A stretch of 61,845 nt of DNA, taken from positions 1 through 61,845 of the forward strand of contig JAFRPF010000028.1 in assembly GCA_017429285.1 (NCBI GenBank). The letters run 5' to 3'. The notes beneath the pieces are model-generated. The model did not search any database and was not told the DNA's origin. It worked only from the letters and a program-made list of their open reading frames with translations. The first letter of the stretch is position 1, and each line of letters opens with the position of its first letter. This document shows, piece by piece, positions 1 through 61,845 of this stretch. A program made the translations under genes and the position numbers. This DNA comes from Bacilli bacterium. Lineage in GTDB: Bacteria; Bacillota_I; Bacilli_A; RFN20; CAG-826.

Positions 1-108
1 CAGTGGGGTTTAGTATTCGCTTTATCCTTTGCTCCAATTGTTGTTCACGAGATCGTTGTTCTCATTCTTTTCTTAAAGAAAAAGATAAACTCTACTAAAG
101 AAAAATAA
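1..108 (+). CDS. C-terminus of a probable cation-transporting P-type ATPase (partial)
   Basis: Open from the window edge to TAA at 106-108, 35 residues visible. The fragment has a hydrophobic segment, the tripeptide HEI, more hydrophobic residues (VVLILFL) and a short lysine-rich end (KKK). This resembles the last transmembrane helix and tail of Ca2+-type P-type ATPases, which often read P-x-V-x-x-E-I-V. The assignment rests on that short resemblance only; any polytopic membrane protein with a basic tail is possible. Confidence 0.4.
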   Translation, partial: QWGLVFALSFAPIVVHEIVVLILFLKKKINSTKEK

Positions 109-168
109 TCTAGTAGAGTAAATATAGGTTTTTGTAGAGAACTAAATTATTATTTATCTAATAAAATT

Positions 169-1707
169 ATGGCCATGGAAAGAAAAACAATTCTCATTAT
201 TGGTGCTGGAATTAGTGGTTTGACCGCTGGAATATATGCGGAGCAAAACGGCTTTCATGCGGTCATATTAGAAAAAAATCCTTCTGTTGGAGGCCTATGT
301 ACAGGCTGGTATAGAGAAGGAAGATATATCGATGGTTGTATCCACTGGTTAACCGGTACTAAAGATGGTAAAGATGTTAACACGATGTGGAAAAACGTCG
401 GTGCTATCGATAAAGATACTAAAATCTTACAACTCGATAGTTGGGGAACTTTTGAATATCAAAACACCAAAGTGACTTTCTACCGCGATCTTAATAAAGC
501 GGAGAAAGAATGGACAACAATTTCTCCAGTTGATAAAAGAGAAATTAAGCATTTCTTTAAAATGGTTAGAGATATCATGAGCATCAATTTACCTTTAGAT
601 ATGCCTGTGTCAATGATGAATCCATTAAAAGTCCTTAAGCTTGGATTAGATGTTTTGAATGTTTGGCCAAGTTATTTAAAGACCATGAAGATGAGTTGCG
701 ATAAATACGCGAAGAGATTTAAACATCCTGCGCTTAGATGGGCGATGACTCATGCTCAACCAGGGGCTGGTAACTTATATTGTATGCTCTTTAGCTATGC
801 CACTGTCGCTAGTGGCGATGGTGGAATCCCAGAAGGTGGTTCTAAACCAATGGTCGAAAGGATGAAAAATCGTTTCTTATCATTAGGTGGAACCTTAAAA
901 CTTAATAAAGAAGTTTCCTATGTTTTAACTAGTGATAATAAAGCGATTGGCGTGGTCCTTAAGGACGGCACGAAATATTATGGTGATTATGTAATCTCCG
1001 CTTTAGATCCTAATTTCACGATGAATAAATTATTATTAAATCAATTTAAAAATCATAAACTCGATAAGAGATTCTTTAATCATAAACGTCACCCCGCTCC
1101 AACATGTTGCTTATTAGCCTTTGAAGGAAATGATACCGATATTCCAGCTCCATATTCATTTGAATGTGAACCTTTATATGTCGGTGGAACTAAGATCAAT
1201 CATTTAACCATTAGAAACTATAACTATGACAGAGAAACATTTGTGAAAAACGGTAAAACTATCTATAGCGTTTTAATCGACCAATATGGTGAAGAATATA
1301 ATTACTGGAATAATTTATATAAAAATAATCCTAAACAATATCGTCAAAAGAAAGTGGATTTAGCAAACGCTGTTATAGCTAGAATTATTGCAAAATTCCC
1401 GCAATTTAAGGGTAATTTACGTATTTTAGATGTTTCTACACCGAAAACATTAAATCGATACACCAATGCTTCTAGAGGAGCATATATGGGTTTCTTATAT
1501 ACTCATAAAGACTCGATGTATACCCATAACGGTTTTGTGAAAGGTTTAAAGAATTTTGTGATGGCCAGTCAATGGTTACAGTGCCCAGGTGGACTTCCTC
1601 TTGCTTTAGCGGAAGGTAAATTCGCGATTCAAAGAATTTGTAAAAAAGAGAATTATTCATTTGCATTTAATACTTCAGGATTAAAGATTACAAAATATCA
1701 TCATTAA
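169..1707 (+). CDS. FAD-dependent oxidoreductase of the phytoene desaturase/retinol saturase type
   Basis: 512 residues. The N-terminus carries a Rossmann dinucleotide motif (IIGAGISGLTAGIYA, about residues 10-24) followed by an acidic strand end (LEKNPSVGGLCTGW), the usual FAD-binding pattern of the NAD(P)/FAD-dependent amine-oxidase-like superfamily. Near the C-terminus there is a second FAD-contact region (QWLQCPGGLPLALAEGKFA). Length and layout fit CrtI/retinol-saturase-like proteins of Firmicutes, whose substrates are mostly unknown, so no lipid or carotenoid role is claimed. Two ATGs (169 and 175) are possible starts and neither has a clear Shine-Dalgarno. It stands alone between a probable ATPase and tRNA genes. 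Confidence 0.8.
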   Translation: MAMERKTILIIGAGISGLTAGIYAEQNGFHAVILEKNPSVGGLCTGWYREGRYIDGCIHWLTGTKDGKDVNTMWKNVGAIDKDTKILQLDSWGTFEYQNTKVTFYRDLNKAEKEWTTISPVDKREIKHFFKMVRDIMSINLPLDMPVSMMNPLKVLKLGLDVLNVWPSYLKTMKMSCDKYAKRFKHPALRWAMTHAQPGAGNLYCMLFSYATVASGDGGIPEGGSKPMVERMKNRFLSLGGTLKLNKEVSYVLTSDNKAIGVVLKDGTKYYGDYVISALDPNFTMNKLLLNQFKNHKLDKRFFNHKRHPAPTCCLLAFEGNDTDIPAPYSFECEPLYVGGTKINHLTIRNYNYDRETFVKNGKTIYSVLIDQYGEEYNYWNNLYKNNPKQYRQKKVDLANAVIARIIAKFPQFKGNLRILDVSTPKTLNRYTNASRGAYMGFLYTHKDSMYTHNGFVKGLKNFVMASQWLQCPGGLPLALAEGKFAIQRICKKENYSFAFNTSGLKITKYHH

Positions 1708-1711
1708 TCTC

Positions 1712-1740
1712 TTGCAAGTTTTCCTTAGTTTTACTAATAT
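1712..1740 (+). promoter_or_regulatory. Promoter for the Thr/Val tRNA pair
   Basis: TTGCAA at 1712-1717 and TAATAT at 1735-1740 with a 17-base spacer, 17 bases upstream of the first tRNA. Near-consensus vegetative promoter. Confidence 0.6.
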
Positions 1741-1757
1741 ATATAAGCGATTTAGTT

Positions 1758-1834
1758 GCCGACTTAGCTCAATCTGGCAGAGCAACTGAATCGTAATCAG
1801 TAGGTTGTTGGTTCAATTCCGATAGTCGGCACCA
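1758..1834 (+). tRNA. tRNA-Thr (anticodon CGT)
   Basis: Acceptor GCCGACT pairs with AGTCGGC; anticodon stem CTGA/TCAG holds loop ATCGTAA with anticodon CGT; T-arm GGTTCAATTCC; discriminator A and encoded CCA. First of two tRNAs separated by three bases. Confidence 0.95.
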
Positions 1835-1837
1835 ATT

Positions 1838-1913
1838 GGGTATTTAGCTCAGCTGGGAGAGCACCTGTTTGACGTACAGGAGGTCGGCGGTTCGATCCCG
1901 TCAGTACCCACCA
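1838..1913 (+). tRNA. tRNA-Val (anticodon GAC)
   Basis: Acceptor GGGTATT pairs with AGTACCC (one G-T pair); anticodon arm CCTGT-TTGACGT-ACAGG gives GAC; T-arm GGTTCGATCCC; CCA encoded. Confidence 0.95.
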
Positions 1914-1983
1914 GAATGTTTATTAGCCTAGAAATAGGCTTTTAATTTACTTAATTATCATCTTTAATTAAAATTATTAACAT

Positions 1984-2057
1984 GCATGTGTAGTTCAATG
2001 GTAGAACGTCAGCTTCCCAAGCTGAATACGCGGGTCCGATTCCCGTCACGTGCTCCA
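1984..2057 (+). tRNA. tRNA-Gly (anticodon CCC)
   Basis: Acceptor GCATGTG pairs with CACGTGC; anticodon arm TCAGC-TTCCCAA-GCTGA gives CCC; CCA encoded. Followed at once by a terminator hairpin. Confidence 0.95.
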
Positions 2058-2068
2058 TATTAGAAAAT

Positions 2069-2098
2069 AGAACCAATATTTTGGTTCTTTATTTTTAT
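2069..2098 (+). terminator. Rho-independent terminator of the tRNA cluster
   Basis: 8-bp stem AGAACCAA/TTGGTTCT with loop TATT and tail TTATTTTTAT. Confidence 0.85.
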
Positions 2099-2113
2099 AA
2101 AAACTATGTAGTA

Positions 2114-2124
2114 TGGCACTTTTG
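2114..2124 (+). promoter_or_regulatory. Conserved motif TGGCACTTTTG, copy 1 of 3
   Basis: An 11-base sequence found exactly in three intergenic regions of the window (2114, 32379, 39062), each 50-76 bases before the start of a surface or membrane protein gene. Here a TATACT lies about 20 bases after TGGCAC, so the motif could be or overlap a -35 region. Function inferred from position only. Confidence 0.4.
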
Positions 2125-2179
2125 TGACATTTCATGTGATATACTCCAAATGTAATTTGATTCCAAAGGAGGAATACAC

Positions 2180-5011
2180 ATGAAAAAAAGATTACATAAA
2201 AACATGTTATTATCACTTTCATGTTTATTGGGTCTTGGTGGATTAGCTGGTATTGTCTTACTAAATGATAAGGAAGCAGTAGAAGCTAATGCTGCAGCTC
2301 AATATTATGAAATCCCTGAGGCTAGCGTTACTGCTGCACAACTTATTAGCGGTAGTGGCCCGTGGTCTGCATACACGAATGCTACAATCACTAGCGAAAA
2401 AATAGGTGATGTAACTTACGCTAAAATAAAGCAAACCACTGCGGGAGCCAATAACAAAAGAGCAGCTATTAAATATAGCGGTAATGAACATAAATTTAGA
2501 AAATGGGTATTAACCTATACTCTTACTTCTGATACAACTTGTCGATTCCAGTTAGGTCAAACAACTGCAACACCTGCTGCACTTGTGAAAACGTTAGAAA
2601 AAGGTACATTAAAAACTGTTTCTCACGAATATAGCTATGATGAGTATCTTTCTAATGATAGTAGCAATGTATATTCGTTCTATCCTAACGTTGATACCGA
2701 TGCTCTATATATTTATAGCTTTACTTTTTATGAATATGCAGAAGCTTATTCAGCAACTATCACTGCTGGTAGTGGTATAGAATCCGCATTTTTATCTACA
2801 GCAACAAACGCCACATCTGGTAGTACAAGTGGTACAAGCTTTAAAAAAGGATCTACAGTTTATGGCTATGTCAGTTTAAAGGCAGGTTATAATCCAAATA
2901 CGTCTGGTTGGACTCAGATAAGTGGCAACATTTATCGAATCAAAGAAGGAAAGACAATTAACAATTCCGCTGTTGATTTTGGAACTATAAGCGCTCCAAG
3001 TGCCATAAAATATACCATTTCTTATAACTTAGGTGGTGGTAGTAGTGATTCTAATCCTACTGAATATGACGTTAACTCCGAGAATTTCACTTTAAATAAT
3101 CCAACTAAAACCGGATATACCTTTGCTGGTTGGACTGGAACTGGTCTTAGTGAACCAACAGTTACAGTTACAGTTAAAAAAGGTTCGATGGGTAATAGAA
3201 GTTACACTGCTAACTGGACACCAAATCAATATAACATCACTTACTATGATGGTATCAGTGGTAGTAGCTACTCTGGAGATAACTCTGGTTCTTTAATTGG
3301 CAAGCACACTTATGGCACTGATACTAACTTAGTTGATGGTCATAAACTTGGTTACACCTTTAACGGTTGGTTTGATAACGTTAAATGCGAAGGCGAACCT
3401 ATTACCGTTTTAAATGGAACAAGTTATCTCAGTGGCATTACCTTATATGCTAAATGGACAATTAATGCCGCTATTCAAAATGCCATTGATAAAATCAATG
3501 AAATCGGTGAAGTTACTTATCCAGGAAGCAAGGATAAAATCGAAGCCGCTAGAGCAGCTTATGAAGCAGTCCTTCCTGAATCTGATAGAGAAGCTGTCAC
3601 AAACTATGCCACTTTACTTGCCGCTGAAGCAACTTATGCAAATTTAGAAAATCAAGCAAAAGCAAATGCTGTTAAGGATTTAATTACTGCCATTGGAGAA
3701 GTCTCTTATCCAGGTAGCAAAGATGAAATTGATGCAGCAAGAGCAGCATACAATGATTTAACATCTGATCAAAAAGCTTTAGTTACTAACTACTCAATAT
3801 TAACTGATGCAGAAAGCACATATGCTTCATTAAGAAGTGCTGCAATTGACAATGTTGAAAGCTTAATTACTGCTATCGGTGAAGTCTCTTATCCAGGTAG
3901 TAAAGATGAAATTGATGAAGCAAGAGCAGCATACAATGCATTACTTGATTCTGATCAACCTGAAGTCAGTAATCGTGATGATTTATTCGCCGCAGAAGCA
4001 AGATATCAAGAATTAGAAGCCGCTCACGTAGATGCTGAATCTGTCAAAGCTTTAATTAGCGCCATTGGCGATGTTAAATACCCTGATAGCAAAGCTGGTA
4101 TTGAGGCTGCTAGAGAAGCATATGACGCATTATCAAGTGATGCAAAATCAATGGTTGATAATTTAGCAACATTGACTGCTGCAGAAAGCACATATGCTTC
4201 ATTAAGAAGTGCTGCAATTGATAATGTTGAAGCTTTAATTGATGCTATTGGCGAAGTTAAATACACCGGTAGTAAAGATGCTATCAAAGCCGCAAGAGAT
4301 TCATATAATGCATTGTTTGAAGGTGATCAACCAGAAGTCAGCAATTATGATGTATTATTAGCTGCTGAAGCAAAATACGCCCAATTAGCAAAAGAAGGCG
4401 CTGATGCTGTTAAAGCATTAATCGATGGAATTGGTAATTTTGAATACACTCAAGATTGCAAAGATAAGATTGATGCAGCAAGAGCAGCTTATGATGCTTT
4501 AACCGAAGAACAAAAAGCTTTAGTCGCAAACTACATTACATTAACTCACGATGAAGATATTTATTATCACATCACAGTTGTTGTTGAGCTAATTGAAAGC
4601 ATCGGCAATGTTGAATATAGCAAAGAAAGCCAAGAAAAAATTGAAGCCGCTAGAGAAGCATACGATGCTTTAAGCGAAGAAGAAAAGAACGCTATCCCAG
4701 CTGCTAAAGTTGACATCCTTGTTCAAGCTGAACAAGCATATGAAGAATTAGTTGAAGCCCATAAGGGTCTTCCAGGCTGGGCGATTGCTCTTATCGTTAT
4801 CTGTAGTGTTATTTTAGCCTGCTTATTATGCTACGTAGTCTTATTCTTTTTACTTAATAAGTGGATTAAAAAAGACGGAAAAGCAATTAGAGTCTTACCA
4901 TTTAAGTTAGGTAAGAAAGATGGCAAGTCTAGAGTCATGGTCTTCCCATGCAAGATTGAATATCGTGAAAATAACGAAATCTTCAATTCAAAAGAAGACG
5001 CTCTTAAATAA
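2180..5011 (+). CDS. Large surface protein: InlB-type repeats plus seven helical repeats, membrane anchored
   Basis: 943 residues with a strong Shine-Dalgarno (AAAGGAGG) and an N-terminal signal (MKKRLHKNMLLSLSCLLGLGG). Order: signal, an unassigned beta-rich region, two Listeria-Bacteroides (InlB B) repeats around residues 280-430 marked by FAGWTG and FNGWFD, then seven repeats of about 58 residues (core AARAAYxALxxDQKAxVxNY, each opening with IGEVxYPGSK). It ends with one membrane helix near 870-895 and a cytosolic basic tail containing GKKDGK. The same repeats and tail occur in the protein at 30117-32216. A 42-base sequence is repeated exactly at 3808-3849 and 4180-4221, so repeat number could change by recombination. 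Likely adhesin or cell-surface scaffold; ligand unknown. Confidence 0.85.
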   Translation: MKKRLHKNMLLSLSCLLGLGGLAGIVLLNDKEAVEANAAAQYYEIPEASVTAAQLISGSGPWSAYTNATITSEKIGDVTYAKIKQTTAGANNKRAAIKYSGNEHKFRKWVLTYTLTSDTTCRFQLGQTTATPAALVKTLEKGTLKTVSHEYSYDEYLSNDSSNVYSFYPNVDTDALYIYSFTFYEYAEAYSATITAGSGIESAFLSTATNATSGSTSGTSFKKGSTVYGYVSLKAGYNPNTSGWTQISGNIYRIKEGKTINNSAVDFGTISAPSAIKYTISYNLGGGSSDSNPTEYDVNSENFTLNNPTKTGYTFAGWTGTGLSEPTVTVTVKKGSMGNRSYTANWTPNQYNITYYDGISGSSYSGDNSGSLIGKHTYGTDTNLVDGHKLGYTFNGWFDNVKCEGEPITVLNGTSYLSGITLYAKWTINAAIQNAIDKINEIGEVTYPGSKDKIEAARAAYEAVLPESDREAVTNYATLLAAEATYANLENQAKANAVKDLITAIGEVSYPGSKDEIDAARAAYNDLTSDQKALVTNYSILTDAESTYASLRSAAIDNVESLITAIGEVSYPGSKDEIDEARAAYNALLDSDQPEVSNRDDLFAAEARYQELEAAHVDAESVKALISAIGDVKYPDSKAGIEAAREAYDALSSDAKSMVDNLATLTAAESTYASLRSAAIDNVEALIDAIGEVKYTGSKDAIKAARDSYNALFEGDQPEVSNYDVLLAAEAKYAQLAKEGADAVKALIDGIGNFEYTQDCKDKIDAARAAYDALTEEQKALVANYITLTHDEDIYYHITVVVELIESIGNVEYSKESQEKIEAAREAYDALSEEEKNAIPAAKVDILVQAEQAYEELVEAHKGLPGWAIALIVICSVILACLLCYVVLFFLLNKWIKKDGKAIRVLPFKLGKKDGKSRVMVFPCKIEYRENNEIFNSKEDALK

Positions 5012-5031
5012 GAGATAGATAATGATTATGG

Positions 5032-5056
5032 GGTCTGTGTTATGCAGACCTTTTTA
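5032..5056 (+). terminator. Terminator after the repeat surface protein
   Basis: GGTCTG/CAGACC stem, 7-base loop, T-rich tail. Confidence 0.8.
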
Positions 5057-5099
5057 AAACAATTTAAACAATTAATATAATCTTGCTAAAATAGAGCTG

Positions 5100-5798
5100 A
5101 TGAGAAACCTGGCAAAATTCGGAATAACTTTGTTATCTATTACTTCTTTAGTGGCTTGTGGCTCTAAAGGTTATAAAGAACAATCAGCGGATGCTTTCTA
5201 TCTTAAGCACGCTTATTCCTTTGATCCTACGACAGTTAAAAGTGGCCAATATTTGTTAAGCGGTTTTTACCATAACACCGAGGAATTTGGCTCAAAGGTG
5301 ATTATCTCTCTTATCCATAATTCCGATGGTGACCACGGAACTGGTGGAAGTGGGCAACAATATAAATGCATCGAAGAATTTCTCAAGAAAAGAAAAGATG
5401 TCAAATTCTATTGCATCTACATGGATTCCTATTTGGGCGGAGGCAAATACTATAAAGACAAAATAAACGCCAAAACTGGAATGGCTTATGGAACTCAAAT
5501 TATCGATACATTCTATAGCAATAACCTTGCCGATATCATGGATGAAGCTAAAGAGGTCTATATGAATTCTCCTTTTGGAAGCCATGACTATGATTTAAAT
5601 GTAAACGGCAGTTTCAATTGGGTCTATAGTTGGGGTTTAAACGATCCTATCCCATTTAACTTCTATGTCGATAACACAGAAACTAAACCAAACTACCATA
5701 GCAAGATATATCAACTAAGCGAAATATATCCATTCCATTTCGATTCAGTTGAAACGATTGAGAACATGGTGGATCATCAAGGATTCTTCAAAGAATAA
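5100..5798 (+). CDS. Lipoprotein of unknown function
   Basis: 232 residues. The N-terminus MRNLAKFGITLLSITSLVAC is a lipoprotein signal with lipobox LVAC, so the mature protein should be lipid-anchored on the outer face of the membrane. The rest has no family I recognise. It is rich in Tyr, Asp and Gly, with a stretch GTGGSGQQYKCIEEFLKK that could be a loop and helix. A -10 box (TAAAAT, preceded by TTGC) ends 7 bases before the ATG and no Shine-Dalgarno is present, so the mRNA is probably leaderless. It is followed by its own terminator and stands as a single-gene unit. Confidence 0.75.
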   Translation: MRNLAKFGITLLSITSLVACGSKGYKEQSADAFYLKHAYSFDPTTVKSGQYLLSGFYHNTEEFGSKVIISLIHNSDGDHGTGGSGQQYKCIEEFLKKRKDVKFYCIYMDSYLGGGKYYKDKINAKTGMAYGTQIIDTFYSNNLADIMDEAKEVYMNSPFGSHDYDLNVNGSFNWVYSWGLNDPIPFNFYVDNTETKPNYHSKIYQLSEIYPFHFDSVETIENMVDHQGFFKE

Positions 5799-5800
5799 TA

Positions 5801-5826
5801 GCTCACTTCGGTGGGCTTTTTTTCTC
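5801..5826 (+). terminator. Terminator of the 5100 lipoprotein gene
   Basis: AGCTCAC-TTCG-GTGGGCT hairpin with UUCG loop and a run of T. Confidence 0.9.
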
Positions 5827-5927
5827 TTTAATCATTCTAAAAGAATCAATAAAACCTACAAATATCAAACGATATCCATTTGGCCACTAAACATTTAAAC
5901 AAATTTATTATTTGATATAATGATTTT

Positions 5928-6033
5928 TAGAAAAAACCATTCCACGCGTTCGGATAGTAAAAATATGACTATTCCACGCGTTCGGCATTTCCAAAAACAT
6001 ATTTATGCCCTGATTAAACTCAGGGTTTTATTT
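5928..6033 (+). ncRNA. Candidate small RNA with a duplicated 15-base element
   Basis: A TATAAT at 5916-5921 with TTTAAA 16 bases upstream predicts a start near 5928. The transcript would hold two exact copies of ATTCCACGCGTTCGG (5939-5953 and 5971-5985, 32 bases apart) and end at the hairpin CCCTGA-TTAAAC-TCAGGG (6008-6025) with a T-rich tail. No ORF fits. The layout suits an RNA with two identical target-binding or protein-binding sites. Confidence 0.4.
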
Positions 6034-6060
6034 TGCTAAGATAGACACTTTTATCAACAT

Positions 6061-7746
6061 ATGATAAATAATTATATAAGCATGAAAGACTTAAAAAAGA
6101 CATTATTAAGAATGGGCTTTTACTATTTGTTATTAGTGGTAAATGCGATTTTTTCTTTAACTTTTATCGCTGATAATTTCCCCACTAGAAACCTACCTTC
6201 CATCTATCTTTTAGTGTTATCTTTCTGCTTGGTTTTATATTATTCACATCGACTTCCTCCAAAAGGAACAACACCCTTTTTGATGAAATCAATTGCCTGG
6301 TTAGCTGTTTTACTGATTATATTTCGAAGCATTAAATATAGTGCTTTCTCTAAAGTCGATGTTTTAGCCCGTCATACTTGGTATTTTTATTATGTTCCTA
6401 TATTATTAATGCCTCTATGCTTATTCTTTATTGCTTTATTAGTGTCTAGAAAGAAAGGTGACCACTTACCCAAATCATGGTTATGGGTAGTAGTGGTGAC
6501 TGGCATTTTTATACTTTTGATACTCACTAATGATTTGCATCAACAAGTATTTAAGTTCCAAGAAGGCTTTATTGATTGGAATGATAAATATGACCATGGA
6601 TGGTTATTTTACGTTATAAACGTATGGCAATATTCTTTATATATCGCGGCGGTAGTGATACTCATTATTAAATGTCGAGTGAGCGAATCAAAAAAGAATG
6701 CTTGGGTCATATTAATACCAGCCACTATTGGAGCGGTATTATATATTATTTTACTTACCGGTTTTGCTCCTAAAATAAATGGCTCCACAATTATTGAATT
6801 TCCTGAAGCTCATATTTTTACTATCGCGATAGTTGTGGAGTGTTGTATTGATCTTGGTTTAGTTCCAACGAATAACGAATATAAAAAGATATTCCAAAAT
6901 CTTTCTATTTCTTCTGAAATTACCGATGAAAAAGGAAACCCTATTTATCTCTCTAGTAGTGTCACTCCTTTAACTAAAGAGCAATTTGAATTAGAAAGTG
7001 GATCAAGAATTGATAAACATACAGTTTTATATAAGATGAAGCTTCCTGGTGGTTATGGTTTTTGGAAGGATGACATGAAAGAACTAGATTCTATTAATGA
7101 AAAATTATTAGAAGCTAAAGAAGGTTTAAAACAAGAAACGGAATTAATTAAATTAAGAAATGATTTAGAAGAACAACAAGCTAAGATTAGACAAAGAGCC
7201 CTTTTATACGATAACATCGCCGAACAGAGCAAAAGACAATCACAAGCCATTTCTGAACTTGCTAAAAAAGCAAAACTATCAAAAGATCTAAAACTAAAAG
7301 ATGAATATCGAAGAAGAATAGTTTTATTAGGAGCTTATATTAAAAGATACGCAAATCTCATGCTTTTATCAGAAGAAAGTTCTTTGATTGAAGTTGGCGA
7401 ATTAAAGATATCTATTGCGGAATTATTACATTATCTAAATTATTATGGCGTTCCTGGTGAATTAATGGGTGAGGCTAAATCATTAATTTACTCATCTTCC
7501 GCTTTAGCGGTATTAGAGGTTTTAGAATTAATTATTGAAGATAATTTAGATTCCTTAAAAGGTGTCTTTGTTAACCTTTTAGTGGAAGAGGAAGTAAAGA
7601 TTAAATTTATCGTGGAACATATGAGCCATTCTTTATCTAAAGAAAAGATCAAAGAATTAGAGGCTTTAGGTATTAAAGTTTTAATCACTGTTGAAGATGA
7701 TATTACTTATATCACTTTAAGTGTGAAGAAAGGAGAAAAAATATGA
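6061..7746 (+). CDS. 7TM sensor protein, degenerate histidine kinase (pseudokinase)
   Basis: 561 residues. The first 270 contain about eight hydrophobic segments and resemble the N-terminal 7TM sensor of some Firmicute histidine kinases, including a conserved-looking LTNDLHQ turn. A coiled coil (about 330-400, QETELIKLRNDLEEQQAK) follows. The C-terminal 150 residues have the length and order of a dimerisation plus ATPase region but show no phosphoacceptor His motif, no N-box and no glycine boxes, so catalysis is unlikely. Its stop overlaps the start of the next kinase gene (ATGA), so the pair is translationally coupled and probably forms a heteromeric sensor. No clear Shine-Dalgarno; TAAGAT lies about 20 bases upstream. 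An internal ATG at 6082 is an alternative start. Confidence 0.65.
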   Translation: MINNYISMKDLKKTLLRMGFYYLLLVVNAIFSLTFIADNFPTRNLPSIYLLVLSFCLVLYYSHRLPPKGTTPFLMKSIAWLAVLLIIFRSIKYSAFSKVDVLARHTWYFYYVPILLMPLCLFFIALLVSRKKGDHLPKSWLWVVVVTGIFILLILTNDLHQQVFKFQEGFIDWNDKYDHGWLFYVINVWQYSLYIAAVVILIIKCRVSESKKNAWVILIPATIGAVLYIILLTGFAPKINGSTIIEFPEAHIFTIAIVVECCIDLGLVPTNNEYKKIFQNLSISSEITDEKGNPIYLSSSVTPLTKEQFELESGSRIDKHTVLYKMKLPGGYGFWKDDMKELDSINEKLLEAKEGLKQETELIKLRNDLEEQQAKIRQRALLYDNIAEQSKRQSQAISELAKKAKLSKDLKLKDEYRRRIVLLGAYIKRYANLMLLSEESSLIEVGELKISIAELLHYLNYYGVPGELMGEAKSLIYSSSALAVLEVLELIIEDNLDSLKGVFVNLLVEEEVKIKFIVEHMSHSLSKEKIKELEALGIKVLITVEDDITYITLSVKKGEKI

Positions 7747-8993
7747 TCTCCTTTGCTAATTTATCTTCTTTAATTAGAGCCTTCTTTGCTTTATGGGCAT
7801 TATTACTTATAGTAATAAATATCATAAATTCTGTTCTCGCTTTTGATAAGAAGAAATATATTTTTGGATGTATGGGAATTTTTCTTTTCCTTCCGAATTA
7901 TTTCTTGTGGCAGGTGATATTTGATTATTCTTTATCTATTAGTAGTGGAAATATCAATATTGTTTCTAAAGCTATGGTGGATTTAGCCTGGATCTATTGG
8001 TTAATAATCTTTATCGTTTTAACGATTTTAGGAATTATCTTACTTGTTTTTAATATCCGTTATGAGAAGAACTATTTAACTGTTAATTCGATTAAGATTT
8101 ATCTAGATAAAATCGACTGTGGTGTTTGTTATTATAAAGATAATGGAAGAGTCATATTTGTAAATATGAAGATGAATCAACTATCCAATAGATTAATTGG
8201 AATAGATTTATTAAATGGTCTTCAATTTTATGAGGCTACAAAAGATAAGATTATATCCATTGGTGAAGAGAGATGGAAATTTACTAGCCGTGATATTCTA
8301 ATCACTAACGAACATCTCCATGAAATTATCGCGATGAATGTCACTAGTGAATATCTAAAAACCCAACAATTAGAGAAAGATAAAATTGAATTATCAAAGA
8401 TAAAACAAGAGCTTCAAAATTATAATTTGAGTATCGATGAAGTGGTGAAACACCAAGAAATCTTACAAGCGAAAATTAATATTCATGATGAGATGAATCG
8501 GCTAATGCTATCAACAGTGGCTTTAGAAAATGAAAACACTTCTAATTTAGATAAGATATTTGCCTTATGGCAAGAGAATGCTTCTTTATTATCTATGGAA
8601 GCAAAAGAAAATAAAAAAGAAGTGATAGAAAGTAAGATTATAGATTTAGCGAAAGCTTTAAAGATTAATTTAATTTGGAAAGATGAACCCTTGTCCATCT
8701 TAAATGAAGAAGAAAGAAATATCTTTTATATAGCCGCACAAGAAGCTATTGCTAATGCGAGTAAACACGCTCACGCTGACCGCATGATTATTTCTCTTAT
8801 TAAAAAAGAGCATTTTATAGAATGTAATTTTATTAACAATGGTGAATTACCTGATAAACCAATCTCTTTTACAGGTGGATTAGCAAATTTAGAAAAATTA
8901 ATCAAAAAGAATAACGCTTCTATTAAAATTAACTATGATAATCAATTCGTTTTATCGTTGATATTTTTAAATAAAAATAATCCAAACGGCTGA
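7743..8993 (+). CDS. Sensor histidine kinase (HisKA_3-like) paired with the 7TM pseudokinase
   Basis: 416 residues: three membrane helices in the first 110, a PAS-like region (about 115-200), a coiled coil, then a phosphoacceptor segment INIHDEMNR near residue 250 and an ATPase domain with N-box EAIANASKHAHA (about 335-346) and glycine-containing GGLANLEKL. This pattern is typical of kinases partnered with NarL/LuxR-type regulators, and one follows 35 bases downstream. The start codon overlaps the stop of the preceding gene. Likely signal: relayed through the 7TM partner, ligand unknown. Confidence 0.8.
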   Translation: MISFANLSSLIRAFFALWALLLIVINIINSVLAFDKKKYIFGCMGIFLFLPNYFLWQVIFDYSLSISSGNINIVSKAMVDLAWIYWLIIFIVLTILGIILLVFNIRYEKNYLTVNSIKIYLDKIDCGVCYYKDNGRVIFVNMKMNQLSNRLIGIDLLNGLQFYEATKDKIISIGEERWKFTSRDILITNEHLHEIIAMNVTSEYLKTQQLEKDKIELSKIKQELQNYNLSIDEVVKHQEILQAKINIHDEMNRLMLSTVALENENTSNLDKIFALWQENASLLSMEAKENKKEVIESKIIDLAKALKINLIWKDEPLSILNEEERNIFYIAAQEAIANASKHAHADRMIISLIKKEHFIECNFINNGELPDKPISFTGGLANLEKLIKKNNASIKINYDNQFVLSLIFLNKNNPNG

Positions 8994-9028
8994 TGTGAGG
9001 TTTACTTAGTTTTATATACAATAAATAT

Positions 9029-9661
9029 ATGGCATATAGAGTCTTGATTGTGGAAGATCAAAATATCCCTTCCGAACTATTTAAGATTTATATCGAAAGT
9101 AGTGAGGATTTTGAATACGCTCTTTCGATTTCTAACGCTTCATTAGCCTTATCGATATGTGAGTCTAATAATATCGATCTCATCCTTATGGATGTGATGA
9201 CTGATTTAGGTCATAACGGTTTAGATGCTGCAGAAGAAATTAAAAAGAAATTTCCAAAAATTAAAATCATCATCATTACATCTATGCCTGAATATTCTTG
9301 GCTAAAAAGAGCGAAGAAAATCGGTGTTGATTCCTTCTGGTATAAAGATGGGCAAAGAAATAGCTTATTAGATATCATGAGAAAAACCATGGAAGGAAAA
9401 CATATCTATCCTGATGAAACTCCTGTTGTTAGAATCGGGGCGGCTACTAATCATGATTTCACCGAAAGAGAATTAGATGTCTTAAAAGAATTAACAACAG
9501 GTGACACTAACGCAGAAATCGCGGAAAGATTATTTATCTCTGTAGCCACTGTTAAAAGTCATATCCAACACCTGATGGAAAAGACTGGTTTTAAAACACG
9601 TACTGAACTTGTGAGTGAAGCACGTGGTCTTGGAATCGTTATTAAAGATAAAAGTAATTAA
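9029..9661 (+). CDS. NarL/LuxR-family response regulator
   Basis: 210 residues. An N-terminal receiver has acidic residues VEDQ at the start, the phosphorylatable Asp in LILMDVMTD (near residue 55) and a Lys in WYKDGQ. A C-terminal LuxR-type helix-turn-helix follows (LTTGDTNAEIAERLFISVAT, about 155-175). It lies downstream of the two sensor genes and is their obvious partner. TACAAT ends 6 bases before the ATG with no Shine-Dalgarno, suggesting a separate leaderless transcript. The lipoprotein gene immediately downstream, with an imperfect palindrome before it, is a plausible target. Confidence 0.9.
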   Translation: MAYRVLIVEDQNIPSELFKIYIESSEDFEYALSISNASLALSICESNNIDLILMDVMTDLGHNGLDAAEEIKKKFPKIKIIIITSMPEYSWLKRAKKIGVDSFWYKDGQRNSLLDIMRKTMEGKHIYPDETPVVRIGAATNHDFTERELDVLKELTTGDTNAEIAERLFISVATVKSHIQHLMEKTGFKTRTELVSEARGLGIVIKDKSN

Positions 9662-9671
9662 ATTGATAAAT

Positions 9672-9695
9672 ACCGAGCAGATGTTCGGTTTTTTA
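9672..9695 (+). terminator. Terminator of the sensor operon
   Basis: ACCGA/TCGGT stem with 8-base loop followed by TTTTTTATTT. Confidence 0.65.
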
Positions 9696-9795
9696 TTTAA
9701 AAATAGATAAATATCATACTATTGGCTGATGCGACTAAAAAGTTTTGTCGGTTAAATTATTTATATAAATAAAAGATTAGAAAGGATTTTTAATT

Positions 9796-11127
9796 ATGAA
9801 AAATAGTAAAATTTTTCTTAGTTTAGCTCTTTTGACTGTTCTTGGTTTAGGTGCTTGTAATAAGGGCAAAGGCAAAAGTTCCTCCGCTCCGACATCTTCT
9901 GAATCTTCTGCATCGGAATCTTCATCATCTACTCCAGGACATCAACACACACCTGGTGAATTTGGCTTCTGTACATGTGGTGAGTATCTAGGTCAACCAT
10001 ATGCTTTAGAAGATAAGGCCGTTAGTATCCCAAATACCTTTATCGGAAACATGAACGTTGGAGATAAACGCTTCTTCTCTGTGAGTGGTTTAACCGAAAA
10101 ACATGGTTTACACGTCGAAGACTGGGATGGCTGGGATTATGATCACGAAAACGAAATCGCCGCTGACGTTCATGCCTATAGAGTACTTGATAATGGTAAT
10201 ATGGACGAATTGTTAATTGGCTATAACACCGCTCTAGATGATATGACACAAGAACCAATTTCTTTTGAGGAAGATAAAAATGTCTATTTTGTTATCGAAG
10301 CTCATAAAGTGATTAATAGTGGTTATTTACTCCTTCTTGAAGACCATATCTATAGTGATAAAACGGGTGCATGTATCGCTGATGGCGAATTTAGAAATGG
10401 TACATTCGATGGTGACACTTGGGAAACTATTCCAGTGGGTAGTTGGAGTAAGGTCGGTATCTCTTTTGAAGATGATGAACATTACCATTACTTCAAATTA
10501 GTGGAAGATCCAAACCATCTTCAACCATTCTCTCATCATAAATTCAATCTCACTTTAACAAATATTCCTTCTAACTGTGTTAATCTTTATTATGCAGATG
10601 AAAATAATAATCCTGTTGAATTATCACTTGTTGAAGGTCAAGAAACAGAAGTTCCTGAAAATGTTCATGCTTTATATGTTAGACTCTCTCATAAAACAGT
10701 AGTTTCAGGTGGACAATTCTCACTAAGAATAGTGGAACACTGTAATGAAGCACATGGCTATTGTCCAGATTGCGATTTAATCAGATTACCAAATTCTAAC
10801 ATCCTTACAATGAACGCTGACTTCGGTGATGTATTCGAAGTTGTCAAAGATCAAAAATATACTTTTGCTTTTGACTTTGGTACCACTGAACAATTCGCGG
10901 TTCAATTTAATTCCTCTGTTTGGGCCCATGTTGCTTCATCTATTTGGTTATATGTCTATGATGATGTCAAAAAAGATTTCACATTAGTATATCGTGCTAG
11001 TCAAGCTACCAATGAAATAGAATACGATCTAGATCAAGTGTATTACGGTACAAGCAAAGCTTTCTTTGAATTCACTGCCAAAGATTCTTTCTATGATGTT
11101 CGAATCAGAGTTCACGATCAAGCATAA
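9796..11127 (+). CDS. Secreted lipoprotein with Ser-rich linker and Cys/His motifs
   Basis: 443 residues with Shine-Dalgarno AAAGGA. Lipobox LGAC at residues 18-21 of a typical lipoprotein signal, then a Ser/Glu-rich linker (about 30-50). Two Cys pairs sit in similar settings: HQHTPGEFGFCTCGEYLGQP near residue 55 and HGYCPDCDLIRLP near 320, each with nearby His, suggesting metal or disulfide sites and possibly a duplicated domain. The remainder is beta-rich with many aromatic and acidic residues. No family recognised. It directly follows the response regulator, so it may be controlled by that system. Confidence 0.7.
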   Translation: MKNSKIFLSLALLTVLGLGACNKGKGKSSSAPTSSESSASESSSSTPGHQHTPGEFGFCTCGEYLGQPYALEDKAVSIPNTFIGNMNVGDKRFFSVSGLTEKHGLHVEDWDGWDYDHENEIAADVHAYRVLDNGNMDELLIGYNTALDDMTQEPISFEEDKNVYFVIEAHKVINSGYLLLLEDHIYSDKTGACIADGEFRNGTFDGDTWETIPVGSWSKVGISFEDDEHYHYFKLVEDPNHLQPFSHHKFNLTLTNIPSNCVNLYYADENNNPVELSLVEGQETEVPENVHALYVRLSHKTVVSGGQFSLRIVEHCNEAHGYCPDCDLIRLPNSNILTMNADFGDVFEVVKDQKYTFAFDFGTTEQFAVQFNSSVWAHVASSIWLYVYDDVKKDFTLVYRASQATNEIEYDLDQVYYGTSKAFFEFTAKDSFYDVRIRVHDQA

Positions 11128-11148
11128 TTAATTCATTAATTTATTAAG

Positions 11149-11176
11149 ACTAGAGGTATCCCCTCTAGTTTTTTTA
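11149..11176 (+). terminator. Terminator of the 9796 lipoprotein gene
   Basis: ACTAGAGG/CCTCTAGT 8-bp stem, 5-base loop, seven T. Confidence 0.9.
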
Positions 11177-11198
11177 TTCATTAATGAATAATAATTAC

Positions 11199-11252
11199 AT
11201 ATGAAAATTTGTTCATATATTTATTGCAAATATGAATGGTTGTTCATATAAT
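11199..11252 (+). promoter_or_regulatory. Promoter with two ArsR-type operators
   Basis: Two copies of ATATGAA-N6-TTCATAT, at 11199-11218 and 11230-11249, 31 bases apart. The second fills the 17-base spacer of a near-perfect promoter, TTGCAA (11224-11229) and TATAAT (11247-11252). The 7-6-7 inverted repeat matches the SmtB/ArsR operator class, and binding there would block RNA polymerase. The obvious ligand is the ArsR protein encoded just downstream. Confidence 0.85.
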
Positions 11253-11271
11253 ATTATCGAGGTAAATAATT

Positions 11272-11580
11272 ATGAATCGTTTTCCTAATGAAGATATCTT
11301 ATTCAAAATGAGAGATATGCTCTCGATAGTGAGTGATATCACAAGATTAAAAATCATGTTCACTTTATTAGATGATAATCAAAATGAAAAATGTGTGAGT
11401 GAAATAGTGGAATCTACTGGTGCTAGTCAATCATTAGTGTCTCACCAATTAAAAACCTTAAAAGATTTTGATTTAGTAAGCGTCAGAAGAGATGGTAAGA
11501 AAATCTATTACACTTTAAAAGATGATCATGTGAGACAACTTATCAGTGTGGCTTTAGAACACGCGATGGAGGAAGAATAA
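11272..11580 (+). CDS. ArsR/SmtB-family metal-sensing repressor
   Basis: 102 residues, a single winged-helix domain: recognition region SEIVESTGASQSLVSHQLKT (about 42-61) and wing VSVRRDGKKIYYTL. Shine-Dalgarno CGAGG. The C-terminus carries Asp and His in DDHVRQLISVALEHAMEEE, which fits the alpha-5 metal site used by CzrA/SmtB-type sensors for Zn(II); a Cys sits near residue 42 (EKCVSEI). One base separates it from the P1B ATPase gene, and tandem operators overlap its promoter, so it most likely represses this operon until Zn or Cd binds. Confidence 0.9.
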   Translation: MNRFPNEDILFKMRDMLSIVSDITRLKIMFTLLDDNQNEKCVSEIVESTGASQSLVSHQLKTLKDFDLVSVRRDGKKIYYTLKDDHVRQLISVALEHAMEEE

Positions 11581-11581
11581 T

Positions 11582-14029
11582 ATGGTGAAGAAGGTTTATC
11601 ATATCTCTGGTTTCGATTGCGGTAATTGCGCAGCTAGAACCGAAAGACATTTAAATAGTAAGGATTATATAGAATCCGCGGTTATCGACTTCGCTAGTAA
11701 TAAAATGTTTATTTCTTATAAAGAAAAACCTTTAACTATTGATGAATTAAAAAAGGTTATTAAAGAAGTAGAAGAAGATAAATTAAATCTATATGAAGAA
11801 GGATTAATTAAGAAAACTTATCATATTTCTGGTTTTGATTGTGCGAATTGCGCGGCTAAAACTGAAAGACATCTTAATAAACAAGAATATATTGAATCTG
11901 CGAAAATCGATTTTGCCACGAATAAGATGTATATCACTTATGTCGGTGAAGCTTGTTCTATTAATAAATTAAGTGATGTTATTAAAGAAGTAGAAGATGA
12001 TCCTTTAGATTTATATGAAGAAAAAGCCTTAAATAAGAAGGAGCACCACGAACAAAAAATATTTACCAAGAATATGTGGCTTATCCTTTTTAGAGTGATA
12101 TTTGCCACGATTGTGACAGTGATATGTATTTTCCTATTAGGAAAAGAACAATATAACTGGGTGAGATTTGGTTTATATCTAACGGCATTTTTAGTCTCTG
12201 GATATGATATCGTTTATAAAGTCATTCAACATATTAGATATAAGACCAATCCTCTTGATCATAATTTATTAATTTCTTTAGCAGCGATTGGTGCCTTTAC
12301 TTTATGTATCATCCAATTTACTAATTTTGACGCGCATAGAGAGCACGTTATTCATTATATTAATAATGATTATTCAATCGCGATGGATCATGCGATGGAC
12401 GCTTTAATGGTGGTTATCCTTTTCCAAATTGGAAGAATTATCGAGTCGGTGGCCACGAATAAGAGTAAAGCCGCGGTTATGAAAGCGGTGGAACTTAGAG
12501 TAGATACCGCTAATTTAATCACTGAAGAAGGAATTAAAGTAGTTTCTCCTGAAGAATTAGAAGTTAATCAAAATATTATTGTTAAAGTTGGCGAGTTAAT
12601 CCCTGTTGATGGAGAAGTTATCGATGGTGACGCTTTAGTGGATACTTCTTCTTTAACTGGTGAATTTGTTCCTGTTAAAACCGAAATTGGAAAAGATGTT
12701 TATTCTGGCTGTTTAATAAAACAAGGGCAGATTACTGTTAAAGTAAAAAAGATATACGCTGATAGCACAGTTAGTAAAATTATTGAATTAATTACTTCAG
12801 GCGGAGAAAAGAAATCTAAAGCCGATGAATTTATCGCTAAATTTGGTAGAGTATATACTCCAGCGGTTGTTGTCGTCGCTATATTAGTCACTTTAGTGAT
12901 GGGGTTAATTGGAGTATTTACCAATAATCAAAACTGGATGAACGCTGTTTATTATGGACTTGAAATCTTAGTTACCGGTTGCCCATGTGCGATCGTGATC
13001 TCTGTTCCATTAGCCTATTTTGCAGCAATTGGTTTAGCTAGTAAAAATGGTATTGTGGTAAAAGGTGCTTCCTTCTTAGACAAATTAGTGGAAGTAAAAA
13101 CTGTTGTTACTGATAAGACTGGAACGATTACGGAAGGTTCTTTCTCCATTCAAAAAATTCACACCAACAATGTGAAAGAAGAAGAACTATTAAATTATTT
13201 ATACGCTATTGAATCTTTATCTAATCACCCAATTGGAAAAGCGATCTGTCATAACGTAGAAACGAGCAAAATCGCTTCAGAAATCAAGGATTTTAACGAA
13301 ATTGCAGGGTTTGGTGTCGCTGGTTATTATCAAAATAAACAAGTCATTGCGGGTTCTTCTAAGCTATTAAATAAGTACAACATTAAGTTTGAAGAAGCTA
13401 AAGAAGTAGGAACAATTATCTACGTCGCTCTCGATAACAAATATCTTGGTTATGTCGTTTTATCTGACAAACTCAAAGATAGCGCCAAAGAGATGGTGAG
13501 CTTGTTACATAAAGAAAATATCGATGTTGTTTTATTAACAGGTGACCATGAAGAAAATGCGAAAGATATCGCTATGAAGTTAGGCATTGATCGTTATAGA
13601 AGTGAACTATTACCAGAAGATAAAGCTAAAATCTTAGAAGAAGAAATTAATAATAGTAAAGGTGCTGTGGCTTTTATCGGTGATGGTATAAATGATGCGC
13701 CTAGTATTATCCGTAGTGATATCGGTATCGCTATGGGTGGAATAGGGAGTGATATCGCAGTGGAAAATTCTGATATCGTCATCATGAACGATGATCCCCT
13801 AAAAGTTTATGATGCAGTGAAGATTTCTAAAATTGCAAGAAGAGTAGCGGTCTTTAATATCATCTTCTCCTTATTCATTAAGATTGGTGTTGCCGTATTA
13901 GTAGTCTTACAAGATTTCATCAAAGGACTAGAAGTACCGATGTATATCGCTGTACTTGCGGATACTGGTTTAACCGTCTTAATGGTCTTAAATTCCTTAA
14001 CCGTACTATATAGAAAAATAAAAAGATAA
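11582..14029 (+). CDS. P1B-type heavy-metal ATPase, Zn/Cd/Pb exporter type
   Basis: 815 residues. Two N-terminal heavy-metal-associated domains with CxxC motifs (GFDCGNCAA and GFDCANCAA) and a small His-containing linker (EHHEQ). Eight membrane segments. The signature TGCPCAIV gives the transport CPC, DKTGT the phosphorylated Asp, GDGINDAP the hinge, and ADTGLTVLMVLNSL in the last helix matches the D-x-G of the Zn/Cd (CadA/ZntA) subgroup. Expected function is ATP-driven efflux of divalent metal from the cytoplasm. Translation start lies one base after the ArsR stop, with GGAGGAA inside the end of that gene. Confidence 0.92.
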   Translation: MVKKVYHISGFDCGNCAARTERHLNSKDYIESAVIDFASNKMFISYKEKPLTIDELKKVIKEVEEDKLNLYEEGLIKKTYHISGFDCANCAAKTERHLNKQEYIESAKIDFATNKMYITYVGEACSINKLSDVIKEVEDDPLDLYEEKALNKKEHHEQKIFTKNMWLILFRVIFATIVTVICIFLLGKEQYNWVRFGLYLTAFLVSGYDIVYKVIQHIRYKTNPLDHNLLISLAAIGAFTLCIIQFTNFDAHREHVIHYINNDYSIAMDHAMDALMVVILFQIGRIIESVATNKSKAAVMKAVELRVDTANLITEEGIKVVSPEELEVNQNIIVKVGELIPVDGEVIDGDALVDTSSLTGEFVPVKTEIGKDVYSGCLIKQGQITVKVKKIYADSTVSKIIELITSGGEKKSKADEFIAKFGRVYTPAVVVVAILVTLVMGLIGVFTNNQNWMNAVYYGLEILVTGCPCAIVISVPLAYFAAIGLASKNGIVVKGASFLDKLVEVKTVVTDKTGTITEGSFSIQKIHTNNVKEEELLNYLYAIESLSNHPIGKAICHNVETSKIASEIKDFNEIAGFGVAGYYQNKQVIAGSSKLLNKYNIKFEEAKEVGTIIYVALDNKYLGYVVLSDKLKDSAKEMVSLLHKENIDVVLLTGDHEENAKDIAMKLGIDRYRSELLPEDKAKILEEEINNSKGAVAFIGDGINDAPSIIRSDIGIAMGGIGSDIAVENSDIVIMNDDPLKVYDAVKISKIARRVAVFNIIFSLFIKIGVAVLVVLQDFIKGLEVPMYIAVLADTGLTVLMVLNSLTVLYRKIKR

Positions 14030-14050
14030 TATAAATATATTAAAATTAAT

Positions 14051-14124
14051 TCTACCCATTAAAAAAATAACTCTACTTTTTAAAAATATAGAGATAGAGA
14101 AATAAACTAATGGGTAGATTTTTT
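14051..14124 (+). terminator. Long terminator hairpin of the metal operon
   Basis: 11-bp stem TCTACCCATTA/TAATGGGTAGA enclosing a smaller CTCTA/TAGAG hairpin, then TTTTTTATTT. Confidence 0.75.
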
Positions 14125-14153
14125 ATTTAAAATTGGCGTTTTAATATATAGCC

Positions 14154-14834
14154 ATGTGTATCGATGATGTTGCCATTCCTAGATACTCTTTGGCAGAGGA
14201 ATTATTAAATGCGATAAGTCACGGATTAGGGGCTATTTTTGGCATAGTAGCTTTAATACTTATGCTTATTAAAGTGATACCAGTAGGAGATCCTTTTAAG
14301 ATTAGTGCCTCTATTATTTATGGTTTATCTTTAATCATTTTATTTACTATATCTTGTGTATATCATGCCTTAGCAAAAAATAAAGGTAAGAAAGTTTTAA
14401 GAATATTGGATCATGATGTGATTTATATACTTATTGCTGGAACTTACGCTCCATATACATTAGTGGCTTTAAGACCATATAATGTTTGGAATCTAGGAAC
14501 TGGAACTGTCGCTTATATCATGTTTGCGATTGTGTGGATATGTTGCATTATCGGAGCAGTCTTTAATTCGATAGATATTCATAGGTATCGCGTCTTATCA
14601 ATGATCTGTTATCTAGTTTCTGGATGGGTGGTGGTGACCGCTTTATTTGTCTTATGGGATATCATTACTCCCACTGGTGTATTGTTACTTCTATCTGGTG
14701 GCATTACTTATACCATCGGTGCGGTTTTATACGCGATCGGTAGTAAGATAAAATATTTCCATTCTTTATTTCACCTCTTTGTTTTAATAGGTGCAGTATT
14801 GATGTTTATATCGGTATATTGCTTCGTTTTATAA
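14154..14834 (+). CDS. HlyIII/PAQR-family membrane protein
   Basis: 226 residues with seven hydrophobic segments. It has the family pattern of polar conserved residues: EELLNAISHG near residue 15, SCVYHAL near 67 (Ser and His of the PAQR metal site), DHDVIYILIAGTYAPY near 85-100, and a C-terminal HSLFHLFV with two His. These conserved Ser, Asp and His residues form the Zn-dependent site in the PAQR/hemolysin III family. Function in bacteria is unsettled (membrane lipid homeostasis is proposed). A TAATAT ends 6 bases before the ATG, suggesting a leaderless mRNA. Confidence 0.9.
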   Translation: MCIDDVAIPRYSLAEELLNAISHGLGAIFGIVALILMLIKVIPVGDPFKISASIIYGLSLIILFTISCVYHALAKNKGKKVLRILDHDVIYILIAGTYAPYTLVALRPYNVWNLGTGTVAYIMFAIVWICCIIGAVFNSIDIHRYRVLSMICYLVSGWVVVTALFVLWDIITPTGVLLLLSGGITYTIGAVLYAIGSKIKYFHSLFHLFVLIGAVLMFISVYCFVL

Positions 14835-14840
14835 CAAAAA

Positions 14841-14866
14841 ACTCCTCAAATCGAGGAGTATTTGTT
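14841..14866. terminator. Terminator shared by the convergent HlyIII and deoD genes
   Basis: ACTCCTC/GAGGAGT stem with T-rich sequence on the plus side and an A-run (TTTTT on the minus strand) on the other. Confidence 0.8.
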
Positions 14867-14880
14867 TGATTTTAATTTAT

Positions 14881-15603
14881 TTACTTAGCAAATCTTTCTG
14901 CGGTTGCGACGGCGACAGCCACCATTTTACCAAGACCTAATTGTCTTTCTTCAGCGGTGGCTTTTCTATCTGTTTTAATGAAGTGGTCAGTAACTGTTAA
15001 TAAGCAAAGAGCTTTTTTATTTAAATAGGCAGCGTTGCAATATAAAGCATAAGCTTCCATCTCTACACCCATAACACCTAGCTTAGCCCATTTCTTCCAC
15101 ATATCTTTATCAGTGTCATAGAAGACATCGGCGGAAAGAATGTTACCACCATGGAATGGAACGCCTTGTTTTTTACATTCCTCATAAGCAGCGACAATAG
15201 CCTCTAAATCCGCACCTGCGGAATAAGTACCATTCACGCCATATTGTCTTCCCCAGCTTGAGTCTGTAGAAGCGGTGTTACAAATTAATACATCAAATAA
15301 ATTGATATCTTCTTTATAGGAACCACATGTTCCAACACGGATGATGAGGTCTACTCCATAGTGAGCAAATAATTCATTGGAATAAATTCCGATAGATGGT
15401 TGACCCATACCAGAGGCCATAACGGATAATTTTTTGCCGTTTTTTGTAAATCCGGTAAAACCGAGCATACCACGGACATTTGTGACTTCGGTATAATCCA
15501 CTAAAAAGTTATCGGCGATCCATTTCGCACGTAAAGGATCTCCAGGCATTAAAACAACATTCGCAAAATCACCAGGATTAGCGTTTATATGAGGTGTTCC
15601 CAT
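14881..15603 (-). CDS. deoD: Purine nucleoside phosphorylase, DeoD type
   Basis: 240 residues, close to full DeoD length. N-terminus MGTPHINA and the motifs MPGDPLRAKWIA, RVGTCGSY, and GVEMEAYALY are those of hexameric bacterial PNP; the catalytic acid is the Asp of TVTDHF. Phosphorolysis of purine (deoxy)ribonucleosides to base and (deoxy)ribose-1-phosphate in the cytoplasm. Strong Shine-Dalgarno AAGGAGA. Transcribed alone, convergent with HlyIII. Confidence 0.95.
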   Translation of the reverse strand: MGTPHINANPGDFANVVLMPGDPLRAKWIADNFLVDYTEVTNVRGMLGFTGFTKNGKKLSVMASGMGQPSIGIYSNELFAHYGVDLIIRVGTCGSYKEDINLFDVLICNTASTDSSWGRQYGVNGTYSAGADLEAIVAAYEECKKQGVPFHGGNILSADVFYDTDKDMWKKWAKLGVMGVEMEAYALYCNAAYLNKKALCLLTVTDHFIKTDRKATAEERQLGLGKMVAVAVATAERFAK

Positions 15604-15700
15604 AATATATCTCCTTAAATACGTTAATATTTTAAACTATTTATCTTCTTTATAACAATAAAGATTAATATTTTGATGACAAAAGTATACACTAATGAGT

Positions 15701-16078
15701 ATGAAACAACTGGAATTAACAATTACGCATATTAAGATTCTAGATACCATCTCTTTATTAAATAAAAGAAACATGTATCCATTAAGCGATGGTGTATATA
15801 AGATTGTCTCTGGAATTTTAGATGATGAAACTGAAGAATTAAAAGATCTAGAGACATTTGGAACTTTAATATCTTTTAATAGTAAAAAAGTTTGTAGATA
15901 TCTATTGGCCCTTTATCGTTATGGTTATATTAAAAAAGTTTATAACAAGAAAAAAGATAAACTAGTTTATGTAACTACCGATTTAGGTGAGATGACTCTT
16001 TTTGAATATCATAAGAAACATAAAAGACCATATATTAAAAAAAGAAGAAACTTTAAAGAAACGATTTTGAAGATGTAA
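15701..16078 (+). CDS. Small predicted winged-helix protein
   Basis: 125 residues from the ATG at 15701. A second ATG two codons upstream (15695) would lie almost on the -10 box (TATACA, 15686-15691), so 15701 is preferred and the transcript is leaderless. The C-terminal half alternates helix and beta wing (SKKVCRYLLALYRYGYIKKV then KDKLVYVTTDLG), like a winged helix-turn-helix, and ends in a very basic tail (HKKHKRPYIKKRRNFKE). Probably nucleic-acid binding; no family recognised. Confidence 0.5.
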   Translation: MKQLELTITHIKILDTISLLNKRNMYPLSDGVYKIVSGILDDETEELKDLETFGTLISFNSKKVCRYLLALYRYGYIKKVYNKKKDKLVYVTTDLGEMTLFEYHKKHKRPYIKKRRNFKETILKM

Positions 16079-16144
16079 TAAATAAATTTATTGAATAGAT
16101 TTCTAATCACCTTTAAAATTAATTAGATAGTAGGGGAAAAATTA

Positions 16145-16933
16145 ATGAACTTTATTTGGAACACAAATGGATTTGCATGGGGTAACTTTGCCCTCACTTT
16201 ATCTTTGATAATTGTCTTATATGGTTTATTAACTTTTTCTTTTTATAAGATGTGCCGTCGTAAATCCGCTTTTATCATTTTAGCGGTTAGTTTCGTTTTC
16301 TTTATATTTGCCTACTTATTTAACTTATTATATTTTGGCATTATTGTCGCGGCGATGTTTACTGCTTCTTTAGCGGTTTGCTTATTTGCAAATTTAGGTG
16401 ACTTAAGAGCCTTCTTAGGTAATCCCTTTAAAAAAGCGAATGTTAAATCTGCAAACTTCGGTGTGGAAAAGATTTATAATCGTGAAGTTTTATATAAAAA
16501 GATTGAAACCGCTGTCTTAGCCTTATCCAAATCGAAAACTGGAGCGATTATGACATTTGAAAAGAATACATCTTTAAAAGATATTATCGGTAATGGTGTG
16601 CCAGTCCACGCTCCTGTTTCTCCAGAACTTTTATTAACAATCTTCTATGAAGGAACAAGATTACATGATGGTGCAGTAGTGATCCATGGTAATGAAATCG
16701 TCGCTGCTAGCGTCTTCTTTACTCCAACCACTAAACCATTTGCTGGTAAATACGGTTCTCGTCATAGAGCGGCTATTGGTATATCGGAAATATCTGATGC
16801 CGTCACAGTTGTCGTTAGTGAAGAAACTGGTCGTATCTCCTTTGCAGTTAACGGAGAACTTGAATCAGTGGATCAAAGTATCTTCTTAAGAGTCTTTGAA
16901 AACTACATGAACGAGAAAGGCGAAAACGCTTAA
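16145..16933 (+). CDS. cdaA: Diadenylate cyclase, CdaA type
   Basis: 262 residues: three membrane helices in the first 85 residues, a short coiled linker, then the DAC (DisA_N) domain with both catalytic signatures, DGAVVI near residue 177 and RHRAAIG near 205. Makes c-di-AMP from two ATP at the membrane. Shine-Dalgarno AGGGGA. In most Firmicutes cdaR (YbbR) follows cdaA; here a terminator and a Nudix gene follow, so the usual CdaR regulator is not in this locus. Confidence 0.93.
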   Translation: MNFIWNTNGFAWGNFALTLSLIIVLYGLLTFSFYKMCRRKSAFIILAVSFVFFIFAYLFNLLYFGIIVAAMFTASLAVCLFANLGDLRAFLGNPFKKANVKSANFGVEKIYNREVLYKKIETAVLALSKSKTGAIMTFEKNTSLKDIIGNGVPVHAPVSPELLLTIFYEGTRLHDGAVVIHGNEIVAASVFFTPTTKPFAGKYGSRHRAAIGISEISDAVTVVVSEETGRISFAVNGELESVDQSIFLRVFENYMNEKGENA

Positions 16934-16934
16934 T

Positions 16935-16959
16935 AAATAGTGATTTATCACTATTTTTT
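16935..16959 (+). terminator. Terminator after cdaA
   Basis: AATAGTGA-TTTA-TCACTATT hairpin with TTTTTTA. It ends only about 7 bases before the Nudix start codon. Confidence 0.75.
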
Positions 16960-16965
16960 ATTATT

Positions 16966-17574
16966 ATGGATAGCAAATATATTTATGACTTTATCATCAA
17001 AATCCAAGCTATTGCAAAGATTGGTTTAACATATAGTAAAGATCCATATGCGATCACTAACTATAATGAAATCAACGATCTATCTAAGAAATTCTTAGAG
17101 GACTTTACTAATGTGAAATTAGACCGTCCTAATTATTTCACTAAAGACATTTATCCAACACCTAATATTTCTGTAAGAACAGTAATCTTAAATAAAGATA
17201 AAACTAAAGTGATGATGGTAAGAGAAGTAAGTCTTGGAACATATTCACTTCCTGGAGGGTGGGCCGATTTATATGATTCACCCTCTAAAGTGGCAAAAAA
17301 TGAATGCTCACAAGAAGCAGGTGCCGATATTGAAATTGTCCGTTTAGTGGGCATAACTGATAGAACTCCGTTTAAGAGTAGTGCCTCAATTCCAGAATAT
17401 GTTGTCATCTTTGAAGGCAAAATTGTTGGTAACTTACATGAACATGAATATGAAACTGATGATGTAGGTTGGTTCGATATTAACAATTTGCCTCCTATTT
17501 CTCGTAAAACTAGTCACGAGGAACTAATGAGATTTATATTAGCCGCGAAAAACGGTGAAGTGATCTACGATTAA
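16966..17574 (+). CDS. Nudix hydrolase with N-terminal extension (ADP-ribose/NDP-X type)
   Basis: 202 residues. The first 65 match the small helical domain found before the Nudix fold in NDP-linked-X hydrolases of Firmicutes. The Nudix box is GGWADLYDSPSKVAKNECSQ followed by EAG: the Glu pair is kept as NE and QE, but the first Glu is Asp and the usual Arg is Asn, so activity or metal affinity may differ. There is no Shine-Dalgarno and no room for a promoter between the upstream terminator and the ATG; expression may depend on readthrough from cdaA. Confidence 0.8.
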   Translation: MDSKYIYDFIIKIQAIAKIGLTYSKDPYAITNYNEINDLSKKFLEDFTNVKLDRPNYFTKDIYPTPNISVRTVILNKDKTKVMMVREVSLGTYSLPGGWADLYDSPSKVAKNECSQEAGADIEIVRLVGITDRTPFKSSASIPEYVVIFEGKIVGNLHEHEYETDDVGWFDINNLPPISRKTSHEELMRFILAAKNGEVIYD

Positions 17575-17583
17575 GAAAATAGA

Positions 17584-17611
17584 AATGTCCTTATATTTAA
17601 GGGCATTTTTG
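17584..17611 (+). terminator. Terminator after the Nudix gene
   Basis: AATGTCCTT/AAGGGCATT with 6-base loop and TTTTT; the next promoter TATAAT begins two bases beyond. Confidence 0.85.
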
Positions 17612-17627
17612 TTATAATAATGGAGTT

Positions 17628-18293
17628 ATGACATTAAAAACCCCATTTATTTTTATTACTTCTGGTCAACTAGCTTTCTTCATCGTTGTGCCGACAGTTA
17701 TTTTAATTGTGGCAGGTTTTGCGCTTTATTTTTTATTTAGAAGCAGAATGATTAAGAAAGATTTTAAATATTTTTACTATAAACGTCTTTATCGTTTAGC
17801 GATGGATAAGGATTATTATTTAATCAACAATTTCATCTTTAAAATTGATGATTCTCACGTTGGAAGAATCGATCATATTCTTTTTGGCGATAAATATATT
17901 TATTTAATTAATGATTCTTATTTCGATGGCGATATTGAAGGAAAAGAGAACGATAGATCGTTGATTTTAATAAATAAAGTAGGTAAAAAATATTACGTTG
18001 ATAATCCAATTATTGATAACCGTAATATCTTAACTAAACTTGCGATAGTAACCGGAATTGATAAATCATTATTGATATCAATTTCTTTAATTAATGATAA
18101 TTGCCATAGTGGTGTGATCACTTCTTCTAAAGCCTCTTACATTATTCAATCTAATAAGATGAAATATTTAATAAAAGCGATTGAATCTCGTCCAATTGGT
18201 AAAATAAACGCTAAAGAACTTGCTAATGCTGTAAAAGCTATTGATAAATTAAATCGTAGAAAGAGAAACACTAATGTCAAAGAAAATCATTAA
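17628..18293 (+). CDS. Membrane-anchored NERD-like protein
   Basis: 221 residues with one N-terminal membrane helix (about 12-38). The core IDHILFGDKYIYLINDSYFD (near residues 80-100), followed by DGDIEG, resembles the NERD nuclease-related domain, where an Asp-His pair precedes a strand and a G-x-I-x-G turn. The catalytic E-x-K of active NERD nucleases is replaced by INDSY, so it may be inactive. TATAAT at 17613-17618 puts the transcript start within a few bases of the ATG (leaderless). Its last 20 bases overlap the next gene. Confidence 0.6.
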   Translation: MTLKTPFIFITSGQLAFFIVVPTVILIVAGFALYFLFRSRMIKKDFKYFYYKRLYRLAMDKDYYLINNFIFKIDDSHVGRIDHILFGDKYIYLINDSYFDGDIEGKENDRSLILINKVGKKYYVDNPIIDNRNILTKLAIVTGIDKSLLISISLINDNCHSGVITSSKASYIIQSNKMKYLIKAIESRPIGKINAKELANAVKAIDKLNRRKRNTNVKENH

Positions 18294-19296
18294 GGATGCG
18301 ATTAATACTTATAAGATTGCGCTATTATCATCTTGGATACTTGGCCTTACTACCGGTTTATTAATTACCGGCTTTTTAGCCTTAGATTTATTAATACCAT
18401 TTATTTCTTTATTAATATTTCCTCTTTTAATTTTACCGATGATATTTTCAGCGACTATGCAGCATATCATCTTTAAAACTAAAGGACAATTAACCGCAGG
18501 TAGTTCTTTTAAATCATTCGCTTTATATTTTGTTTATCCATTTAACGGATCTTTTGGGTTTTTCTTCTCTTTATTAAAAGGAGTTATCACTTTCTTCTCC
18601 TTAGAATTAATTATTTCATTTACCTTATCCACAGTATTAGAAAGTGCGACTCCTCATTTTGCGGAAAGCATTAATGCTTTTTATGACTTACTTGAAAGTG
18701 GTGAATTCACGATTGATGGATTTAATAACATCTTATTTATGAATTACGATTTGTTATTTAATTATTTCCTATCTGTTTTATGTCCATCCTATTTCATCGC
18801 TTTAATCGTGGTAATTTATTCTTTAAGTAGAAATTCCATCATGATTTATTACCGTATGCATATAAGAGTTCCTAATTCTCGTATGTATAATTTCGTTTAT
18901 CGAGATGTTTTGCGTCGTGTTGGTGGTAAGCTAAGAAAAGATTATTTCTTACTAAACTGGCCGTTATATGTCCTTTTACTTATTGGCATTGTTTCTGGCT
19001 TATTAACTGGTTATTTTGTCAGACACGATTTATTTATGATGTTCGTCTTTGCGATTTTATTCGCTTCTATTGGAGTGACTTTATTCTTACCTTTCTATTT
19101 TGGTAACCAAGAAACTTTATATGATTATTACTTTAACGAATTTCAGACTTCTACGAAAAACGTCACTCAATTTATGATTCAATCCTTACAACAAAATATC
19201 GAGTTATCAGAAGAGGAAAAGAAGACTATTGAGAAAACTTTTTCCGATCTTAACGATAAGGAAGAAAATAAAGATAATAACGAAGAATCTAAATAG
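18274..19296 (+). CDS. Polytopic membrane protein of unknown function
   Basis: 340 residues, about six hydrophobic segments (roughly 15-65, 90-120, 165-190, 230-280). The C-terminus is a charged, probably cytosolic helix rich in Glu, Lys and Asn (SEEEKKTIEKTFSDLNDKEE). It overlaps the NERD-like gene by 20 bases in another frame, which implies coupled translation and perhaps a joint role. No family recognised; the general shape is like YesL/DUF-type small membrane proteins of Firmicutes. Confidence 0.6.
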   Translation: MSKKIIKDAINTYKIALLSSWILGLTTGLLITGFLALDLLIPFISLLIFPLLILPMIFSATMQHIIFKTKGQLTAGSSFKSFALYFVYPFNGSFGFFFSLLKGVITFFSLELIISFTLSTVLESATPHFAESINAFYDLLESGEFTIDGFNNILFMNYDLLFNYFLSVLCPSYFIALIVVIYSLSRNSIMIYYRMHIRVPNSRMYNFVYRDVLRRVGGKLRKDYFLLNWPLYVLLLIGIVSGLLTGYFVRHDLFMMFVFAILFASIGVTLFLPFYFGNQETLYDYYFNEFQTSTKNVTQFMIQSLQQNIELSEEEKKTIEKTFSDLNDKEENKDNNEESK

Positions 19297-19356
19297 TTAT
19301 TTATATTGAGATTTATCATTCTTATATATAAAATATATATTGCACCTGTTAAGGTA

Positions 19357-19381
19357 ATAAAAAACATCTCGAATTGAGATG
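19357..19381 (-). terminator. Terminator of the minus-strand tRNA-Gly
   Basis: On the minus strand CATCTC-AATTC-GAGATG is followed by TTTTTTATT. Confidence 0.8.
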
Positions 19382-19392
19382 CATTATTTAAC

Positions 19393-19466
19393 TGGAGCAA
19401 GTGACGGGAATCGAACCCGCATATTAACCTTGGCAAGGTTACGTTCTACCACTGAACTACACCTGC
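19393..19466 (-). tRNA. tRNA-Gly (anticodon GCC)
   Basis: Read on the minus strand: acceptor GCAGGTG with CACTTGC, anticodon arm TAACC-TTGCCAA-GGTTA gives GCC, T-arm GGGTTCGATTCCC, CCA encoded. Second tRNA-Gly of the window. Confidence 0.95.
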
Positions 19467-19563
19467 AATTTGAAGCGGTTTTTTCAAATCGCGTAGATAA
19501 TTATAGCAAAATTAAATAAAGTTGCAATATAATTTCCATTTGAAAGATGATGAGGTAAGAAAA

Positions 19564-21225
19564 ATGGTCTCTAACTTAGAATTAGCTAATATCATATTCC
19601 CTGATGTTAAAGAAACTTTAGAGGATTTAGAAAGAAGATATCCTAGTAGAAATCTTAAAGAAGGCGCGGAAGTAACAAGGTTTGCCCCTTCTCCCACGGG
19701 ATTTTTACATACTGGATCATTATTCACATCTTTAATCTGTCGTAAAGTCGCCACTCAAAGTGGAGGTGTCTTCTATGTCAGACTTGAAGACACTGACACC
19801 AAAAGAGAAATCCAAGGTAGTGGTGAACAACTCTTATCTCAATTAAAAGTCTTTGATATCGTTCCTGATGAAGGCTATTTAGGAAATGAAGAAAAAGGAG
19901 AATACGCTCCTTATACTCAATCCAAAAGAGCAGATATTTATCGTGTGGCGATTAAATATTTATTAGAGCAAGGAAGAGCTTATCCATGCTTCTGTTCACA
20001 AAGTGAATTAGATGAAATTAGAAGTAAACAAGAGAAGATGAAACTCATCCCTGGTTACTATGGACAATTCGCTAAATGCCGTTTCTTAACTAATGATGAA
20101 AGAGCCTCCCGTATCTTAGCGGGTGAACCATTTGTCATTAGATTCAAAAGCACTGGTAATCATATTAGAAAGATTAAAGTTAACGATTTAGTCCACGGCA
20201 CATTTGAAATCGCTCAAAATGATCAAGATATCGTCATTTATAAAAGTGATGGTTTACCAACATATCACTTCGCGCACTGTGTCGATGATCACTTCATGAG
20301 AACCACAACTGTGATCCGTGGAGAAGAATGGATTTCTTCTTTACCAATCCATATCGAATTATTTGAAGCGATGGGTTGGAAAGCTCCTAGATACGCTCAT
20401 TTACCAGTCATCATGAAACTAGATGAAAAAGGTAATAAGAGAAAACTATCTAAAAGATTAGATAGTGAAGCGGCAGTGAGCTATTTCTTAGAAGATGGCT
20501 ATCCTGCTGAAGCTTTAATTATGTATTTAATGACTATTGCTAATTCTAATTTCGAAGAGTGGATCTTCGCTCATAAATTTGAACATATGGAAGAATTTGA
20601 ATTCTCCTTCTCAAAGATGTCTTTAGAAGGTGCACTGTTTGATATTGGCAAATTAAATTTCTTTGCTAGAGAAATATTAGCGAAAAAGAATAAACAAGAA
20701 ATCTTCGATATGGCTTATAACTACGCCAAAAAATATAATCCTGAATTAAAAGAATTAATTGAAAAAGATCCTCATTTCTTCGCAGAGATTATGAATATTG
20801 AAAGAGAAAAAGAAAATCCACGTAAAGATTATGAAAAATTTGGTAACTTACCAGAATTAATCGGTTTCTTTTATAAAGAAAATTACGATCAAGCGGATGT
20901 TTCTTCATTACCATTTAATGAAAAATTCTCTAAAGAAGTTATTAAAGAAGTATTAACCGCTTTAAGAGACGAACTATCCTTAGATAATGATGAACAATCT
21001 TGGTTCGCTAATATGAAAGAAATTGGTATTAAGCTAGGTTTTGCGGCAAATAATAAAGAATTTAAAGCAAATCCAGAAGCTTTTAAAGGTTCAATCGGAG
21101 ATGTCGCTGAAATATTAAGAATCTCTTTAACCACTAAGAAGAATTCTCCAAACCTCTACTACGTTATGAAAGTATTAGGTAAGGAAGAATGCGATAGAAG
21201 AATTAATAAGATTCTTTCTATTTAA
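19564..21225 (+). CDS. gltX: Glutamyl-tRNA synthetase
   Basis: 553 residues from the ATG at 19564, which has GAGGT just upstream; an in-frame TTG at 19522 lies before the predicted TATAAT at 19528-19533 and is rejected. Class I signatures: FAPSPTGFLHTGS (HIGH-type motif, HTG) and KRKLSKRLD (KMSKS-type motif). Charges tRNA-Glu, and possibly tRNA-Gln if the cell uses the amidotransferase route (no gat genes are in the window). A tRNA-Glu gene lies 32 bases downstream, which is functionally apt. The protein is somewhat longer than the usual 480-500 residues. Confidence 0.93.
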   Translation: MVSNLELANIIFPDVKETLEDLERRYPSRNLKEGAEVTRFAPSPTGFLHTGSLFTSLICRKVATQSGGVFYVRLEDTDTKREIQGSGEQLLSQLKVFDIVPDEGYLGNEEKGEYAPYTQSKRADIYRVAIKYLLEQGRAYPCFCSQSELDEIRSKQEKMKLIPGYYGQFAKCRFLTNDERASRILAGEPFVIRFKSTGNHIRKIKVNDLVHGTFEIAQNDQDIVIYKSDGLPTYHFAHCVDDHFMRTTTVIRGEEWISSLPIHIELFEAMGWKAPRYAHLPVIMKLDEKGNKRKLSKRLDSEAAVSYFLEDGYPAEALIMYLMTIANSNFEEWIFAHKFEHMEEFEFSFSKMSLEGALFDIGKLNFFAREILAKKNKQEIFDMAYNYAKKYNPELKELIEKDPHFFAEIMNIEREKENPRKDYEKFGNLPELIGFFYKENYDQADVSSLPFNEKFSKEVIKEVLTALRDELSLDNDEQSWFANMKEIGIKLGFAANNKEFKANPEAFKGSIGDVAEILRISLTTKKNSPNLYYVMKVLGKEECDRRINKILSI

Positions 21226-21257
21226 ATAAATTAGATTAGTTTATAATACTAATCACT

Positions 21258-21334
21258 GGCCCTATGGAGAAGCGGCTTAACTCATTGCCCTCTCAAGGCA
21301 ACATTCACGGGTTCGAATCCCGTTAGGGTCACCA
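21258..21334 (+). tRNA. tRNA-Glu (anticodon CTC)
   Basis: Acceptor GGCCCTA with TAGGGTC, anticodon arm TTGCC-CTCTCAA-GGCAA gives CTC, T-arm GGGTTCGAATCCC, CCA encoded. TATAAT at 21242-21247 is a likely promoter. Mobile-element debris begins right behind it. Confidence 0.95.
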
Positions 21335-21345
21335 AACGTGATACT

Positions 21346-21381
21346 AACAAGTTTTGAGACTTCAAAACTTGTTTTATTTTA
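21346..21381 (+). terminator. Terminator after tRNA-Glu(CTC)
   Basis: 12-bp stem AACAAGTTTTGA/TCAAAACTTGTT with GACT loop and TTATTTTATTT. Confidence 0.85.
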
Positions 21382-21387
21382 TTTATA

Positions 21388-21419
21388 AAATAAAAAAATA
21401 GCACCCTAATTTGAGTGCT
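21388..21419 (-). terminator. Terminator of the IS3-type transposase
   Basis: Minus strand AGCACTC-AAATTA-GGGTGCT then ATTTTTTTATT; the stop codon of the transposase lies in the loop. Confidence 0.75.
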
Positions 21420-22395
21420 TTTTGAACCATTCATCTTCAACTTCTTGAGGAGTCCTATCATCTAGGGATCGATGAATTCTTTTATTGTTATAAAAGTAAA
21501 AATATTTTGTTAAATATTCTCTAATGCCTCGTGAGTTTAAGTATTTATTAATATTAATATTAACTTCCTCTCTTCTTAGTATAGAATAGAATCCTTCCAT
21601 TGCAGCATTATCATTTGGTGAACCGGGATACGAAAATGATTGTTTTATGCCTAAAACTTTTAATGTATTCATAAAATTATGAGTGGTAAATTCTAGGCCT
21701 TGATCGCTATGAAACATCAATCCTACTGGTTCGTTTCTTATTTCAAATGCTTCTTTTATTGCGTTAATAGTGAGGTTATCGCTTTTTCTATGTGATACTC
21801 TCCATGAAAGAACCTTCCTTGCAAACAAATCAAGGATGACACAGAGATAATATTTCACCCCGCTTAGATTGATTTCTAGTAAATCACTCACCCAGACTTT
21901 GTTCGGTTCTTGCTGATCAAATTGTCTATTTAAAAGGTTTCTAAAGTAGTTGCATCTTTCTCTAATTACCTGTGGTTTCGGTCTTTTCATGACGTTTTGT
22001 TTAATTAGATTATTAGATTTCATGAGTTGACTTATTTTTCGTGCTGAAGTAATAATTCCCTTTTTCCTTAAAACTGCATTGATTTTATCGACTCCATAAA
22101 TTCTATTCGATTCTTCAAAAACGATTTTAATTTCTTTTAATAAACTTTCGTCTTTAATCTCATATGTAGTTTTCTCAACTTTATTATTAATAAAATTGAA
22201 ATATGTTCCTTTGCTTAAACGAATAACTCTACACACCTCACAATAATTATATTCATTATATTGTTCCAAAAACGTTTTCGTTGCTTCTTCCTTTTCTTTC
22301 ACAGAAGCATTAATTCCTATTCCGATATTTCTCCATATATAAATTTCTCTTTTTAACTTCTCGTTTTCGTTAATTAGTGTTGCTTTTTTGATCAT
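21406..22395 (-). mobile_element. IS3-family transposase (OrfB type, DDE)
   Basis: 329 residues with the integrase core: first Asp in WVSDLLEI, second in FHSDQGLEFT, third acid in PNDNAAMEGFYSILRREEV, plus RIHRSLDDRTPQEVE at the end, all as in IS3/IS150 OrfB. An HTH_21-like segment (YGVDKINAVLRKKGI) precedes it. It has its own Shine-Dalgarno (AGGAAGG). No OrfA is found upstream: after only about 75 bases the sequence becomes the start of an IS110-type gene. The element is therefore either OrfB-only or truncated. Terminal inverted repeats could not be defined. Confidence 0.85.
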
Positions 22396-22465
22396 TTTTA
22401 TTATCCTTCCTTTTCTTAATTTTAACTAATTGTGTTTAAATAAAGCGTGAAGCGTAAAAAAGATA

Positions 22466-22510
22466 TCAAAGCCTATTGCTGACATCGATACCCACAAAAT
22501 AAGTAGGCAT
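22466..22510 (-). pseudogene. Truncated start of an IS110-family recombinase
   Basis: On the minus strand GAAGGAGG precedes ATG and the peptide MPTYFVGIDVSNRL, then TGA. The run V-G-I-D-V-S is the N-terminal strand with the first catalytic Asp of IS110 DEDD recombinases (usual continuation GIDVSK). After GTCAGCAA the sequence changes to the region upstream of the IS3-type transposase, so the IS110 gene was cut after about 11 codons. Confidence 0.6.
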
Positions 22511-22722
22511 AAATAAAACCTCCTTCTGGATAGTTACTTTGGGCAATTCGCTTTGCTTCCCTAATGTAATATCTCAAATAGAAGGTCAATGCCTCGTCCT
22601 ATAAACAACGTTTAATAGGGAAGACGCGTCCTCAGTATGAAAATCAGACTGTCTAGCAGTAGTAAAATTATAGAGGTTCCGCGACTATTATTATATAAGA
22701 AATAGCGAATCCTAGGGGTCAA
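22511..22722 (-). ncRNA. Left end of the IS110 remnant, probable bridge RNA region
   Basis: About 210 bases without ORF directly before the truncated IS110 recombinase start, the place where this family encodes its bridge (seek) RNA. On the minus strand there is a promoter-like pair TTGACC (22722-22717) and TATATA (22697-22692), then sequence able to form an extended hairpin around 22605-22640: CTAT/ATAG and AAAC/GTTT with loop GTT, continued by an imperfect GCGTCTTCC/GGACGAGGC helix. Target and donor loops could not be read without a relative for comparison. Confidence 0.45.
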
Positions 22723-22777
22723 TCAATAATACATCCCTTGGATACATATATTGTTAATGAGATTCATAATTATATGA

Positions 22778-23134
22778 TTAGAAATCATCATCTACTTCCA
22801 GGTAATCATCATTTACATCCAGGTAATCATCATCTACATCCAGGTAATCATAATCTACTTCCACGTAATCATATATATAAATAGTTTTGCAAAATACTTT
22901 ATCTGCTAAAAACGCAATATATTTATCAAATGATTTGTTTCTGATTCTTCTTTTAACTGTCATATTTATAACGCAAGAATCTTTTTCTTTACTGGAATAT
23001 ATATAATTAGTGGATATTTCATATCCTTCCATTTTTATTTCATTGTAAATGCCATAAAAAATTCCATTCCCATAAAATGTAATCGTTATTTTTCTAGCAT
23101 GCTTTCTATGTCTTATATCAATAATCTTATCCAT
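22778..23134 (-). CDS. Small protein with a C-terminal acidic heptad-length repeat
   Basis: 118 residues, Shine-Dalgarno AAGG, starting 5 bases after the MATE gene stop, so in the same operon. The first 85 residues alternate strands and helices (KITITFYGNG, SCVINMTVKRRIRNKSFDKY), possibly an ACT-like or MgtC C-terminal-like fold. The end is four copies of a 7-residue unit DYLDVDD and variants, making a highly acidic tail. The unit is 21 bases long, so copy number can change without a frameshift. No family recognised. Confidence 0.55.
   Translation of the reverse strand: MDKIIDIRHRKHARKITITFYGNGIFYGIYNEIKMEGYEISTNYIYSSKEKDSCVINMTVKRRIRNKSFDKYIAFLADKVFCKTIYIYDYVEVDYDYLDVDDDYLDVNDDYLEVDDDF
22786..22869. 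repeat. Four tandem 21-base repeats inside the 22778 gene
   Basis: Units begin CATCATCTACTTCCAGGTAA at 22786, 22807, 22828 and 22849, differing at a few positions. Each encodes seven residues (minus strand). Confidence 0.9.
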
Positions 23135-23139
23135 AATTA

Positions 23140-24621
23140 TTAGCCTTCTAGAGATGGTAATTTTTCTTGCTTATTAAAAGAGGGTGCATTTTTACCATTG
23201 TGTTTAACATATCCATAAAACAAAATAACTGCTACAAGAGAACAAATAATATCGGTAATAGGAGTGGCCCAAACTATAAGATCTGGTCCAATAGAGTTAT
23301 TTTCTATTTTTGCGATAGAAAAGAAGATAAACATTAAAGGTATATCTAAAGCCCCTTTTCTTAATAAGGCTAAAACAAGACTTCTCCAAGGTTTACCGAC
23401 AGCTTGGAAAAATGAAATAACTGTATAAGCAACGGCAGAAAAAGGACCACCGATACACAATATTCTTAAAAATTTTGTGGCATAAGCAATAGAATTATTT
23501 TCGTGGATGAAAATACTGGATAAAGGAGCAGCCCAAATCATAGAAATAATCATAGCTACCAAAGCAATGCTTATTGAAATAGCGCCACTAACATAGACAA
23601 TTTTTTTCATTCTTTTACGATTTCCACTAGCCTTGTTATAACCGATGATAGGTAAAACGCCTTGTGTCATGCCTCTCACGGATGAATGAGCAAACATATT
23701 GATTTTTTTGGCGACTCCAATACCTGCTAGTGCGGCATCGCTTTCTGCTTTGACAACAATAACTGAGCCAATTAAAGCATCAAGAATCATATAAGAAATA
23801 TTTTCACATAAAGTCATTAGACAAGCTGGAATTCCGACTTTAATGACTTCACCAGGAATATTTTCTGTGAACATCTTTTTAGAAAATTTAATAGAAATTA
23901 CTAAATCTTTTTTTCTGATTATCATTAGGATAATGTAATAAATTAACGCGATAGTATTCGCTATCCCAGTTGCTAAAGCTGCGGCAACTTCTGGATTTGA
24001 TGGCATGATAACAAACATGAATAGAGGATCTAAACCGCAGTTTAGTAATCCCCCTAAAACAATTCCATAAGAAGCATGCTTAGATTTTCCTTGCGCTCTT
24101 AATAAATGGGAAAACAGTGTATTAATTGCTGTTGGAATACCAAATATAACTACGCAATATAGGATATATGATCTAGCGTAACTAGAAGTTTCAGGAGATT
24201 TGTTTCCTGATAATAAATTAGATAAAGGATTATTAAAAATAAAAATGCATAAACAATAAATTAACGTTGTAATTAAACAAGCATAAAAAGCAAAGCGAGA
24301 TGCATTTTTAGCTCTCCATGGATTATTTTTTCCAAGAGAACGAGATATAACACTAGAGGCACCTATCCCAAATAAATTTGATATAGCGCTTAATATCATA
24401 TATACAGGCATGCAAATAGTTACGCCAGCTACTAAGGCATTCCCTAATTCCTTATCTGCCATGTTATTAGCGGCTAATCCAATAAAGAATGTATCGGTGA
24501 TATTATAGATGACAAGAATAAGCTGCCCGATAATAGAAGGGATAGCTAAACTTAAAATTGCCTGGAGTACAGGTTTATTTTCAAACAAATCTTTCTTTTT
24601 TAAATCTAAATTATTAGTCAT
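23140..24621 (-). CDS. MATE-family multidrug efflux transporter
   Basis: 493 residues with twelve hydrophobic segments and an internal duplication typical of MatE: each half opens with the P-x-x-x-x-x-L-x-x-x-x-x-x-D-T-x-F pattern, here AIPSIIGQLILVIYNITDTF near residue 28. Probable Na+- or H+-coupled efflux of organic cations. It is divergent from a LysR gene across 105 bases, the usual arrangement for a regulator and its target. Confidence 0.9.
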   Translation of the reverse strand: MTNNLDLKKKDLFENKPVLQAILSLAIPSIIGQLILVIYNITDTFFIGLAANNMADKELGNALVAGVTICMPVYMILSAISNLFGIGASSVISRSLGKNNPWRAKNASRFAFYACLITTLIYCLCIFIFNNPLSNLLSGNKSPETSSYARSYILYCVVIFGIPTAINTLFSHLLRAQGKSKHASYGIVLGGLLNCGLDPLFMFVIMPSNPEVAAALATGIANTIALIYYIILMIIRKKDLVISIKFSKKMFTENIPGEVIKVGIPACLMTLCENISYMILDALIGSVIVVKAESDAALAGIGVAKKINMFAHSSVRGMTQGVLPIIGYNKASGNRKRMKKIVYVSGAISISIALVAMIISMIWAAPLSSIFIHENNSIAYATKFLRILCIGGPFSAVAYTVISFFQAVGKPWRSLVLALLRKGALDIPLMFIFFSIAKIENNSIGPDLIVWATPITDIICSLVAVILFYGYVKHNGKNAPSFNKQEKLPSLEG

Positions 24622-24632
24622 AACGGTAAATT

Positions 24633-24719
24633 GAAAAAACTTTCGTATTTGAATTTAGTCCAAAAAACAAGAAAAAATAAATAAGAAAAACTTTCAATAC
24701 TATAAAAAAAGTTTATAAT
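24633..24719. promoter_or_regulatory. Divergent MATE/LysR control region
   Basis: Two near-identical direct repeats GAAAAAACTTTC (24633-24644) and GAAAAACTTTC (24685-24695), 52 bases or five helical turns apart, suit a LysR tetramer. TATAAT at 24714-24719 is the lysR -10 box, 7 bases before its ATG. Inferred from layout. Confidence 0.45.
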
Positions 24720-24726
24720 TATATGC

Positions 24727-25611
24727 ATGGATGCAAAATTGTTAACACTCATCGAATTAAGCAAAGTAAATTCATTTACTAAAGCCGCAAAAGAACTAAA
24801 TTTGACCCAGCCCGCTGTTAGTCAACACGTCAAACAATTAGAAGATGAATTTGATGCTAAATTGTTTATTCGCTCAAACAATAATCTTTTCCTAACAAAA
24901 GAAGGGGAAATTGTGCTTAAATACGCTTTGCGTATTCAATCTCTTTACAACGATATGAATCGCAAACTAAAAGATTACAAGAAATGTGCTAATAATTTGA
25001 CAGTTGGTATTACCCATACTTCCGAGAGTAACATCGCTCCAGAAATCATGGCAAAATATTCAGAAAGAAATAGTGGATCACATATAAGAATTATTTCTGA
25101 CTCTATAAAAAATCTTTATGAGAAATTAAGTCTTTATCAGATTGATTTAGCAATAATTGAAGGAAAGATTACTAATAAAAAATTCTCCTCTATTTTGCTT
25201 GGCACCGATTCTTTGGTGGCGGTTGTTTCTTTAGATAATCCACTTGCTAATAAAAAAGTAGTTACTATTAACGATTTAAAAAAAGAAAATCTTATTTTAA
25301 GAAATCTTGAAAGTGGTACCTCGACTCTTTTCATTAATGAATTGGCGAAAATGGACGAAGATATTAACAATTTCCATTTATCTCTAGAAATGGATAATGT
25401 AGCTTCTATCAAAATGCTTGTGAGAAAAAATCTTGGAATTTCTATTTTGCCAAAGAGTGCTTGCTCTAGAGAGATAAAAGAAAATAAATTAGTAGGGCTC
25501 CCCATTGAAAATTTAGATTTGATAAGAGAAACAAACCTCGTGTTTATAGATAACAATATCGATAGAAATATTTTAGAAGACATAGTCTCTATTTATAGAG
25601 AATCAATATAA
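24727..25611 (+). CDS. LysR-family transcriptional regulator
   Basis: 294 residues. N-terminal helix-turn-helix SFTKAAKELNLTQPAVSQHV (about 16-35) and LEDEFDAKLFIRSNNNLFLT are standard LTTR features; the rest is the periplasmic-binding-like effector domain. Probably regulates the divergent MATE gene and itself. The -10 box lies 7 bases before the ATG with no Shine-Dalgarno, so its mRNA should be leaderless. Confidence 0.92.
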   Translation: MDAKLLTLIELSKVNSFTKAAKELNLTQPAVSQHVKQLEDEFDAKLFIRSNNNLFLTKEGEIVLKYALRIQSLYNDMNRKLKDYKKCANNLTVGITHTSESNIAPEIMAKYSERNSGSHIRIISDSIKNLYEKLSLYQIDLAIIEGKITNKKFSSILLGTDSLVAVVSLDNPLANKKVVTINDLKKENLILRNLESGTSTLFINELAKMDEDINNFHLSLEMDNVASIKMLVRKNLGISILPKSACSREIKENKLVGLPIENLDLIRETNLVFIDNNIDRNILEDIVSIYRESI

Positions 25612-25736
25612 TTCGTATAAACTATATTTATTTTAAATAAGTATAACTTTAATAAAAAAACTGAAAAACTTTGATACCCGTTAATGTAATTTTGAGAAAA
25701 GACTTATCGAAAAAGTCCCAAAATTATCAAATTTTT

Positions 25737-25787
25737 AGCATTTTCGGTGTTAGAGATATGTCTTTTAAGCATTTTTCGTGTTAGAGA
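25737..25787. repeat. Two 20-base direct repeats, 31 bases apart
   Basis: AGCATTTTCGGTGTTAGAGA (25737-25756) and AGCATTTTTCGTGTTAGAGA (25768-25787), just before the first copy of the dispersed terminator repeat. The rest of the 279-base gap after lysR holds no ORF that I can support. Confidence 0.7.
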
Positions 25788-25788
25788 A

Positions 25789-25836
25789 GGCCAACTTGAT
25801 TAAATAGGATTGATACAATGTGTCAGTCCTTTTTTA
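25789..25836 (+). repeat. Dispersed terminator repeat, copy 1 of 6
   Basis: GGCCAACTTGATTAAATAGG then the hairpin GGATTGATAC/GTGTCAGTCC and TTTTTTA. The family shares TTAGTTAAATWGGATTGATAC; other copies at 50478, 51881, 52721, 55748 and 59363. It works as a plausible terminator and marks the boundary of accessory segments. Confidence 0.75.
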
Positions 25837-25890
25837 TTGAGTTGTATACAAAATGTAGACAACTGAAACGATATATGTTATCATATTAAT

Positions 25891-26745
25891 ATGATAAAAC
25901 ATTCAATTAGGTATTTTTTAAATAAACCAATTCGTGCTATATGGGATAGCGAATTATCAAAATGGTGGTATTCTGCCACTGATGTTGTTTTTGTGCTCAC
26001 TGATTCCAAAAATCCGAGAATATATTGGAATGCTATTAAACGAAGAAATCCTGAGTTGAATACATTTTGTAGACAACTAAAATTATATGCTGATGATAGC
26101 AAGAAATATCTTACTGACGTCATTGATGAAACAGGAATCAAGAAATTGGGAAGAATTCTTAGAAGCAAGAATAATATAGAATTTGAAAAATGGTTAGACG
26201 GCTCACTTGATCCGATTGATGAACAAAGTAAGAAAAAGGCATACGGTTTTTATAAGACTGAATTGATTGAAGAACACGAGATTGGAAAGACTATTGCATT
26301 GCAAAAGATTCATGCTTATCTGTTTGAAGGACTATATCCATTTGCAGGTAAAATTAGAACTAAAACCATTTCTAAAGGTGGATTCACTTTTGCTAATGGC
26401 GATTTCTTGCCACAAGTATTAAAAGACATTGATAAGATGCCTGATAATACCATTTCGCAAATAGTGGATAAATATATTGAAATGAATATTGCACATCCGT
26501 TCATGGAAGGCAATGGTAGAGCTACCAGAATTTGGTTAGATTTACTTCTAAAGGACAGGTTGAAGAAGTGCATTGATTGGTCAAAAATTGATAAGGATGA
26601 TTATTTATCGGCAATGAAAGTGAGCCCTGTTGATTCCAAACCTATATTTAATTTGTTAAATGGCGCCTTAACTGACGACATAGATAATCGTGACATTTTT
26701 ATGAAAGGTATCGATTGCTCATATTATTATGAGGAGGAAGAGTAA
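25891..26745 (+). CDS. Fic-family protein with a BRO-N/DinD-like N-terminal domain
   Basis: 284 residues. Residues 10-95 resemble the BRO-N/DinD antirepressor-type domain ([39 protein letters not shown]). The second half is a Fic/Doc domain with the complete catalytic motif [12 protein letters not shown] near residue 203 and a flap-like region ([10 protein letters not shown]). It should transfer AMP or another nucleotide moiety to a target protein. No obvious inhibitory S/T-xxx-E-G/N helix was found and no separate antitoxin ORF precedes it. The -10 box TATCAT ends 6 bases before the ATG (leaderless). The acetyltransferase gene follows directly. Confidence 0.8.
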
Positions 26746-26746
26746 C

Positions 26747-27391
26747 ATGGAAAAAAAGATTAATCCGATTTATCCAAATTCACAATTCAAATCTTTTTGC
26801 TACATTAAAAGCGTAGTTACTAGGCCAAACATTATTGTGGGTGATTATTCATATTATGACGATATGGACGAAGGACCAGAATCTTTTGAAAAACATGTAA
26901 CGCATCATTATGACTTTATGGGTGATAAGCTTATTATTGGTAAGTTTGTTGCTGTAGCAAGAGGCGTGGAATTTGTGATGAATGGCGCTAATCATATGTT
27001 AGATTGTTTAACAACTTATCCTTTTGAGGTCATTGATGAATTTAAAGGTCTATCTAGACAATTCGGAGATAGAGAAAACCGTGGAGATACAGTAGTCGGT
27101 AACGATGTTTGGATTGGTCAACACGCTACAATATTGCCAGGTGTTCATATTGGTGATGGTGCAATTATCGGCGCTAATACTGTAGTGGCAAAAGATGTTC
27201 CTCCTTATGCAGTTGTCGTAGGTAATCCCGCTGTAATTAAGAAATATAGATTTGATAAAGAAACAATTGATCTTCTTTTGGAACTCAAATGGTGGGATAA
27301 AGATATTGAAGAAATCAAAAAACTAATCCCATTACTTACTGGAGATTTAGAACAAAGCAAAAAAGAATTAAGAGCTTTGTTTAAAAAATAG
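26747..27391 (+). CDS. Vat/CatB-like xenobiotic acetyltransferase
   Basis: 214 residues from ATG 26747, chosen over 26729 because AGGAGGAAG lies at the correct distance. Left-handed beta-helix acyltransferase with hexapeptide repeats ([20 protein letters not shown]) and the catalytic His in MNGANHMLD. The full layout ([30 protein letters not shown]) closely follows streptogramin A acetyltransferases (Vat) and CatB chloramphenicol acetyltransferases, so it may give drug resistance, but substrate cannot be read from sequence. Overlaps nothing; one base separates it from the Fic gene stop. Confidence 0.85.
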
Positions 27392-27437
27392 TGTTCGGTC
27401 TGTATTGTGGGTGTTCGGTTGTATCAAAACACTGTAA
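27390..27437 (+). repeat. GTGTTCGG cassette-end repeat, copy 1 of 2
   Basis: Starts inside the TAG stop of the acetyltransferase gene with AGTGTTCGGTC, repeats GTGTTCGG at 27411, and forms GTGTT/AACAC with a 13-base loop. The 27 bases 27411-27437 are identical to 51850-51876, 24 kb away and also just after a stop codon. Confidence 0.85.
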
Positions 27438-27459
27438 CCCTGCCACAATTGAGATACTA

Positions 27460-27489
27460 GGATAATACTTTGTATTATCCATTTATTTT
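27460..27489 (+). terminator. Terminator of the Fic-acetyltransferase unit
   Basis: Perfect 9-bp hairpin GGATAATAC-TTT-GTATTATCC with tail ATTTATTTT. Confidence 0.85.
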
Positions 27490-27564
27490 GCTTGAAACGG
27501 CTGTTTTTTGATAAAAATCAAGAAATTATAATGTCGTGAATACCAAGATTACAAAAATAGGCAA

Positions 27565-27640
27565 AGTTTGAGTCCGATAACTAACATCGGTTACTCGAGT
27601 CCCATAAAGGTAACATTTTACGTTTATGGGTTCAAACACA
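27565..27640. other. Structured non-coding segment, possible three-way junction
   Basis: In the 386-base gap between the acetyltransferase and cysK. Outer pairing GTTTGA with TCAAAC; inside it GAGTCCGAT pairs with ATCGG-TT-ACTC, and CCCATAAA pairs with TTTATGGG. TATAAT near 27522 could start a plus-strand transcript. No terminator follows. The rest of the gap holds only the repeat and terminators listed separately. Confidence 0.3.
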
Positions 27641-27737
27641 ATAAAAAAGCTCCTTGAAGAAGCCCATGAAATAGTGAAGTTATCTATTTATCAATATTCC
27701 ATAATCGGTAGATATTATACGAGTAATGGAGCAAAGA

Positions 27738-27765
27738 AAAAGACCTTTTTAAAAGGTCTATTTCT
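27738..27765 (-). terminator. Terminator of cysK
   Basis: Minus strand AGACCTTTT/AAAAGGTCT followed by TTTTC. Confidence 0.75.
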
Positions 27766-27777
27766 ATATATGGTGAT

Positions 27778-28707
27778 TTATTCTTGAAACATCGCAGTAG
27801 ATAAATATCTTTCGCCAGTATCTGGCAAGATTACCACGATTGTTTTGCCGGCATTTTCTTCTCTTTGCGCTAGTTTAATAGCCGCTTTAATAGCAGCACC
27901 GCTAGAAATACCAACTAATAATCCTTCTATTCTTGCGGATTCTTTGCCCATTTCCATCGCTTCTTCATTACCGATGGTGATGATTTCATCATAGATGGAT
28001 GTGTCTAATGTTTGAGGAACAAATCCCGCACCGATACCTTGAATCTTATGTGGACCAGGTGTGCCTTTAGATAAAACTGGAGAAGTCTCTGGTTCAACCG
28101 CCACAACTTTAATGCTTGGCTTATTTTCTTTTAAATATTTACCTGTACCTGATAAAGTACCACCTGTACCAACACCCGCTACTAGATAATCAATATTACC
28201 ATCTAAATCTTCGAAGATTTCTGGACCAGTTGTTAAATAATGAATGTTTGGGTTTGCCATATTGGTGAACTGTGAAGGAATGAAGGAATTAGGAATTTCT
28301 TTAGCGAGTTCTTCCGCTTTTTCAATTGCACCTTTCATGCCTTTGCTGCCTTCGGTTAAAACTAATTCAGCACCATAAGCTTTTAAAAGATTTCTTCTTT
28401 CAATAGACATTGTTTCTGGCATAGTAAGAATAATCTTTAATCCTTTAGAAGCGGCCACCATAGATAAGCCAATACCAGTATTACCTGATGTTGGTTCCAC
28501 TAAAACTGTATCTTTATTGATTAAGCCTTCTTTTTCCGCTTTTTCAATCATGGCTTTAGCGATACGATCTTTAACACTACCACCTGGATTAAAGTATTCT
28601 ACTTTAGCAACGATTTTTGATTTTAAGTTATACTTTCTTTCTAAATTTGAGAGTTCCACTAATGGGGTGTTACCAATAGTGTCGATAATTTTGTCATAAA
28701 CTTTCAT
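27778..28707 (-). CDS. cysK: Cysteine synthase A (O-acetylserine sulfhydrylase)
   Basis: 309 residues. PLP enzyme with the Lys in [12 protein letters not shown] (near residue 43), the substrate loop [10 protein letters not shown], and the phosphate-cup [10 protein letters not shown]. Makes cysteine from O-acetylserine and sulfide. Shine-Dalgarno AGAGGA. It is divergent from pdxK-like and rrf2-like genes; CysK is the known partner of the Rrf2-family repressor CymR in Bacillus, which makes this neighbourhood meaningful. Confidence 0.95.
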
Positions 28708-28730
28708 CTTATTTTCCTCTTTTTACTATT

Positions 28731-28747
28731 CCTATATGTTTAATAGG
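28731..28747. promoter_or_regulatory. Inverted repeat CCTAT-N7-ATAGG between cysK and pdxK
   Basis: Perfect 5-bp arms in the divergent promoter region, next to TTGCTATAAT (28767-28776), the pdxK-side promoter. A plausible operator for the Rrf2/CymR-like protein encoded at 29627, by position and symmetry only. Confidence 0.4.
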
Positions 28748-28796
28748 TTTACAATATTATAACTCTTTGCTATAATGGTGTCAACGAGGTAAGCTT

Positions 28797-29624
28797 ATGG
28801 GCAAAAAAGTATTAACTATGCAAGATATATCCTGCTATGGACAGTGCTCTATTACTGTCGCGCTTCCTATTATAAGTTCATGGGGATATGAGACAGCAAT
28901 TTTACCGTCTGCGATATTATCCACTCACACCAGTGGCTTTAAAAATTTCACTGTTCATGATTTAAGTAACGAAATACCTAAGATTATTAATCACTGGAAA
29001 AGCGAAGGTATTAACTACGATGCATTTTATGTTGGCTATCTAGGCGAAATATCTCATGTTGATTTAGTTATTCAAATTAAAAATGAATTATTAAATAAAG
29101 GTGGCTTCTTTGTTTTAGATCCAGTGATGGGTGATAACGGCAAATTATATCCCGCTTTTAACGATGATTATGTCAAAGCCATTAGAAAATTGATTAAAGA
29201 AGCGGATATTATTCTTCCTAATTTAACTGAAGCGTGTTTCTTAACAGGTATTGAATATAAAGAAGAATATGATGAATCATATATTAAAAATGTGATTAAT
29301 AAACTCTTAGAATTAGGCGCCAAAAAGATTGTCTTAACTGGCATTGCGTATGAAAAAGAGATGACAGGTGTCGTGATTTACGATGAAAATGGCTATCAGC
29401 ACTTTACCCATAAAAGAATTAATAAATCATATCACGGAACAGGTGATGTCTATGCCTCAACATTCCTTGGTGCTTATTTAAGCAATAATGATTTATTAAA
29501 ATCCACAAAGATTGCCGCAAAGTTTGTGGTCAAAGCAATTGAAAACACATTAGATGATCCAAATCATAACTATGGTGTTAAATTCGAACCATTATTAGCG
29601 GACTTCGTTAAGGAGAATAGATAA
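28797..29624 (+). CDS. Pyridoxal/pyridoxamine kinase
   Basis: 275 residues of the ribokinase/PfkB-like fold used by PdxK/PdxY: N-terminal MQDISCYGQCSITVALPI, DPVMGDNGKLY with metal and substrate residues, LPNLTEACFLTG, and the anion hole and catalytic Asp in SYHGTGDVYAS. Phosphorylates B6 vitamers to feed PLP enzymes such as the adjacent CysK. Shine-Dalgarno CGAGG and a good extended -10 upstream. The Rrf2 gene starts 2 bases after its stop, so they form an operon. Confidence 0.9.
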   Translation: MGKKVLTMQDISCYGQCSITVALPIISSWGYETAILPSAILSTHTSGFKNFTVHDLSNEIPKIINHWKSEGINYDAFYVGYLGEISHVDLVIQIKNELLNKGGFFVLDPVMGDNGKLYPAFNDDYVKAIRKLIKEADIILPNLTEACFLTGIEYKEEYDESYIKNVINKLLELGAKKIVLTGIAYEKEMTGVVIYDENGYQHFTHKRINKSYHGTGDVYASTFLGAYLSNNDLLKSTKIAAKFVVKAIENTLDDPNHNYGVKFEPLLADFVKENR

Positions 29625-29626
29625 TT

Positions 29627-30031
29627 ATGAAGCTATCTTCTAAAACTATTACCGCCATTAAGATGTTTATTGATTTAGGTGAACATTATGAAGAAGGCTA
29701 TGTCTCTTTAGTAGATATCGCTAATCGAAAAGAATTGTCCAAGAAATTCTTAGAACAAATTGTGCCGTTATATAAGGCGAGCGGCCTATTACTTGGTACA
29801 AGAGGCAATCAAGGCGGTTATCGCTTAGCCAAATCCCCCAATGAAGTCACTTTAAAAGATATTATCTATGTATCTGAAATTGGGCTAGGAAAAGAAAATG
29901 TTGGCTACGCCCCTATTGATGATTTTTTAAATCAAATAGATAAGCATTTAGAAATCTATTTAGAAAAGAAAACATTAGCCAATCTAATTGAATCCGCGAA
30001 CGAGTCTTATTCAAACAATTATATTATTTAA
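29627..30031 (+). CDS. Rrf2-family regulator, CymR-like
   Basis: 134 residues. Winged helix-turn-helix with the family pattern VSLVDIANRKELSKKFLEQI and GTRGNQGGYRLAKSPNEVTL. It has no Cys at all, so it cannot hold the [2Fe-2S] cluster of IscR or NsrR; this is also true of CymR, which senses cysteine status by forming a complex with CysK. Together with the neighbouring cysK this supports a sulfur-metabolism role. Shine-Dalgarno GGAG at the end of the kinase gene. Confidence 0.85.
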   Translation: MKLSSKTITAIKMFIDLGEHYEEGYVSLVDIANRKELSKKFLEQIVPLYKASGLLLGTRGNQGGYRLAKSPNEVTLKDIIYVSEIGLGKENVGYAPIDDFLNQIDKHLEIYLEKKTLANLIESANESYSNNYII

Positions 30032-30034
30032 AAT

Positions 30035-30059
30035 GAGCCTTTAGGCTCTTTTATTTTTT
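30035..30059 (+). terminator. Terminator of the pdxK-rrf2 operon
   Basis: GAGCC-TTTA-GGCTC hairpin with TTTTATTTTTT. Confidence 0.85.
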
Positions 30060-30063
30060 GATC

Positions 30064-30095
30064 AATAAAGAAAAGTGCCCACACTAGATGAGCAC
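30064..30095 (-). terminator. Terminator of the minus-strand surface protein gene
   Basis: Minus strand GTGCTCA/TGGGCAC with a 7-base loop, then TTTTCTTTATT. Confidence 0.7.
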
Positions 30096-30116
30096 ATAAT
30101 CTTAATTTATTATCGC

Positions 30117-32216
30117 TTATTTAAGCGCTTCCGCTTTTGTTTTGTAGACTTCATTTTCATCCACATAAACAAACTTGATTGATTTAAAGATGAATTTAAC
30201 TTTTCCATCTTTCTTAGCAAAGCTAAATGGAACTCTTAACAATCTTGCTTTTCCATCTTTCTTGCCAAATTTGAAGACTCTGGTAGCGTCATTTTCTTCT
30301 TTAATCCATTTATTGAAGATAAAGAATAGTAATACATAAGCACAAATGATGAGTAGCAAGATAATTCCTAACACGAGGAATACTACTCCAACGGGAGACA
30401 TACCTTTTTTAGGATTATCAGGTTTTTTCTCGGTTAGTTCCTTATATGTTTCTTCGCTTGCTTCTAATTTTTCAACATAACTTTCAGGAATTATGTTTTT
30501 TTCTTCAGGGGTTAAAGAATCATATGATTCTCTAGCTCCAGTAATTTCATCTCCGCTTTCGGTTGTGACTTCGCCTATGGCGTCGATTTTTTTAACTGTC
30601 TCATCGACGTGTTCATATACTTCTTCGTCATGAGTTAAGGTATCGTAGTTATCAACTAGTTCCTTTTGGTCATTGGTTAAATCATCATATTCTTCTCTAG
30701 CGGTATCGATTTTTTCTTTACATTCATTAGTGTATTCGACATCACCAATATCATCGATTAAGTTCTCAACTTTTTCAGATTTATCTTGATCTTCAAATGC
30801 TTTATATGCAGCTTCTGCAGCAAGCAAATCGTCGTAATTTGTAACTTCGTCTTTTTTATCTTCTTTTAAAGAATCATAAGCTTTTCTTGCTTCGTCAATT
30901 TTTTTCTTGCATTCTGGAGTATATACGACTGGGTTAGGAATGTTATTGATTAATTCAATAACTTCTGATGGTTGTGTCGGATAAATAAATGGTGTTTTTG
31001 TGATTGTTTCGTATTCTACACCTGCGATAGTAATTTTTCCGCAAGTTGAACCCTTGCCTGCTCCGATGGTGGTGGTTGTATGATAGTCCAAGCCTCTATT
31101 CACTTCTAAATATTCAACATCTTTGCCAATGGTGATGTTTCCGCATGTAGCACCATCTTTTTCATATTCTCCTCCAGCTCTAACTCCACTTCCAATCCCA
31201 ACACCAAGATCATGAGGATCACCTTCATATTTATTAACAATTATTATTCCGCCAGTAATTGTAATATCACCGCATCTGCTTCCATCATGAGAAGAACCAA
31301 TGGCTGCGGTAACGAATCCGGCTCTTGCATTAATAGTTCCACCGGTGATGGTAATGAAATTTACACCTGCATCAGTAACTCCCCTTTGGTATGCGCCAAT
31401 GGCTGGACCATATGTTGAACCAGTCGCATTAACCGTCCCGCCTGTAATTAAGATACCTTCGCAGACACTTTCAGAACCAGAACCAATTCCAACCTCACCA
31501 GTTGCATTAACGGTTCCACCGCTAATAGTGATTAGACCGACTGATTGTGATGGCCCTTGATAGCTGGTGTCTGAACCTCCAATTGCAGCTTGCCCAGAAT
31601 CATCAGTGATAGCGGTTACTGTTCCTCCTTCAATAGTGATTGATCCACACGAGGACTTACGTGAGCAACCAATAGCGGCGCTCTGCGTCCCACCTTTAGC
31701 TGTAATGGTTCCACTTTTAATAATAAGATTTCCGCATGAGTGTCCGTAATAAGCACCGATAGCAGATGTACTTACACCCACGCTATTATCAGCATTAAGC
31801 ACACCAGTGCCTTGTAGTGTTAAAGTTTTTCCTTCGTCAAAAAAGATGGAAGGACGTTCTTGATATAGAGGTTTAACTAAATTTTCACCTTCTATATTAA
31901 TAGTGGCATTGCCTTCACATGTTATTCCTGGAAATCTCTTATTGCTATCGTCTGTAGAAGCAAGATTAATTGTAGCGTCTCTTAATGTGATTGTTGCTCC
32001 GTCAGCGATAGAAATTTTGTGATAACTGGATAACGAATTAGTTAAAATATCGCCATCTTTAGCGGTGTAATCTACTGTCAATGTTGAAAGATCAACAGTA
32101 TCCCCTTCAGTGTCAGCAAACACTTGATATTCTTGTTTATCAAGAGATAACAATACATAAGAAGTGGATAATGATAATCCTAAAACAATGGCTAAACCGA
32201 AAATGCGCTTTTTCAT
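30117..32216 (-). CDS. Surface protein: beta-helix-like domain, helical repeats, membrane anchor
   Basis: 699 residues from the ATG at 32216, which has AAGGGG upstream and opens a signal peptide (MKKRIFGLAIVLGLSLSTSY); an ATG nine codons earlier (32243) is less likely. About residues 90-420 are Gly/Thr/Ile-rich repeats of the type ITISGGTVNATG, likely a parallel beta-helix similar to polymorphic adhesins. Three helical repeats (EARKAYDSLKEDKKDEVTNY type) follow, related to the seven in the protein at 2180, then one membrane helix and a tail with two GKKDGK/AKKDGK units ending KAEALK. Divergent from a lipoprotein gene. Confidence 0.8.
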   Translation of the reverse strand: MKKRIFGLAIVLGLSLSTSYVLLSLDKQEYQVFADTEGDTVDLSTLTVDYTAKDGDILTNSLSSYHKISIADGATITLRDATINLASTDDSNKRFPGITCEGNATINIEGENLVKPLYQERPSIFFDEGKTLTLQGTGVLNADNSVGVSTSAIGAYYGHSCGNLIIKSGTITAKGGTQSAAIGCSRKSSCGSITIEGGTVTAITDDSGQAAIGGSDTSYQGPSQSVGLITISGGTVNATGEVGIGSGSESVCEGILITGGTVNATGSTYGPAIGAYQRGVTDAGVNFITITGGTINARAGFVTAAIGSSHDGSRCGDITITGGIIIVNKYEGDPHDLGVGIGSGVRAGGEYEKDGATCGNITIGKDVEYLEVNRGLDYHTTTTIGAGKGSTCGKITIAGVEYETITKTPFIYPTQPSEVIELINNIPNPVVYTPECKKKIDEARKAYDSLKEDKKDEVTNYDDLLAAEAAYKAFEDQDKSEKVENLIDDIGDVEYTNECKEKIDTAREEYDDLTNDQKELVDNYDTLTHDEEVYEHVDETVKKIDAIGEVTTESGDEITGARESYDSLTPEEKNIIPESYVEKLEASEETYKELTEKKPDNPKKGMSPVGVVFLVLGIILLLIICAYVLLFFIFNKWIKEENDATRVFKFGKKDGKARLLRVPFSFAKKDGKVKFIFKSIKFVYVDENEVYKTKAEALK

Positions 32217-32378
32217 TTGTTTTCCCCTTTTATTAATAACCATATGGTTATTTCTTACATAAATTTATATTATTAATTAATCTATATCCTGTCAACAGAG
32301 TAAATAAAATACGTAATAATGTTTTCCCCTTTTATTTTATTTAATATAATCAACATAAATCTGTTATTTGCTATTATG

Positions 32379-32389
32379 TGGCACTTTTG
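32379..32389 (+). promoter_or_regulatory. Conserved motif TGGCACTTTTG, copy 2 of 3
   Basis: Between two divergent surface protein genes. Here it is followed by TGGCA, and a TATATT lies 18 bases after TGGCAC. See copy 1. Confidence 0.4.
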
Positions 32390-32438
32390 TGGCAGCTAAT
32401 ATTATATATTAAGAATGATATTTCTTGAGGTGAACAAA

Positions 32439-33587
32439 ATGAGAAAGATAACTAAATCATTATTATTAGTGACATCATCAATGATGACTATACCCTTTTT
32501 AGGGGGTTGCAAAATAAAACAAGATGCTACATCCACATCTACATCCACATCCTCATCTACATCTACAACTACAACATATGATGTCGTTTTTAAGAATTAT
32601 GATGGGTCAGTTCTTTATCAAACAAAAGTTAATGCTGGAGAAAGCGCTATTTATGAAGGCGAAAATCCAAGTAAACCCGCTGATGTTGATAATTATTATG
32701 AATTCGAAGGTTGGGATAAACCTTTTGACAATACCACTTCTGATTTAGAAGTAACTGCTACATATAAGAGCACCTCAAACTTTAAAGACTTCGAAGTTGA
32801 TTTCGAATTTGAAGTCGATTTAGGCGCTAGTGAATATACATCTCAAACGACTAACTTTTTAGGAGTAGACAAGGGTGCAACTGTTTCACTTGTGAAACCT
32901 GTCATCGTTGATGGTGAAGAAGTATCTAGCTATGTAGTCCACTTTGATGATATGACATTTGATTATTCTCAAGTGAATACCTCTGTTTGGGATGAATTTG
33001 ATATCAAAATTACTTATAAAGGTGTAACAAAAAGCGATGTTATTGATGTGATGCCTGATTATAATAACTGGACAAACGGTCAACACTTTAATTTTGGTGG
33101 AAAGTATATGGAACCAGGACCAGACTGGACAATAATCACCTATTTAGATTTATATACTGAAGGCGCAATGATTAATGGCTGTCCTGGCGAATTTAGTGGT
33201 GATTATTATCACTATGAATTCTTTGATGAAGATGGATTAAGATTCTATGGTAAATATAATGGTGCTTCAACAGATGTAATCTATAGATTTGTAGATCAAA
33301 CATTCCATCAATATAACAAATTTGATAATTTTGATGATCCGGTCATGAAAGTTACTTGCATTGTCGATGGTGAAACTCCATTTTTCGCTCCTCAACAATT
33401 CGAACTTTCTATCTATCAAAGCCTTGATGAATGCGTAAGTGCATATGGAACCGCATATGGGGATAACCAATATTTAACTCCTAAGTACGATTATGACCCG
33501 AGCAATAAATCTTTTAAAGTCCATCTACCAGATTATCCAAATCCATTTGTTTATAGCAAAGCGGATGGTAATTATCACGCTCAATAG
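32439..33587 (+). CDS. Lipoprotein with an InlB-type repeat
   Basis: 382 residues from ATG 32439 (TTGAGGTG at the right distance; the ATG at 32415 would extend the signal by eight residues). Signal MRKITKSLLLVTSSMMTIPF with lipobox LGGC, a Ser/Thr-rich linker, then a Listeria-Bacteroides repeat (YDVVFKNYDGSVLYQTKVNA and YEFEGWDKPFD) near residues 45-110. The C-terminal 270 residues are aromatic and acidic with no recognised family. Probably exposed on the outer surface. Confidence 0.75.
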   Translation: MRKITKSLLLVTSSMMTIPFLGGCKIKQDATSTSTSTSSSTSTTTTYDVVFKNYDGSVLYQTKVNAGESAIYEGENPSKPADVDNYYEFEGWDKPFDNTTSDLEVTATYKSTSNFKDFEVDFEFEVDLGASEYTSQTTNFLGVDKGATVSLVKPVIVDGEEVSSYVVHFDDMTFDYSQVNTSVWDEFDIKITYKGVTKSDVIDVMPDYNNWTNGQHFNFGGKYMEPGPDWTIITYLDLYTEGAMINGCPGEFSGDYYHYEFFDEDGLRFYGKYNGASTDVIYRFVDQTFHQYNKFDNFDDPVMKVTCIVDGETPFFAPQQFELSIYQSLDECVSAYGTAYGDNQYLTPKYDYDPSNKSFKVHLPDYPNPFVYSKADGNYHAQ

Positions 33588-33666
33588 ATTGAAATAAGAA
33601 AAAAATAATAGTCTTCAATCATATTATTTATTAAAATATGACTGGTATTAATTAGGAGGGTGTAAT

Positions 33667-34461
33667 ATGCCTTTATTTGAAAAAATTGAAGCATTTAAAA
33701 ATGTCGATCCTGCCTTACAGTGGGCAATCTTTATTGTGGCTAGTTTAATCGTTATTGTAGCTTTATTTTCCCTAGTGATAAGCATTTGGTTATCGATTAA
33801 ATACGTTGTTTACAATAGAACCATGAATAAAGCTGGTATTAACGGTGAACAAACAGCGAGAAAAATATTAGATAAACATGGTTTAGAGCATATCAAAGTC
33901 TCAGTCGTGGGATCTTTGATGTTTGGTAATAGCTATTCTCATTTCTTTAAGAAAGTGAGACTTAGAAGATGGACTGTTAAAAAGAATAGTATTTCTTCTA
34001 TGGCTATGGGTGCGCAGAAATCTTCTTTAGCGATTTTAGATAAAGAAGGCGATAAGGATATGAAAACTAGAATCATCCTTACTCCATTTATCTATTTTGG
34101 ACCATTAATGTTTTTACCAATCATTATTATTGGTGTTCTCCTTGATATTATCTTGTTTCAATTCTCTGGAGTTGTTTCCGTTGTTGCGGCGGTATTAGGT
34201 TTATCATTCTATGTCGCTTCATTCATCATGTCTTTGATGGTTTTAAAAACTGAAGTTAAAGCACAAAATAGAGCCTTAGAAATTTTAGAAAAAGATAATT
34301 TAGCGACTTCTGAGGAAAGAGAAATGATGAAGAGTTTATTTAAACTCTATAACATCCAATATGTTAATGATTTAATCCTTGAATTCTTAGAATTAATCTT
34401 AAGAGTTTTAATGATCTTTGCGAAAGCGCAAAATTCCTCATCCTCTAGTTCTAATAACTAA
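33667..34461 (+). CDS. YugP-like membrane protein lacking the zinc motif
   Basis: 264 residues, strong Shine-Dalgarno AGGAGGGTG. The layout follows the Zn_peptidase_2 (YugP) family: N-terminal helix, NGEQTARKILDKHGLEHIKV, then a middle segment, membrane helices, and TEVKAQNRALEILEKDN, which matches the family pattern V-E-F-x-A-S-x-R-A-L. But the family's HExxH is absent; the corresponding stretch reads SSMAMGAQKSSLAILD, so no catalytic zinc site is visible. Ends in a Ser/Asn tail. Probable inactive homologue. Confidence 0.55.
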   Translation: MPLFEKIEAFKNVDPALQWAIFIVASLIVIVALFSLVISIWLSIKYVVYNRTMNKAGINGEQTARKILDKHGLEHIKVSVVGSLMFGNSYSHFFKKVRLRRWTVKKNSISSMAMGAQKSSLAILDKEGDKDMKTRIILTPFIYFGPLMFLPIIIIGVLLDIILFQFSGVVSVVAAVLGLSFYVASFIMSLMVLKTEVKAQNRALEILEKDNLATSEEREMMKSLFKLYNIQYVNDLILEFLELILRVLMIFAKAQNSSSSSSNN

Positions 34462-34479
34462 TAAGTAAAAATATTAAAT

Positions 34480-34512
34480 ACGACTTTCCAAATAAGGAGA
34501 GTCGTTTTTATT
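34480..34512 (+). terminator. Terminator of the YugP-like gene
   Basis: 10-bp stem ACGACTTTCC/GGAGAGTCGT with TTTTTATTT. Confidence 0.85.
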
Positions 34513-34574
34513 TAAAAATAATTAGGATAATTTCTTATGAAATTTGTTATTCTTATATATGAGGTAAATTTAAT

Positions 34575-35684
34575 ATGAAAAGTAAATTAATTTTATTATT
34601 AACTCCATTTATGGTCATTATGACCTCTTGTAATGGTAATAAAGAAAAGAATTATTTTAAAAGTTGGAACGATTGTTCTTCTTTAACGGTTTTAAAAGAA
34701 TATGTGAAGGATGTCACTAATAAGAAATCTAAAAACTATATTCCCGTGGAAGATCGAATTGTGACATTTGATATGGATGGCACTTTTATCGGGGAACTAT
34801 ATCCAACATATTTTGAATATAACATGCTTGAATATCGTGTTTTAGAAGATCCGGATTATAAAGATATCGCTCCAGAGGATGTTAAAGAAACCGCTCAAGA
34901 CATTAGAGATTTCGTGAGATTAAATAAACCATTACCAAAATATGATGATGATTTTGGTTTTGATATCAAACACGCTGTTGCAGCCGCGAAAGCCTATAGT
35001 GGTATGTCGATAAAAGAGTTTGATGAATATGTGAAAAAATATGCGAAAAATAACGCGAATGGTTTTAAGAATTTAACATTTGAAAATTCTTTCTATAAAC
35101 CAATGCTTGAAGTTTTTGATTATTTAGAAGCTAATGACTTTACATATTATGTAGTTTCTGGTTCTGATAGATTTATCTGCCGCGCTTTAGTGGATTCATT
35201 AAAGATTCCTTCAAATAGAGTCATCGGTATGGATGTCGAATTAAAAGCCAGTGAACAAAATGATCAATATGGTGTGAACTATACGATGTTACCAACCGAA
35301 TCACTAATTAGAACTGACAAATTATTAATCAAAAATCTAAAAACTAATAAAGTGAAACAAATCACTCAAGAGATTGGCAAAGTCCCGGTCTTATCCTTCG
35401 GTAATAGTGGTGGTGACGCGGCGATGCATAATTATTGTTTAGGTAACACTCAATATAAAACCGCGGCCTTTATGCTCGTCGCCGATGATGATGTTAGAGA
35501 TCACGCTAGAAAAAATGTTGGTCAAGGTGAAGATAAACGTTTAGAAAATGATGAAGAGTTCGCCACACGTATCAACGATTTAAATACCAAATGGACAGAA
35601 GCTAATTACAATGTCATCTCCATGAAAGATAATTTCAAAACCATCTATGGAGGAAAAGTTGAGAAAACTAGCTTCGTATTCTAA
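34575..35684 (+). CDS. Lipid-anchored HAD-superfamily phosphatase
   Basis: 369 residues with signal and lipobox (IMTSC). HAD motifs in order: motif I TFDMDGTFIG (near residue 66), motif II VVSGSD, motif IV SFGNSGGDAAM. The cap region lies between motifs I and II. It resembles secreted phosphoserine-phosphatase-like HAD enzymes that take phosphate from small esters outside the cell. Shine-Dalgarno GAGGT. Single-gene unit with its own terminator. Confidence 0.85.
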   Translation: MKSKLILLLTPFMVIMTSCNGNKEKNYFKSWNDCSSLTVLKEYVKDVTNKKSKNYIPVEDRIVTFDMDGTFIGELYPTYFEYNMLEYRVLEDPDYKDIAPEDVKETAQDIRDFVRLNKPLPKYDDDFGFDIKHAVAAAKAYSGMSIKEFDEYVKKYAKNNANGFKNLTFENSFYKPMLEVFDYLEANDFTYYVVSGSDRFICRALVDSLKIPSNRVIGMDVELKASEQNDQYGVNYTMLPTESLIRTDKLLIKNLKTNKVKQITQEIGKVPVLSFGNSGGDAAMHNYCLGNTQYKTAAFMLVADDDVRDHARKNVGQGEDKRLENDEEFATRINDLNTKWTEANYNVISMKDNFKTIYGGKVEKTSFVF

Positions 35685-35691
35685 TATCTAT

Positions 35692-35720
35692 AGCCTTTCT
35701 ATTAAGAAGGGCTTTTTTAT
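35692..35720 (+). terminator. Terminator of the HAD phosphatase gene
   Basis: AGCCTTTCT/AGAAGGGCT with TTTTTTATTT. Confidence 0.85.
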
Positions 35721-35770
35721 TTAAATATAAGGATTATAATATAGGTAAGAAAAGTAAGAAAGGTAAGAAT

Positions 35771-35968
35771 ATGGAAAAGAGTTTGGAAGATAGATTTATC
35801 GTTTCTGTGAAAGTCGGTCCTAAAGGTCAGATCACCATTCCTTCAAAAGCTCGTCAGATGTTTGATATAAAAGAAGGAGAGACATTAATGATATTAGGTG
35901 ATAAAAACCATGGTTTAGCGATTGTAAAAGCAGATGCCTTTTATAATTTGATGGGAGAAGGTAAATAA
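35771..35968 (+). CDS. AbrB/SpoVT-family small regulator
   Basis: 65 residues. Swapped-hairpin AbrB domain: VSVKVGPKGQITIPSKARQM then FDIKEGETLMILGDK, as in transition-state regulators. Its stop shares a base with the start of the ABC ATPase gene, so it is the first gene of a three-gene operon and probably autoregulates it. Upstream GTAAGAAAGGTAAGA supplies a weak Shine-Dalgarno. Confidence 0.85.
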   Translation: MEKSLEDRFIVSVKVGPKGQITIPSKARQMFDIKEGETLMILGDKNHGLAIVKADAFYNLMGEGK

Positions 35969-36837
35969 TGGAAAATATTTTAAAAGTGGAAAATTTAAAT
36001 AAGAATTATCCAACCTTTTCATTAAAGAATGTTTCCTTTAGCGTTAAACCTGGACAAATTATGGGTTTTATTGGAAGAAATGGGGCTGGTAAAACCACAA
36101 CCTTAAAAGCCATTATGAATTTAATTCATTATGAAAGTGGATATATATCCGCCTTTGATTTAGATATGACTCAAAACGAATTAGAGAATAAACAAAGAAT
36201 TGGTTTCGCCTTAAGCGAATTAAATTATTATCCTAATAAAACGATTCGTCAGTTAAAAAATGTCACTAAAAGATTTTATAAAAACTTTGATGAAAAGAAA
36301 TTTGAAGAAGTTTGTAAATTATTTAATTTAAATCAAGATAAGAAACTTGAAGAATTATCAAGTGGTATGAAAGTGAAATATTCAGTGGCGATGGCCTTAT
36401 CACATAAAGCGGAGTTACTGATATTAGATGAGCCAACTTCAGGACTAGATCCTGTATCTAGAGATGAAATATTAGATATCTTTAGAGAGATTGTTAGAAG
36501 TGGGGAAAGAGCGATATTATTCTCCACTCATATCACAAGCGATTTAGATAAATGTGCTACTAATATTACTTATATCCATGATGGAGAAATAATCTATACT
36601 GGCGAAAAGAAAGATTTTGTTAATTCTTATTTATTTATCATAGATAAAAATAAAAATCATGAATTAGAAAAAGAATATGTGGCTTATAAAGAACTTGATG
36701 ATCATATTGAAGGTTTAATTACTAGTGATAAAAAAGATTTCTTTTTAGATAAAAAAGTGGAAATTAAAGAACCTGATTTAGAACAGATTATGGTCTATTT
36801 AGAAAGGAGCAAGAATCATGAAAGCTTTGCTTTATAA
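35968..36837 (+). CDS. ABC transporter ATP-binding protein
   Basis: 289 residues. Walker A GRNGAGKTT (about 37-45), signature LSSGMKVKYS, Walker B LLILDEPTSGLDP, and switch His in STHIT. The C-terminal 60 residues extend beyond the core as in BcrA/YtrB-like ATPases. Partner permease overlaps its end by 20 bases. The first base overlaps the AbrB gene stop. Confidence 0.93.
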   Translation: MENILKVENLNKNYPTFSLKNVSFSVKPGQIMGFIGRNGAGKTTTLKAIMNLIHYESGYISAFDLDMTQNELENKQRIGFALSELNYYPNKTIRQLKNVTKRFYKNFDEKKFEEVCKLFNLNQDKKLEELSSGMKVKYSVAMALSHKAELLILDEPTSGLDPVSRDEILDIFREIVRSGERAILFSTHITSDLDKCATNITYIHDGEIIYTGEKKDFVNSYLFIIDKNKNHELEKEYVAYKELDDHIEGLITSDKKDFFLDKKVEIKEPDLEQIMVYLERSKNHESFAL

Positions 36838-37501
36838 AGAATTTAAATTAGCGATGCATCCAATTTGTTATGTCTTTATCGCTTTATTTCCTTTTATGAT
36901 GTTAATTCCTTCTTATCCATTAGGAATTGGTTTTATCTATATTTTGAGTTGTTATCCAATTCTTTTCTTGGGTGCTAATAAAGGTCAACAAAGTAACGAC
37001 TTACTTTATTCCACATTACTTCCTATAAGGAAAAAAGATATTGTGAAAGCTCGTATCTTTACTGTTATTATCATGCAAGTGGCTTATATGTTATTAATGG
37101 CTGCCTTATTACCATTAGCGATATATATTGAAAAAAGCATACCTACAGAAAGTGGAAAAGCAGTGGGACACGCTGGAATTGGATTAAATGGATTTATTTC
37201 TCTTTTATCATTTGCTATCATCGGATTTGCTCTTTCGGATTTAATCTTTTTCCCAATTTATTATAAACACGGTAAATCCATCGTCATGTCGACATTATTT
37301 ACCATCTTAGGTTTTGCTTTATATTTAGGTGTATTTACTATTGGTTTACCATTAGCTTTTAAAGGCTATAATGATTTCTTCTCTAATAGTGTTATTGGTG
37401 TTCAATTCGCTTTTTTAGGTGGAGCGATATTAATATCTATCGGTTTACATTATTTGGTATATATCATTTCCGCAAAAAGATTAGAAAAAGTAGATTTCTA
37501 A
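36818..37501 (+). CDS. ABC-2 type permease
   Basis: 227 residues, six hydrophobic segments, beginning MKALLYKEFKLA as is usual for ABC-2 permeases. Shine-Dalgarno AAAGGAG lies in the ATPase gene. With the AbrB protein and ATPase it forms a small exporter operon; the likely roles are antimicrobial peptide export or envelope stress relief, by analogy with GntR- or AbrB-led BcrAB/Ytr operons. Substrate unknown. Confidence 0.8.
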   Translation: MKALLYKEFKLAMHPICYVFIALFPFMMLIPSYPLGIGFIYILSCYPILFLGANKGQQSNDLLYSTLLPIRKKDIVKARIFTVIIMQVAYMLLMAALLPLAIYIEKSIPTESGKAVGHAGIGLNGFISLLSFAIIGFALSDLIFFPIYYKHGKSIVMSTLFTILGFALYLGVFTIGLPLAFKGYNDFFSNSVIGVQFAFLGGAILISIGLHYLVYIISAKRLEKVDF

Positions 37502-38203
37502 TTATTTTAGATGAACAAATGTTTGGTTATTTTGTTCGATCCGATTAATCGCAAACGGAAAATAGAAACCGAGAGTGATAACAATTAATAAAATATCGAA
37601 TAACCAACGAATCATTTTTCTAAAAGAAAAACGGTAATTAAATTCCTTGCCATCGATATAACCACGTTTATAATCGTATAAACACTCTAATCTTGAAGTG
37701 ATCGGGAATAATAAACCCGCACTGATGAGAGCTAATCCTTTACATAGAACCGTTTTAAGAATTAATAAGAAAAAACGGAATTTAAAACCAGATTTACCAT
37801 CTTTAATATGTTCAAAATGTGTATGCATTTGGACATATTTTCTTTCTTGAGCCACAACGAAGAAAGAGACCAGAAGTGGTGGGATAAAATGAGATATTCT
37901 TACATAGATATTATTTAATAACTCAAAATTTATATAAGCGATAATGCGGTTTAATAATGTCACCATAAATCCCGCGACCACTAAACCGATAAAATAGATG
38001 ACATACATGATAAAGATATGACCATCAAATTTTAATTTATGACCATCGATATATGTGCGGTTGGTGAAGTAGACATTTTTATGCCATAAACAAAATGGAT
38101 ATAAAAGTGTCGCGGAAATAACGCTTAAAACAGTAGTCCATAATCTTACTAGATAAGCGGTCCATTTATTTTCTATTCTTATTTCACTAACACCATGAGA
38201 CAT
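37502..38203 (-). CDS. Membrane protein, DUF898/YjgN-like
   Basis: 233 residues, two related halves. Each has membrane helices ending in a family-like pattern: LLYPFCLWHKNVYFTNRTYI and TLGFYFPFAINRIEQNNQTF, which recall the L-G-x-Y-x-P-W-x-x-x-x-x-x-N-T of DUF898. Function unknown. It is convergent with the ABC operon with no space between the genes, and divergent from the phosphatase gene. TATAAT ends 6 bases before its ATG (leaderless). Confidence 0.5.
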   Translation of the reverse strand: MSHGVSEIRIENKWTAYLVRLWTTVLSVISATLLYPFCLWHKNVYFTNRTYIDGHKLKFDGHIFIMYVIYFIGLVVAGFMVTLLNRIIAYINFELLNNIYVRISHFIPPLLVSFFVVAQERKYVQMHTHFEHIKDGKSGFKFRFFLLILKTVLCKGLALISAGLLFPITSRLECLYDYKRGYIDGKEFNYRFSFRKMIRWLFDILLIVITLGFYFPFAINRIEQNNQTFVHLK

Positions 38204-38209
38204 ATTGAT

Positions 38210-38257
38210 ATTATATCGGAGTAAAGATTTGAGAAAAATATCTATCTATAAGATAAT
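38210..38257. promoter_or_regulatory. Back-to-back leaderless promoters
   Basis: Within the 60-base gap, TATAAT on the minus strand (38215-38210) ends 6 bases before the DUF898-like ATG, and GATAAT on the plus strand (38252-38257) ends 6 bases before the phosphatase ATG. Neither gene has a Shine-Dalgarno. Confidence 0.6.
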
Positions 38258-38263
38258 AAATGT

Positions 38264-39034
38264 ATGAAAATTTACGAATTATCTAAACAAAAGAATATCA
38301 GGGACCTCGGAGGACTAACCGGTCAAGATGGTAAAACTATTAAATATGGCCGTTTATTTCGAGGTGGGGCGATTTATAAAATGAATCAAGAAGATGAAAT
38401 TATTTTAAAATCGTTACATATTACTGACATCATCGATTTCCGTAGCAAAGAAGAATTCTTAAATCATCCAGAAATACAATTAGAAGGTGTGACATATCAT
38501 AATTTACCAACATTTAAAGAGAAGAAGAAAAGTGAAACAGACCGTATGGAAGACGGCAATCTTCTCTGGTTTATCGATGAAGGTAACGATGGATATAATC
38601 ATTTAAAAAGAACATACGCTGATCTGATCGACACAAAAGAAGGACAGAATGCTTACCGCAACTTCTTTAAATTATTGATGCAAGAAGATAAAGTATTTTA
38701 TTTCCATTGTTCACAAGGAAAAGATCGCGCTGGTATAGCCGCTTATTTAATCGAAAGTGCATTAGGAGTTTCTAGTATCGATATCGAACAAGATTATCTT
38801 TTGAGCAACATCGCTATGGAAAAAAGATTAGACACTCTTGTGGAGATGGTGAAAGACAAACCATTTTATAATCCGATGTATCATCAATCTTTATTAGATG
38901 TTTTCTCAGCGAAAAAAGAATATCTATATGAAGCAATAGATCTACTTAACAATAAATATGGTGGCGTCATTAGTTATTTAGAAAACGTTTTAAATGTTGA
39001 TATAAAAGCTTTCCAAAAACTTTATTTAGAATAA
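38264..39034 (+). CDS. Protein-tyrosine/dual-specificity phosphatase (Y_phosphatase3 type)
   Basis: 256 residues. N-terminal NIRDLGGLTGQDGKTIKYGRLFRGG is the characteristic start of this family (N-x-R-D-x-G-G), and the P-loop FHCSQGKDRAG (near residue 147) has the Cys-x5-Arg site. DFRSKEEF gives the general-acid region. Members act on phosphotyrosine or phosphoinositides. Leaderless start as described for its promoter. Confidence 0.88.
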   Translation: MKIYELSKQKNIRDLGGLTGQDGKTIKYGRLFRGGAIYKMNQEDEIILKSLHITDIIDFRSKEEFLNHPEIQLEGVTYHNLPTFKEKKKSETDRMEDGNLLWFIDEGNDGYNHLKRTYADLIDTKEGQNAYRNFFKLLMQEDKVFYFHCSQGKDRAGIAAYLIESALGVSSIDIEQDYLLSNIAMEKRLDTLVEMVKDKPFYNPMYHQSLLDVFSAKKEYLYEAIDLLNNKYGGVISYLENVLNVDIKAFQKLYLE

Positions 39035-39061
39035 TGAAAACCCCACAAAAATGAGAAAATA

Positions 39062-39072
39062 TGGCACTTTTG
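39062..39072 (+). promoter_or_regulatory. Conserved motif TGGCACTTTTG, copy 3 of 3
   Basis: 76 bases before the membrane protein gene at 39149. See copy 1. Confidence 0.35.
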
Positions 39073-39148
39073 CTATGTTTTTTGTAAAAATTATTGTCTT
39101 TTCGTGCGTGGGCGCTAAAATATTTATAGTTATTTAGGAGGATTTTCT

Positions 39149-40759
39149 ATGAAAAGATCCAAAGCATTAGTAAAAGCAGTTGTGGCTTTGTTGATTTTTG
39201 CTTTAGTCTCCTTAGCCGCATGGGCAACATTATTTGTCATTGTTGGTTTAGGTGTTAAAGACTTCAATTTCTTCATGGTCCACTTAACTCAAGTATTTGA
39301 AGTTTTCAAATTCAACAAGACCTATTTACCATTAGTGATTAGTTCATTATCTGTGGCCGGTGTAGCGCTTATCTTAATCATCGTCGGTATCATTATTTCG
39401 GCGGTGAAACGTCGTGGCCTTGCTACCTTACCAATGATTATGACACTTTTATCAGCGGTGGCTGTTGTTGAACTTGTTTCTAACTTCACCGTTTATTCCG
39501 CGAATTATAGTGAAAATGTCTGTGGTTATTGGGGATTTATTTCTTTAGGTAATTTATCCACTAAGATCATTGCTATCTCCTTAGCTGTTTGTGCTTTATT
39601 AGCTGCTGTCTTATCAGTTTTAGCTTATATCTTCGCTTTAGCGGATTCTTGCAAATATCCAAAGACCAATAAAGCGAAAGTCGTGGAAAACGATATGCCA
39701 GAAGAAAGTGATGTTCAACCAGAAGAAGTTCCTGCTTCTTATGTCGAAGAACCAGTTCCTGAAGAAGAATTACCACATGTTGATCCACAACAAGAATTAT
39801 TAGACAAGATTAGAGCGATGATTAAAGAAGAAATCGCTAACTCTATGCCTAAAGAAGAAAAAGAAGAACCAGCTCCAGTTCCAGGTTCACAAAATCAACC
39901 TGTTAGCAATACTCAAACCGCAACAGGTGCGAACTTCAACGCTCCATTAATCGTTCAATATTTTAATGGAACAAATCCTGTTTCTCCTTCTCCAGCTCCT
40001 GCTCCAGCACCAGCACCAGCTCCTGCTCCAGCCCCAGTTGAAGAAAAGAAAGAAGAAGTTAAACAACCTGAACCTGCTCCAGTTTATGAAGAAGTGGTGA
40101 GACCTGAACCATATGATGAACCAGTAGTCGATGTTGTCGAACCTGTCAAAGTGGAAGAGCCAAAAAAGGTTGAACCAGTAAAAGAGCCAGAACCAGTTAA
40201 AGAACCTGAACCTGCTCCAGCACCAGAGCCAGCTCCAGCCCCAGTCGTGGTTGAACCAGCTCCTGCTCCAGTTCCAGTTCCAGTTCCAGAACCAGTTCCT
40301 GAAGAAAAGAAACCAATTATCCGTATTCCTTTCGAAGAAAGAATTACTTCTGCTGATAAAGATATGAAGGCTAACTATAACGAAATTAAGAATGAAATCT
40401 TAAGTTATGGTGTTAAATCAAGAGTCAGCAATTCTGGTGATACATTCAGATTACATCGTAAGACATACGTGAAATTAACCGTTGCCGGTAAGAGCTTAAA
40501 ATTATATTTCGCTCTTGATCCAGCCGATTATAAAGATTCCACAATTCCAGTGCAAGATGCCTCTGAAAAGAATATCTATGCTGAAATCCCATTAGTGTTT
40601 AAAGTGAAATCTCCATTATCTATGAAGAGATGTAAACAATTAATCGCTGATACGATGGCTAAAGATAATCTTGACCAAGGTGAAATTGGTAAAGTTAACT
40701 GGGTTAAGGAAATCGCCGCGAGCTTAAAAGAAGCCAAAAAAGCGGAAAAAGAAGACTAA
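39149..40759 (+). CDS. Four-helix membrane protein with Pro/Ala/Glu-rich linker and conserved C-terminal domain
   Basis: 536 residues, Shine-Dalgarno AGGAGG. Four membrane helices in the first 170 residues form a tetraspan unit. Residues about 180-395 are an acidic and then Pro-Ala-rich linker (repeated PAPAP and VEEP) that likely spans a distance in an extended form. The C-terminal 130 residues form a compact alpha/beta domain (KSRVSNSGDTFRLHRKTYVK, KLYFALDPADY) of a kind I have seen repeatedly in Firmicute proteins but cannot name. Probably an envelope-organising protein. Confidence 0.6.
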   Translation: MKRSKALVKAVVALLIFALVSLAAWATLFVIVGLGVKDFNFFMVHLTQVFEVFKFNKTYLPLVISSLSVAGVALILIIVGIIISAVKRRGLATLPMIMTLLSAVAVVELVSNFTVYSANYSENVCGYWGFISLGNLSTKIIAISLAVCALLAAVLSVLAYIFALADSCKYPKTNKAKVVENDMPEESDVQPEEVPASYVEEPVPEEELPHVDPQQELLDKIRAMIKEEIANSMPKEEKEEPAPVPGSQNQPVSNTQTATGANFNAPLIVQYFNGTNPVSPSPAPAPAPAPAPAPAPVEEKKEEVKQPEPAPVYEEVVRPEPYDEPVVDVVEPVKVEEPKKVEPVKEPEPVKEPEPAPAPEPAPAPVVVEPAPAPVPVPVPEPVPEEKKPIIRIPFEERITSADKDMKANYNEIKNEILSYGVKSRVSNSGDTFRLHRKTYVKLTVAGKSLKLYFALDPADYKDSTIPVQDASEKNIYAEIPLVFKVKSPLSMKRCKQLIADTMAKDNLDQGEIGKVNWVKEIAASLKEAKKAEKED

Positions 40760-40783
40760 TATTTAGCCTTAAATAAAAGGAAG

Positions 40784-40812
40784 AGATATGCTTGCATATC
40801 TTTTTCTTTTTC
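40784..40812 (+). terminator. Terminator of the 39149 gene
   Basis: AGATATG-CTTG-CATATCT hairpin, then TTTTCTTTTTC. Confidence 0.85.
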
Positions 40813-40900
40813 TCTTTCATTAAGTGGGTTAGGTTATGTTGATATATTAAATATTATTTGATATATTAATTTAGTTTAAAAGAAGGGAAGTGGTTAACTG

Positions 40901-41920
40901 ATGGATGATCCTATATCGTGGCTGATAATTGGACTTTGCATTATTGTTGCTTTCTTTTCATCAACATGTGAGACCGCCATCGGTTTAGTCAATCGCTTTA
41001 AATTCCAAGTTAAAGCGGATGACGGAAGTAAAACCGCTAAAATTGTATTAAAAACTGCTGATTTATATGACCGTACTATAAGTACTGTTTTAATCACTCA
41101 TAATATTGCTTCCATTGTTTTATCGACCATTGCGACGATAATTTTTTATCAAATGCTCGCCGGTATTAAAGGTATTGATCCTTACGTACCGATTATTTCT
41201 TCTGTGGTTGTGACTTTTATTGTTTATATTTTAGGTGACATTTTACCGAAAACGATCGCTAGAAAGATTCCTGATACGATATCAACAATATTTGCGTGGC
41301 CTTTATTTATCATTTTAATGATTCTAACGCCTATTTCTTTATTGTTCGAATTATTCGCTAAAGGGATTGATAAAGCCTTTAAAACAAGCCAAGAAGAAGA
41401 ATTTACGGAAGAAGATTTTGAAAATGTGGTTAACAAAACCACTGATGAAGGTGTTTTAGAAGAAGAACAAGGCGATATCATTCAATCCGCTTTAGAATTT
41501 GAAGATACTAACGTGAAAGAAGTTTTAACACCTAAAGAAAAGATGTTCGCTTTAGATATTAAAGGATTAACTCATGAAAAATTACAGGAGATTTGGATGA
41601 AAACTTCATATTCAAGAATCCCCATATATGAAAGAGAATTTGATAATTTTATCGGTGTTTTGCATATAAAAACGTATTTACAACAATATATTGATAATCC
41701 GAAAACCCCAATTAGAAGAATGCTGCAAAAGCCATATTTTGTCTCTTCTAAAATCATGATTGATGATTTGTTTAATGGTTTTAAAAGAAATCATTCTCAT
41801 TTAGCCATTGTTAAAGATAAAGAAAACAAAGTGATTGGTATGGTCACAATGGAAGACGTTTTAGAAGAATTAGTGGAAGATATTAGCGAACCTAACTCCA
41901 TGAAAGTGAGGAAAGCATAA
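40901..41920 (+). CDS. CNNM/CorC-family membrane protein, first of a pair
   Basis: 339 residues: an N-terminal DUF21 (CNNM) membrane domain with three to four helices (SWLIIGLCIIVAFFSSTCET), then a CBS pair (VKEVLTPKEKMFALDI and VIGMVTMEDVLEELVEDI). It lacks the C-terminal CorC_HlyC domain present in the next gene. CNNM proteins are linked to Mg2+/Co2+ export. GAAGGGAAG serves as a Shine-Dalgarno. Its stop shares a base with the next ATG. Confidence 0.88.
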   Translation: MDDPISWLIIGLCIIVAFFSSTCETAIGLVNRFKFQVKADDGSKTAKIVLKTADLYDRTISTVLITHNIASIVLSTIATIIFYQMLAGIKGIDPYVPIISSVVVTFIVYILGDILPKTIARKIPDTISTIFAWPLFIILMILTPISLLFELFAKGIDKAFKTSQEEEFTEEDFENVVNKTTDEGVLEEEQGDIIQSALEFEDTNVKEVLTPKEKMFALDIKGLTHEKLQEIWMKTSYSRIPIYEREFDNFIGVLHIKTYLQQYIDNPKTPIRRMLQKPYFVSSKIMIDDLFNGFKRNHSHLAIVKDKENKVIGMVTMEDVLEELVEDISEPNSMKVRKA

Positions 41921-43194
41921 TGTATTATCCATGGTATTGGGTCATTATTGTGATATGTGGTATCGCTAGTGCTTTCTTTTCAGCGAGTGATTTAGTTTAT
42001 TCTATTGTCGATCAAGATAAATTAAAAAGAGACATCCAAAAAGGTAATAAGAAAGCTAAACTTGCTTTATATTTAGCGGAGAAATACGAATTCTCCATTT
42101 CCACAATCTTATTTGCGAATAATGTCGTCAATGTTTTGGCCTCATCTTTAGTCGCGGCTATCGCGGTTTATATCGATACTAAAAACGGCACGAATTATGC
42201 GACCACGATATCGACAATAATTATGACTATAGTCATTATTATCTTCTGCGAATTTTTGCCAAAGGCATTCGCGAAAAGATTTAATTATATATTCGCCTTA
42301 AATTTCGCTCCTATTGTTAGAGGTTGTGAATTTTTATTCTTTATTTTTGTGTGGCCCATTTCTAAGATATTTGAACTATTTGGAAAACTATTTAAAAAGA
42401 GAAGCAAAGAAGAAGATAAGATTGACGAAGATGTTTTAAATGAAATGGTGGATGAGATTGAAGAATCTGGTGAAATTGAAGAAGATAACGCTGACATCGT
42501 GAGAAACGCGATCGACTTGAATGATATTCAAGCTTATGAAATCATGACTCCGAGAGTGGAAGTCTTTGCTTTAGATATCGAAGAAGATATCGAAGAAGTA
42601 ATTAAAGAAGGCGAGATTTTTAAACATTCTCGTATTCCAGTTTACGAAGATACGATTGATAATATCATCGGTATTGTTCCAATAAAAGCGATTGCTAGGG
42701 CCTTATTTAACCATCAAAAGATTGATCTAAAACAATTAATGTATAAACCATTAATCATCCCTCGTAATCATCAAATCTTAGATTTATTACAAGAATTTAA
42801 GCAATCAAAAGTCCATATTGCCATTGTCATCGATGAATATGGTGGTACCGAAGGTATTATCACTATGGAAGATATCTTAGAACAGATTGTCGGTGAAATT
42901 TATGATGAAACTGATGATGTGGAAATTGATTATGCCATTAATAAAGATGGTTCCATTGTTGTTAATGGAGCGATGAATATCGATGATTTCTTTGAACTTA
43001 TTCAATTCGATCCAGAAGAAATCGAAACTGATTACACAACTGTTGGTGGTTTCTGTCAGGATATATTAGATAGATTTGCTAAAGAAGATGATGAATTTGA
43101 TTGGTCTCATTATCACTTTAGAGTGTTAGAAGCTAGCCAATATACAGTGGAAAAATTACTTGTTATAGATACCGCTCCAGAAGAGGACGAATAA
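41920..43194 (+). CDS. CNNM/CorC-family membrane protein, second of a pair
   Basis: 424 residues with DUF21 membrane domain (AFFSASDLVYSIVDQDKLKR), CBS pair (AYEIMTPRVEVFALDI and YGGTEGIITMEDILEQIVGE) and a full CorC_HlyC C-terminal domain (DYTTVGGFCQDILDRF). The two adjacent paralogues are coupled by a one-base overlap and may form a heterodimer, since CNNM proteins dimerise through their membrane and CBS domains. Confidence 0.9.
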   Translation: MYYPWYWVIIVICGIASAFFSASDLVYSIVDQDKLKRDIQKGNKKAKLALYLAEKYEFSISTILFANNVVNVLASSLVAAIAVYIDTKNGTNYATTISTIIMTIVIIIFCEFLPKAFAKRFNYIFALNFAPIVRGCEFLFFIFVWPISKIFELFGKLFKKRSKEEDKIDEDVLNEMVDEIEESGEIEEDNADIVRNAIDLNDIQAYEIMTPRVEVFALDIEEDIEEVIKEGEIFKHSRIPVYEDTIDNIIGIVPIKAIARALFNHQKIDLKQLMYKPLIIPRNHQILDLLQEFKQSKVHIAIVIDEYGGTEGIITMEDILEQIVGEIYDETDDVEIDYAINKDGSIVVNGAMNIDDFFELIQFDPEEIETDYTTVGGFCQDILDRFAKEDDEFDWSHYHFRVLEASQYTVEKLLVIDTAPEEDE

Positions 43195-43200
43195 AAAAAT

Positions 43201-43226
43201 AAGAGAACTTAAGTTCTCTTTTTTAA
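43201..43226. terminator. Bidirectional terminator between CNNM and guanylate kinase-like genes
   Basis: Perfect 20-base palindrome AAGAGAACTTAAGTTCTCTT with A-run before and T-run after; it overlaps the stop of the minus-strand gene. Confidence 0.9.
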
Positions 43227-43751
43227 TGTTTCTAAATATTTATTATAAATATCATCAGCGACTTCTTCGATGGTTTTAGTTTCTGAATCGATATGAAAGT
43301 CGACATTAGCAACATTTTCTTTTTTAAAGGCTAAACGGTCATGTTCCACTCTTTTAAGAGCGTCTTCTTTTTTATCGCCCCTAAAAAGCATTCTTTGATA
43401 TCTAGTTTCTTCTTCACTTTCTAAAAAGAAGGTGACGATGCTTGGATCGTTAAGATTGATATAGGCTCTTAAACCCGTAGGATCAATGACCACACATTTA
43501 TTTTTAGCGATTTGATCTTTAGTGGAACCATAAAAGTTTTCGTTATAAATAGTGTGTTCTACGAAACGGTCATCCATGAGCATTTTTTCAAATTCTTCTT
43601 TGGTTACGAAAAAATAATCTCTGCCGTTAACTTCATTAACGCGCATCTTTCTTGTCGTAGTGGTAATTACTTTAGTAATACCATATTTTTTGGCTAATTC
43701 TTTAGCAACTTCTGTCTTACCAGAAGCACTGGCTCCAGCTAATACAATCAT
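43209..43751 (-). CDS. Guanylate kinase-like protein
   Basis: 180 residues. P-loop LAGASASGKTEVAKELAKKY, TTTTRKMRVNEVNGRDYFFV (the GMP-binding region with TTR and the Tyr-Phe after a D), and ENFYGSTKDQI where canonical enzymes have Y-G-T. The lid is partly different (LFRGDKKEDALKR). Probably Gmk or a close paralogue; a second gmk elsewhere cannot be excluded. TATAAT ends 6 bases before its ATG with no Shine-Dalgarno (leaderless). Confidence 0.8.
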   Translation of the reverse strand: MIVLAGASASGKTEVAKELAKKYGITKVITTTTRKMRVNEVNGRDYFFVTKEEFEKMLMDDRFVEHTIYNENFYGSTKDQIAKNKCVVIDPTGLRAYINLNDPSIVTFFLESEEETRYQRMLFRGDKKEDALKRVEHDRLAFKKENVANVDFHIDSETKTIEEVADDIYNKYLETLKKRT

Positions 43752-43833
43752 GGAATTATTATAAATTTTTATTCGCTTTAGTAAAGTATATTGATGTTTT
43801 TTGTTAACTTTTATAGTTAATTATGTATAATAA

Positions 43834-45159
<1,326 letters not shown>

Positions 45160-45181
45160 TCGATAACATTTATTAACTAGG

Positions 45182-45207
45182 CCCATTACTTCGGTAGTGG
45201 GTTTTTT
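45182..45207 (+). terminator. Terminator of eno
   Basis: CCCATTAC-TTCG-GTAGTGGG with TTTTTT. Confidence 0.95.
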
Positions 45208-45312
45208 GTTGTGAGACAAATATTAATTTTATTATAAAATAAAAAAATTAAAAAAAGTTTTACCGTAATTTTTTTCTCTTTCATGCCTATTTGTGTAATA
45301 GGGAGGTAGTTT

Positions 45313-45636
45313 ATGGACAGCATGAAAGAACAACGCACAAACAGTAAAAGAGTAAAAGAAATCGCTCGCTTTTATTTCTTTTGTAATCGTCATCTCAAAT
45401 TTATGAAATGCGTCTCTGATAGTCAAAAATCGGAAACTGATTATCAAGCTTATGTCACTAAGGTTATAAAGGCGTATAACAAGCTAGATAGTTTGGAACA
45501 AGTATTTATTAATAATGATTTTTTCTATCAAGCTTACCCAGGTTGGTGGACTAAGTTTTACACAAGAGCGACTTATTATCGGATTAGAAAAAGAAGCGTA
45601 GATCGTTTCCTAGAGGCTTTTGAAAATGAATTTTAG
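45313..45636 (+). CDS. Small basic protein, RinA/MG284-like
   Basis: 107 residues, Shine-Dalgarno GGGAGGT. Helical and basic; the second half (LDSLEQVFINNDFFYQAYPG, WWTKFYTRATYYRIRKRSVD) resembles small MG284/RinA-type proteins seen in Mollicutes relatives and phages, some of which are transcription activators. It overlaps the next gene and therefore leads the pilus-like operon, perhaps as its regulator. Family match is from memory of the WW-x-x-x-YxRxxYYR pattern. Confidence 0.5.
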   Translation: MDSMKEQRTNSKRVKEIARFYFFCNRHLKFMKCVSDSQKSETDYQAYVTKVIKAYNKLDSLEQVFINNDFFYQAYPGWWTKFYTRATYYRIRKRSVDRFLEAFENEF

Positions 45637-46621
45637 TCGTCTAGTCATTTATCTAATACCTACGCTATTGTCTAGCGTGGCACCGTTAAGTCGAGCTTTA
45701 AATCCTGGAATCTCATTTTCTATTAGCACATCAAAATTCGGTCCAGTTAGTCCTGATACAGAGTCGATTACTATTTCAGTAACCGTTACTCCAAGCGCTG
45801 CAAAGTCTCAGATATCGGAAAGACTTTCCGTTGGATATCAGGGTGATAGTTTGACCTACATTATTGATAAGAAATCTCATTCTACACTGAAGAGAGTTCC
45901 TTACAAATTAGATTTTGTGATTCCAACCGCTGATTTCTTTAAAGGGAATGGTAAATATGTTGGCATTTACGGTAAGTTTAACATTTTTGTAGCGGGAGAA
46001 AGCACTTATGAATCTTCTTTTAAACTTAAGCCTTATATCTCAGAAACAATTAAAGTGGATGATTATCGTAATGAGTATTATGTTTCTAAAGATTTAGTGG
46101 GTATTCTTTCAAAAAGCCAAACTGAGTATACAGAAAGGTACAAATTTGATTTATTAGATTACTTTAATGTTGATTCTTATTATCGGCTAAATTTGTTATT
46201 TTCAACAATTCAATATGAATCGAGTTACACCTTTCCAGCGTGTAGCGCAACTTTATTATTTAAAGATTACGATAATTTATTTCCTTATATCGATAAAAAT
46301 AGTGACGGATATATCGAAATCCCTTTAAAAGCCGCACTTATTGGGGGAAATATCTTGTTCACTTATTCAAAAATCATGTATGTCAAACCCGAAACTTTAG
46401 AGATGTCACTTAAGTCTCGCCTCGGTTTTAAAAGCACCAAATATTTCTATCTTCCCATCAATAAAAGAGAACAATTTACTGATTCATCATTCATCTTAAA
46501 TGTGAGTAATTTCGGTTATAACAAAAATAGCTTTACTCATAATTTACGTTATTTAGCAGATCGATCTTTTATTGGTAGTTGTAATAGTAGTGATTATTGT
46601 GTGATTGGAGAAAATGCTTAA
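45626..46621 (+). CDS. Secreted protein of the pilus-like operon
   Basis: 331 residues from ATG 45626; the TTG two codons earlier is less likely. N-terminal signal (MNFSRLVIYLIPTLLSSVAP), then a beta-rich, Tyr/Ser-rich region with no family recognised. A short acidic loop DKNSDGYIE near residue 230 looks like a calcium-binding loop. It overlaps the gene before by 11 bases and shares one base with the gene after. Possible structural subunit, tip or assembly protein. Confidence 0.55.
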   Translation: MNFSRLVIYLIPTLLSSVAPLSRALNPGISFSISTSKFGPVSPDTESITISVTVTPSAAKSQISERLSVGYQGDSLTYIIDKKSHSTLKRVPYKLDFVIPTADFFKGNGKYVGIYGKFNIFVAGESTYESSFKLKPYISETIKVDDYRNEYYVSKDLVGILSKSQTEYTERYKFDLLDYFNVDSYYRLNLLFSTIQYESSYTFPACSATLLFKDYDNLFPYIDKNSDGYIEIPLKAALIGGNILFTYSKIMYVKPETLEMSLKSRLGFKSTKYFYLPINKREQFTDSSFILNVSNFGYNKNSFTHNLRYLADRSFIGSCNSSDYCVIGENA

Positions 46622-47010
46622 TGGGAAATATCTATTTTTGTTTCTTATTCGCTGTTTTCTCTTTCAATTTATTCTTTGTAAATTATAAAGTGATCGGCAT
46701 AAATCGAAGCATTAATAATCTACCTAAGTCTATATTTGAGTCCAGTATTCCTTTGATTCAGGAAACTGATTATGTAAAAGTCTATTTCGATAAAGATTTA
46801 TTAGAGAATAAATTAACCTCTTATTTTGATAAGAACATTAAGAAATACACCGATAAATACACTGTTGAATACTATTACTATTATCAAAAAGATGAATCGA
46901 TGTGTGTGAGTGATGAATGTGATGCGGTAAAAATCACTTTAAAAGCGGATTTGTTTATGTTTATGAAATATACAAAGTCAGCGAAGTTCTACATTCAGGA
47001 CAATCGATAA
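46621..47010 (+). CDS. TadE/minor-pilin-like membrane protein
   Basis: 129 residues from ATG 46621, which overlaps the previous stop by one base. One N-terminal hydrophobic segment (IYFCFLFAVFSFNLFFVNYK) then an extracytoplasmic domain with Tyr-rich strand YTVEYYYYYQKDE and two Cys (SMCVSDECDAV) that could form a disulfide. Shape fits TadE/TadF minor pilins; assignment rests on context and topology. Its stop shares a base with the ATPase gene start. Confidence 0.5.
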   Translation: MGNIYFCFLFAVFSFNLFFVNYKVIGINRSINNLPKSIFESSIPLIQETDYVKVYFDKDLLENKLTSYFDKNIKKYTDKYTVEYYYYYQKDESMCVSDECDAVKITLKADLFMFMKYTKSAKFYIQDNR

Positions 47011-48068
47011 TGGATAAGTTAAAGGCTTTAGAATTTATTGAAAGTTCGTTTTTAAAAGAGCTTTTAGAAAATAAAGACATTACCGATATTTCCTATAATG
47101 GCGAATCTCTTTATTATCTCGATAACAATCAAGGTCGGTGCAAATCCTTGATTCAACTAGATGAACAAGTAGGAAGAGATTTTATAAGACAGATTGCTAA
47201 CTTGAGCGAAAAGCAGTTTTCTTATCAAAGTCCGAAATTAGATGTATCGATTGGAAGATATCGTATCAATGCTTTGCATCCATCCATTCCAAGAAGGAGA
47301 AATGAAAATGTTTTAAATTTTTCTATCCGTTTAGCCTCAAATGATTTGTTGATTAATGATCGGTCTACTTTTCTAAATGCAAAACTCATTTCTTTACTAA
47401 AAGTAATAATTAAGTCTAACAAATCAATTGTCATTGGAGGAATGACGGGTTCAGGAAAAACCGAATTTCAAAAATATTTATTAACGAAATTACCAACTTA
47501 TTCAAGAGTCATCGTTATCGATAATATTTTGGAATTAGATACTGTATCAATAGATAAAGATATCGATTTAAACATTTGGCAAGCTGATGAAAAGAACAAA
47601 GAAGCCACTATTCAAGAACTTGTTAGAAACGCTTTAAGAAGTAACCCCGATTGGTTAATCGTCGCGGAAAGTCGCGGTAAAGAAATGGTGGAAGTTCTTA
47701 ATTCGGCGATGACTGGTCACCCCATTATCACCACATTACATGCAACTAGTTTAAAAACTATGCCAACAAGAATTGCCCGCATGGTGTTAATGAATGAACA
47801 GAAACAAGATATTTCTTTACTGATGTCCGACATCTATTACAATTTCAATTTTTACATCTATTTAAGAAGAGAAATTAATAAAGACGGTAAAGTGAGTCGA
47901 TTTATTGAAGAAGTCGCTCTAATCGACCAAAAAGGCTCTTTTCACCCTCTTTATAAGAAAAAGAAGGATGAAGAAATCTACTTTCAATTAGATAAAGATG
48001 CTTTAAGTCTACTAAATTACGAAGATGAAGAATTATTTAAGCAAACATTTACGAAAGGAGAAAAATGA
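47010..48068 (+). CDS. Tad/VirB11-type secretion ATPase (TadA/CpaF-like)
   Basis: 352 residues. N-terminal domain, then Walker A GGMTGSGKTE near residue 144, an Asp box (VIVIDNILELD), Walker B-like LRSNPDWLIVAESRG, and His box GHPIITTLHATS near 240. In CpaF/TadA the Walker B region reads L-R-x-x-P-D-x-I-x-x-G-E-x-R-G; here the Gly-Glu is AE, so one position differs. Powers pilus assembly at the cytoplasmic face with the two TadB/C-like proteins that follow. Start base overlaps the previous stop; 4-base overlap with the next gene. Confidence 0.85.
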   Translation: MDKLKALEFIESSFLKELLENKDITDISYNGESLYYLDNNQGRCKSLIQLDEQVGRDFIRQIANLSEKQFSYQSPKLDVSIGRYRINALHPSIPRRRNENVLNFSIRLASNDLLINDRSTFLNAKLISLLKVIIKSNKSIVIGGMTGSGKTEFQKYLLTKLPTYSRVIVIDNILELDTVSIDKDIDLNIWQADEKNKEATIQELVRNALRSNPDWLIVAESRGKEMVEVLNSAMTGHPIITTLHATSLKTMPTRIARMVLMNEQKQDISLLMSDIYYNFNFYIYLRREINKDGKVSRFIEEVALIDQKGSFHPLYKKKKDEEIYFQLDKDALSLLNYEDEELFKQTFTKGEK

Positions 48069-48781
48069 TGAATAAGGTTGCTACTTTAGGAATATTTATC
48101 TCATTAATTATCGGTATTACCTGTTTTATTTCTTCCAATAACTGGATTATCGCCTTAGTGATATTTGCTCTAGGTATTATTTATTTCTTCTTTTTAGCTA
48201 GTCCAATGGTGAAGAGATATGTTATTAAAAGTGAACGCTTTCATCAGTGTTATCACTTTATTAACACTTTTATTGTTTCTTTATCAATTAAAGGAACGGT
48301 TAATGCCGCTTATGAATCGACATTAGAAACAATGGGAGAAGACTTTAAAAAGAGTATCGAAAATATTGAGGAATTTTCTTCTTCAGATCGGCTAGATTAT
48401 TTAAATAAATATTTCCGTTTCCATGACTTTTCACTTTTTATTGATTTAATCAAAATCTTTGAAGATCAAGGTGGAGATATTATTGATATGTCTAGCTATT
48501 TACTAGAAGATTTAAAAAATACGGAAGAATATATTTCTACTTCTAGTGCGATAAATCGTAAGAAGATAACGGAATTTGTCATTCTTTGGTTATTATCTCT
48601 TTCAATCATGATTTTTTTACGCTTCGCTTTGTCCTCGTTTTTTATAACGATTAGCAAACAGTTCTTTTATCCTCTTGGAATATTCGCTATTTCATTATTC
48701 TGCTTAGTCAGTGTTCATCTAGCTATTTATAAAATGTGCAAATTAAAAATCAAAGGATGGGATGACCATGAAAAGATTTGA
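48065..48781 (+). CDS. TadB-like platform membrane protein
   Basis: 238 residues, Shine-Dalgarno AAAGGAG. Two N-terminal helices, a cytosolic helical domain (about 65-165; FEDQGGDIIDMSSYLLEDLK recalls the T2SSF pattern G-x-x-x-x-x-L-x-x-x-A), and two C-terminal helices. It is short compared with TadB (about 300). Role: inner-membrane platform for the ATPase. Overlaps the next gene by 20 bases. Confidence 0.65.
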   Translation: MMNKVATLGIFISLIIGITCFISSNNWIIALVIFALGIIYFFFLASPMVKRYVIKSERFHQCYHFINTFIVSLSIKGTVNAAYESTLETMGEDFKKSIENIEEFSSSDRLDYLNKYFRFHDFSLFIDLIKIFEDQGGDIIDMSSYLLEDLKNTEEYISTSSAINRKKITEFVILWLLSLSIMIFLRFALSSFFITISKQFFYPLGIFAISLFCLVSVHLAIYKMCKLKIKGWDDHEKI

Positions 48782-49436
48782 AGAATTATTAACTTTTATC
48801 GGTAAAAACAAAAATAAAGAATATTTAAAGATTGTTATTATCAATATCGTTTCAATCGCTTTATTAGTAACTTTAACTATTTTGTTAAAACAAATAATGG
48901 TGGTATTTATCGGTATTATCGTGATTTTAGTGGTCAATTATTTGATATTTGATTCTTATCTAGCGAGAAAGAAAGAAATATTAAATGAGAGAGAAAATGA
49001 ATTTATCACAATGATTAGTTATATTCAGTTCTTTTTATCTAACTCTTATAACATCTATCAATCTTTTCAAGCAGTATCCGCTTATGCTTCTCCTTGGATG
49101 GAAGAGCAATTACAATCTTTGATTTTAGAAATTGATCACGATAAATCTGTAAAACCATTTTTAAATTTTGCGAATAAGTTTCAAACTCATTCTACGAACA
49201 ACATTATGCTTTCTTTATATCAGATGGTGGATGAAGGAGAAAATTCGTTACACATGATGCAATTTAATAATCTCTTATTACAGTTATCTCGTAATCAGCA
49301 AAAACAACTAATCGATAACAAGGATAGAAGCATGTCATCCTTATCATCTTTGCCTCTTATTGGTGCAGGGGCAATCACCATCTTATTAACTTTTGGCATC
49401 ATTTCAATTATGGGGGAAATGGTTAGTGTCTTATAA
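48762..49436 (+). CDS. TadC-like platform membrane protein
   Basis: 224 residues with AAAGGATGGG as Shine-Dalgarno. Two helices near the N-terminus, cytosolic helical domain with MISYIQFFLSNSYNIYQSFQ and LYQMVDEGENSLHMMQ (T2SSF-like), and a C-terminal helix. With the preceding gene it gives the usual TadB-TadC tandem. The next gene starts inside its 3' end. Confidence 0.6.
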   Translation: MTMKRFEELLTFIGKNKNKEYLKIVIINIVSIALLVTLTILLKQIMVVFIGIIVILVVNYLIFDSYLARKKEILNERENEFITMISYIQFFLSNSYNIYQSFQAVSAYASPWMEEQLQSLILEIDHDKSVKPFLNFANKFQTHSTNNIMLSLYQMVDEGENSLHMMQFNNLLLQLSRNQQKQLIDNKDRSMSSLSSLPLIGAGAITILLTFGIISIMGEMVSVL

Positions 49437-49767
49437 GATAGGTTTCATATTATCAATGATATTTGTTATCACATTTTTCTTATTCGCTTCCGATATGGTA
49501 TCGATTCAATTTATCTATACAGATTTAGACGCTAAATCGGTGACGATATCTGCGCTCATATCTAAAAGAGGGAACATCGATAATAATTTCATCTCTTATT
49601 TGGAAGATAAATACCAGATAGATTTCGTCAGTGCGGATAATTATTCTCCATTGTTTGGTGATGAAGTTACTTATGTAATTGCGAAAGAATATCACCCCAT
49701 TGTCATGGGAGAAAAAGTGATGAATATCTCCATATCCAGAACAACCGTCATCGGTTATTACAATTAG
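49426..49767 (+). CDS. Pseudopilin-like single-pass protein
   Basis: 113 residues from a GTG at 49426 with GGGGGAAA upstream; an in-frame ATG at 49393 would need a longer overlap and lacks a signal-like start. Helix (GFILSMIFVITFFLFASD) at the N-terminus, then a small extracytoplasmic domain. Topology like the 46621 protein, so probably a second minor pilin. It lies 15 bases before the pilin-like gene. Confidence 0.5.
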   Translation: MSYKIGFILSMIFVITFFLFASDMVSIQFIYTDLDAKSVTISALISKRGNIDNNFISYLEDKYQIDFVSADNYSPLFGDEVTYVIAKEYHPIVMGEKVMNISISRTTVIGYYN

Positions 49768-49782
49768 AAAGGAATTATATTT

Positions 49783-49950
49783 ATGTCAGAAATTAAAGGT
49801 CAATTATTAGGAATTATTTTAACAATCTCAATCTTCTTAACCGTTAGCGCCGCTTTAACAGGTGTCTTTGCAACGATGAATAGATCAGTACAAAATCATG
49901 TTGATCAAATTGCAGAAGTCAGCGAAACATCAACTCAAAATAACGGTTAA
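49783..49950 (+). CDS. Flp-pilin-like small protein
   Basis: 55 residues, too short for most gene callers, with Shine-Dalgarno AAAGGAA. MSEIKGQLLGIILTISIFLT: a short charged leader with a Lys-Gly junction and one hydrophobic helix, then a polar helix (FATMNRSVQNHVDQIAEVSE) ending in a Ser/Thr/Asn tail. This is the size and shape of Flp pilins. Being last in an operon with the Tad ATPase and platform proteins supports a major pilin role. No prepilin peptidase gene is in the window. Confidence 0.6.
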   Translation: MSEIKGQLLGIILTISIFLTVSAALTGVFATMNRSVQNHVDQIAEVSETSTQNNG

Positions 49951-49959
49951 TTAATTCTA

Positions 49960-49990
49960 GGGCGGTTCCTTTAAAAGAATCGTCCTTTTC
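49960..49990 (+). terminator. Terminator of the pilus-like operon
   Basis: 9-bp stem GGGCGGTTC/GAATCGTCC with G-T pairs, 8-base loop, TTTTC. Confidence 0.75.
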
Positions 49991-50041
49991 TTAACAAAGT
50001 TAATAAATACATATATAATTACAAAGAAACGAGGTTATCAT

Positions 50042-50266
50042 ATGAACGCTATTGAAACAGTAAAAAGCATCCTAAAAGAAAAAGTTGATATCTCTAACTT
50101 AAAAGAGAGCGATTCCTTATCTTCCTTAGGTTTAGATTCTCTCGATTTAGTGGAAGTTATGCTCGCTATAGAAGACAAACTTTCTATTGAATTTACCAGC
50201 GAAGAAATTGCTAAACTTTCGACTTTAAAAGACGTTGTCAATTTAATTGAAGCGAAAGTCAAATAA
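50042..50266 (+). CDS. acpP: Acyl carrier protein
   Basis: 74 residues with the phosphopantetheine site in LGLDSLDLVEVML (Ser near residue 36) and acidic helices. Carrier of acyl chains in fatty acid and phospholipid synthesis. Shine-Dalgarno CGAGG. Separated from the pilus operon by a terminator. Confidence 0.92.
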   Translation: MNAIETVKSILKEKVDISNLKESDSLSSLGLDSLDLVEVMLAIEDKLSIEFTSEEIAKLSTLKDVVNLIEAKVK

Positions 50267-50326
50267 TTACTTGTTTTAAAAACAGTGGTATGGTAATATC
50301 TTCATTGCGCTATTCTTAACGCTTCC

Positions 50327-50402
50327 GCCTACCTAGCTCAGTCGGTAGAGCTATCGGCTGTTAACCGATCGGTCATAGGTTCGAGTCCTATGGTAGGCGC
50401 CA
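50327..50402 (+). tRNA. tRNA-Asn (anticodon GTT)
   Basis: Acceptor GCCTACC with GGTAGGC, anticodon arm ATCGG-CTGTTAA-CCGAT gives GTT, CCA encoded. TGGTAATAT near 50289 is a plausible extended -10. Confidence 0.95.
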
Positions 50403-50404
50403 CT

Positions 50405-50481
50405 GGCCCATTGGAGAAGTGGCTTAACTCACATGCCTTTCACGCATGCATTCATGGGTTCGAATCCCGTATGGGTCACCA
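50405..50481 (+). tRNA. tRNA-Glu (anticodon TTC)
   Basis: Acceptor GGCCCAT with ATGGGTC, anticodon arm CATGC-CTTTCAC-GCATG gives TTC, T-arm GGGTTCGAATCCC, CCA encoded. Its last four bases (ACCA) are the first bases of a 43-base repeat that recurs at 51881. Confidence 0.95.
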
Positions 50482-50520
50482 CTTAGTTAAATTGGATTGA
50501 TACAAAGTCAATCCTTTTTT
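50478..50520 (+). repeat. Dispersed terminator repeat, copy 2, fused to the tRNA-Glu 3' end
   Basis: ACCACTTAGTTAAATTGG, then the perfect hairpin GGATTGA-TACAAAG-TCAATCC and six or more T. Natural terminator of the tRNA operon. Identical over 43 bases to copy 3 at 51881-51923. Confidence 0.9.
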
Positions 50521-50549
50521 TGTCTTCTTCTGCAAAAAACAATGACAAG

Positions 50550-50570
50550 TTATTACATAATATGTAATAA
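50550..50570. promoter_or_regulatory. 21-base palindrome over the promoter of the 50578 gene
   Basis: TTATTACATA-A-TATGTAATAA, perfect 10-base arms, ending 7 bases before the ATG at 50578 and overlapping the presumed -10 (AATAAT). A likely repressor operator. The XRE protein encoded at 51383 in the same segment is a candidate binder. Confidence 0.55.
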
Positions 50571-50577
50571 TATAAAC

Positions 50578-51075
50578 ATGATACGTAAAATCAATCTTGG
50601 CAATAAAAAAGAGGCAATTAAAGCATTTGAAATCTTCAAAGCAAATGATTATGCTCCTTTTGATATTGAGTTACTTAATTCTCATTTAAAAAATATTAAT
50701 GACAACTTAGATATTAATGTTTTTAGAAAGAGCTCTCTTTTTATTACTAGCAAAACGTTATGGGAATGTATGCAACCATTAGGAGCTAAGGGCAAGCACA
50801 ATTTTCATGGTCTTTCACCAGAAGAGATCTATGACTCTTTGCGCGATTTGCAAAACACTAGATGCATATTAAGTGCGTACGGAACTAGATTTGTTATTGT
50901 GACAAGCATAATTGCTAGCTGTGGAGATCCAATCATCGCAATAGTAGAAACAGGTTCTCCTTTAACCTTAAATCGTAACGCAAACATCAACAAAGTAGTC
51001 ACTTTATATCCTAAGAAAAAGCTAGATAATTACATAAATAATATTCATAAAAGAAAAATAATTATAAAAAAATGA
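50578..51075 (+). CDS. Small PBECR/MuF-C-like putative nuclease-fold protein
   Basis: 165 residues from ATG 50578. Upstream in-frame codons exist but would run through the palindromic promoter. Residues 53-165 follow the pattern of PBECR/MuF C-terminal domains (phage-barnase-EndoU-ColicinE5/D-RelE-like fold): LFITSKTLWECM, GKHNF with a His near 74, LSPEEIYDSLRDL, RFVIVTSI, PIIAIVETG. Such domains act as toxins at the end of phage or polymorphic proteins or as small stand-alone RNases. Start is probably leaderless. A structured RNA and an XRE regulator follow in the same segment. Family assignment is by pattern, not by search. Confidence 0.5.
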   Translation: MIRKINLGNKKEAIKAFEIFKANDYAPFDIELLNSHLKNINDNLDINVFRKSSLFITSKTLWECMQPLGAKGKHNFHGLSPEEIYDSLRDLQNTRCILSAYGTRFVIVTSIIASCGDPIIAIVETGSPLTLNRNANINKVVTLYPKKKLDNYINNIHKRKIIIKK

Positions 51076-51164
51076 ACCGAGGAAGGCTCCATTTGCCAAC
51101 TTGGGTTCACACTTATATTATATATAATTTGCACTTGTTGTCAAAATGAATTTTCAATCTTAGA

Positions 51165-51192
51165 TTGATGTGTGCTGATATATTGATATAAT
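51165..51192 (+). promoter_or_regulatory. Promoter of structured RNA A
   Basis: TTGATG (51165-51170), 16-base spacer, TATAAT (51187-51192). The predicted start (about 51198) falls on the first base pairs of the RNA closing helix. Confidence 0.6.
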
Positions 51193-51196
51193 ATCA

Positions 51197-51319
51197 TTGT
51201 CAAAGGTGGAAAGTCGCTGTGCGACCACGACGCATTTCTTCGGAAATGGATTGACTAGCGATTCAGGATGCAGCGCCTTGATTGACAAATAATAACGTCT
51301 CATTAGAGATGTTTTTTTT
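51197..51319 (+). ncRNA. Structured RNA A, one module of a new RNA family
   Basis: Closing helix TTGTCAA (51197-51203) with TTGACAA (51282-51288). Inside: GTGG/CCAC enclosing TCGC-TGT-GCGA; GACGC/GCGCC (one mismatch); and CATTTC-TTCG-GAAATG. Conserved single-stranded core GCGATTCAGG (51258-51267). A terminator follows, CGTCTC-ATTA-GAGATG with eight T (51296-51319). Homologous to both modules of RNA B, where paired positions change together. Total about 120 bases. It has its own promoter. I know no named RNA family with this pattern. Confidence 0.75.
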
Positions 51320-51382
51320 AGCAACAACGCGTTGCTTGATAACAAAACCAATGGTCATAAAATATAGTTAGAGGTAAGCAAA

Positions 51383-51829
51383 ATGGAAACTAAAGACATA
51401 TTATTAGAATTAAGAACAAAGAATAATTTATCCCAAGAAGAATTGGCAGAAAAAGTGATGGTTACTAGACAAGCCGTATCAAGATGGGAGACGGGTGAAA
51501 CAACTCCTAATACTGAAACATTAAAGTTATTATCTAAACTATTTGATGTATCAATTAATACTCTACTTGGGTCTCCAATGCAACTAGTGTGCCAATGCTG
51601 TGGCATGCCTTTACAAGATTCATTAATGAGTAAAGAAAAAGATGGTTCTTTTAACGAAGATTACTGTCAGTGGTGCTATCACGACGAGAAATTCACTTAC
51701 GACAATATGGATGATTTAATCAACGCATGCATTCCTCATATGGTCGCTCAGGGTTTTCCTGAAGACCAAGCTAGAACTTATATGAGAGGAATGCTTCCAA
51801 ATCTCAAGTATTGGAAAGAAAAACAATAG
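51383..51829 (+). CDS. XRE regulator fused to a putative zinc-ribbon domain
   Basis: 148 residues. N-terminal helix-turn-helix (LSQEELAEKVMVTRQAVSRW, about 15-34), then a zinc-ribbon-like domain with Cys pairs: CQCCGMPL (near 72) and YCQWCYHDEKFT (near 93), followed by a helical tail (ENMDD-like DNMDDLINACIPHMVAQGFP). This XRE plus zinc ribbon arrangement is common in gut Firmicutes. Shine-Dalgarno AGAGGT. It lies in the segment with the PBECR-like ORF and RNA A and ends exactly at the GTGTTCG repeat. Confidence 0.88.
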   Translation: METKDILLELRTKNNLSQEELAEKVMVTRQAVSRWETGETTPNTETLKLLSKLFDVSINTLLGSPMQLVCQCCGMPLQDSLMSKEKDGSFNEDYCQWCYHDEKFTYDNMDDLINACIPHMVAQGFPEDQARTYMRGMLPNLKYWKEKQ

Positions 51830-51876
51830 TGTTCGTCAAATACTTCAAAGTGTTCGGTTGTATCAAAACACTGTAA
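51828..51876 (+). repeat. GTGTTCGG cassette-end repeat, copy 2 of 2
   Basis: Begins in the TAG stop of the XRE gene (AGTGTTCGTC), repeats GTGTTCGG at 51850; 51850-51876 is identical to 27411-27437. AGTGTT/AACACT can pair. Followed after four bases by copy 3 of the terminator repeat. Confidence 0.85.
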
Positions 51877-51880
51877 ACAA

Positions 51881-51923
51881 ACCACTTAGTTAAATTGGAT
51901 TGATACAAAGTCAATCCTTTTTT
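51881..51923 (+). repeat. Dispersed terminator repeat, copy 3
   Basis: 43 bases identical to 50478-50520, including the ACCA that in copy 2 is the tRNA-Glu 3' end. The two copies bracket 1.36 kb like direct-repeat attachment sites. Confidence 0.9.
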
Positions 51924-52019
51924 CTTGCCTTTATTGAACAATTATAGTGATATTATATATTTGATTAAATTCAATGAATTTATAATGACATATATACAAT
52001 AAAATGATATTCTTTTAAT

Positions 52020-52385
52020 ATGCCTAAAAAGAATAAAGAATATGATCAGAACGTAATAGCTGCATTGAAAGCTCTCCCGGTGCCACTTAAAACTTATAAT
52101 GGCAGTGAGGTTCGTTTTGACGTAGACAAAAGAGAAGAAACTATCTTTGAACACATTGCAAACAAAGAACATCATATCCATGTTAAAGATGTTGCTGTTA
52201 TTCCTACGATTTTACGTGATAAAGAATCTTTGAAGAATGATAGGAATGGACGCAAATTTAAAACCTATATAGGAAAAAGAGGAAAGAAAAAAGAAAGATT
52301 GAAGTATTTGAAGATAGTTACTGAAGTAAAAAAGAATAAGAAAGAATCAGTTGTTACGATATATCCAGTCAAAAATAACGATTGA
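52020..52385 (+). CDS. Second small PBECR-like putative nuclease-fold protein
   Basis: 121 residues. The pattern HIANKEHHIHVKDVAVIPTI, LKNDRNGRKFKTYIGKRGKK and KYLKIVTEVKKNKKESVVTI follows PBECR-type domains: a His cluster, an 'IP-x-I-L-x-D-x-x-x-L' turn, basic beta hairpin and a closing Thr strand. It is very basic, as an RNA-binding protein would be. Low sequence similarity to the 50578 product but similar size and the same RNA partner. GATATT ends 8 bases before the ATG with no Shine-Dalgarno. The promoter of RNA B overlaps its stop codon. Confidence 0.5.
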   Translation: MPKKNKEYDQNVIAALKALPVPLKTYNGSEVRFDVDKREETIFEHIANKEHHIHVKDVAVIPTILRDKESLKNDRNGRKFKTYIGKRGKKKERLKYLKIVTEVKKNKKESVVTIYPVKNND

Positions 52386-52410
52386 AAATCGATGTGCATT
52401 CTTATAGAAT
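52382..52410 (+). promoter_or_regulatory. Promoter of structured RNA B
   Basis: TTGAAA (52382-52387), 17-base spacer, TAGAAT (52405-52410). The -35 overlaps the TGA stop of the ORF; the predicted start is at the RNA closing helix (52415-52417). Confidence 0.65.
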
Positions 52411-52414
52411 AATT

Positions 52415-52684
52415 ATGCCAAAGGTGGAGATACAGCAGTCGACCACGGCGCACTCGTAAGGGGTGAAGACTTATAGTCATTACGCGATGCAGGGGGAAGC
52501 CAATAGAAGACCTCTAACGTTCCAGTCGCTTCCTTAATTAGGCTGGCCTGCTTGGCATTATCAAAGGTGGAAAGTCGTTGTGCGACCACGGCGCATTTCT
52601 TAGGAAATGGATGTCGGCGATTCAGGATTCAGCGCCCTGTTTGATAAATAATAACGTCTCATTTGTGATGAGATGTTTTCTTTT
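52415..52684 (+). ncRNA. Structured RNA B, two tandem modules of the same family
   Basis: Module B1: closing helix ATGCCAA (52415-52421) with TTGGCAT (52552-52558); GTGG/CCAC at 52424-52446; hairpin CACTC-GTAAG-GGGTG; an extra branched insertion with GGAAGC/GCTTCC and GCAGG/CCTGC. Module B2: TTATCAA (52558-52564) with TTGATAA (52641-52647); GTGG/CCAC; GGCGC/GCGCC; CATTTC-TTAG-GAAATG. All modules keep AAAGGTGG, CGACCACG, CGCA and GCGATKCAGG. Terminator CGTCTCAT-TTGTG-ATGAGATG and T-run at 52655-52684. About 270 bases with its own promoter. Confidence 0.75.
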
Positions 52685-52720
52685 GTGCTTTTTTGCTATC
52701 ATATTCATATAGAAAAAGAA

Positions 52721-52760
52721 ACCAAAAATTGGATTGATGCAATATATCAGTCCTTTTTTA
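52721..52760 (+). repeat. Dispersed terminator repeat, copy 4
   Basis: ACCAAAAATTGGATTGATGC with hairpin GGATTGAT/ATCAGTCC and TTTTTTA. Shorter 5' part than the other copies. Also works on the minus strand for the hxlR-type gene. Confidence 0.75.
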
Positions 52761-52773
52761 CTTAACTAGAAAC

Positions 52774-53094
52774 TTATAATGATTTGTAATAATTACCAAA
52801 TACTTCCATTGAATCAATAATTGGCATTAGTTCTTTGCCTAATTCACTAAGAGAATATTCAACGTGTGGAGGGTTAGTTTTGTAGTCATTTCTAATAACT
52901 AGTCCATCATCAATCATTTCTCTTAGGGAGCTCGTTAAAACTTTTTGAGAAACCCCTTCTAAAGATCTTTGAAACTCATTGAATCTCCATGGCCTAGTTC
53001 TTAGGTTCCTAATTATTAAGATTTTCCATTTAGAACCAATTAAAGAAACAGTAGTGGCTACTGGGCAGGTAGGTAATTCTGATTTATTTTTCAT
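52774..53094 (-). CDS. HxlR-family regulator
   Basis: 106 residues from ATG 53094: TATAAT ends exactly 6 bases before this codon on the minus strand, so a leaderless start here is preferred to GTG 53130 or ATG 53118. Signature CPVATTVSLIGSKWKILIIR with the family's redox-capable N-terminal Cys, and winged helix RFNEFQRSLEGVSQKVLTSS. HxlR proteins such as HypR and YodB respond to electrophiles or disulfide stress. Divergent from the macro domain-DUF1848-sirtuin operon, which it likely controls. Confidence 0.88.
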   Translation of the reverse strand: MKNKSELPTCPVATTVSLIGSKWKILIIRNLRTRPWRFNEFQRSLEGVSQKVLTSSLREMIDDGLVIRNDYKTNPPHVEYSLSELGKELMPIIDSMEVFGNYYKSL

Positions 53095-53105
53095 AGGTTT
53101 ATTAT

Positions 53106-53151
53106 AGTACGCATTCATTTTGTTATGCACAGTTACTTTTAAGTGCGTACT
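53106..53151. promoter_or_regulatory. Inverted repeat AGTACGCA ... TGCGTACT, probable HxlR operator
   Basis: Perfect 8-base arms at 53106-53113 and 53144-53151 (centre to centre 38 bases). One arm lies just upstream of the minus-strand TATAAT. HxlR operators commonly contain GTAC half-sites. Confidence 0.55.
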
Positions 53152-53201
53152 TTTTCACTTTTTATTGATATGCTTTAATATTGATGTCATAGGTAAACAA
53201 A

Positions 53202-53948
53202 ATGAGCGATATAAAGTGGTGCATTGATTATTTAAAAGAATATAACCATATCATAGATAAGCTTTCTTACGATTGGTCAACTTTTAGAGCGCTTTTAAAT
53301 ATTACAATGCCAGTCAATATAAGCGATGAGTTTTACCAAAAACAAGACAAAGTTTTAAAAGATATTTTATCTAGCAAAGAAATAACTGATATCTCATCTT
53401 TTCCTAATGGTATTTCTCTATATAAAGGCGACATTACTCTTATCAAAGCAGATGCGATAGTGAATGCTTGTAATTCTCAAATGCTAGGATGCTTTGTTCC
53501 TGGCCATCACTGTATCGATAACGCTATTCATTCCTTTGCGGGTCTAGAAGTAAGAAGAGACATGTTAGAAATAATGAATAAGCAAGGCCATGAAGAACCT
53601 AATGGACAAGTAAAGGTGTCTAGTTGTTACAATTTACCTGCGAAATATATATTCCATACAGTGGGGCCAATCTATTCAGGAATACATAGAGATGAAACTG
53701 ATTTAGCATGTTGCTATTATTCTTGTTTAAGAAAAGCTGATGAGATGAAACTAGAATCAATTGTGTTTTGTTCTTTATCAACAGGAATATTCGGCTTTCC
53801 GATTGAAAAAGCCTGCAGAATCGCTATTAAATGTGTAAATTCATACTTAAAGGAAGAGAACAAGAATATTAAAAAAGTCATTTTTGACGTCTTTAGTGAT
53901 AGTGACTTTGAGACATATAAAAAGAATATGAAGGAGGTAGGATTATGA
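53202..53948 (+). CDS. Macro domain protein, zinc-dependent SAV0325-like type
   Basis: 248 residues. N-terminal helical extension (about 1-70), then macro domain: ITLIKADAIVNACNSQMLGC, FVPGHHCIDNAIHSFAGLEV, SSCYNLPAKYIFHTVGP and CSLSTGIFGFPIEKA. The Cys/His cluster (NACN, GC, HHC) matches the zinc-containing macrodomains that are encoded beside class M sirtuins and remove ADP-ribose from their targets. Shine-Dalgarno AGGT. ATGA overlap with the next gene; operon with DUF1848 and a sirtuin. Confidence 0.88.
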   Translation: MSDIKWCIDYLKEYNHIIDKLSYDWSTFRALLNITMPVNISDEFYQKQDKVLKDILSSKEITDISSFPNGISLYKGDITLIKADAIVNACNSQMLGCFVPGHHCIDNAIHSFAGLEVRRDMLEIMNKQGHEEPNGQVKVSSCYNLPAKYIFHTVGPIYSGIHRDETDLACCYYSCLRKADEMKLESIVFCSLSTGIFGFPIEKACRIAIKCVNSYLKEENKNIKKVIFDVFSDSDFETYKKNMKEVGL

Positions 53949-54874
53949 TTATAAATACAGGACAAAGAACAGATATACCAGCCTTCTACTCTAAATGGTT
54001 TATGAATCGCATCAAAGAAGGATATGTTTTGGTAAGAAATCCATATTATCCAACTATTGTGACGAAGTTTTTATTAAACCCAGAAGTCGTGGATGTGATT
54101 GGCTTTTGCACAAAAAATCCGCGACCAATGTTTCCCTATCTAGATGAACTGAAAGATTTTGGTCAATTTTGGTATGTTTCCATCACTGGTTTTGATAAAG
54201 ATTTAGAACCTAATGTTCCTCCAATTGATCAAGTAATTGAAGATTTTAAATATCTATCTAACAAAGTTGGAAAGAATGCGATTGGTTGGAGATACACCCC
54301 AATCATTGTGAATAATAAATACACAAAAGAATATCATATTAAGATGTTTGAACATATTGCTTCAAAATTAGATGGCTATACCTCTTTAGTGGCATTTGGT
54401 TTTGTCGATATTTATCCAAAATTAGAAAAGAATCACCCAGAGATTAAAGATACAGATGACAACACTAAAATTGAGATAAGTAAAGCATTTATAGAAATTG
54501 CTAAAAAACATCACATGGATTTAAGACTTTGTTCTAAAGAAAAGTGGCTTGCTAGTTATGGCGTGGATATCGACGGCTGTATGAGAGTGAAAGACTATGA
54601 AAATAGTATCGACTCTAAGTTAGACATTAAACAAAAGATGGAAGCGAGAAAAAATTATTGTGCTTGTTATCTTTCTAATGACATTGGTTCATATAATTCT
54701 TGTATGCATTTATGTAAGTATTGCTATGCGAATGGAAATGAAATAACAATTAGAAAGAATTATAAAGAACATGACGATAACTCTCCTTTATTAATTGGTC
54801 ATATTAATCGAGAAGATAAGATAAGGCTTGCAAAGCAAGAATCTTATAAAAATAACACCATTACCTTATTTTGA
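53945..54874 (+). CDS. DUF1848 protein with C-terminal Cys cluster
   Basis: 309 residues. TIM-barrel-like succession of strands and helices (DIPAFYSKWFMNRIKEGYVL, VIGFCTKNPRP) and a C-terminal cluster CACYLSNDIGSYNSCMHLCK followed by YCYAN, giving at least five Cys that could bind an Fe-S cluster or zinc. This is the DUF1848 pattern; function unknown, distantly reminiscent of radical-SAM or Spl-like proteins. It is coupled to the macro domain gene by a 4-base overlap and followed at 2 bases by the sirtuin. Confidence 0.8.
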   Translation: MIINTGQRTDIPAFYSKWFMNRIKEGYVLVRNPYYPTIVTKFLLNPEVVDVIGFCTKNPRPMFPYLDELKDFGQFWYVSITGFDKDLEPNVPPIDQVIEDFKYLSNKVGKNAIGWRYTPIIVNNKYTKEYHIKMFEHIASKLDGYTSLVAFGFVDIYPKLEKNHPEIKDTDDNTKIEISKAFIEIAKKHHMDLRLCSKEKWLASYGVDIDGCMRVKDYENSIDSKLDIKQKMEARKNYCACYLSNDIGSYNSCMHLCKYCYANGNEITIRKNYKEHDDNSPLLIGHINREDKIRLAKQESYKNNTITLF

Positions 54875-54876
54875 TT

Positions 54877-55695
54877 ATGAAAGAAATTGAAACAATTAAA
54901 AAACTCATAAATGAAGCTGAGACGATAGTGATTGGTGCGGGAGCGGGTTTATCCACTGCCGCTGGATTTGAGTATGGTGGAGATTACTTTTTGGAAAACT
55001 TTTCCGATATTTACAAAAAATACGGCTATACCGATATGTATAGTGCGGGTTTTCACCCATTTTTAACTAGTGAAGAGAAGTGGGGCTATTGGTGTAGATT
55101 TATCTATTTACAGAGATATAAAGAAGGAGCAAAGCCTCTTTATAAAAAACTTTATGAAATGGTCAAGGATAAGAATTATTTTGTGATTACCACTAATGTT
55201 GATCATCAATTCCAACTCGCGGGTTTTTCTAAAGAAAGATTATTTTATACACAAGGTGACTATGGCTTATTTCAATGTTCTAAACCATGTCATAAAAAAA
55301 CATATGATAATGAAAAACAAATATTGGAAATGATTCATTCTCTTAAAGATGGCTTAATTCCCACTCACCTTATTCCTAAATGTCCAATATGTGGAGAAGA
55401 GATGAGCATGAATTTAAGAAGTGATGATACATTCGTGGAAGACGAAGGATGGCATGACGCCGCTCATAGATATGAACAATTTTTAAATGATAACAAAGAT
55501 AAAAAGATACTATTTTTAGAATTAGGAGTGGGGTGGAATACGCCTGTTATCATTAAATATCCATTTATGAGAATGACATATAGTTTAAAAGATGCTTTTT
55601 ATGTTTGTGTTAATAAAGGGTATAACCGCATTCCAGAAGAAATAAAAGATAAATCAATTGTTTTAGATGACGATATCAATGCGCTAGTGAAATAA
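54877..55695 (+). CDS. Class M sirtuin (SirTM-like)
   Basis: 272 residues from ATG 54877. NAD-binding GAGAGLSTAAGFEYGG near the N-terminus, ITTNVDHQFQLAG, and two Cys pairs for zinc (CSKPC and CPICGE). The usual catalytic His segment reads TQGDYG, which is typical of the macrodomain-linked sirtuins that act as protein ADP-ribosyltransferases rather than deacylases. The lipoate-ligase and GcvH-L genes of the classical operon are absent here; DUF1848 takes their place. Confidence 0.85.
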   Translation: MKEIETIKKLINEAETIVIGAGAGLSTAAGFEYGGDYFLENFSDIYKKYGYTDMYSAGFHPFLTSEEKWGYWCRFIYLQRYKEGAKPLYKKLYEMVKDKNYFVITTNVDHQFQLAGFSKERLFYTQGDYGLFQCSKPCHKKTYDNEKQILEMIHSLKDGLIPTHLIPKCPICGEEMSMNLRSDDTFVEDEGWHDAAHRYEQFLNDNKDKKILFLELGVGWNTPVIIKYPFMRMTYSLKDAFYVCVNKGYNRIPEEIKDKSIVLDDDINALVK

Positions 55696-55747
55696 TATGT
55701 GCTACGTAAATTTATAAGTGCTGCACTATATCATTTCTATACGTTTT

Positions 55748-55796
55748 GGCCAACTTAGTTAAATAGGATTGATACGAAAGTTTCAGTCCTTTTTCT
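55748..55796 (+). repeat. Dispersed terminator repeat, copy 5
   Basis: GGCCAACTTAGTTAAATAGG then GGATTGATAC...GTTTCAGTCC and TTTTTC. Shares GGCCAACTT with copy 1. Confidence 0.75.
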
Positions 55797-55814
55797 TTTA
55801 TTAAAAAAGTTATG

Positions 55815-55845
55815 ACCTTAAGGTTCGTTTAAGGTTCCTTTTTTA
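55815..55845 (+). terminator. Hairpin with T-run ahead of the VTC gene
   Basis: ACCTTAA-GGTTCGT-TTAAGGT then CCTTTTTT, 27 bases before the next ATG. Could be a second terminator or an attenuator. Confidence 0.5.
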
Positions 55846-55872
55846 TTATGTATTTGCAAGTAGGGGCAAAAG

Positions 55873-56637
55873 ATGGAAAAAGAAAAGATCATCAGTGTTA
55901 TGAAAAGATACGAACTTAAGTATTTACTTAACAGTGAACAACTTCGCTATTTCATGGATCAGATTAGCCATTATATGAAAGTTGACAAATATGGCTTGAC
56001 TTCTATTGCATCGATTTATTTTGATACCCCTGACTTTCGTTTAATAAATAAATCAATTGAAAAACCTAAATATAAAGAAAAATTAAGATTAAGAGGATAT
56101 GGAATAGTTGCTCCGGGTAAGCCGACCTTCTTAGAAGTAAAAAGAAAATGCGAGAATATTGTCTATAAAAGAAGAATTGCTTTAAGTGAAAAAGACGCGT
56201 TTGATTTAATCGCCACAAAAGAAGCGAAGGAAAAAACTCAGATAAGTAGAGAATTAGAAACCTTCATGGAAACATATAAGAATTTAGAGCCTAAATACAT
56301 GATTATCTATGATCGTCTTGCTTATTATCAAGATAATAGTGACTTAAGAATTACCATTGATATGAATCCTCGTTATCGTATCGATGACTTAAATCTTCAT
56401 ACATCGATGGAAGGGTTGCCTCTTATTGAGGAAGGTGGAGCAATCCTTGAAGTGAAGGTGCAACATTCCGTTCCTCTTTGGCTAAGCGCAATTCTTAGCA
56501 AAGGGAAAATATATCAAACTAGTTTTTCGAAAGTAGGTACTGCTCACAAAATAGAGATGAAAAAGAAACTATTAAACGCAATCAATAACTTAAAAATGGA
56601 AACAAAAGGAGAAATGAAACATGGGTTCATTATTTGA
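55873..56637 (+). CDS. VTC-domain protein (polyphosphate polymerase type)
   Basis: 254 residues. TTM-fold motifs of VTC: KRYELKYLL near residue 11, SIYFDTPDFRL near 45, KEKLRLRGYG near 68, FLEVKRK near 84, and KRRIAL. These basic and acidic tunnel residues bind ATP and phosphate chains in VTC4. Bacterial VTC proteins nearly always sit beside DUF4956, as here (17-base overlap). Weak Shine-Dalgarno AGGGGC. Probably makes polyphosphate or modifies the envelope. Confidence 0.88.
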   Translation: MEKEKIISVMKRYELKYLLNSEQLRYFMDQISHYMKVDKYGLTSIASIYFDTPDFRLINKSIEKPKYKEKLRLRGYGIVAPGKPTFLEVKRKCENIVYKRRIALSEKDAFDLIATKEAKEKTQISRELETFMETYKNLEPKYMIIYDRLAYYQDNSDLRITIDMNPRYRIDDLNLHTSMEGLPLIEEGGAILEVKVQHSVPLWLSAILSKGKIYQTSFSKVGTAHKIEMKKKLLNAINNLKMETKGEMKHGFII

Positions 56638-57319
56638 TTTATTATCATCATTAGACAAATATGTGGTTTGTTTAATGCTAATTGGAATAACACTAGTGAT
56701 TAGTCTAATTTACACAGTTATTATTTCATTAAAATTAAGAGCTACAAAAAGCTTCTTCGTCACTTCAATTTTGATGCCGATGATCGTCACGAGCGTCATC
56801 TCAATGGTCGCTTTATTCTTAGATGGTACTGAATCAGGCGCTGTTAGAATCGCTACTGTGGCGGTGGCATTAGGACTTATTAGATTTAGAAGCGCAAATG
56901 GGAGAGCGGAAGAAATGCTTCTTCTTTTTGGGGGAGTGGCATTTGGCTTAATTGCTGGTCTCGGTTATATCGTTATTGCTGCTATTCTTGCTCTTGTTTT
57001 AGCAGGATTATATGTCTTATTAACAAAAGTTAAAATATTCAAATTCAAAACCGTTGGTGATGAAAAATTATTAAAGATTACCATTCCGGAAGACCTTGAT
57101 TATAACGAAGCCTTCGACGCTATTCTTAAGACCTATTTAAAGAGCTATGAATTAGTGGAAATCAAAACAACAGGTATGGGAAGTTTATTTAGGCTCTCAT
57201 ATAAAGTTGAACTTTTAGTAAAAGATAGCGAAAAACAATTGATTGATGAAATCAGAATTAAAAACTCTAATCTAGAAATATCATTACTCCCATATGTGGA
57301 AAATAACAAATCTTTATAG
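56621..57319 (+). CDS. DUF4956 membrane protein
   Basis: 232 residues with four hydrophobic segments in the first 140 and a cytosolic alpha/beta C-terminal domain. The stretch VRIATVAVALGLIRFRSANG (near 85-105) is the DUF4956 hallmark. Partner of the VTC protein, overlapping it by 17 bases (Shine-Dalgarno AAAGGAG). Likely forms a membrane complex that moves or delivers the polymer. AGGAGG after its stop has no start codon, suggesting a lost downstream gene. Confidence 0.85.
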   Translation: MGSLFDLLSSLDKYVVCLMLIGITLVISLIYTVIISLKLRATKSFFVTSILMPMIVTSVISMVALFLDGTESGAVRIATVAVALGLIRFRSANGRAEEMLLLFGGVAFGLIAGLGYIVIAAILALVLAGLYVLLTKVKIFKFKTVGDEKLLKITIPEDLDYNEAFDAILKTYLKSYELVEIKTTGMGSLFRLSYKVELLVKDSEKQLIDEIRIKNSNLEISLLPYVENNKSL

Positions 57320-57345
57320 GAGGAAATAAATAAGAAAAGAATTAT

Positions 57346-57462
57346 TTATTCATCAAGTTTAACTACTAGTGCGTCATATACACTTTTAAGAAGTAATTCC
57401 ATAGTCTTATCTTGGAAGTAATCTTCTAGTTCGGTTACGTTAGTAATGAATAAAGAAATATA
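57346..57462 (-). pseudogene. Possible gene remnant in the gap before the two-component genes
   Basis: Minus strand stays open for 38 codons and reads TELEDYFQDKTMELLLKSVY then DALVVKLDE and stop, a plausible protein C-terminus with no start region. Low confidence; it could be chance. Confidence 0.2.
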
Positions 57463-57475
57463 TTAGAATACAAAT

Positions 57476-58156
57476 ATGAAACTTTTATTAGTCGAAGATA
57501 ATCCTCAATTAAATAAAGCTTTAACCACATTATTGAAGCGAAACTCATATTTAGTGGATTCCGCTTATGATGGCGAGGAAGCGCTCATGTGTTTAAAAGA
57601 ATATCAATACGATGTCATAATTCTTGATATTATGCTTCCTAAAATTGATGGTTTAGAAGTGTTAAGAAGAACAAGAAGAAATAATATTCAAACTCCGATT
57701 ATTTTATTAACTGCAAGAAGCACGATTGAAGATAAGATTACTGGCTTAGATCTAGGCGCAGATGATTATCTTCCTAAACCTTTTTCTACAGAGGAGCTAT
57801 TAGCGAGAATCCGCGCTTTAGGTAGAAGAAGGAACTCTCCTATAGAAGATAAGAAAGAAGTTACGTTTGGCGATATAGTCATAGATGAAGCTAATTATGT
57901 TGTTAAATGCGGAAATAATTCGGTTTCATTATCTAATAAGGAAATGATGATATTGTTACTTTTAGTTAATAGTGATGGAAAAATTGTTTCTTTAGATAAA
58001 ATCACAAGATCAGCGTGGGAAATTGAATCGTATTCCACGAATGAAAATGTCTGGGTTTTTATTTCTTATTTGAGAAAGAAATTAGAATCCATTGGATCGA
58101 AAACAAAAATTAAATCAATAAGGTATCAAGGATACTATTTGGAGAAAGCAAAATGA
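57476..58156 (+). CDS. OmpR/PhoB-family response regulator
   Basis: 226 residues. Receiver with acidic pair VEDN, phospho-Asp in VIILDIMLPKIDG (near residue 51) and Lys in DDYLPKPFS; winged-helix C-terminal domain (LSNKEMMILLLLVNSDGKIV, VWVFISYLRKKLE). TAGAAT ends 6 bases before the ATG (leaderless). ATGA overlap with the kinase gene. Lies behind the VTC genes and may control them. Confidence 0.95.
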   Translation: MKLLLVEDNPQLNKALTTLLKRNSYLVDSAYDGEEALMCLKEYQYDVIILDIMLPKIDGLEVLRRTRRNNIQTPIILLTARSTIEDKITGLDLGADDYLPKPFSTEELLARIRALGRRRNSPIEDKKEVTFGDIVIDEANYVVKCGNNSVSLSNKEMMILLLLVNSDGKIVSLDKITRSAWEIESYSTNENVWVFISYLRKKLESIGSKTKIKSIRYQGYYLEKAK

Positions 58157-59355
58157 TTAAAAAGTTGAAAAGAAAATTTATTTTAATATCAATGCTATCG
58201 GTCTTAATTGTTTTAGTTACGACTTTCTCCGCTATTAACATCTCCAATTATGTTTCCGTTGAGAATAATGCTACCAATGCAGTTAGCGAAGTCATTAAAC
58301 AAGGAACAGAAGATGTTCCTCCTGAACAAGGCGGACCGGCAAGAGGTGGAGTTGAATTAAGAGAAGTGCATTATTTTGTTGTCTCATTTAACCAAGATGG
58401 CTCTATTAATTCTTCTAATACTAAGCATATGTTTATTCTTAGTGAAACCGAATGCAAAGAATTAGCCACCAAAGTATTTGCTAACCAACTAACAGGCAAA
58501 AAATATAGTACTTTTCGTTTTAATAAAACTTTAAAAAATGATGGATTAACGTATGTTGGTTTTGTTGATATTAAAGAAAAACTCGAAAGCACTAATCAGT
58601 ATTTGCTTATTTCTTCGCTCATTGCTTTAGGCGCTTTCGCGGCATTCGCGGGACTAGTTATTTTAGGATCTAATATCGCCTTTAAATCCACAGAAGAAGC
58701 CTATAAAAATCAAAAGAGATTTGTTACTAATGCTTCGCATGAATTAAAGACTCCTTTAACAATTATCTCTGCAGATTTAGATTTAATTGAGATGGATAAT
58801 GGGAAGAACGAATGGAGCGAGTCAATAAGAGATCAATTAGTGCGTTTAAACGAAATGACTAATCAATTAGTGACTCTTTCAAAGCTTGAAGAAGAAGACA
58901 AAACAAGATTCCCATTTGCGGATTTCTCCATTAATGAAGTGTGCAATAAAGCGATTGATGCCTTTTCTACTAGTTTTAAAAACGAAGGTATCAAATTTTC
59001 TCATAACATTACCGGAAACATTACAATGTTTGGCAATAAATATTTAATTGATGAATTGATATATATCTTCTTAGACAATTCTCTTAAATACACAGGCGGA
59101 GAGATGAAAAGTAGTTACTTTGTTGTCTCCACTAATGCGAAAGGGAAAATTGAGTTCCGTTTTTCCAACACAATTAATAAAGATGAAGAGGTGGATACCA
59201 AACAAATTATGGATCGTTTCTACCGTTCTCCATCTAATAAAAAAGAAGGTTCTGGAGTAGGCTTATCAATTGCTAAAGAGATAATTAATCTCCACAAAGG
59301 AACGATCAGGATAGATAAAAGTGTAACTTCTATTACCTTCATCATTACGTTTTAA
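58153..59355 (+). CDS. Sensor histidine kinase
   Basis: 400 residues: membrane helix (about 10-30), extracytoplasmic sensor about 35-150 with a Pro/Gly-rich start (PPEQGGPARGG), second helix (about 155-178), HisKA with NASHELKTPLTIISADLDLI, N-box-like IFLDNSLKYTGGE and G2 box GSGVGLSIAKEIINLH. A standard partner for the OmpR-type regulator. Followed by copy 6 of the terminator repeat. Confidence 0.94.
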   Translation: MIKKLKRKFILISMLSVLIVLVTTFSAINISNYVSVENNATNAVSEVIKQGTEDVPPEQGGPARGGVELREVHYFVVSFNQDGSINSSNTKHMFILSETECKELATKVFANQLTGKKYSTFRFNKTLKNDGLTYVGFVDIKEKLESTNQYLLISSLIALGAFAAFAGLVILGSNIAFKSTEEAYKNQKRFVTNASHELKTPLTIISADLDLIEMDNGKNEWSESIRDQLVRLNEMTNQLVTLSKLEEEDKTRFPFADFSINEVCNKAIDAFSTSFKNEGIKFSHNITGNITMFGNKYLIDELIYIFLDNSLKYTGGEMKSSYFVVSTNAKGKIEFRFSNTINKDEEVDTKQIMDRFYRSPSNKKEGSGVGLSIAKEIINLHKGTIRIDKSVTSITFIITF

Positions 59356-59362
59356 GGCGTAT

Positions 59363-59408
59363 ATTAGTTAAATAGGATTGATACTATGTGTCAGTCCTTT
59401 TTATTTTT
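59363..59408 (+). repeat. Dispersed terminator repeat, copy 6
   Basis: ATTAGTTAAATAGGATTGAT, hairpin with GTGTCAGTCC and TTTTTATTTTT. Last copy in the window. Confidence 0.75.
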
Positions 59409-59444
59409 AATATTAATTAAATATGAAAAACTTTATTAAAAGAA

Positions 59445-60344
59445 TTATCTTTTGCTATTTGAATATAAATTATAAGTTTTTGAATGTTTAGCTTTACGAT
59501 ATTTAGTGGGTTGAGGGTCAATTAATATTCCATTAACTTCTTTTTTAAGAGCCTTTTGCCCATAACATAGTTTGCAAAACATCTCTAAATCGTTAAATGA
59601 ATATAATTTATGTCCACAAAACTCATATTCTTTAAACGGGTATATGACCTCTCTTGGAAAAGCTAAATTCTCTTTTTTCTCCGCCCAATCCTGGAAAGGA
59701 ATAATCACAGTTTGAGAGACATAATCAGAATGGCGATATGAATTAGCGACCGCTTTTTCATAATTTTTAAGCTTTTCTTTTAAGCGGTAAGGTTGAATTC
59801 TTAAAAAAGCATCTAAAGCGACATAATAAACCATTCTATGCTTAGCGTATTTTAATAATTTGATATGTTCTTTCTTATCTTTTGGAACACCCATAAAGGC
59901 GACGATATCGATAAATATCCCATCTCCATTTTGGCATCTATTTGGTAATGTCCAATGATAGGTTTCTTTAATATAAGAATTTTTTAGTCTTAACTTAAAA
60001 GTGGGGATTAAGACATTAAATCTTTTATTATCTTCATAGCAATCAAAAGAGAATTCTTCTTTTAAATCACTTTTAAAAGCCTCGATTAATCTTTGAATAT
60101 CGAAATAATCAATGGCCACATCGATATCATCATCCCAGGGAATGAAACCTTGATAATTATATATCCCTAAAGCACTCCCAAAAGATAAAGCGTAACCGAT
60201 ATTATATTTCCGGCAGATACGATCTAGTTCTAAAACTATTTTTAATAATAAAGGATGAATTTCTTTCACTTCATGCCGTTTATGGAAAACATCTTTACCT
60301 AAATCGTAATGATTATTATCAACGATATATTTTGAATCAGCCAT
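59445..60344 (-). CDS. LicD-family transferase
   Basis: 299 residues. Nucleotidyltransferase-fold motif ALSFGSALGIYNYQGFIPWD followed by DDIDVA, the LicD G-S and D-x-D residues, then the C-terminal region with WDDD-linked FPREVIYPF. LicD proteins attach phosphocholine or similar phospho-groups to surface polymers such as teichoic acid. On the minus strand TAAAAT ends 6 bases before the ATG (leaderless). Divergent from a Nudix gene. Confidence 0.88.
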   Translation of the reverse strand: MADSKYIVDNNHYDLGKDVFHKRHEVKEIHPLLLKIVLELDRICRKYNIGYALSFGSALGIYNYQGFIPWDDDIDVAIDYFDIQRLIEAFKSDLKEEFSFDCYEDNKRFNVLIPTFKLRLKNSYIKETYHWTLPNRCQNGDGIFIDIVAFMGVPKDKKEHIKLLKYAKHRMVYYVALDAFLRIQPYRLKEKLKNYEKAVANSYRHSDYVSQTVIIPFQDWAEKKENLAFPREVIYPFKEYEFCGHKLYSFNDLEMFCKLCYGQKALKKEVNGILIDPQPTKYRKAKHSKTYNLYSNSKR

Positions 60345-60405
60345 AGAATCATTTTACTCTAGTTTCTTTTTAAAAATATGCCTTTTCTTTGTAAAATGGA
60401 TTTAT

Positions 60406-60870
60406 ATGGTGGAAACTGTTCTTTGTTATATCGAAAAAGACAATCAATATTTGATGCTTTTAAGAAACAAGAAAAAGCACGATATGAACGCGAACAAATA
60501 TATCGGTGTCGGTGGTCATATTGAAAATAGCGAAAGTAAAGAAGAAGCTTTGCTTCGTGAAGTTAAAGAAGAGACTGGATTAACTTTATTATCATATATT
60601 TATCGCGGTAAATTATTATTCCAAAATGATGATTTTATCGAAGTGATGTATTTATATACTTCTAAAGAATTTAAAGGAGAAATTACAACTTGCGATGAAG
60701 GGGAATTACATTTTATCGATAAAAATAAAATATTAGATTTGTCGCTTTGGGAAGGTGATAGATATTTCTTACCCTTACTTATAAATAGTGATGAATTCAT
60801 CAAATTAAAGTTAATATATAGCCAAGATAAATTAGTGAAAGTGGAGGAGTGGAAAGATGAAATTCACTAG
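60406..60870 (+). CDS. Nudix hydrolase, MutT/8-oxo-dGTPase-like
   Basis: 154 residues. Canonical Nudix box GGHIENSESKEEALLREVKE followed by ETGL near residues 38-61, with all Glu and Arg in place. N-terminal VETVLCYIEKDNQYLMLLRN is typical of MutT-type enzymes. TAAAAT ends 8 bases before the ATG. Overlaps the esterase gene by 14 bases. Confidence 0.9.
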   Translation: MVETVLCYIEKDNQYLMLLRNKKKHDMNANKYIGVGGHIENSESKEEALLREVKEETGLTLLSYIYRGKLLFQNDDFIEVMYLYTSKEFKGEITTCDEGELHFIDKNKILDLSLWEGDRYFLPLLINSDEFIKLKLIYSQDKLVKVEEWKDEIH

Positions 60871-61756
60871 ACTAATTGTTAATTTTTTAAAATACACTTC
60901 TCAAAAAGGCACAAATAAAAGAAGAAAAACTTATCCTCCTATTTCTTTATTTGAACATAGATTAGATATTCCTTATATTAACGATCATAACCATGAACAC
61001 ACTTTTGATATCTTTTATGGTGATAAAAATAAAAAGAAAAATTGCTTAATTATCGATATTCATGGTGGAGCTTATATATTTGGTGATCATTATGATAATT
61101 ATCCTTTCTCTTTTTTCTTCACTAAAGAGGGATTTGATGTTATCAACGTTGGTTATCGAATTAATAACGGTAAATTATCTATAATAGATCAAATTGATGA
61201 TATCGCTAGATGTATTGAATATATATTCACCCATAAAAAAGAACTAAATATTGATTATCCAAATATGGTAATCACCGGCGATTCGGCAGGTGGACATTTA
61301 GCCCTTTTATTCGCTGAGCTTATTAATGATAGTGGGTTCGCTAATGAATTAGGCTATAAATTCTCTAACCATGATTTGCTCGCGGTTTTAGCTAACTGCA
61401 CAGTTTATGATTTTAATAACATCAAAGATAATGGTTTATCTCATTCTGGAATGAAAAGAATGTTTGGTGAGTCATATAAAGAAGTGGACTTTACTAAATT
61501 ATGCCCAAAAACTCATATCAACTCATTAAAAGCACCAGTTTTTGCCTCAACTTGTAAAAAGGATTTCTTAAGAAAACAATCACTAATGCTAAAGAAAGAT
61601 TTAGAAGATAGAAATCATGATTTTGAATTCTTAGACATTAATAGCGATAATAAGCATGTTGGCCATGTTCATAATGTTTTAAATCTCGATATTAAGGAAT
61701 CTAAAGAAGTTAATCAAAAAATGATTGATTTTATCAATAAACATCTAAATAATTAA
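60857..61756 (+). CDS. Alpha/beta hydrolase, hormone-sensitive-lipase-like esterase
   Basis: 299 residues. Oxyanion-hole motif DIHGGAYIFGDH near residue 71, nucleophile elbow TGDSAGGHLALL near 140, catalytic Asp near FASTCKKDFL and His in HVGHVHN near 275. Acts on short acyl esters or amides; substrate unknown. Shine-Dalgarno GGAGG inside the Nudix gene, so translation is coupled. Confidence 0.88.
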   Translation: MKFTRLIVNFLKYTSQKGTNKRRKTYPPISLFEHRLDIPYINDHNHEHTFDIFYGDKNKKKNCLIIDIHGGAYIFGDHYDNYPFSFFFTKEGFDVINVGYRINNGKLSIIDQIDDIARCIEYIFTHKKELNIDYPNMVITGDSAGGHLALLFAELINDSGFANELGYKFSNHDLLAVLANCTVYDFNNIKDNGLSHSGMKRMFGESYKEVDFTKLCPKTHINSLKAPVFASTCKKDFLRKQSLMLKKDLEDRNHDFEFLDINSDNKHVGHVHNVLNLDIKESKEVNQKMIDFINKHLNN

Positions 61757-61792
61757 TAGTGCTCAAATTTATTTGAGAGTGGAGGTAATACC

Positions 61793-61845
61793 ATGTTAGT
61801 CGAAAAGTTAAAAAAAGATAATATCGAAGCGATGAAAAATAAAGA
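61793..61845 (+). CDS. Start of a GatB/YqeY-domain protein (partial)
   Basis: ATG 61793 with strong Shine-Dalgarno GGAGG; visible peptide MLVEKLKKDNIEAMKNK runs off the window. The pattern L-x-x-K-x-x-x-D-x-x-x-A-M-K-N-K is the usual opening of YqeY. A small hairpin CTCAAA/TTTGAG stands between it and the esterase stop. Confidence 0.55.
   Translation, partial: MLVEKLKKDNIEAMKNK

What the first reader, a model, noticed from the sequence alone, without database searches (positions are those of the whole stretch)
50578..52684. New structured RNA family paired with small PBECR-like nuclease-fold ORFs
Seen: three homologous RNA modules (51197-51288, 52415-52558, 52558-52647) share AAAGGTGG, CGACCACG and GCGATKCAGG. 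Each is closed by a 7-bp helix with different sequence but full pairing: TTGTCAA/TTGACAA, ATGCCAA/TTGGCAT, TTATCAA/TTGATAA. Three helix positions covary. The internal hairpin also covaries (CATTTC/GAAATG versus CACTC/GGGTG), and the two terminators differ while keeping their stem. Each transcript has its own promoter whose predicted start is the closing helix. Each follows a small ORF of PBECR/MuF-C pattern. Inference: a toxin-like RNase with an RNA partner (type III-like toxin-antitoxin) or a regulatory RNA carried by a small mobile cassette. I know of no named RNA family with this pattern, but could not search Rfam.
Basis: partly seen in the sequence, partly recalled or inferred. Interest (0 to 1): 0.85.

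Follow-up and report, generated by a model that had tools for sequence, protein, structure and literature searches.

The report
RNase toxin gene paired with structured RNA
The RNA spotted in this gut-bacterium contig is a real, undescribed RNA family that almost always sits right behind a small RNase-like gene, which looks like a new kind of bacterial poison-and-antidote pair in which the antidote is an RNA.

Summary
Observation confirmed; the pairing needed re-reading. The three modules (51197-51288, 52415-52558, 52558-52647) belong to an RNA family absent from Rfam. A covariance model finds 133 copies in 69 of 279 genomes of the order, all in one family of small uncultured Bacilli. Closing helix, a hairpin and a loop-loop pseudoknot covary strongly. 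Most copies carry a -10 box 3 nt before the RNA and a terminator.

The partner is the 121-aa ORF 52020-52385 (family c0). AlphaFold models resemble phage MuF-C/PBECR (BECR-fold) nucleases. All 65 c0 genes found are compatible with having the RNA: 62 have it 20-117 nt downstream on the same strand, two distant relatives have divergent copies, one contig ends too soon. At least 41 RNA copies lack any nearby c0. No protein gene recurs beside c0 apart from shared insertion sites. This asymmetry, tandem arrays and decayed c0 genes beside intact RNAs fit an RNA-neutralised toxin.

The other ORF (50578-51075, Pfam MuF_C) seems to form a second system with its own short hairpin RNA (51073-51109), duplicated in tandem in some genomes; module 51197-51288 is probably a stray copy. 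Best reading: two type III-like toxin-antitoxin systems with BECR-fold toxins. Toxicity and neutralisation are untested.

The parts
52020..52385 (+). c0 gene: 121-aa predicted BECR (PBECR/MuF-C-like) RNase, proposed toxin of module II
   Evidence: 36-member family with invariant R38, H45, H51, D57, R87; AlphaFold pLDDT 86, pTM 0.79; fold matches to phage MuF C-terminal/polyvalent proteins (relative from L306) and weakly to BECR RNase toxins; 62/65 family members followed by the RNA
52415..52558 (+). RNA module m2 (type B), cognate RNA 29 nt after c0; proposed antitoxin
   Evidence: cmsearch 61.2 bits; -10 box TAGAAT 3 nt upstream; type-B RNAs sit with related c0 proteins
52558..52647 (+). RNA module m3 (type A), fused in tandem behind m2, no promoter of its own
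   Evidence: 84.6 bits; terminator follows; similar tandem fusions in L285 and L105
51197..51288 (+). RNA module m1 (type A) with its own promoter and terminator; probably a copy without its c0 partner
   Evidence: 82.5 bits; TATAAT 3 nt upstream; no c0 upstream
50578..51075 (+). Stand-alone MuF_C-domain protein (165 aa), proposed toxin of module I
   Evidence: Pfam PF18819 29.2 bits, above the 27.6 cut-off; 31 genomes of the order have relatives
51073..51109 (+). Short hairpin RNA starting at the MuF_C stop codon; proposed cognate RNA of module I
   Evidence: Same motif directly after MuF_C genes in G202, G232, G002 (x2), G095, G211 (x2), G013, G212, G210; RNAalifold: 3 of 11 pairs change on both sides; z = -3.28
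52648..52686 (+). Terminator-like hairpin and T-rich run after m3
   Evidence: Read from sequence; terminator-like in 91% of copies
50478..50520 (+). 43-nt direct repeat, first copy, from the tRNA-Glu 3' end; flanks cassette I
   Evidence: 100% identical to 51881-51923
51881..51923 (+). 43-nt direct repeat, second copy, between cassette I and cassette II

Best explanation
Module II (c0 plus RNA) is a toxin-antitoxin pair whose antitoxin is a structured RNA acting on the protein. c0 is a small BECR-fold endoribonuclease (shown: family, fold model, conserved His/Arg/Asp; inferred: RNase activity and toxicity). The RNA is transcribed from its own promoter just after c0 and ends at its own terminator (sequence evidence). 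It folds into a closing stem, a conserved core and two hairpins, tied by a loop-loop pseudoknot (covariation shown). It is inferred to bind and block c0, perhaps as a substrate mimic: stem lengths and order (7 bp closing stem; 4, 5-7 and 5 bp arms; contact between the first and last loops) resemble a tRNA cloverleaf, and the top solved-fold match of the window protein is a tRNase. Losing the RNA would free the toxin, so c0 cannot persist without it, whereas RNA copies persist alone or in tandem as protection against other c0 variants.
For: (1) Obligate, one-way linkage: 62 of 65 c0 genes have the RNA 20-117 nt downstream on the same strand, and the three exceptions are explained (contig end; divergent RNA in G010, E 1.3e-4; RNA on the opposite strand in G189, E 0.009), while at least 41 of 57 RNA copies tested have no c0-like sequence upstream. 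(2) c0 genes with internal stops keep an RNA behind them (G221, G197, G149, G098, G153). (3) RNA pairing is equally intact with or without c0: P1 93 vs 94%, P4 99 vs 97%, pseudoknot 37/38 vs 54/55. (4) Covariation including the pseudoknot. (5) RNA and protein co-diversify: Mantel r 0.68, 0 of 2000 permutations. (6) Fold: top viral matches are polyvalent and MuF C-terminal proteins, E 8e-4 to 0.02, probability 0.95-1.0; top PDB match for the window protein is CdiA-CT Kp342, a BECR tRNase that cleaves tRNA acceptor regions (PMC9071432). (7) No protein gene recurs next to c0 apart from two shared insertion sites, so no protein antitoxin is evident. (8) The RNA shows no antisense match to c0 mRNA (mean 7.19 vs 7.16 nt). 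(9) Separate promoter and terminator for the RNA.
Against: No experiment; toxicity, RNase activity and binding are inferred. c0 is below Pfam cut-offs (best E 2.4e-4 PBECR3, 2.2e-3 MuF_C). PDB fold matches are weak (no E <= 0.001). The RNA lies downstream of the protein, unlike classical type III systems. The inner P2 helix (GUGG/CCAC) never varies in the main set, so the cloverleaf reading is only suggestive, and no tRNA is called there. The c0 profile was seeded from RNA-adjacent ORFs, so very distant c0 relatives without the RNA could be missed.
Confidence: 0.72

Rival explanations
1. The RNA is a guide, cofactor or scaffold that activates or directs c0, not an inhibitor (an RNA-guided nuclease or other ribonucleoprotein).
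For: Obligate linkage and co-diversification fit any RNP; loops and inserts vary between types; HEPN/AbiF-type nucleases show that RNA partners of RNases can evolve into guides (PMC12373285, discussion).
Against: Variable parts are mostly base-paired hairpins rather than an exposed guide; many RNA copies persist without c0, and decayed c0 genes keep intact RNA, which is odd for an activator.
Confidence: 0.1
2. The RNA regulates c0 expression in cis or as an antisense RNA (type I-like).
For: Its position next to the gene.
Against: It lies downstream with its own promoter and terminator; no excess antisense complementarity to its own c0 mRNA; a complex conserved fold with a pseudoknot is not needed for antisense action; many copies lack c0.
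Confidence: 0.06
3. The RNA is an independent regulatory or housekeeping RNA, or a small mobile RNA element, that hitch-hikes with c0.
For: Multicopy, sporadic distribution, insertion in a shared tRNA-linked site, copies without c0.
Against: c0 is never clearly found without the RNA; the spacing is near-constant (median 38 nt) in unrelated contexts and the two co-diversify.
Confidence: 0.12

Closest known systems
Type III toxin-antitoxin systems (ToxIN, CptIN, TenpIN)
   Same: Small endoribonuclease plus a pseudoknotted RNA proposed to bind it; tandem copies occur; sporadic distribution.
   Different: ToxN-type toxins are not BECR fold (own knowledge); in type III the RNA repeats lie upstream of the toxin behind one promoter with a terminator between (PMC5086642). 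Here the RNA is downstream with its own promoter, 90-180 nt, usually single, and unlike any Rfam family.
AbiF / abiF RNA (RF03085)
   Same: Toxic RNase-type protein neutralised by a structured RNA active in trans (PMC12373285).
   Different: Protein is HEPN/Abi_2; RNA lies upstream; the abiF RNA model does not match here.
Phage PBECR / MuF-C domains (Iyer et al. 2017, PMC5512222)
   Same: Small His-dependent BECR-like fold with conserved His and a C-terminal Thr/Ser; the window's other ORF is a Pfam MuF_C member.
   Different: Described as phage or mobile-element effectors, mostly fused to MuF, portal or polyvalent proteins; the passages read mention no RNA partner.
BECR tRNase toxins with immunity proteins (CdiA-CT, colicin D)
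   Same: Similar fold; colicin D immunity protein is described as tRNA-mimicking (reference title in PMC9071432).
   Different: Secreted toxins neutralised by proteins, not RNA.

Membership tests
Type III toxin-antitoxin | Toxin of the ToxN/AbiQ/CptN/TenpN family | tested here: not met
   No ToxN-type Pfam or NCBIfam match in 36 c0 members; best fold matches are MuF-C/BECR proteins
Type III toxin-antitoxin | RNA upstream of toxin, one promoter, terminator between | tested here: not met
   RNA 20-117 nt downstream with its own -10 box and terminator
Type III toxin-antitoxin | Tandem-repeat RNA | tested here: inconclusive
   Usually one copy; arrays of 2-4 in L303, L285, L048 and the window; MuF_C RNA is tandem in G002 and G211
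Type III toxin-antitoxin | Pseudoknotted antitoxin RNA | tested here: met
   4-bp loop-loop pseudoknot, all pairs change on both sides
Type III toxin-antitoxin | Toxin neutralised by direct RNA binding, RNA processed by toxin | not testable with these tools
   Needs experiment
PBECR/MuF-C nucleases (c0) | Match to curated Pfam model | tested here: not met
   Best E 2.4e-4 (PBECR3) and 2.2e-3 (MuF_C), below cut-offs
PBECR/MuF-C nucleases (c0) | BECR fold | tested here: inconclusive
   Viral library: polyvalent and MuF-C proteins at probability 0.95-1.0, best E 8e-4, TM about 0.5; PDB matches weak
PBECR/MuF-C nucleases (c0) | Catalytic His in N-terminal helix and C-terminal Thr/Ser | tested here: met
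   H45 and H51 invariant, Thr/Ser in last strand nearly invariant
PF18819 MuF_C (ORF 50578-51075) | Score above gathering cut-off | tested here: met
   29.2 vs 27.6 bits
AbiF RNA RF03085 and other Rfam families | Covariance-model match | tested here: not met
   None at gathering score or E <= 1 on the RNA modules
tRNA or tRNA-like RNA | Called as tRNA, or arm lengths and elbow contact of a cloverleaf | tested here: inconclusive
   Not called by ARAGORN or Rfam; arm order and loop contact similar, but P2 has no covariation

The most novel reading that the evidence does not exclude
Two unrelated RNA families have been recruited as antitoxins for BECR-fold (PBECR/MuF-C) RNases, one of them a pseudoknotted cloverleaf that inhibits a tRNA-cleaving toxin by imitating tRNA: a new class of RNA-neutralised toxin-antitoxin system, with RNA-only arrays acting as immunity genes.
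Probability: 0.3. Interest if true: 0.92.

Novelty: new variant of a known kind. Interest (0 to 1): 0.8.

Why it matters
RNA antitoxins that act on proteins are known for few toxin types (type III, AbiF). A BECR-fold nuclease held by a structured RNA would widen that list, suggest partners for stand-alone phage-type MuF-C/PBECR nucleases, and give a compact testable pair. The RNA is a large new structured family (133 copies in the genomes searched) with strong covariation, suitable for an Rfam entry. RNA copies without the toxin suggest RNA-based immunity or anti-addiction.

Tried and rejected
Rfam search at low threshold: only chance matches at the modules. Phage and plasmid records: no c0 match. 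c0 profile over 395 Bacilli-class genomes: only the same family, plus three matches inside a 413-aa ORF of a housekeeping gene cluster with no RNA nearby, taken as chance. RNA model over 296 class genomes: only the same family. Antisense regulation: no signal. Sequence homology between c0 and the MuF_C ORF: none. My first hand-drawn helix for the short MuF_C RNA was misaligned and showed no covariation; RNAalifold's structure is used instead. The tRNA-mimic idea is kept only as inference. Second fold search in PDB: BrnT (prob 0.87) plus unrelated folds.

Full report
What is there. The window lies in a 1.26-Mb genome assembly in 44 contigs. Behind tRNA-Asn and tRNA-Glu (50327-50481) lie two small cassettes. 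Cassette I has a 165-aa MuF_C protein (50578-51075), a 37-nt hairpin beginning at its stop codon (51073-51109), RNA module m1 (51197-51288) and an HTH/zinc-ribbon gene (51383-51829). Cassette II has a 121-aa ORF (52020-52385), module m2 (52415-52558) and, fused to it, m3 (52558-52647). A perfect 43-nt direct repeat from the tRNA-Glu 3' end flanks cassette I.

The RNA family. No Rfam family matches. A tight DNA pattern over one genome per species found 65 stretches; nearly all are titled Bacilli, Bacillales or Erysipelotrichaceae MAGs, many from rumen or gut, and four were chance hits in other phyla. In 39 aligned copies every pair of the closing helix, the P4 helix and a 4-bp pseudoknot between the P2 loop and the P4 loop shows two-sided changes; 92.4% of cells pair, and no shuffle or slid version comes near. 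P2 (GUGG/CCAC) is invariant; one distant copy (G189) appears to replace it by GGAG/CUCC, which is suggestive only. The types differ by inserts in the P2 loop (type E) or P4 loop (type B). A -10 box sits at a fixed 3 nt before the RNA in 77 of 96 copies, and 91% have terminators, so it is a free-standing transcript.

The partner. Clustering ORFs around the copies showed one protein family, c0, ending about 20-45 nt upstream of the RNA in unrelated surroundings. Searched over the same 279 genomes, c0 gave 69 matches, which I reduced to 65 genes (three second pieces of decayed genes and one 30-aa fragment left out). Sixty-two have the RNA on the same strand 20-117 nt downstream, median 38. Of the other three, one contig ends 134 nt after the gene; G010 has a divergent RNA downstream; G189 has one on the opposite strand. 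In contrast 59 of 133 RNA copies have no c0 within 1.2 kb. Among 57 tested closely, 41 have no trace of c0 in 800 nt; the rest are tandem copies behind a c0+RNA unit or lie behind decayed c0 remnants. No protein recurs beside c0 apart from two shared insertion sites, and c0 and RNA distances correlate (Mantel r 0.68); linkage alone would also give such a correlation.

What c0 is. Invariant R, H, H, D, R, with a Thr/Ser in the last strand, as described for PBECR nucleases (PMC5512222). Pfam scores are sub-threshold for PBECR3 and MuF_C. Two AlphaFold models are confident. The viral structure library returns polyvalent and MuF C-terminal proteins at the top; the PDB gives weak matches to BECR RNase toxins, first CdiA-CT Kp342.

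The MuF_C module. Its relatives occur in 31 genomes, mostly without the first RNA. Directly after the stop codon, nine of the loci read carry the same short motif, twice in tandem in G002 and G211; others (G235, G148, G001, G208) carry longer repeats. RNAalifold supports a hairpin with three compensated pairs. This is a second candidate RNA-protein pair.

Mechanism. Shown: RNA structure, transcription signals, one-way linkage, fold resemblance. Inferred: c0 is a toxic RNase, the RNA binds and inhibits it, perhaps by imitating tRNA. It works like a type III system but is not a member: different toxin fold, reversed order, own promoter, different RNA.

Limits. MAG contigs are fragmentary; the genome-wide RNA search uses strict filters, so copy numbers are minima; the c0 profile was seeded beside RNAs; organism names come only from record titles.

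Noticed in passing
window 51073-51109; loci L379-L398: Short hairpin RNA directly after stand-alone MuF_C genes, tandem in G002 and G211, with longer repeat forms in G235, G208, G148 and G001: a second candidate RNA-toxin system.
   Followed up: partly
window 50478-50520 and 51881-51923: Perfect 43-nt direct repeat from the tRNA-Glu 3' end flanks the MuF_C cassette; in other genomes c0 or MuF_C cassettes sit near the same pilus/ACP gene neighbourhood, an insertion hotspot with no integrase seen nearby.
   Followed up: partly
window 53202-55695: Macrodomain, DUF1848 and SIR2-like genes in a row, resembling a macrodomain-linked sirtuin operon.
   Followed up: no
L267 4630-5321: Three cow-rumen-1 RNAs (RF02946) in the gap after a c0+RNA unit; equivalent gaps of about 1 kb occur in L269, L323 and L278.
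   Followed up: no
L303 1939-3297: Four RNA copies of the family around one c0 gene on a 4-kb contig, an array of differing types.
   Followed up: partly
L358 2656-3320: Distant c0 relative (187 aa) after a 441-aa HipA-like gene (by eye), with the RNA on the opposite strand.
   Followed up: partly
G000:C3:97349-97476 (L266): Fourth copy of the RNA (type E) in the window's own genome, with no c0 beside it.
   Followed up: yes
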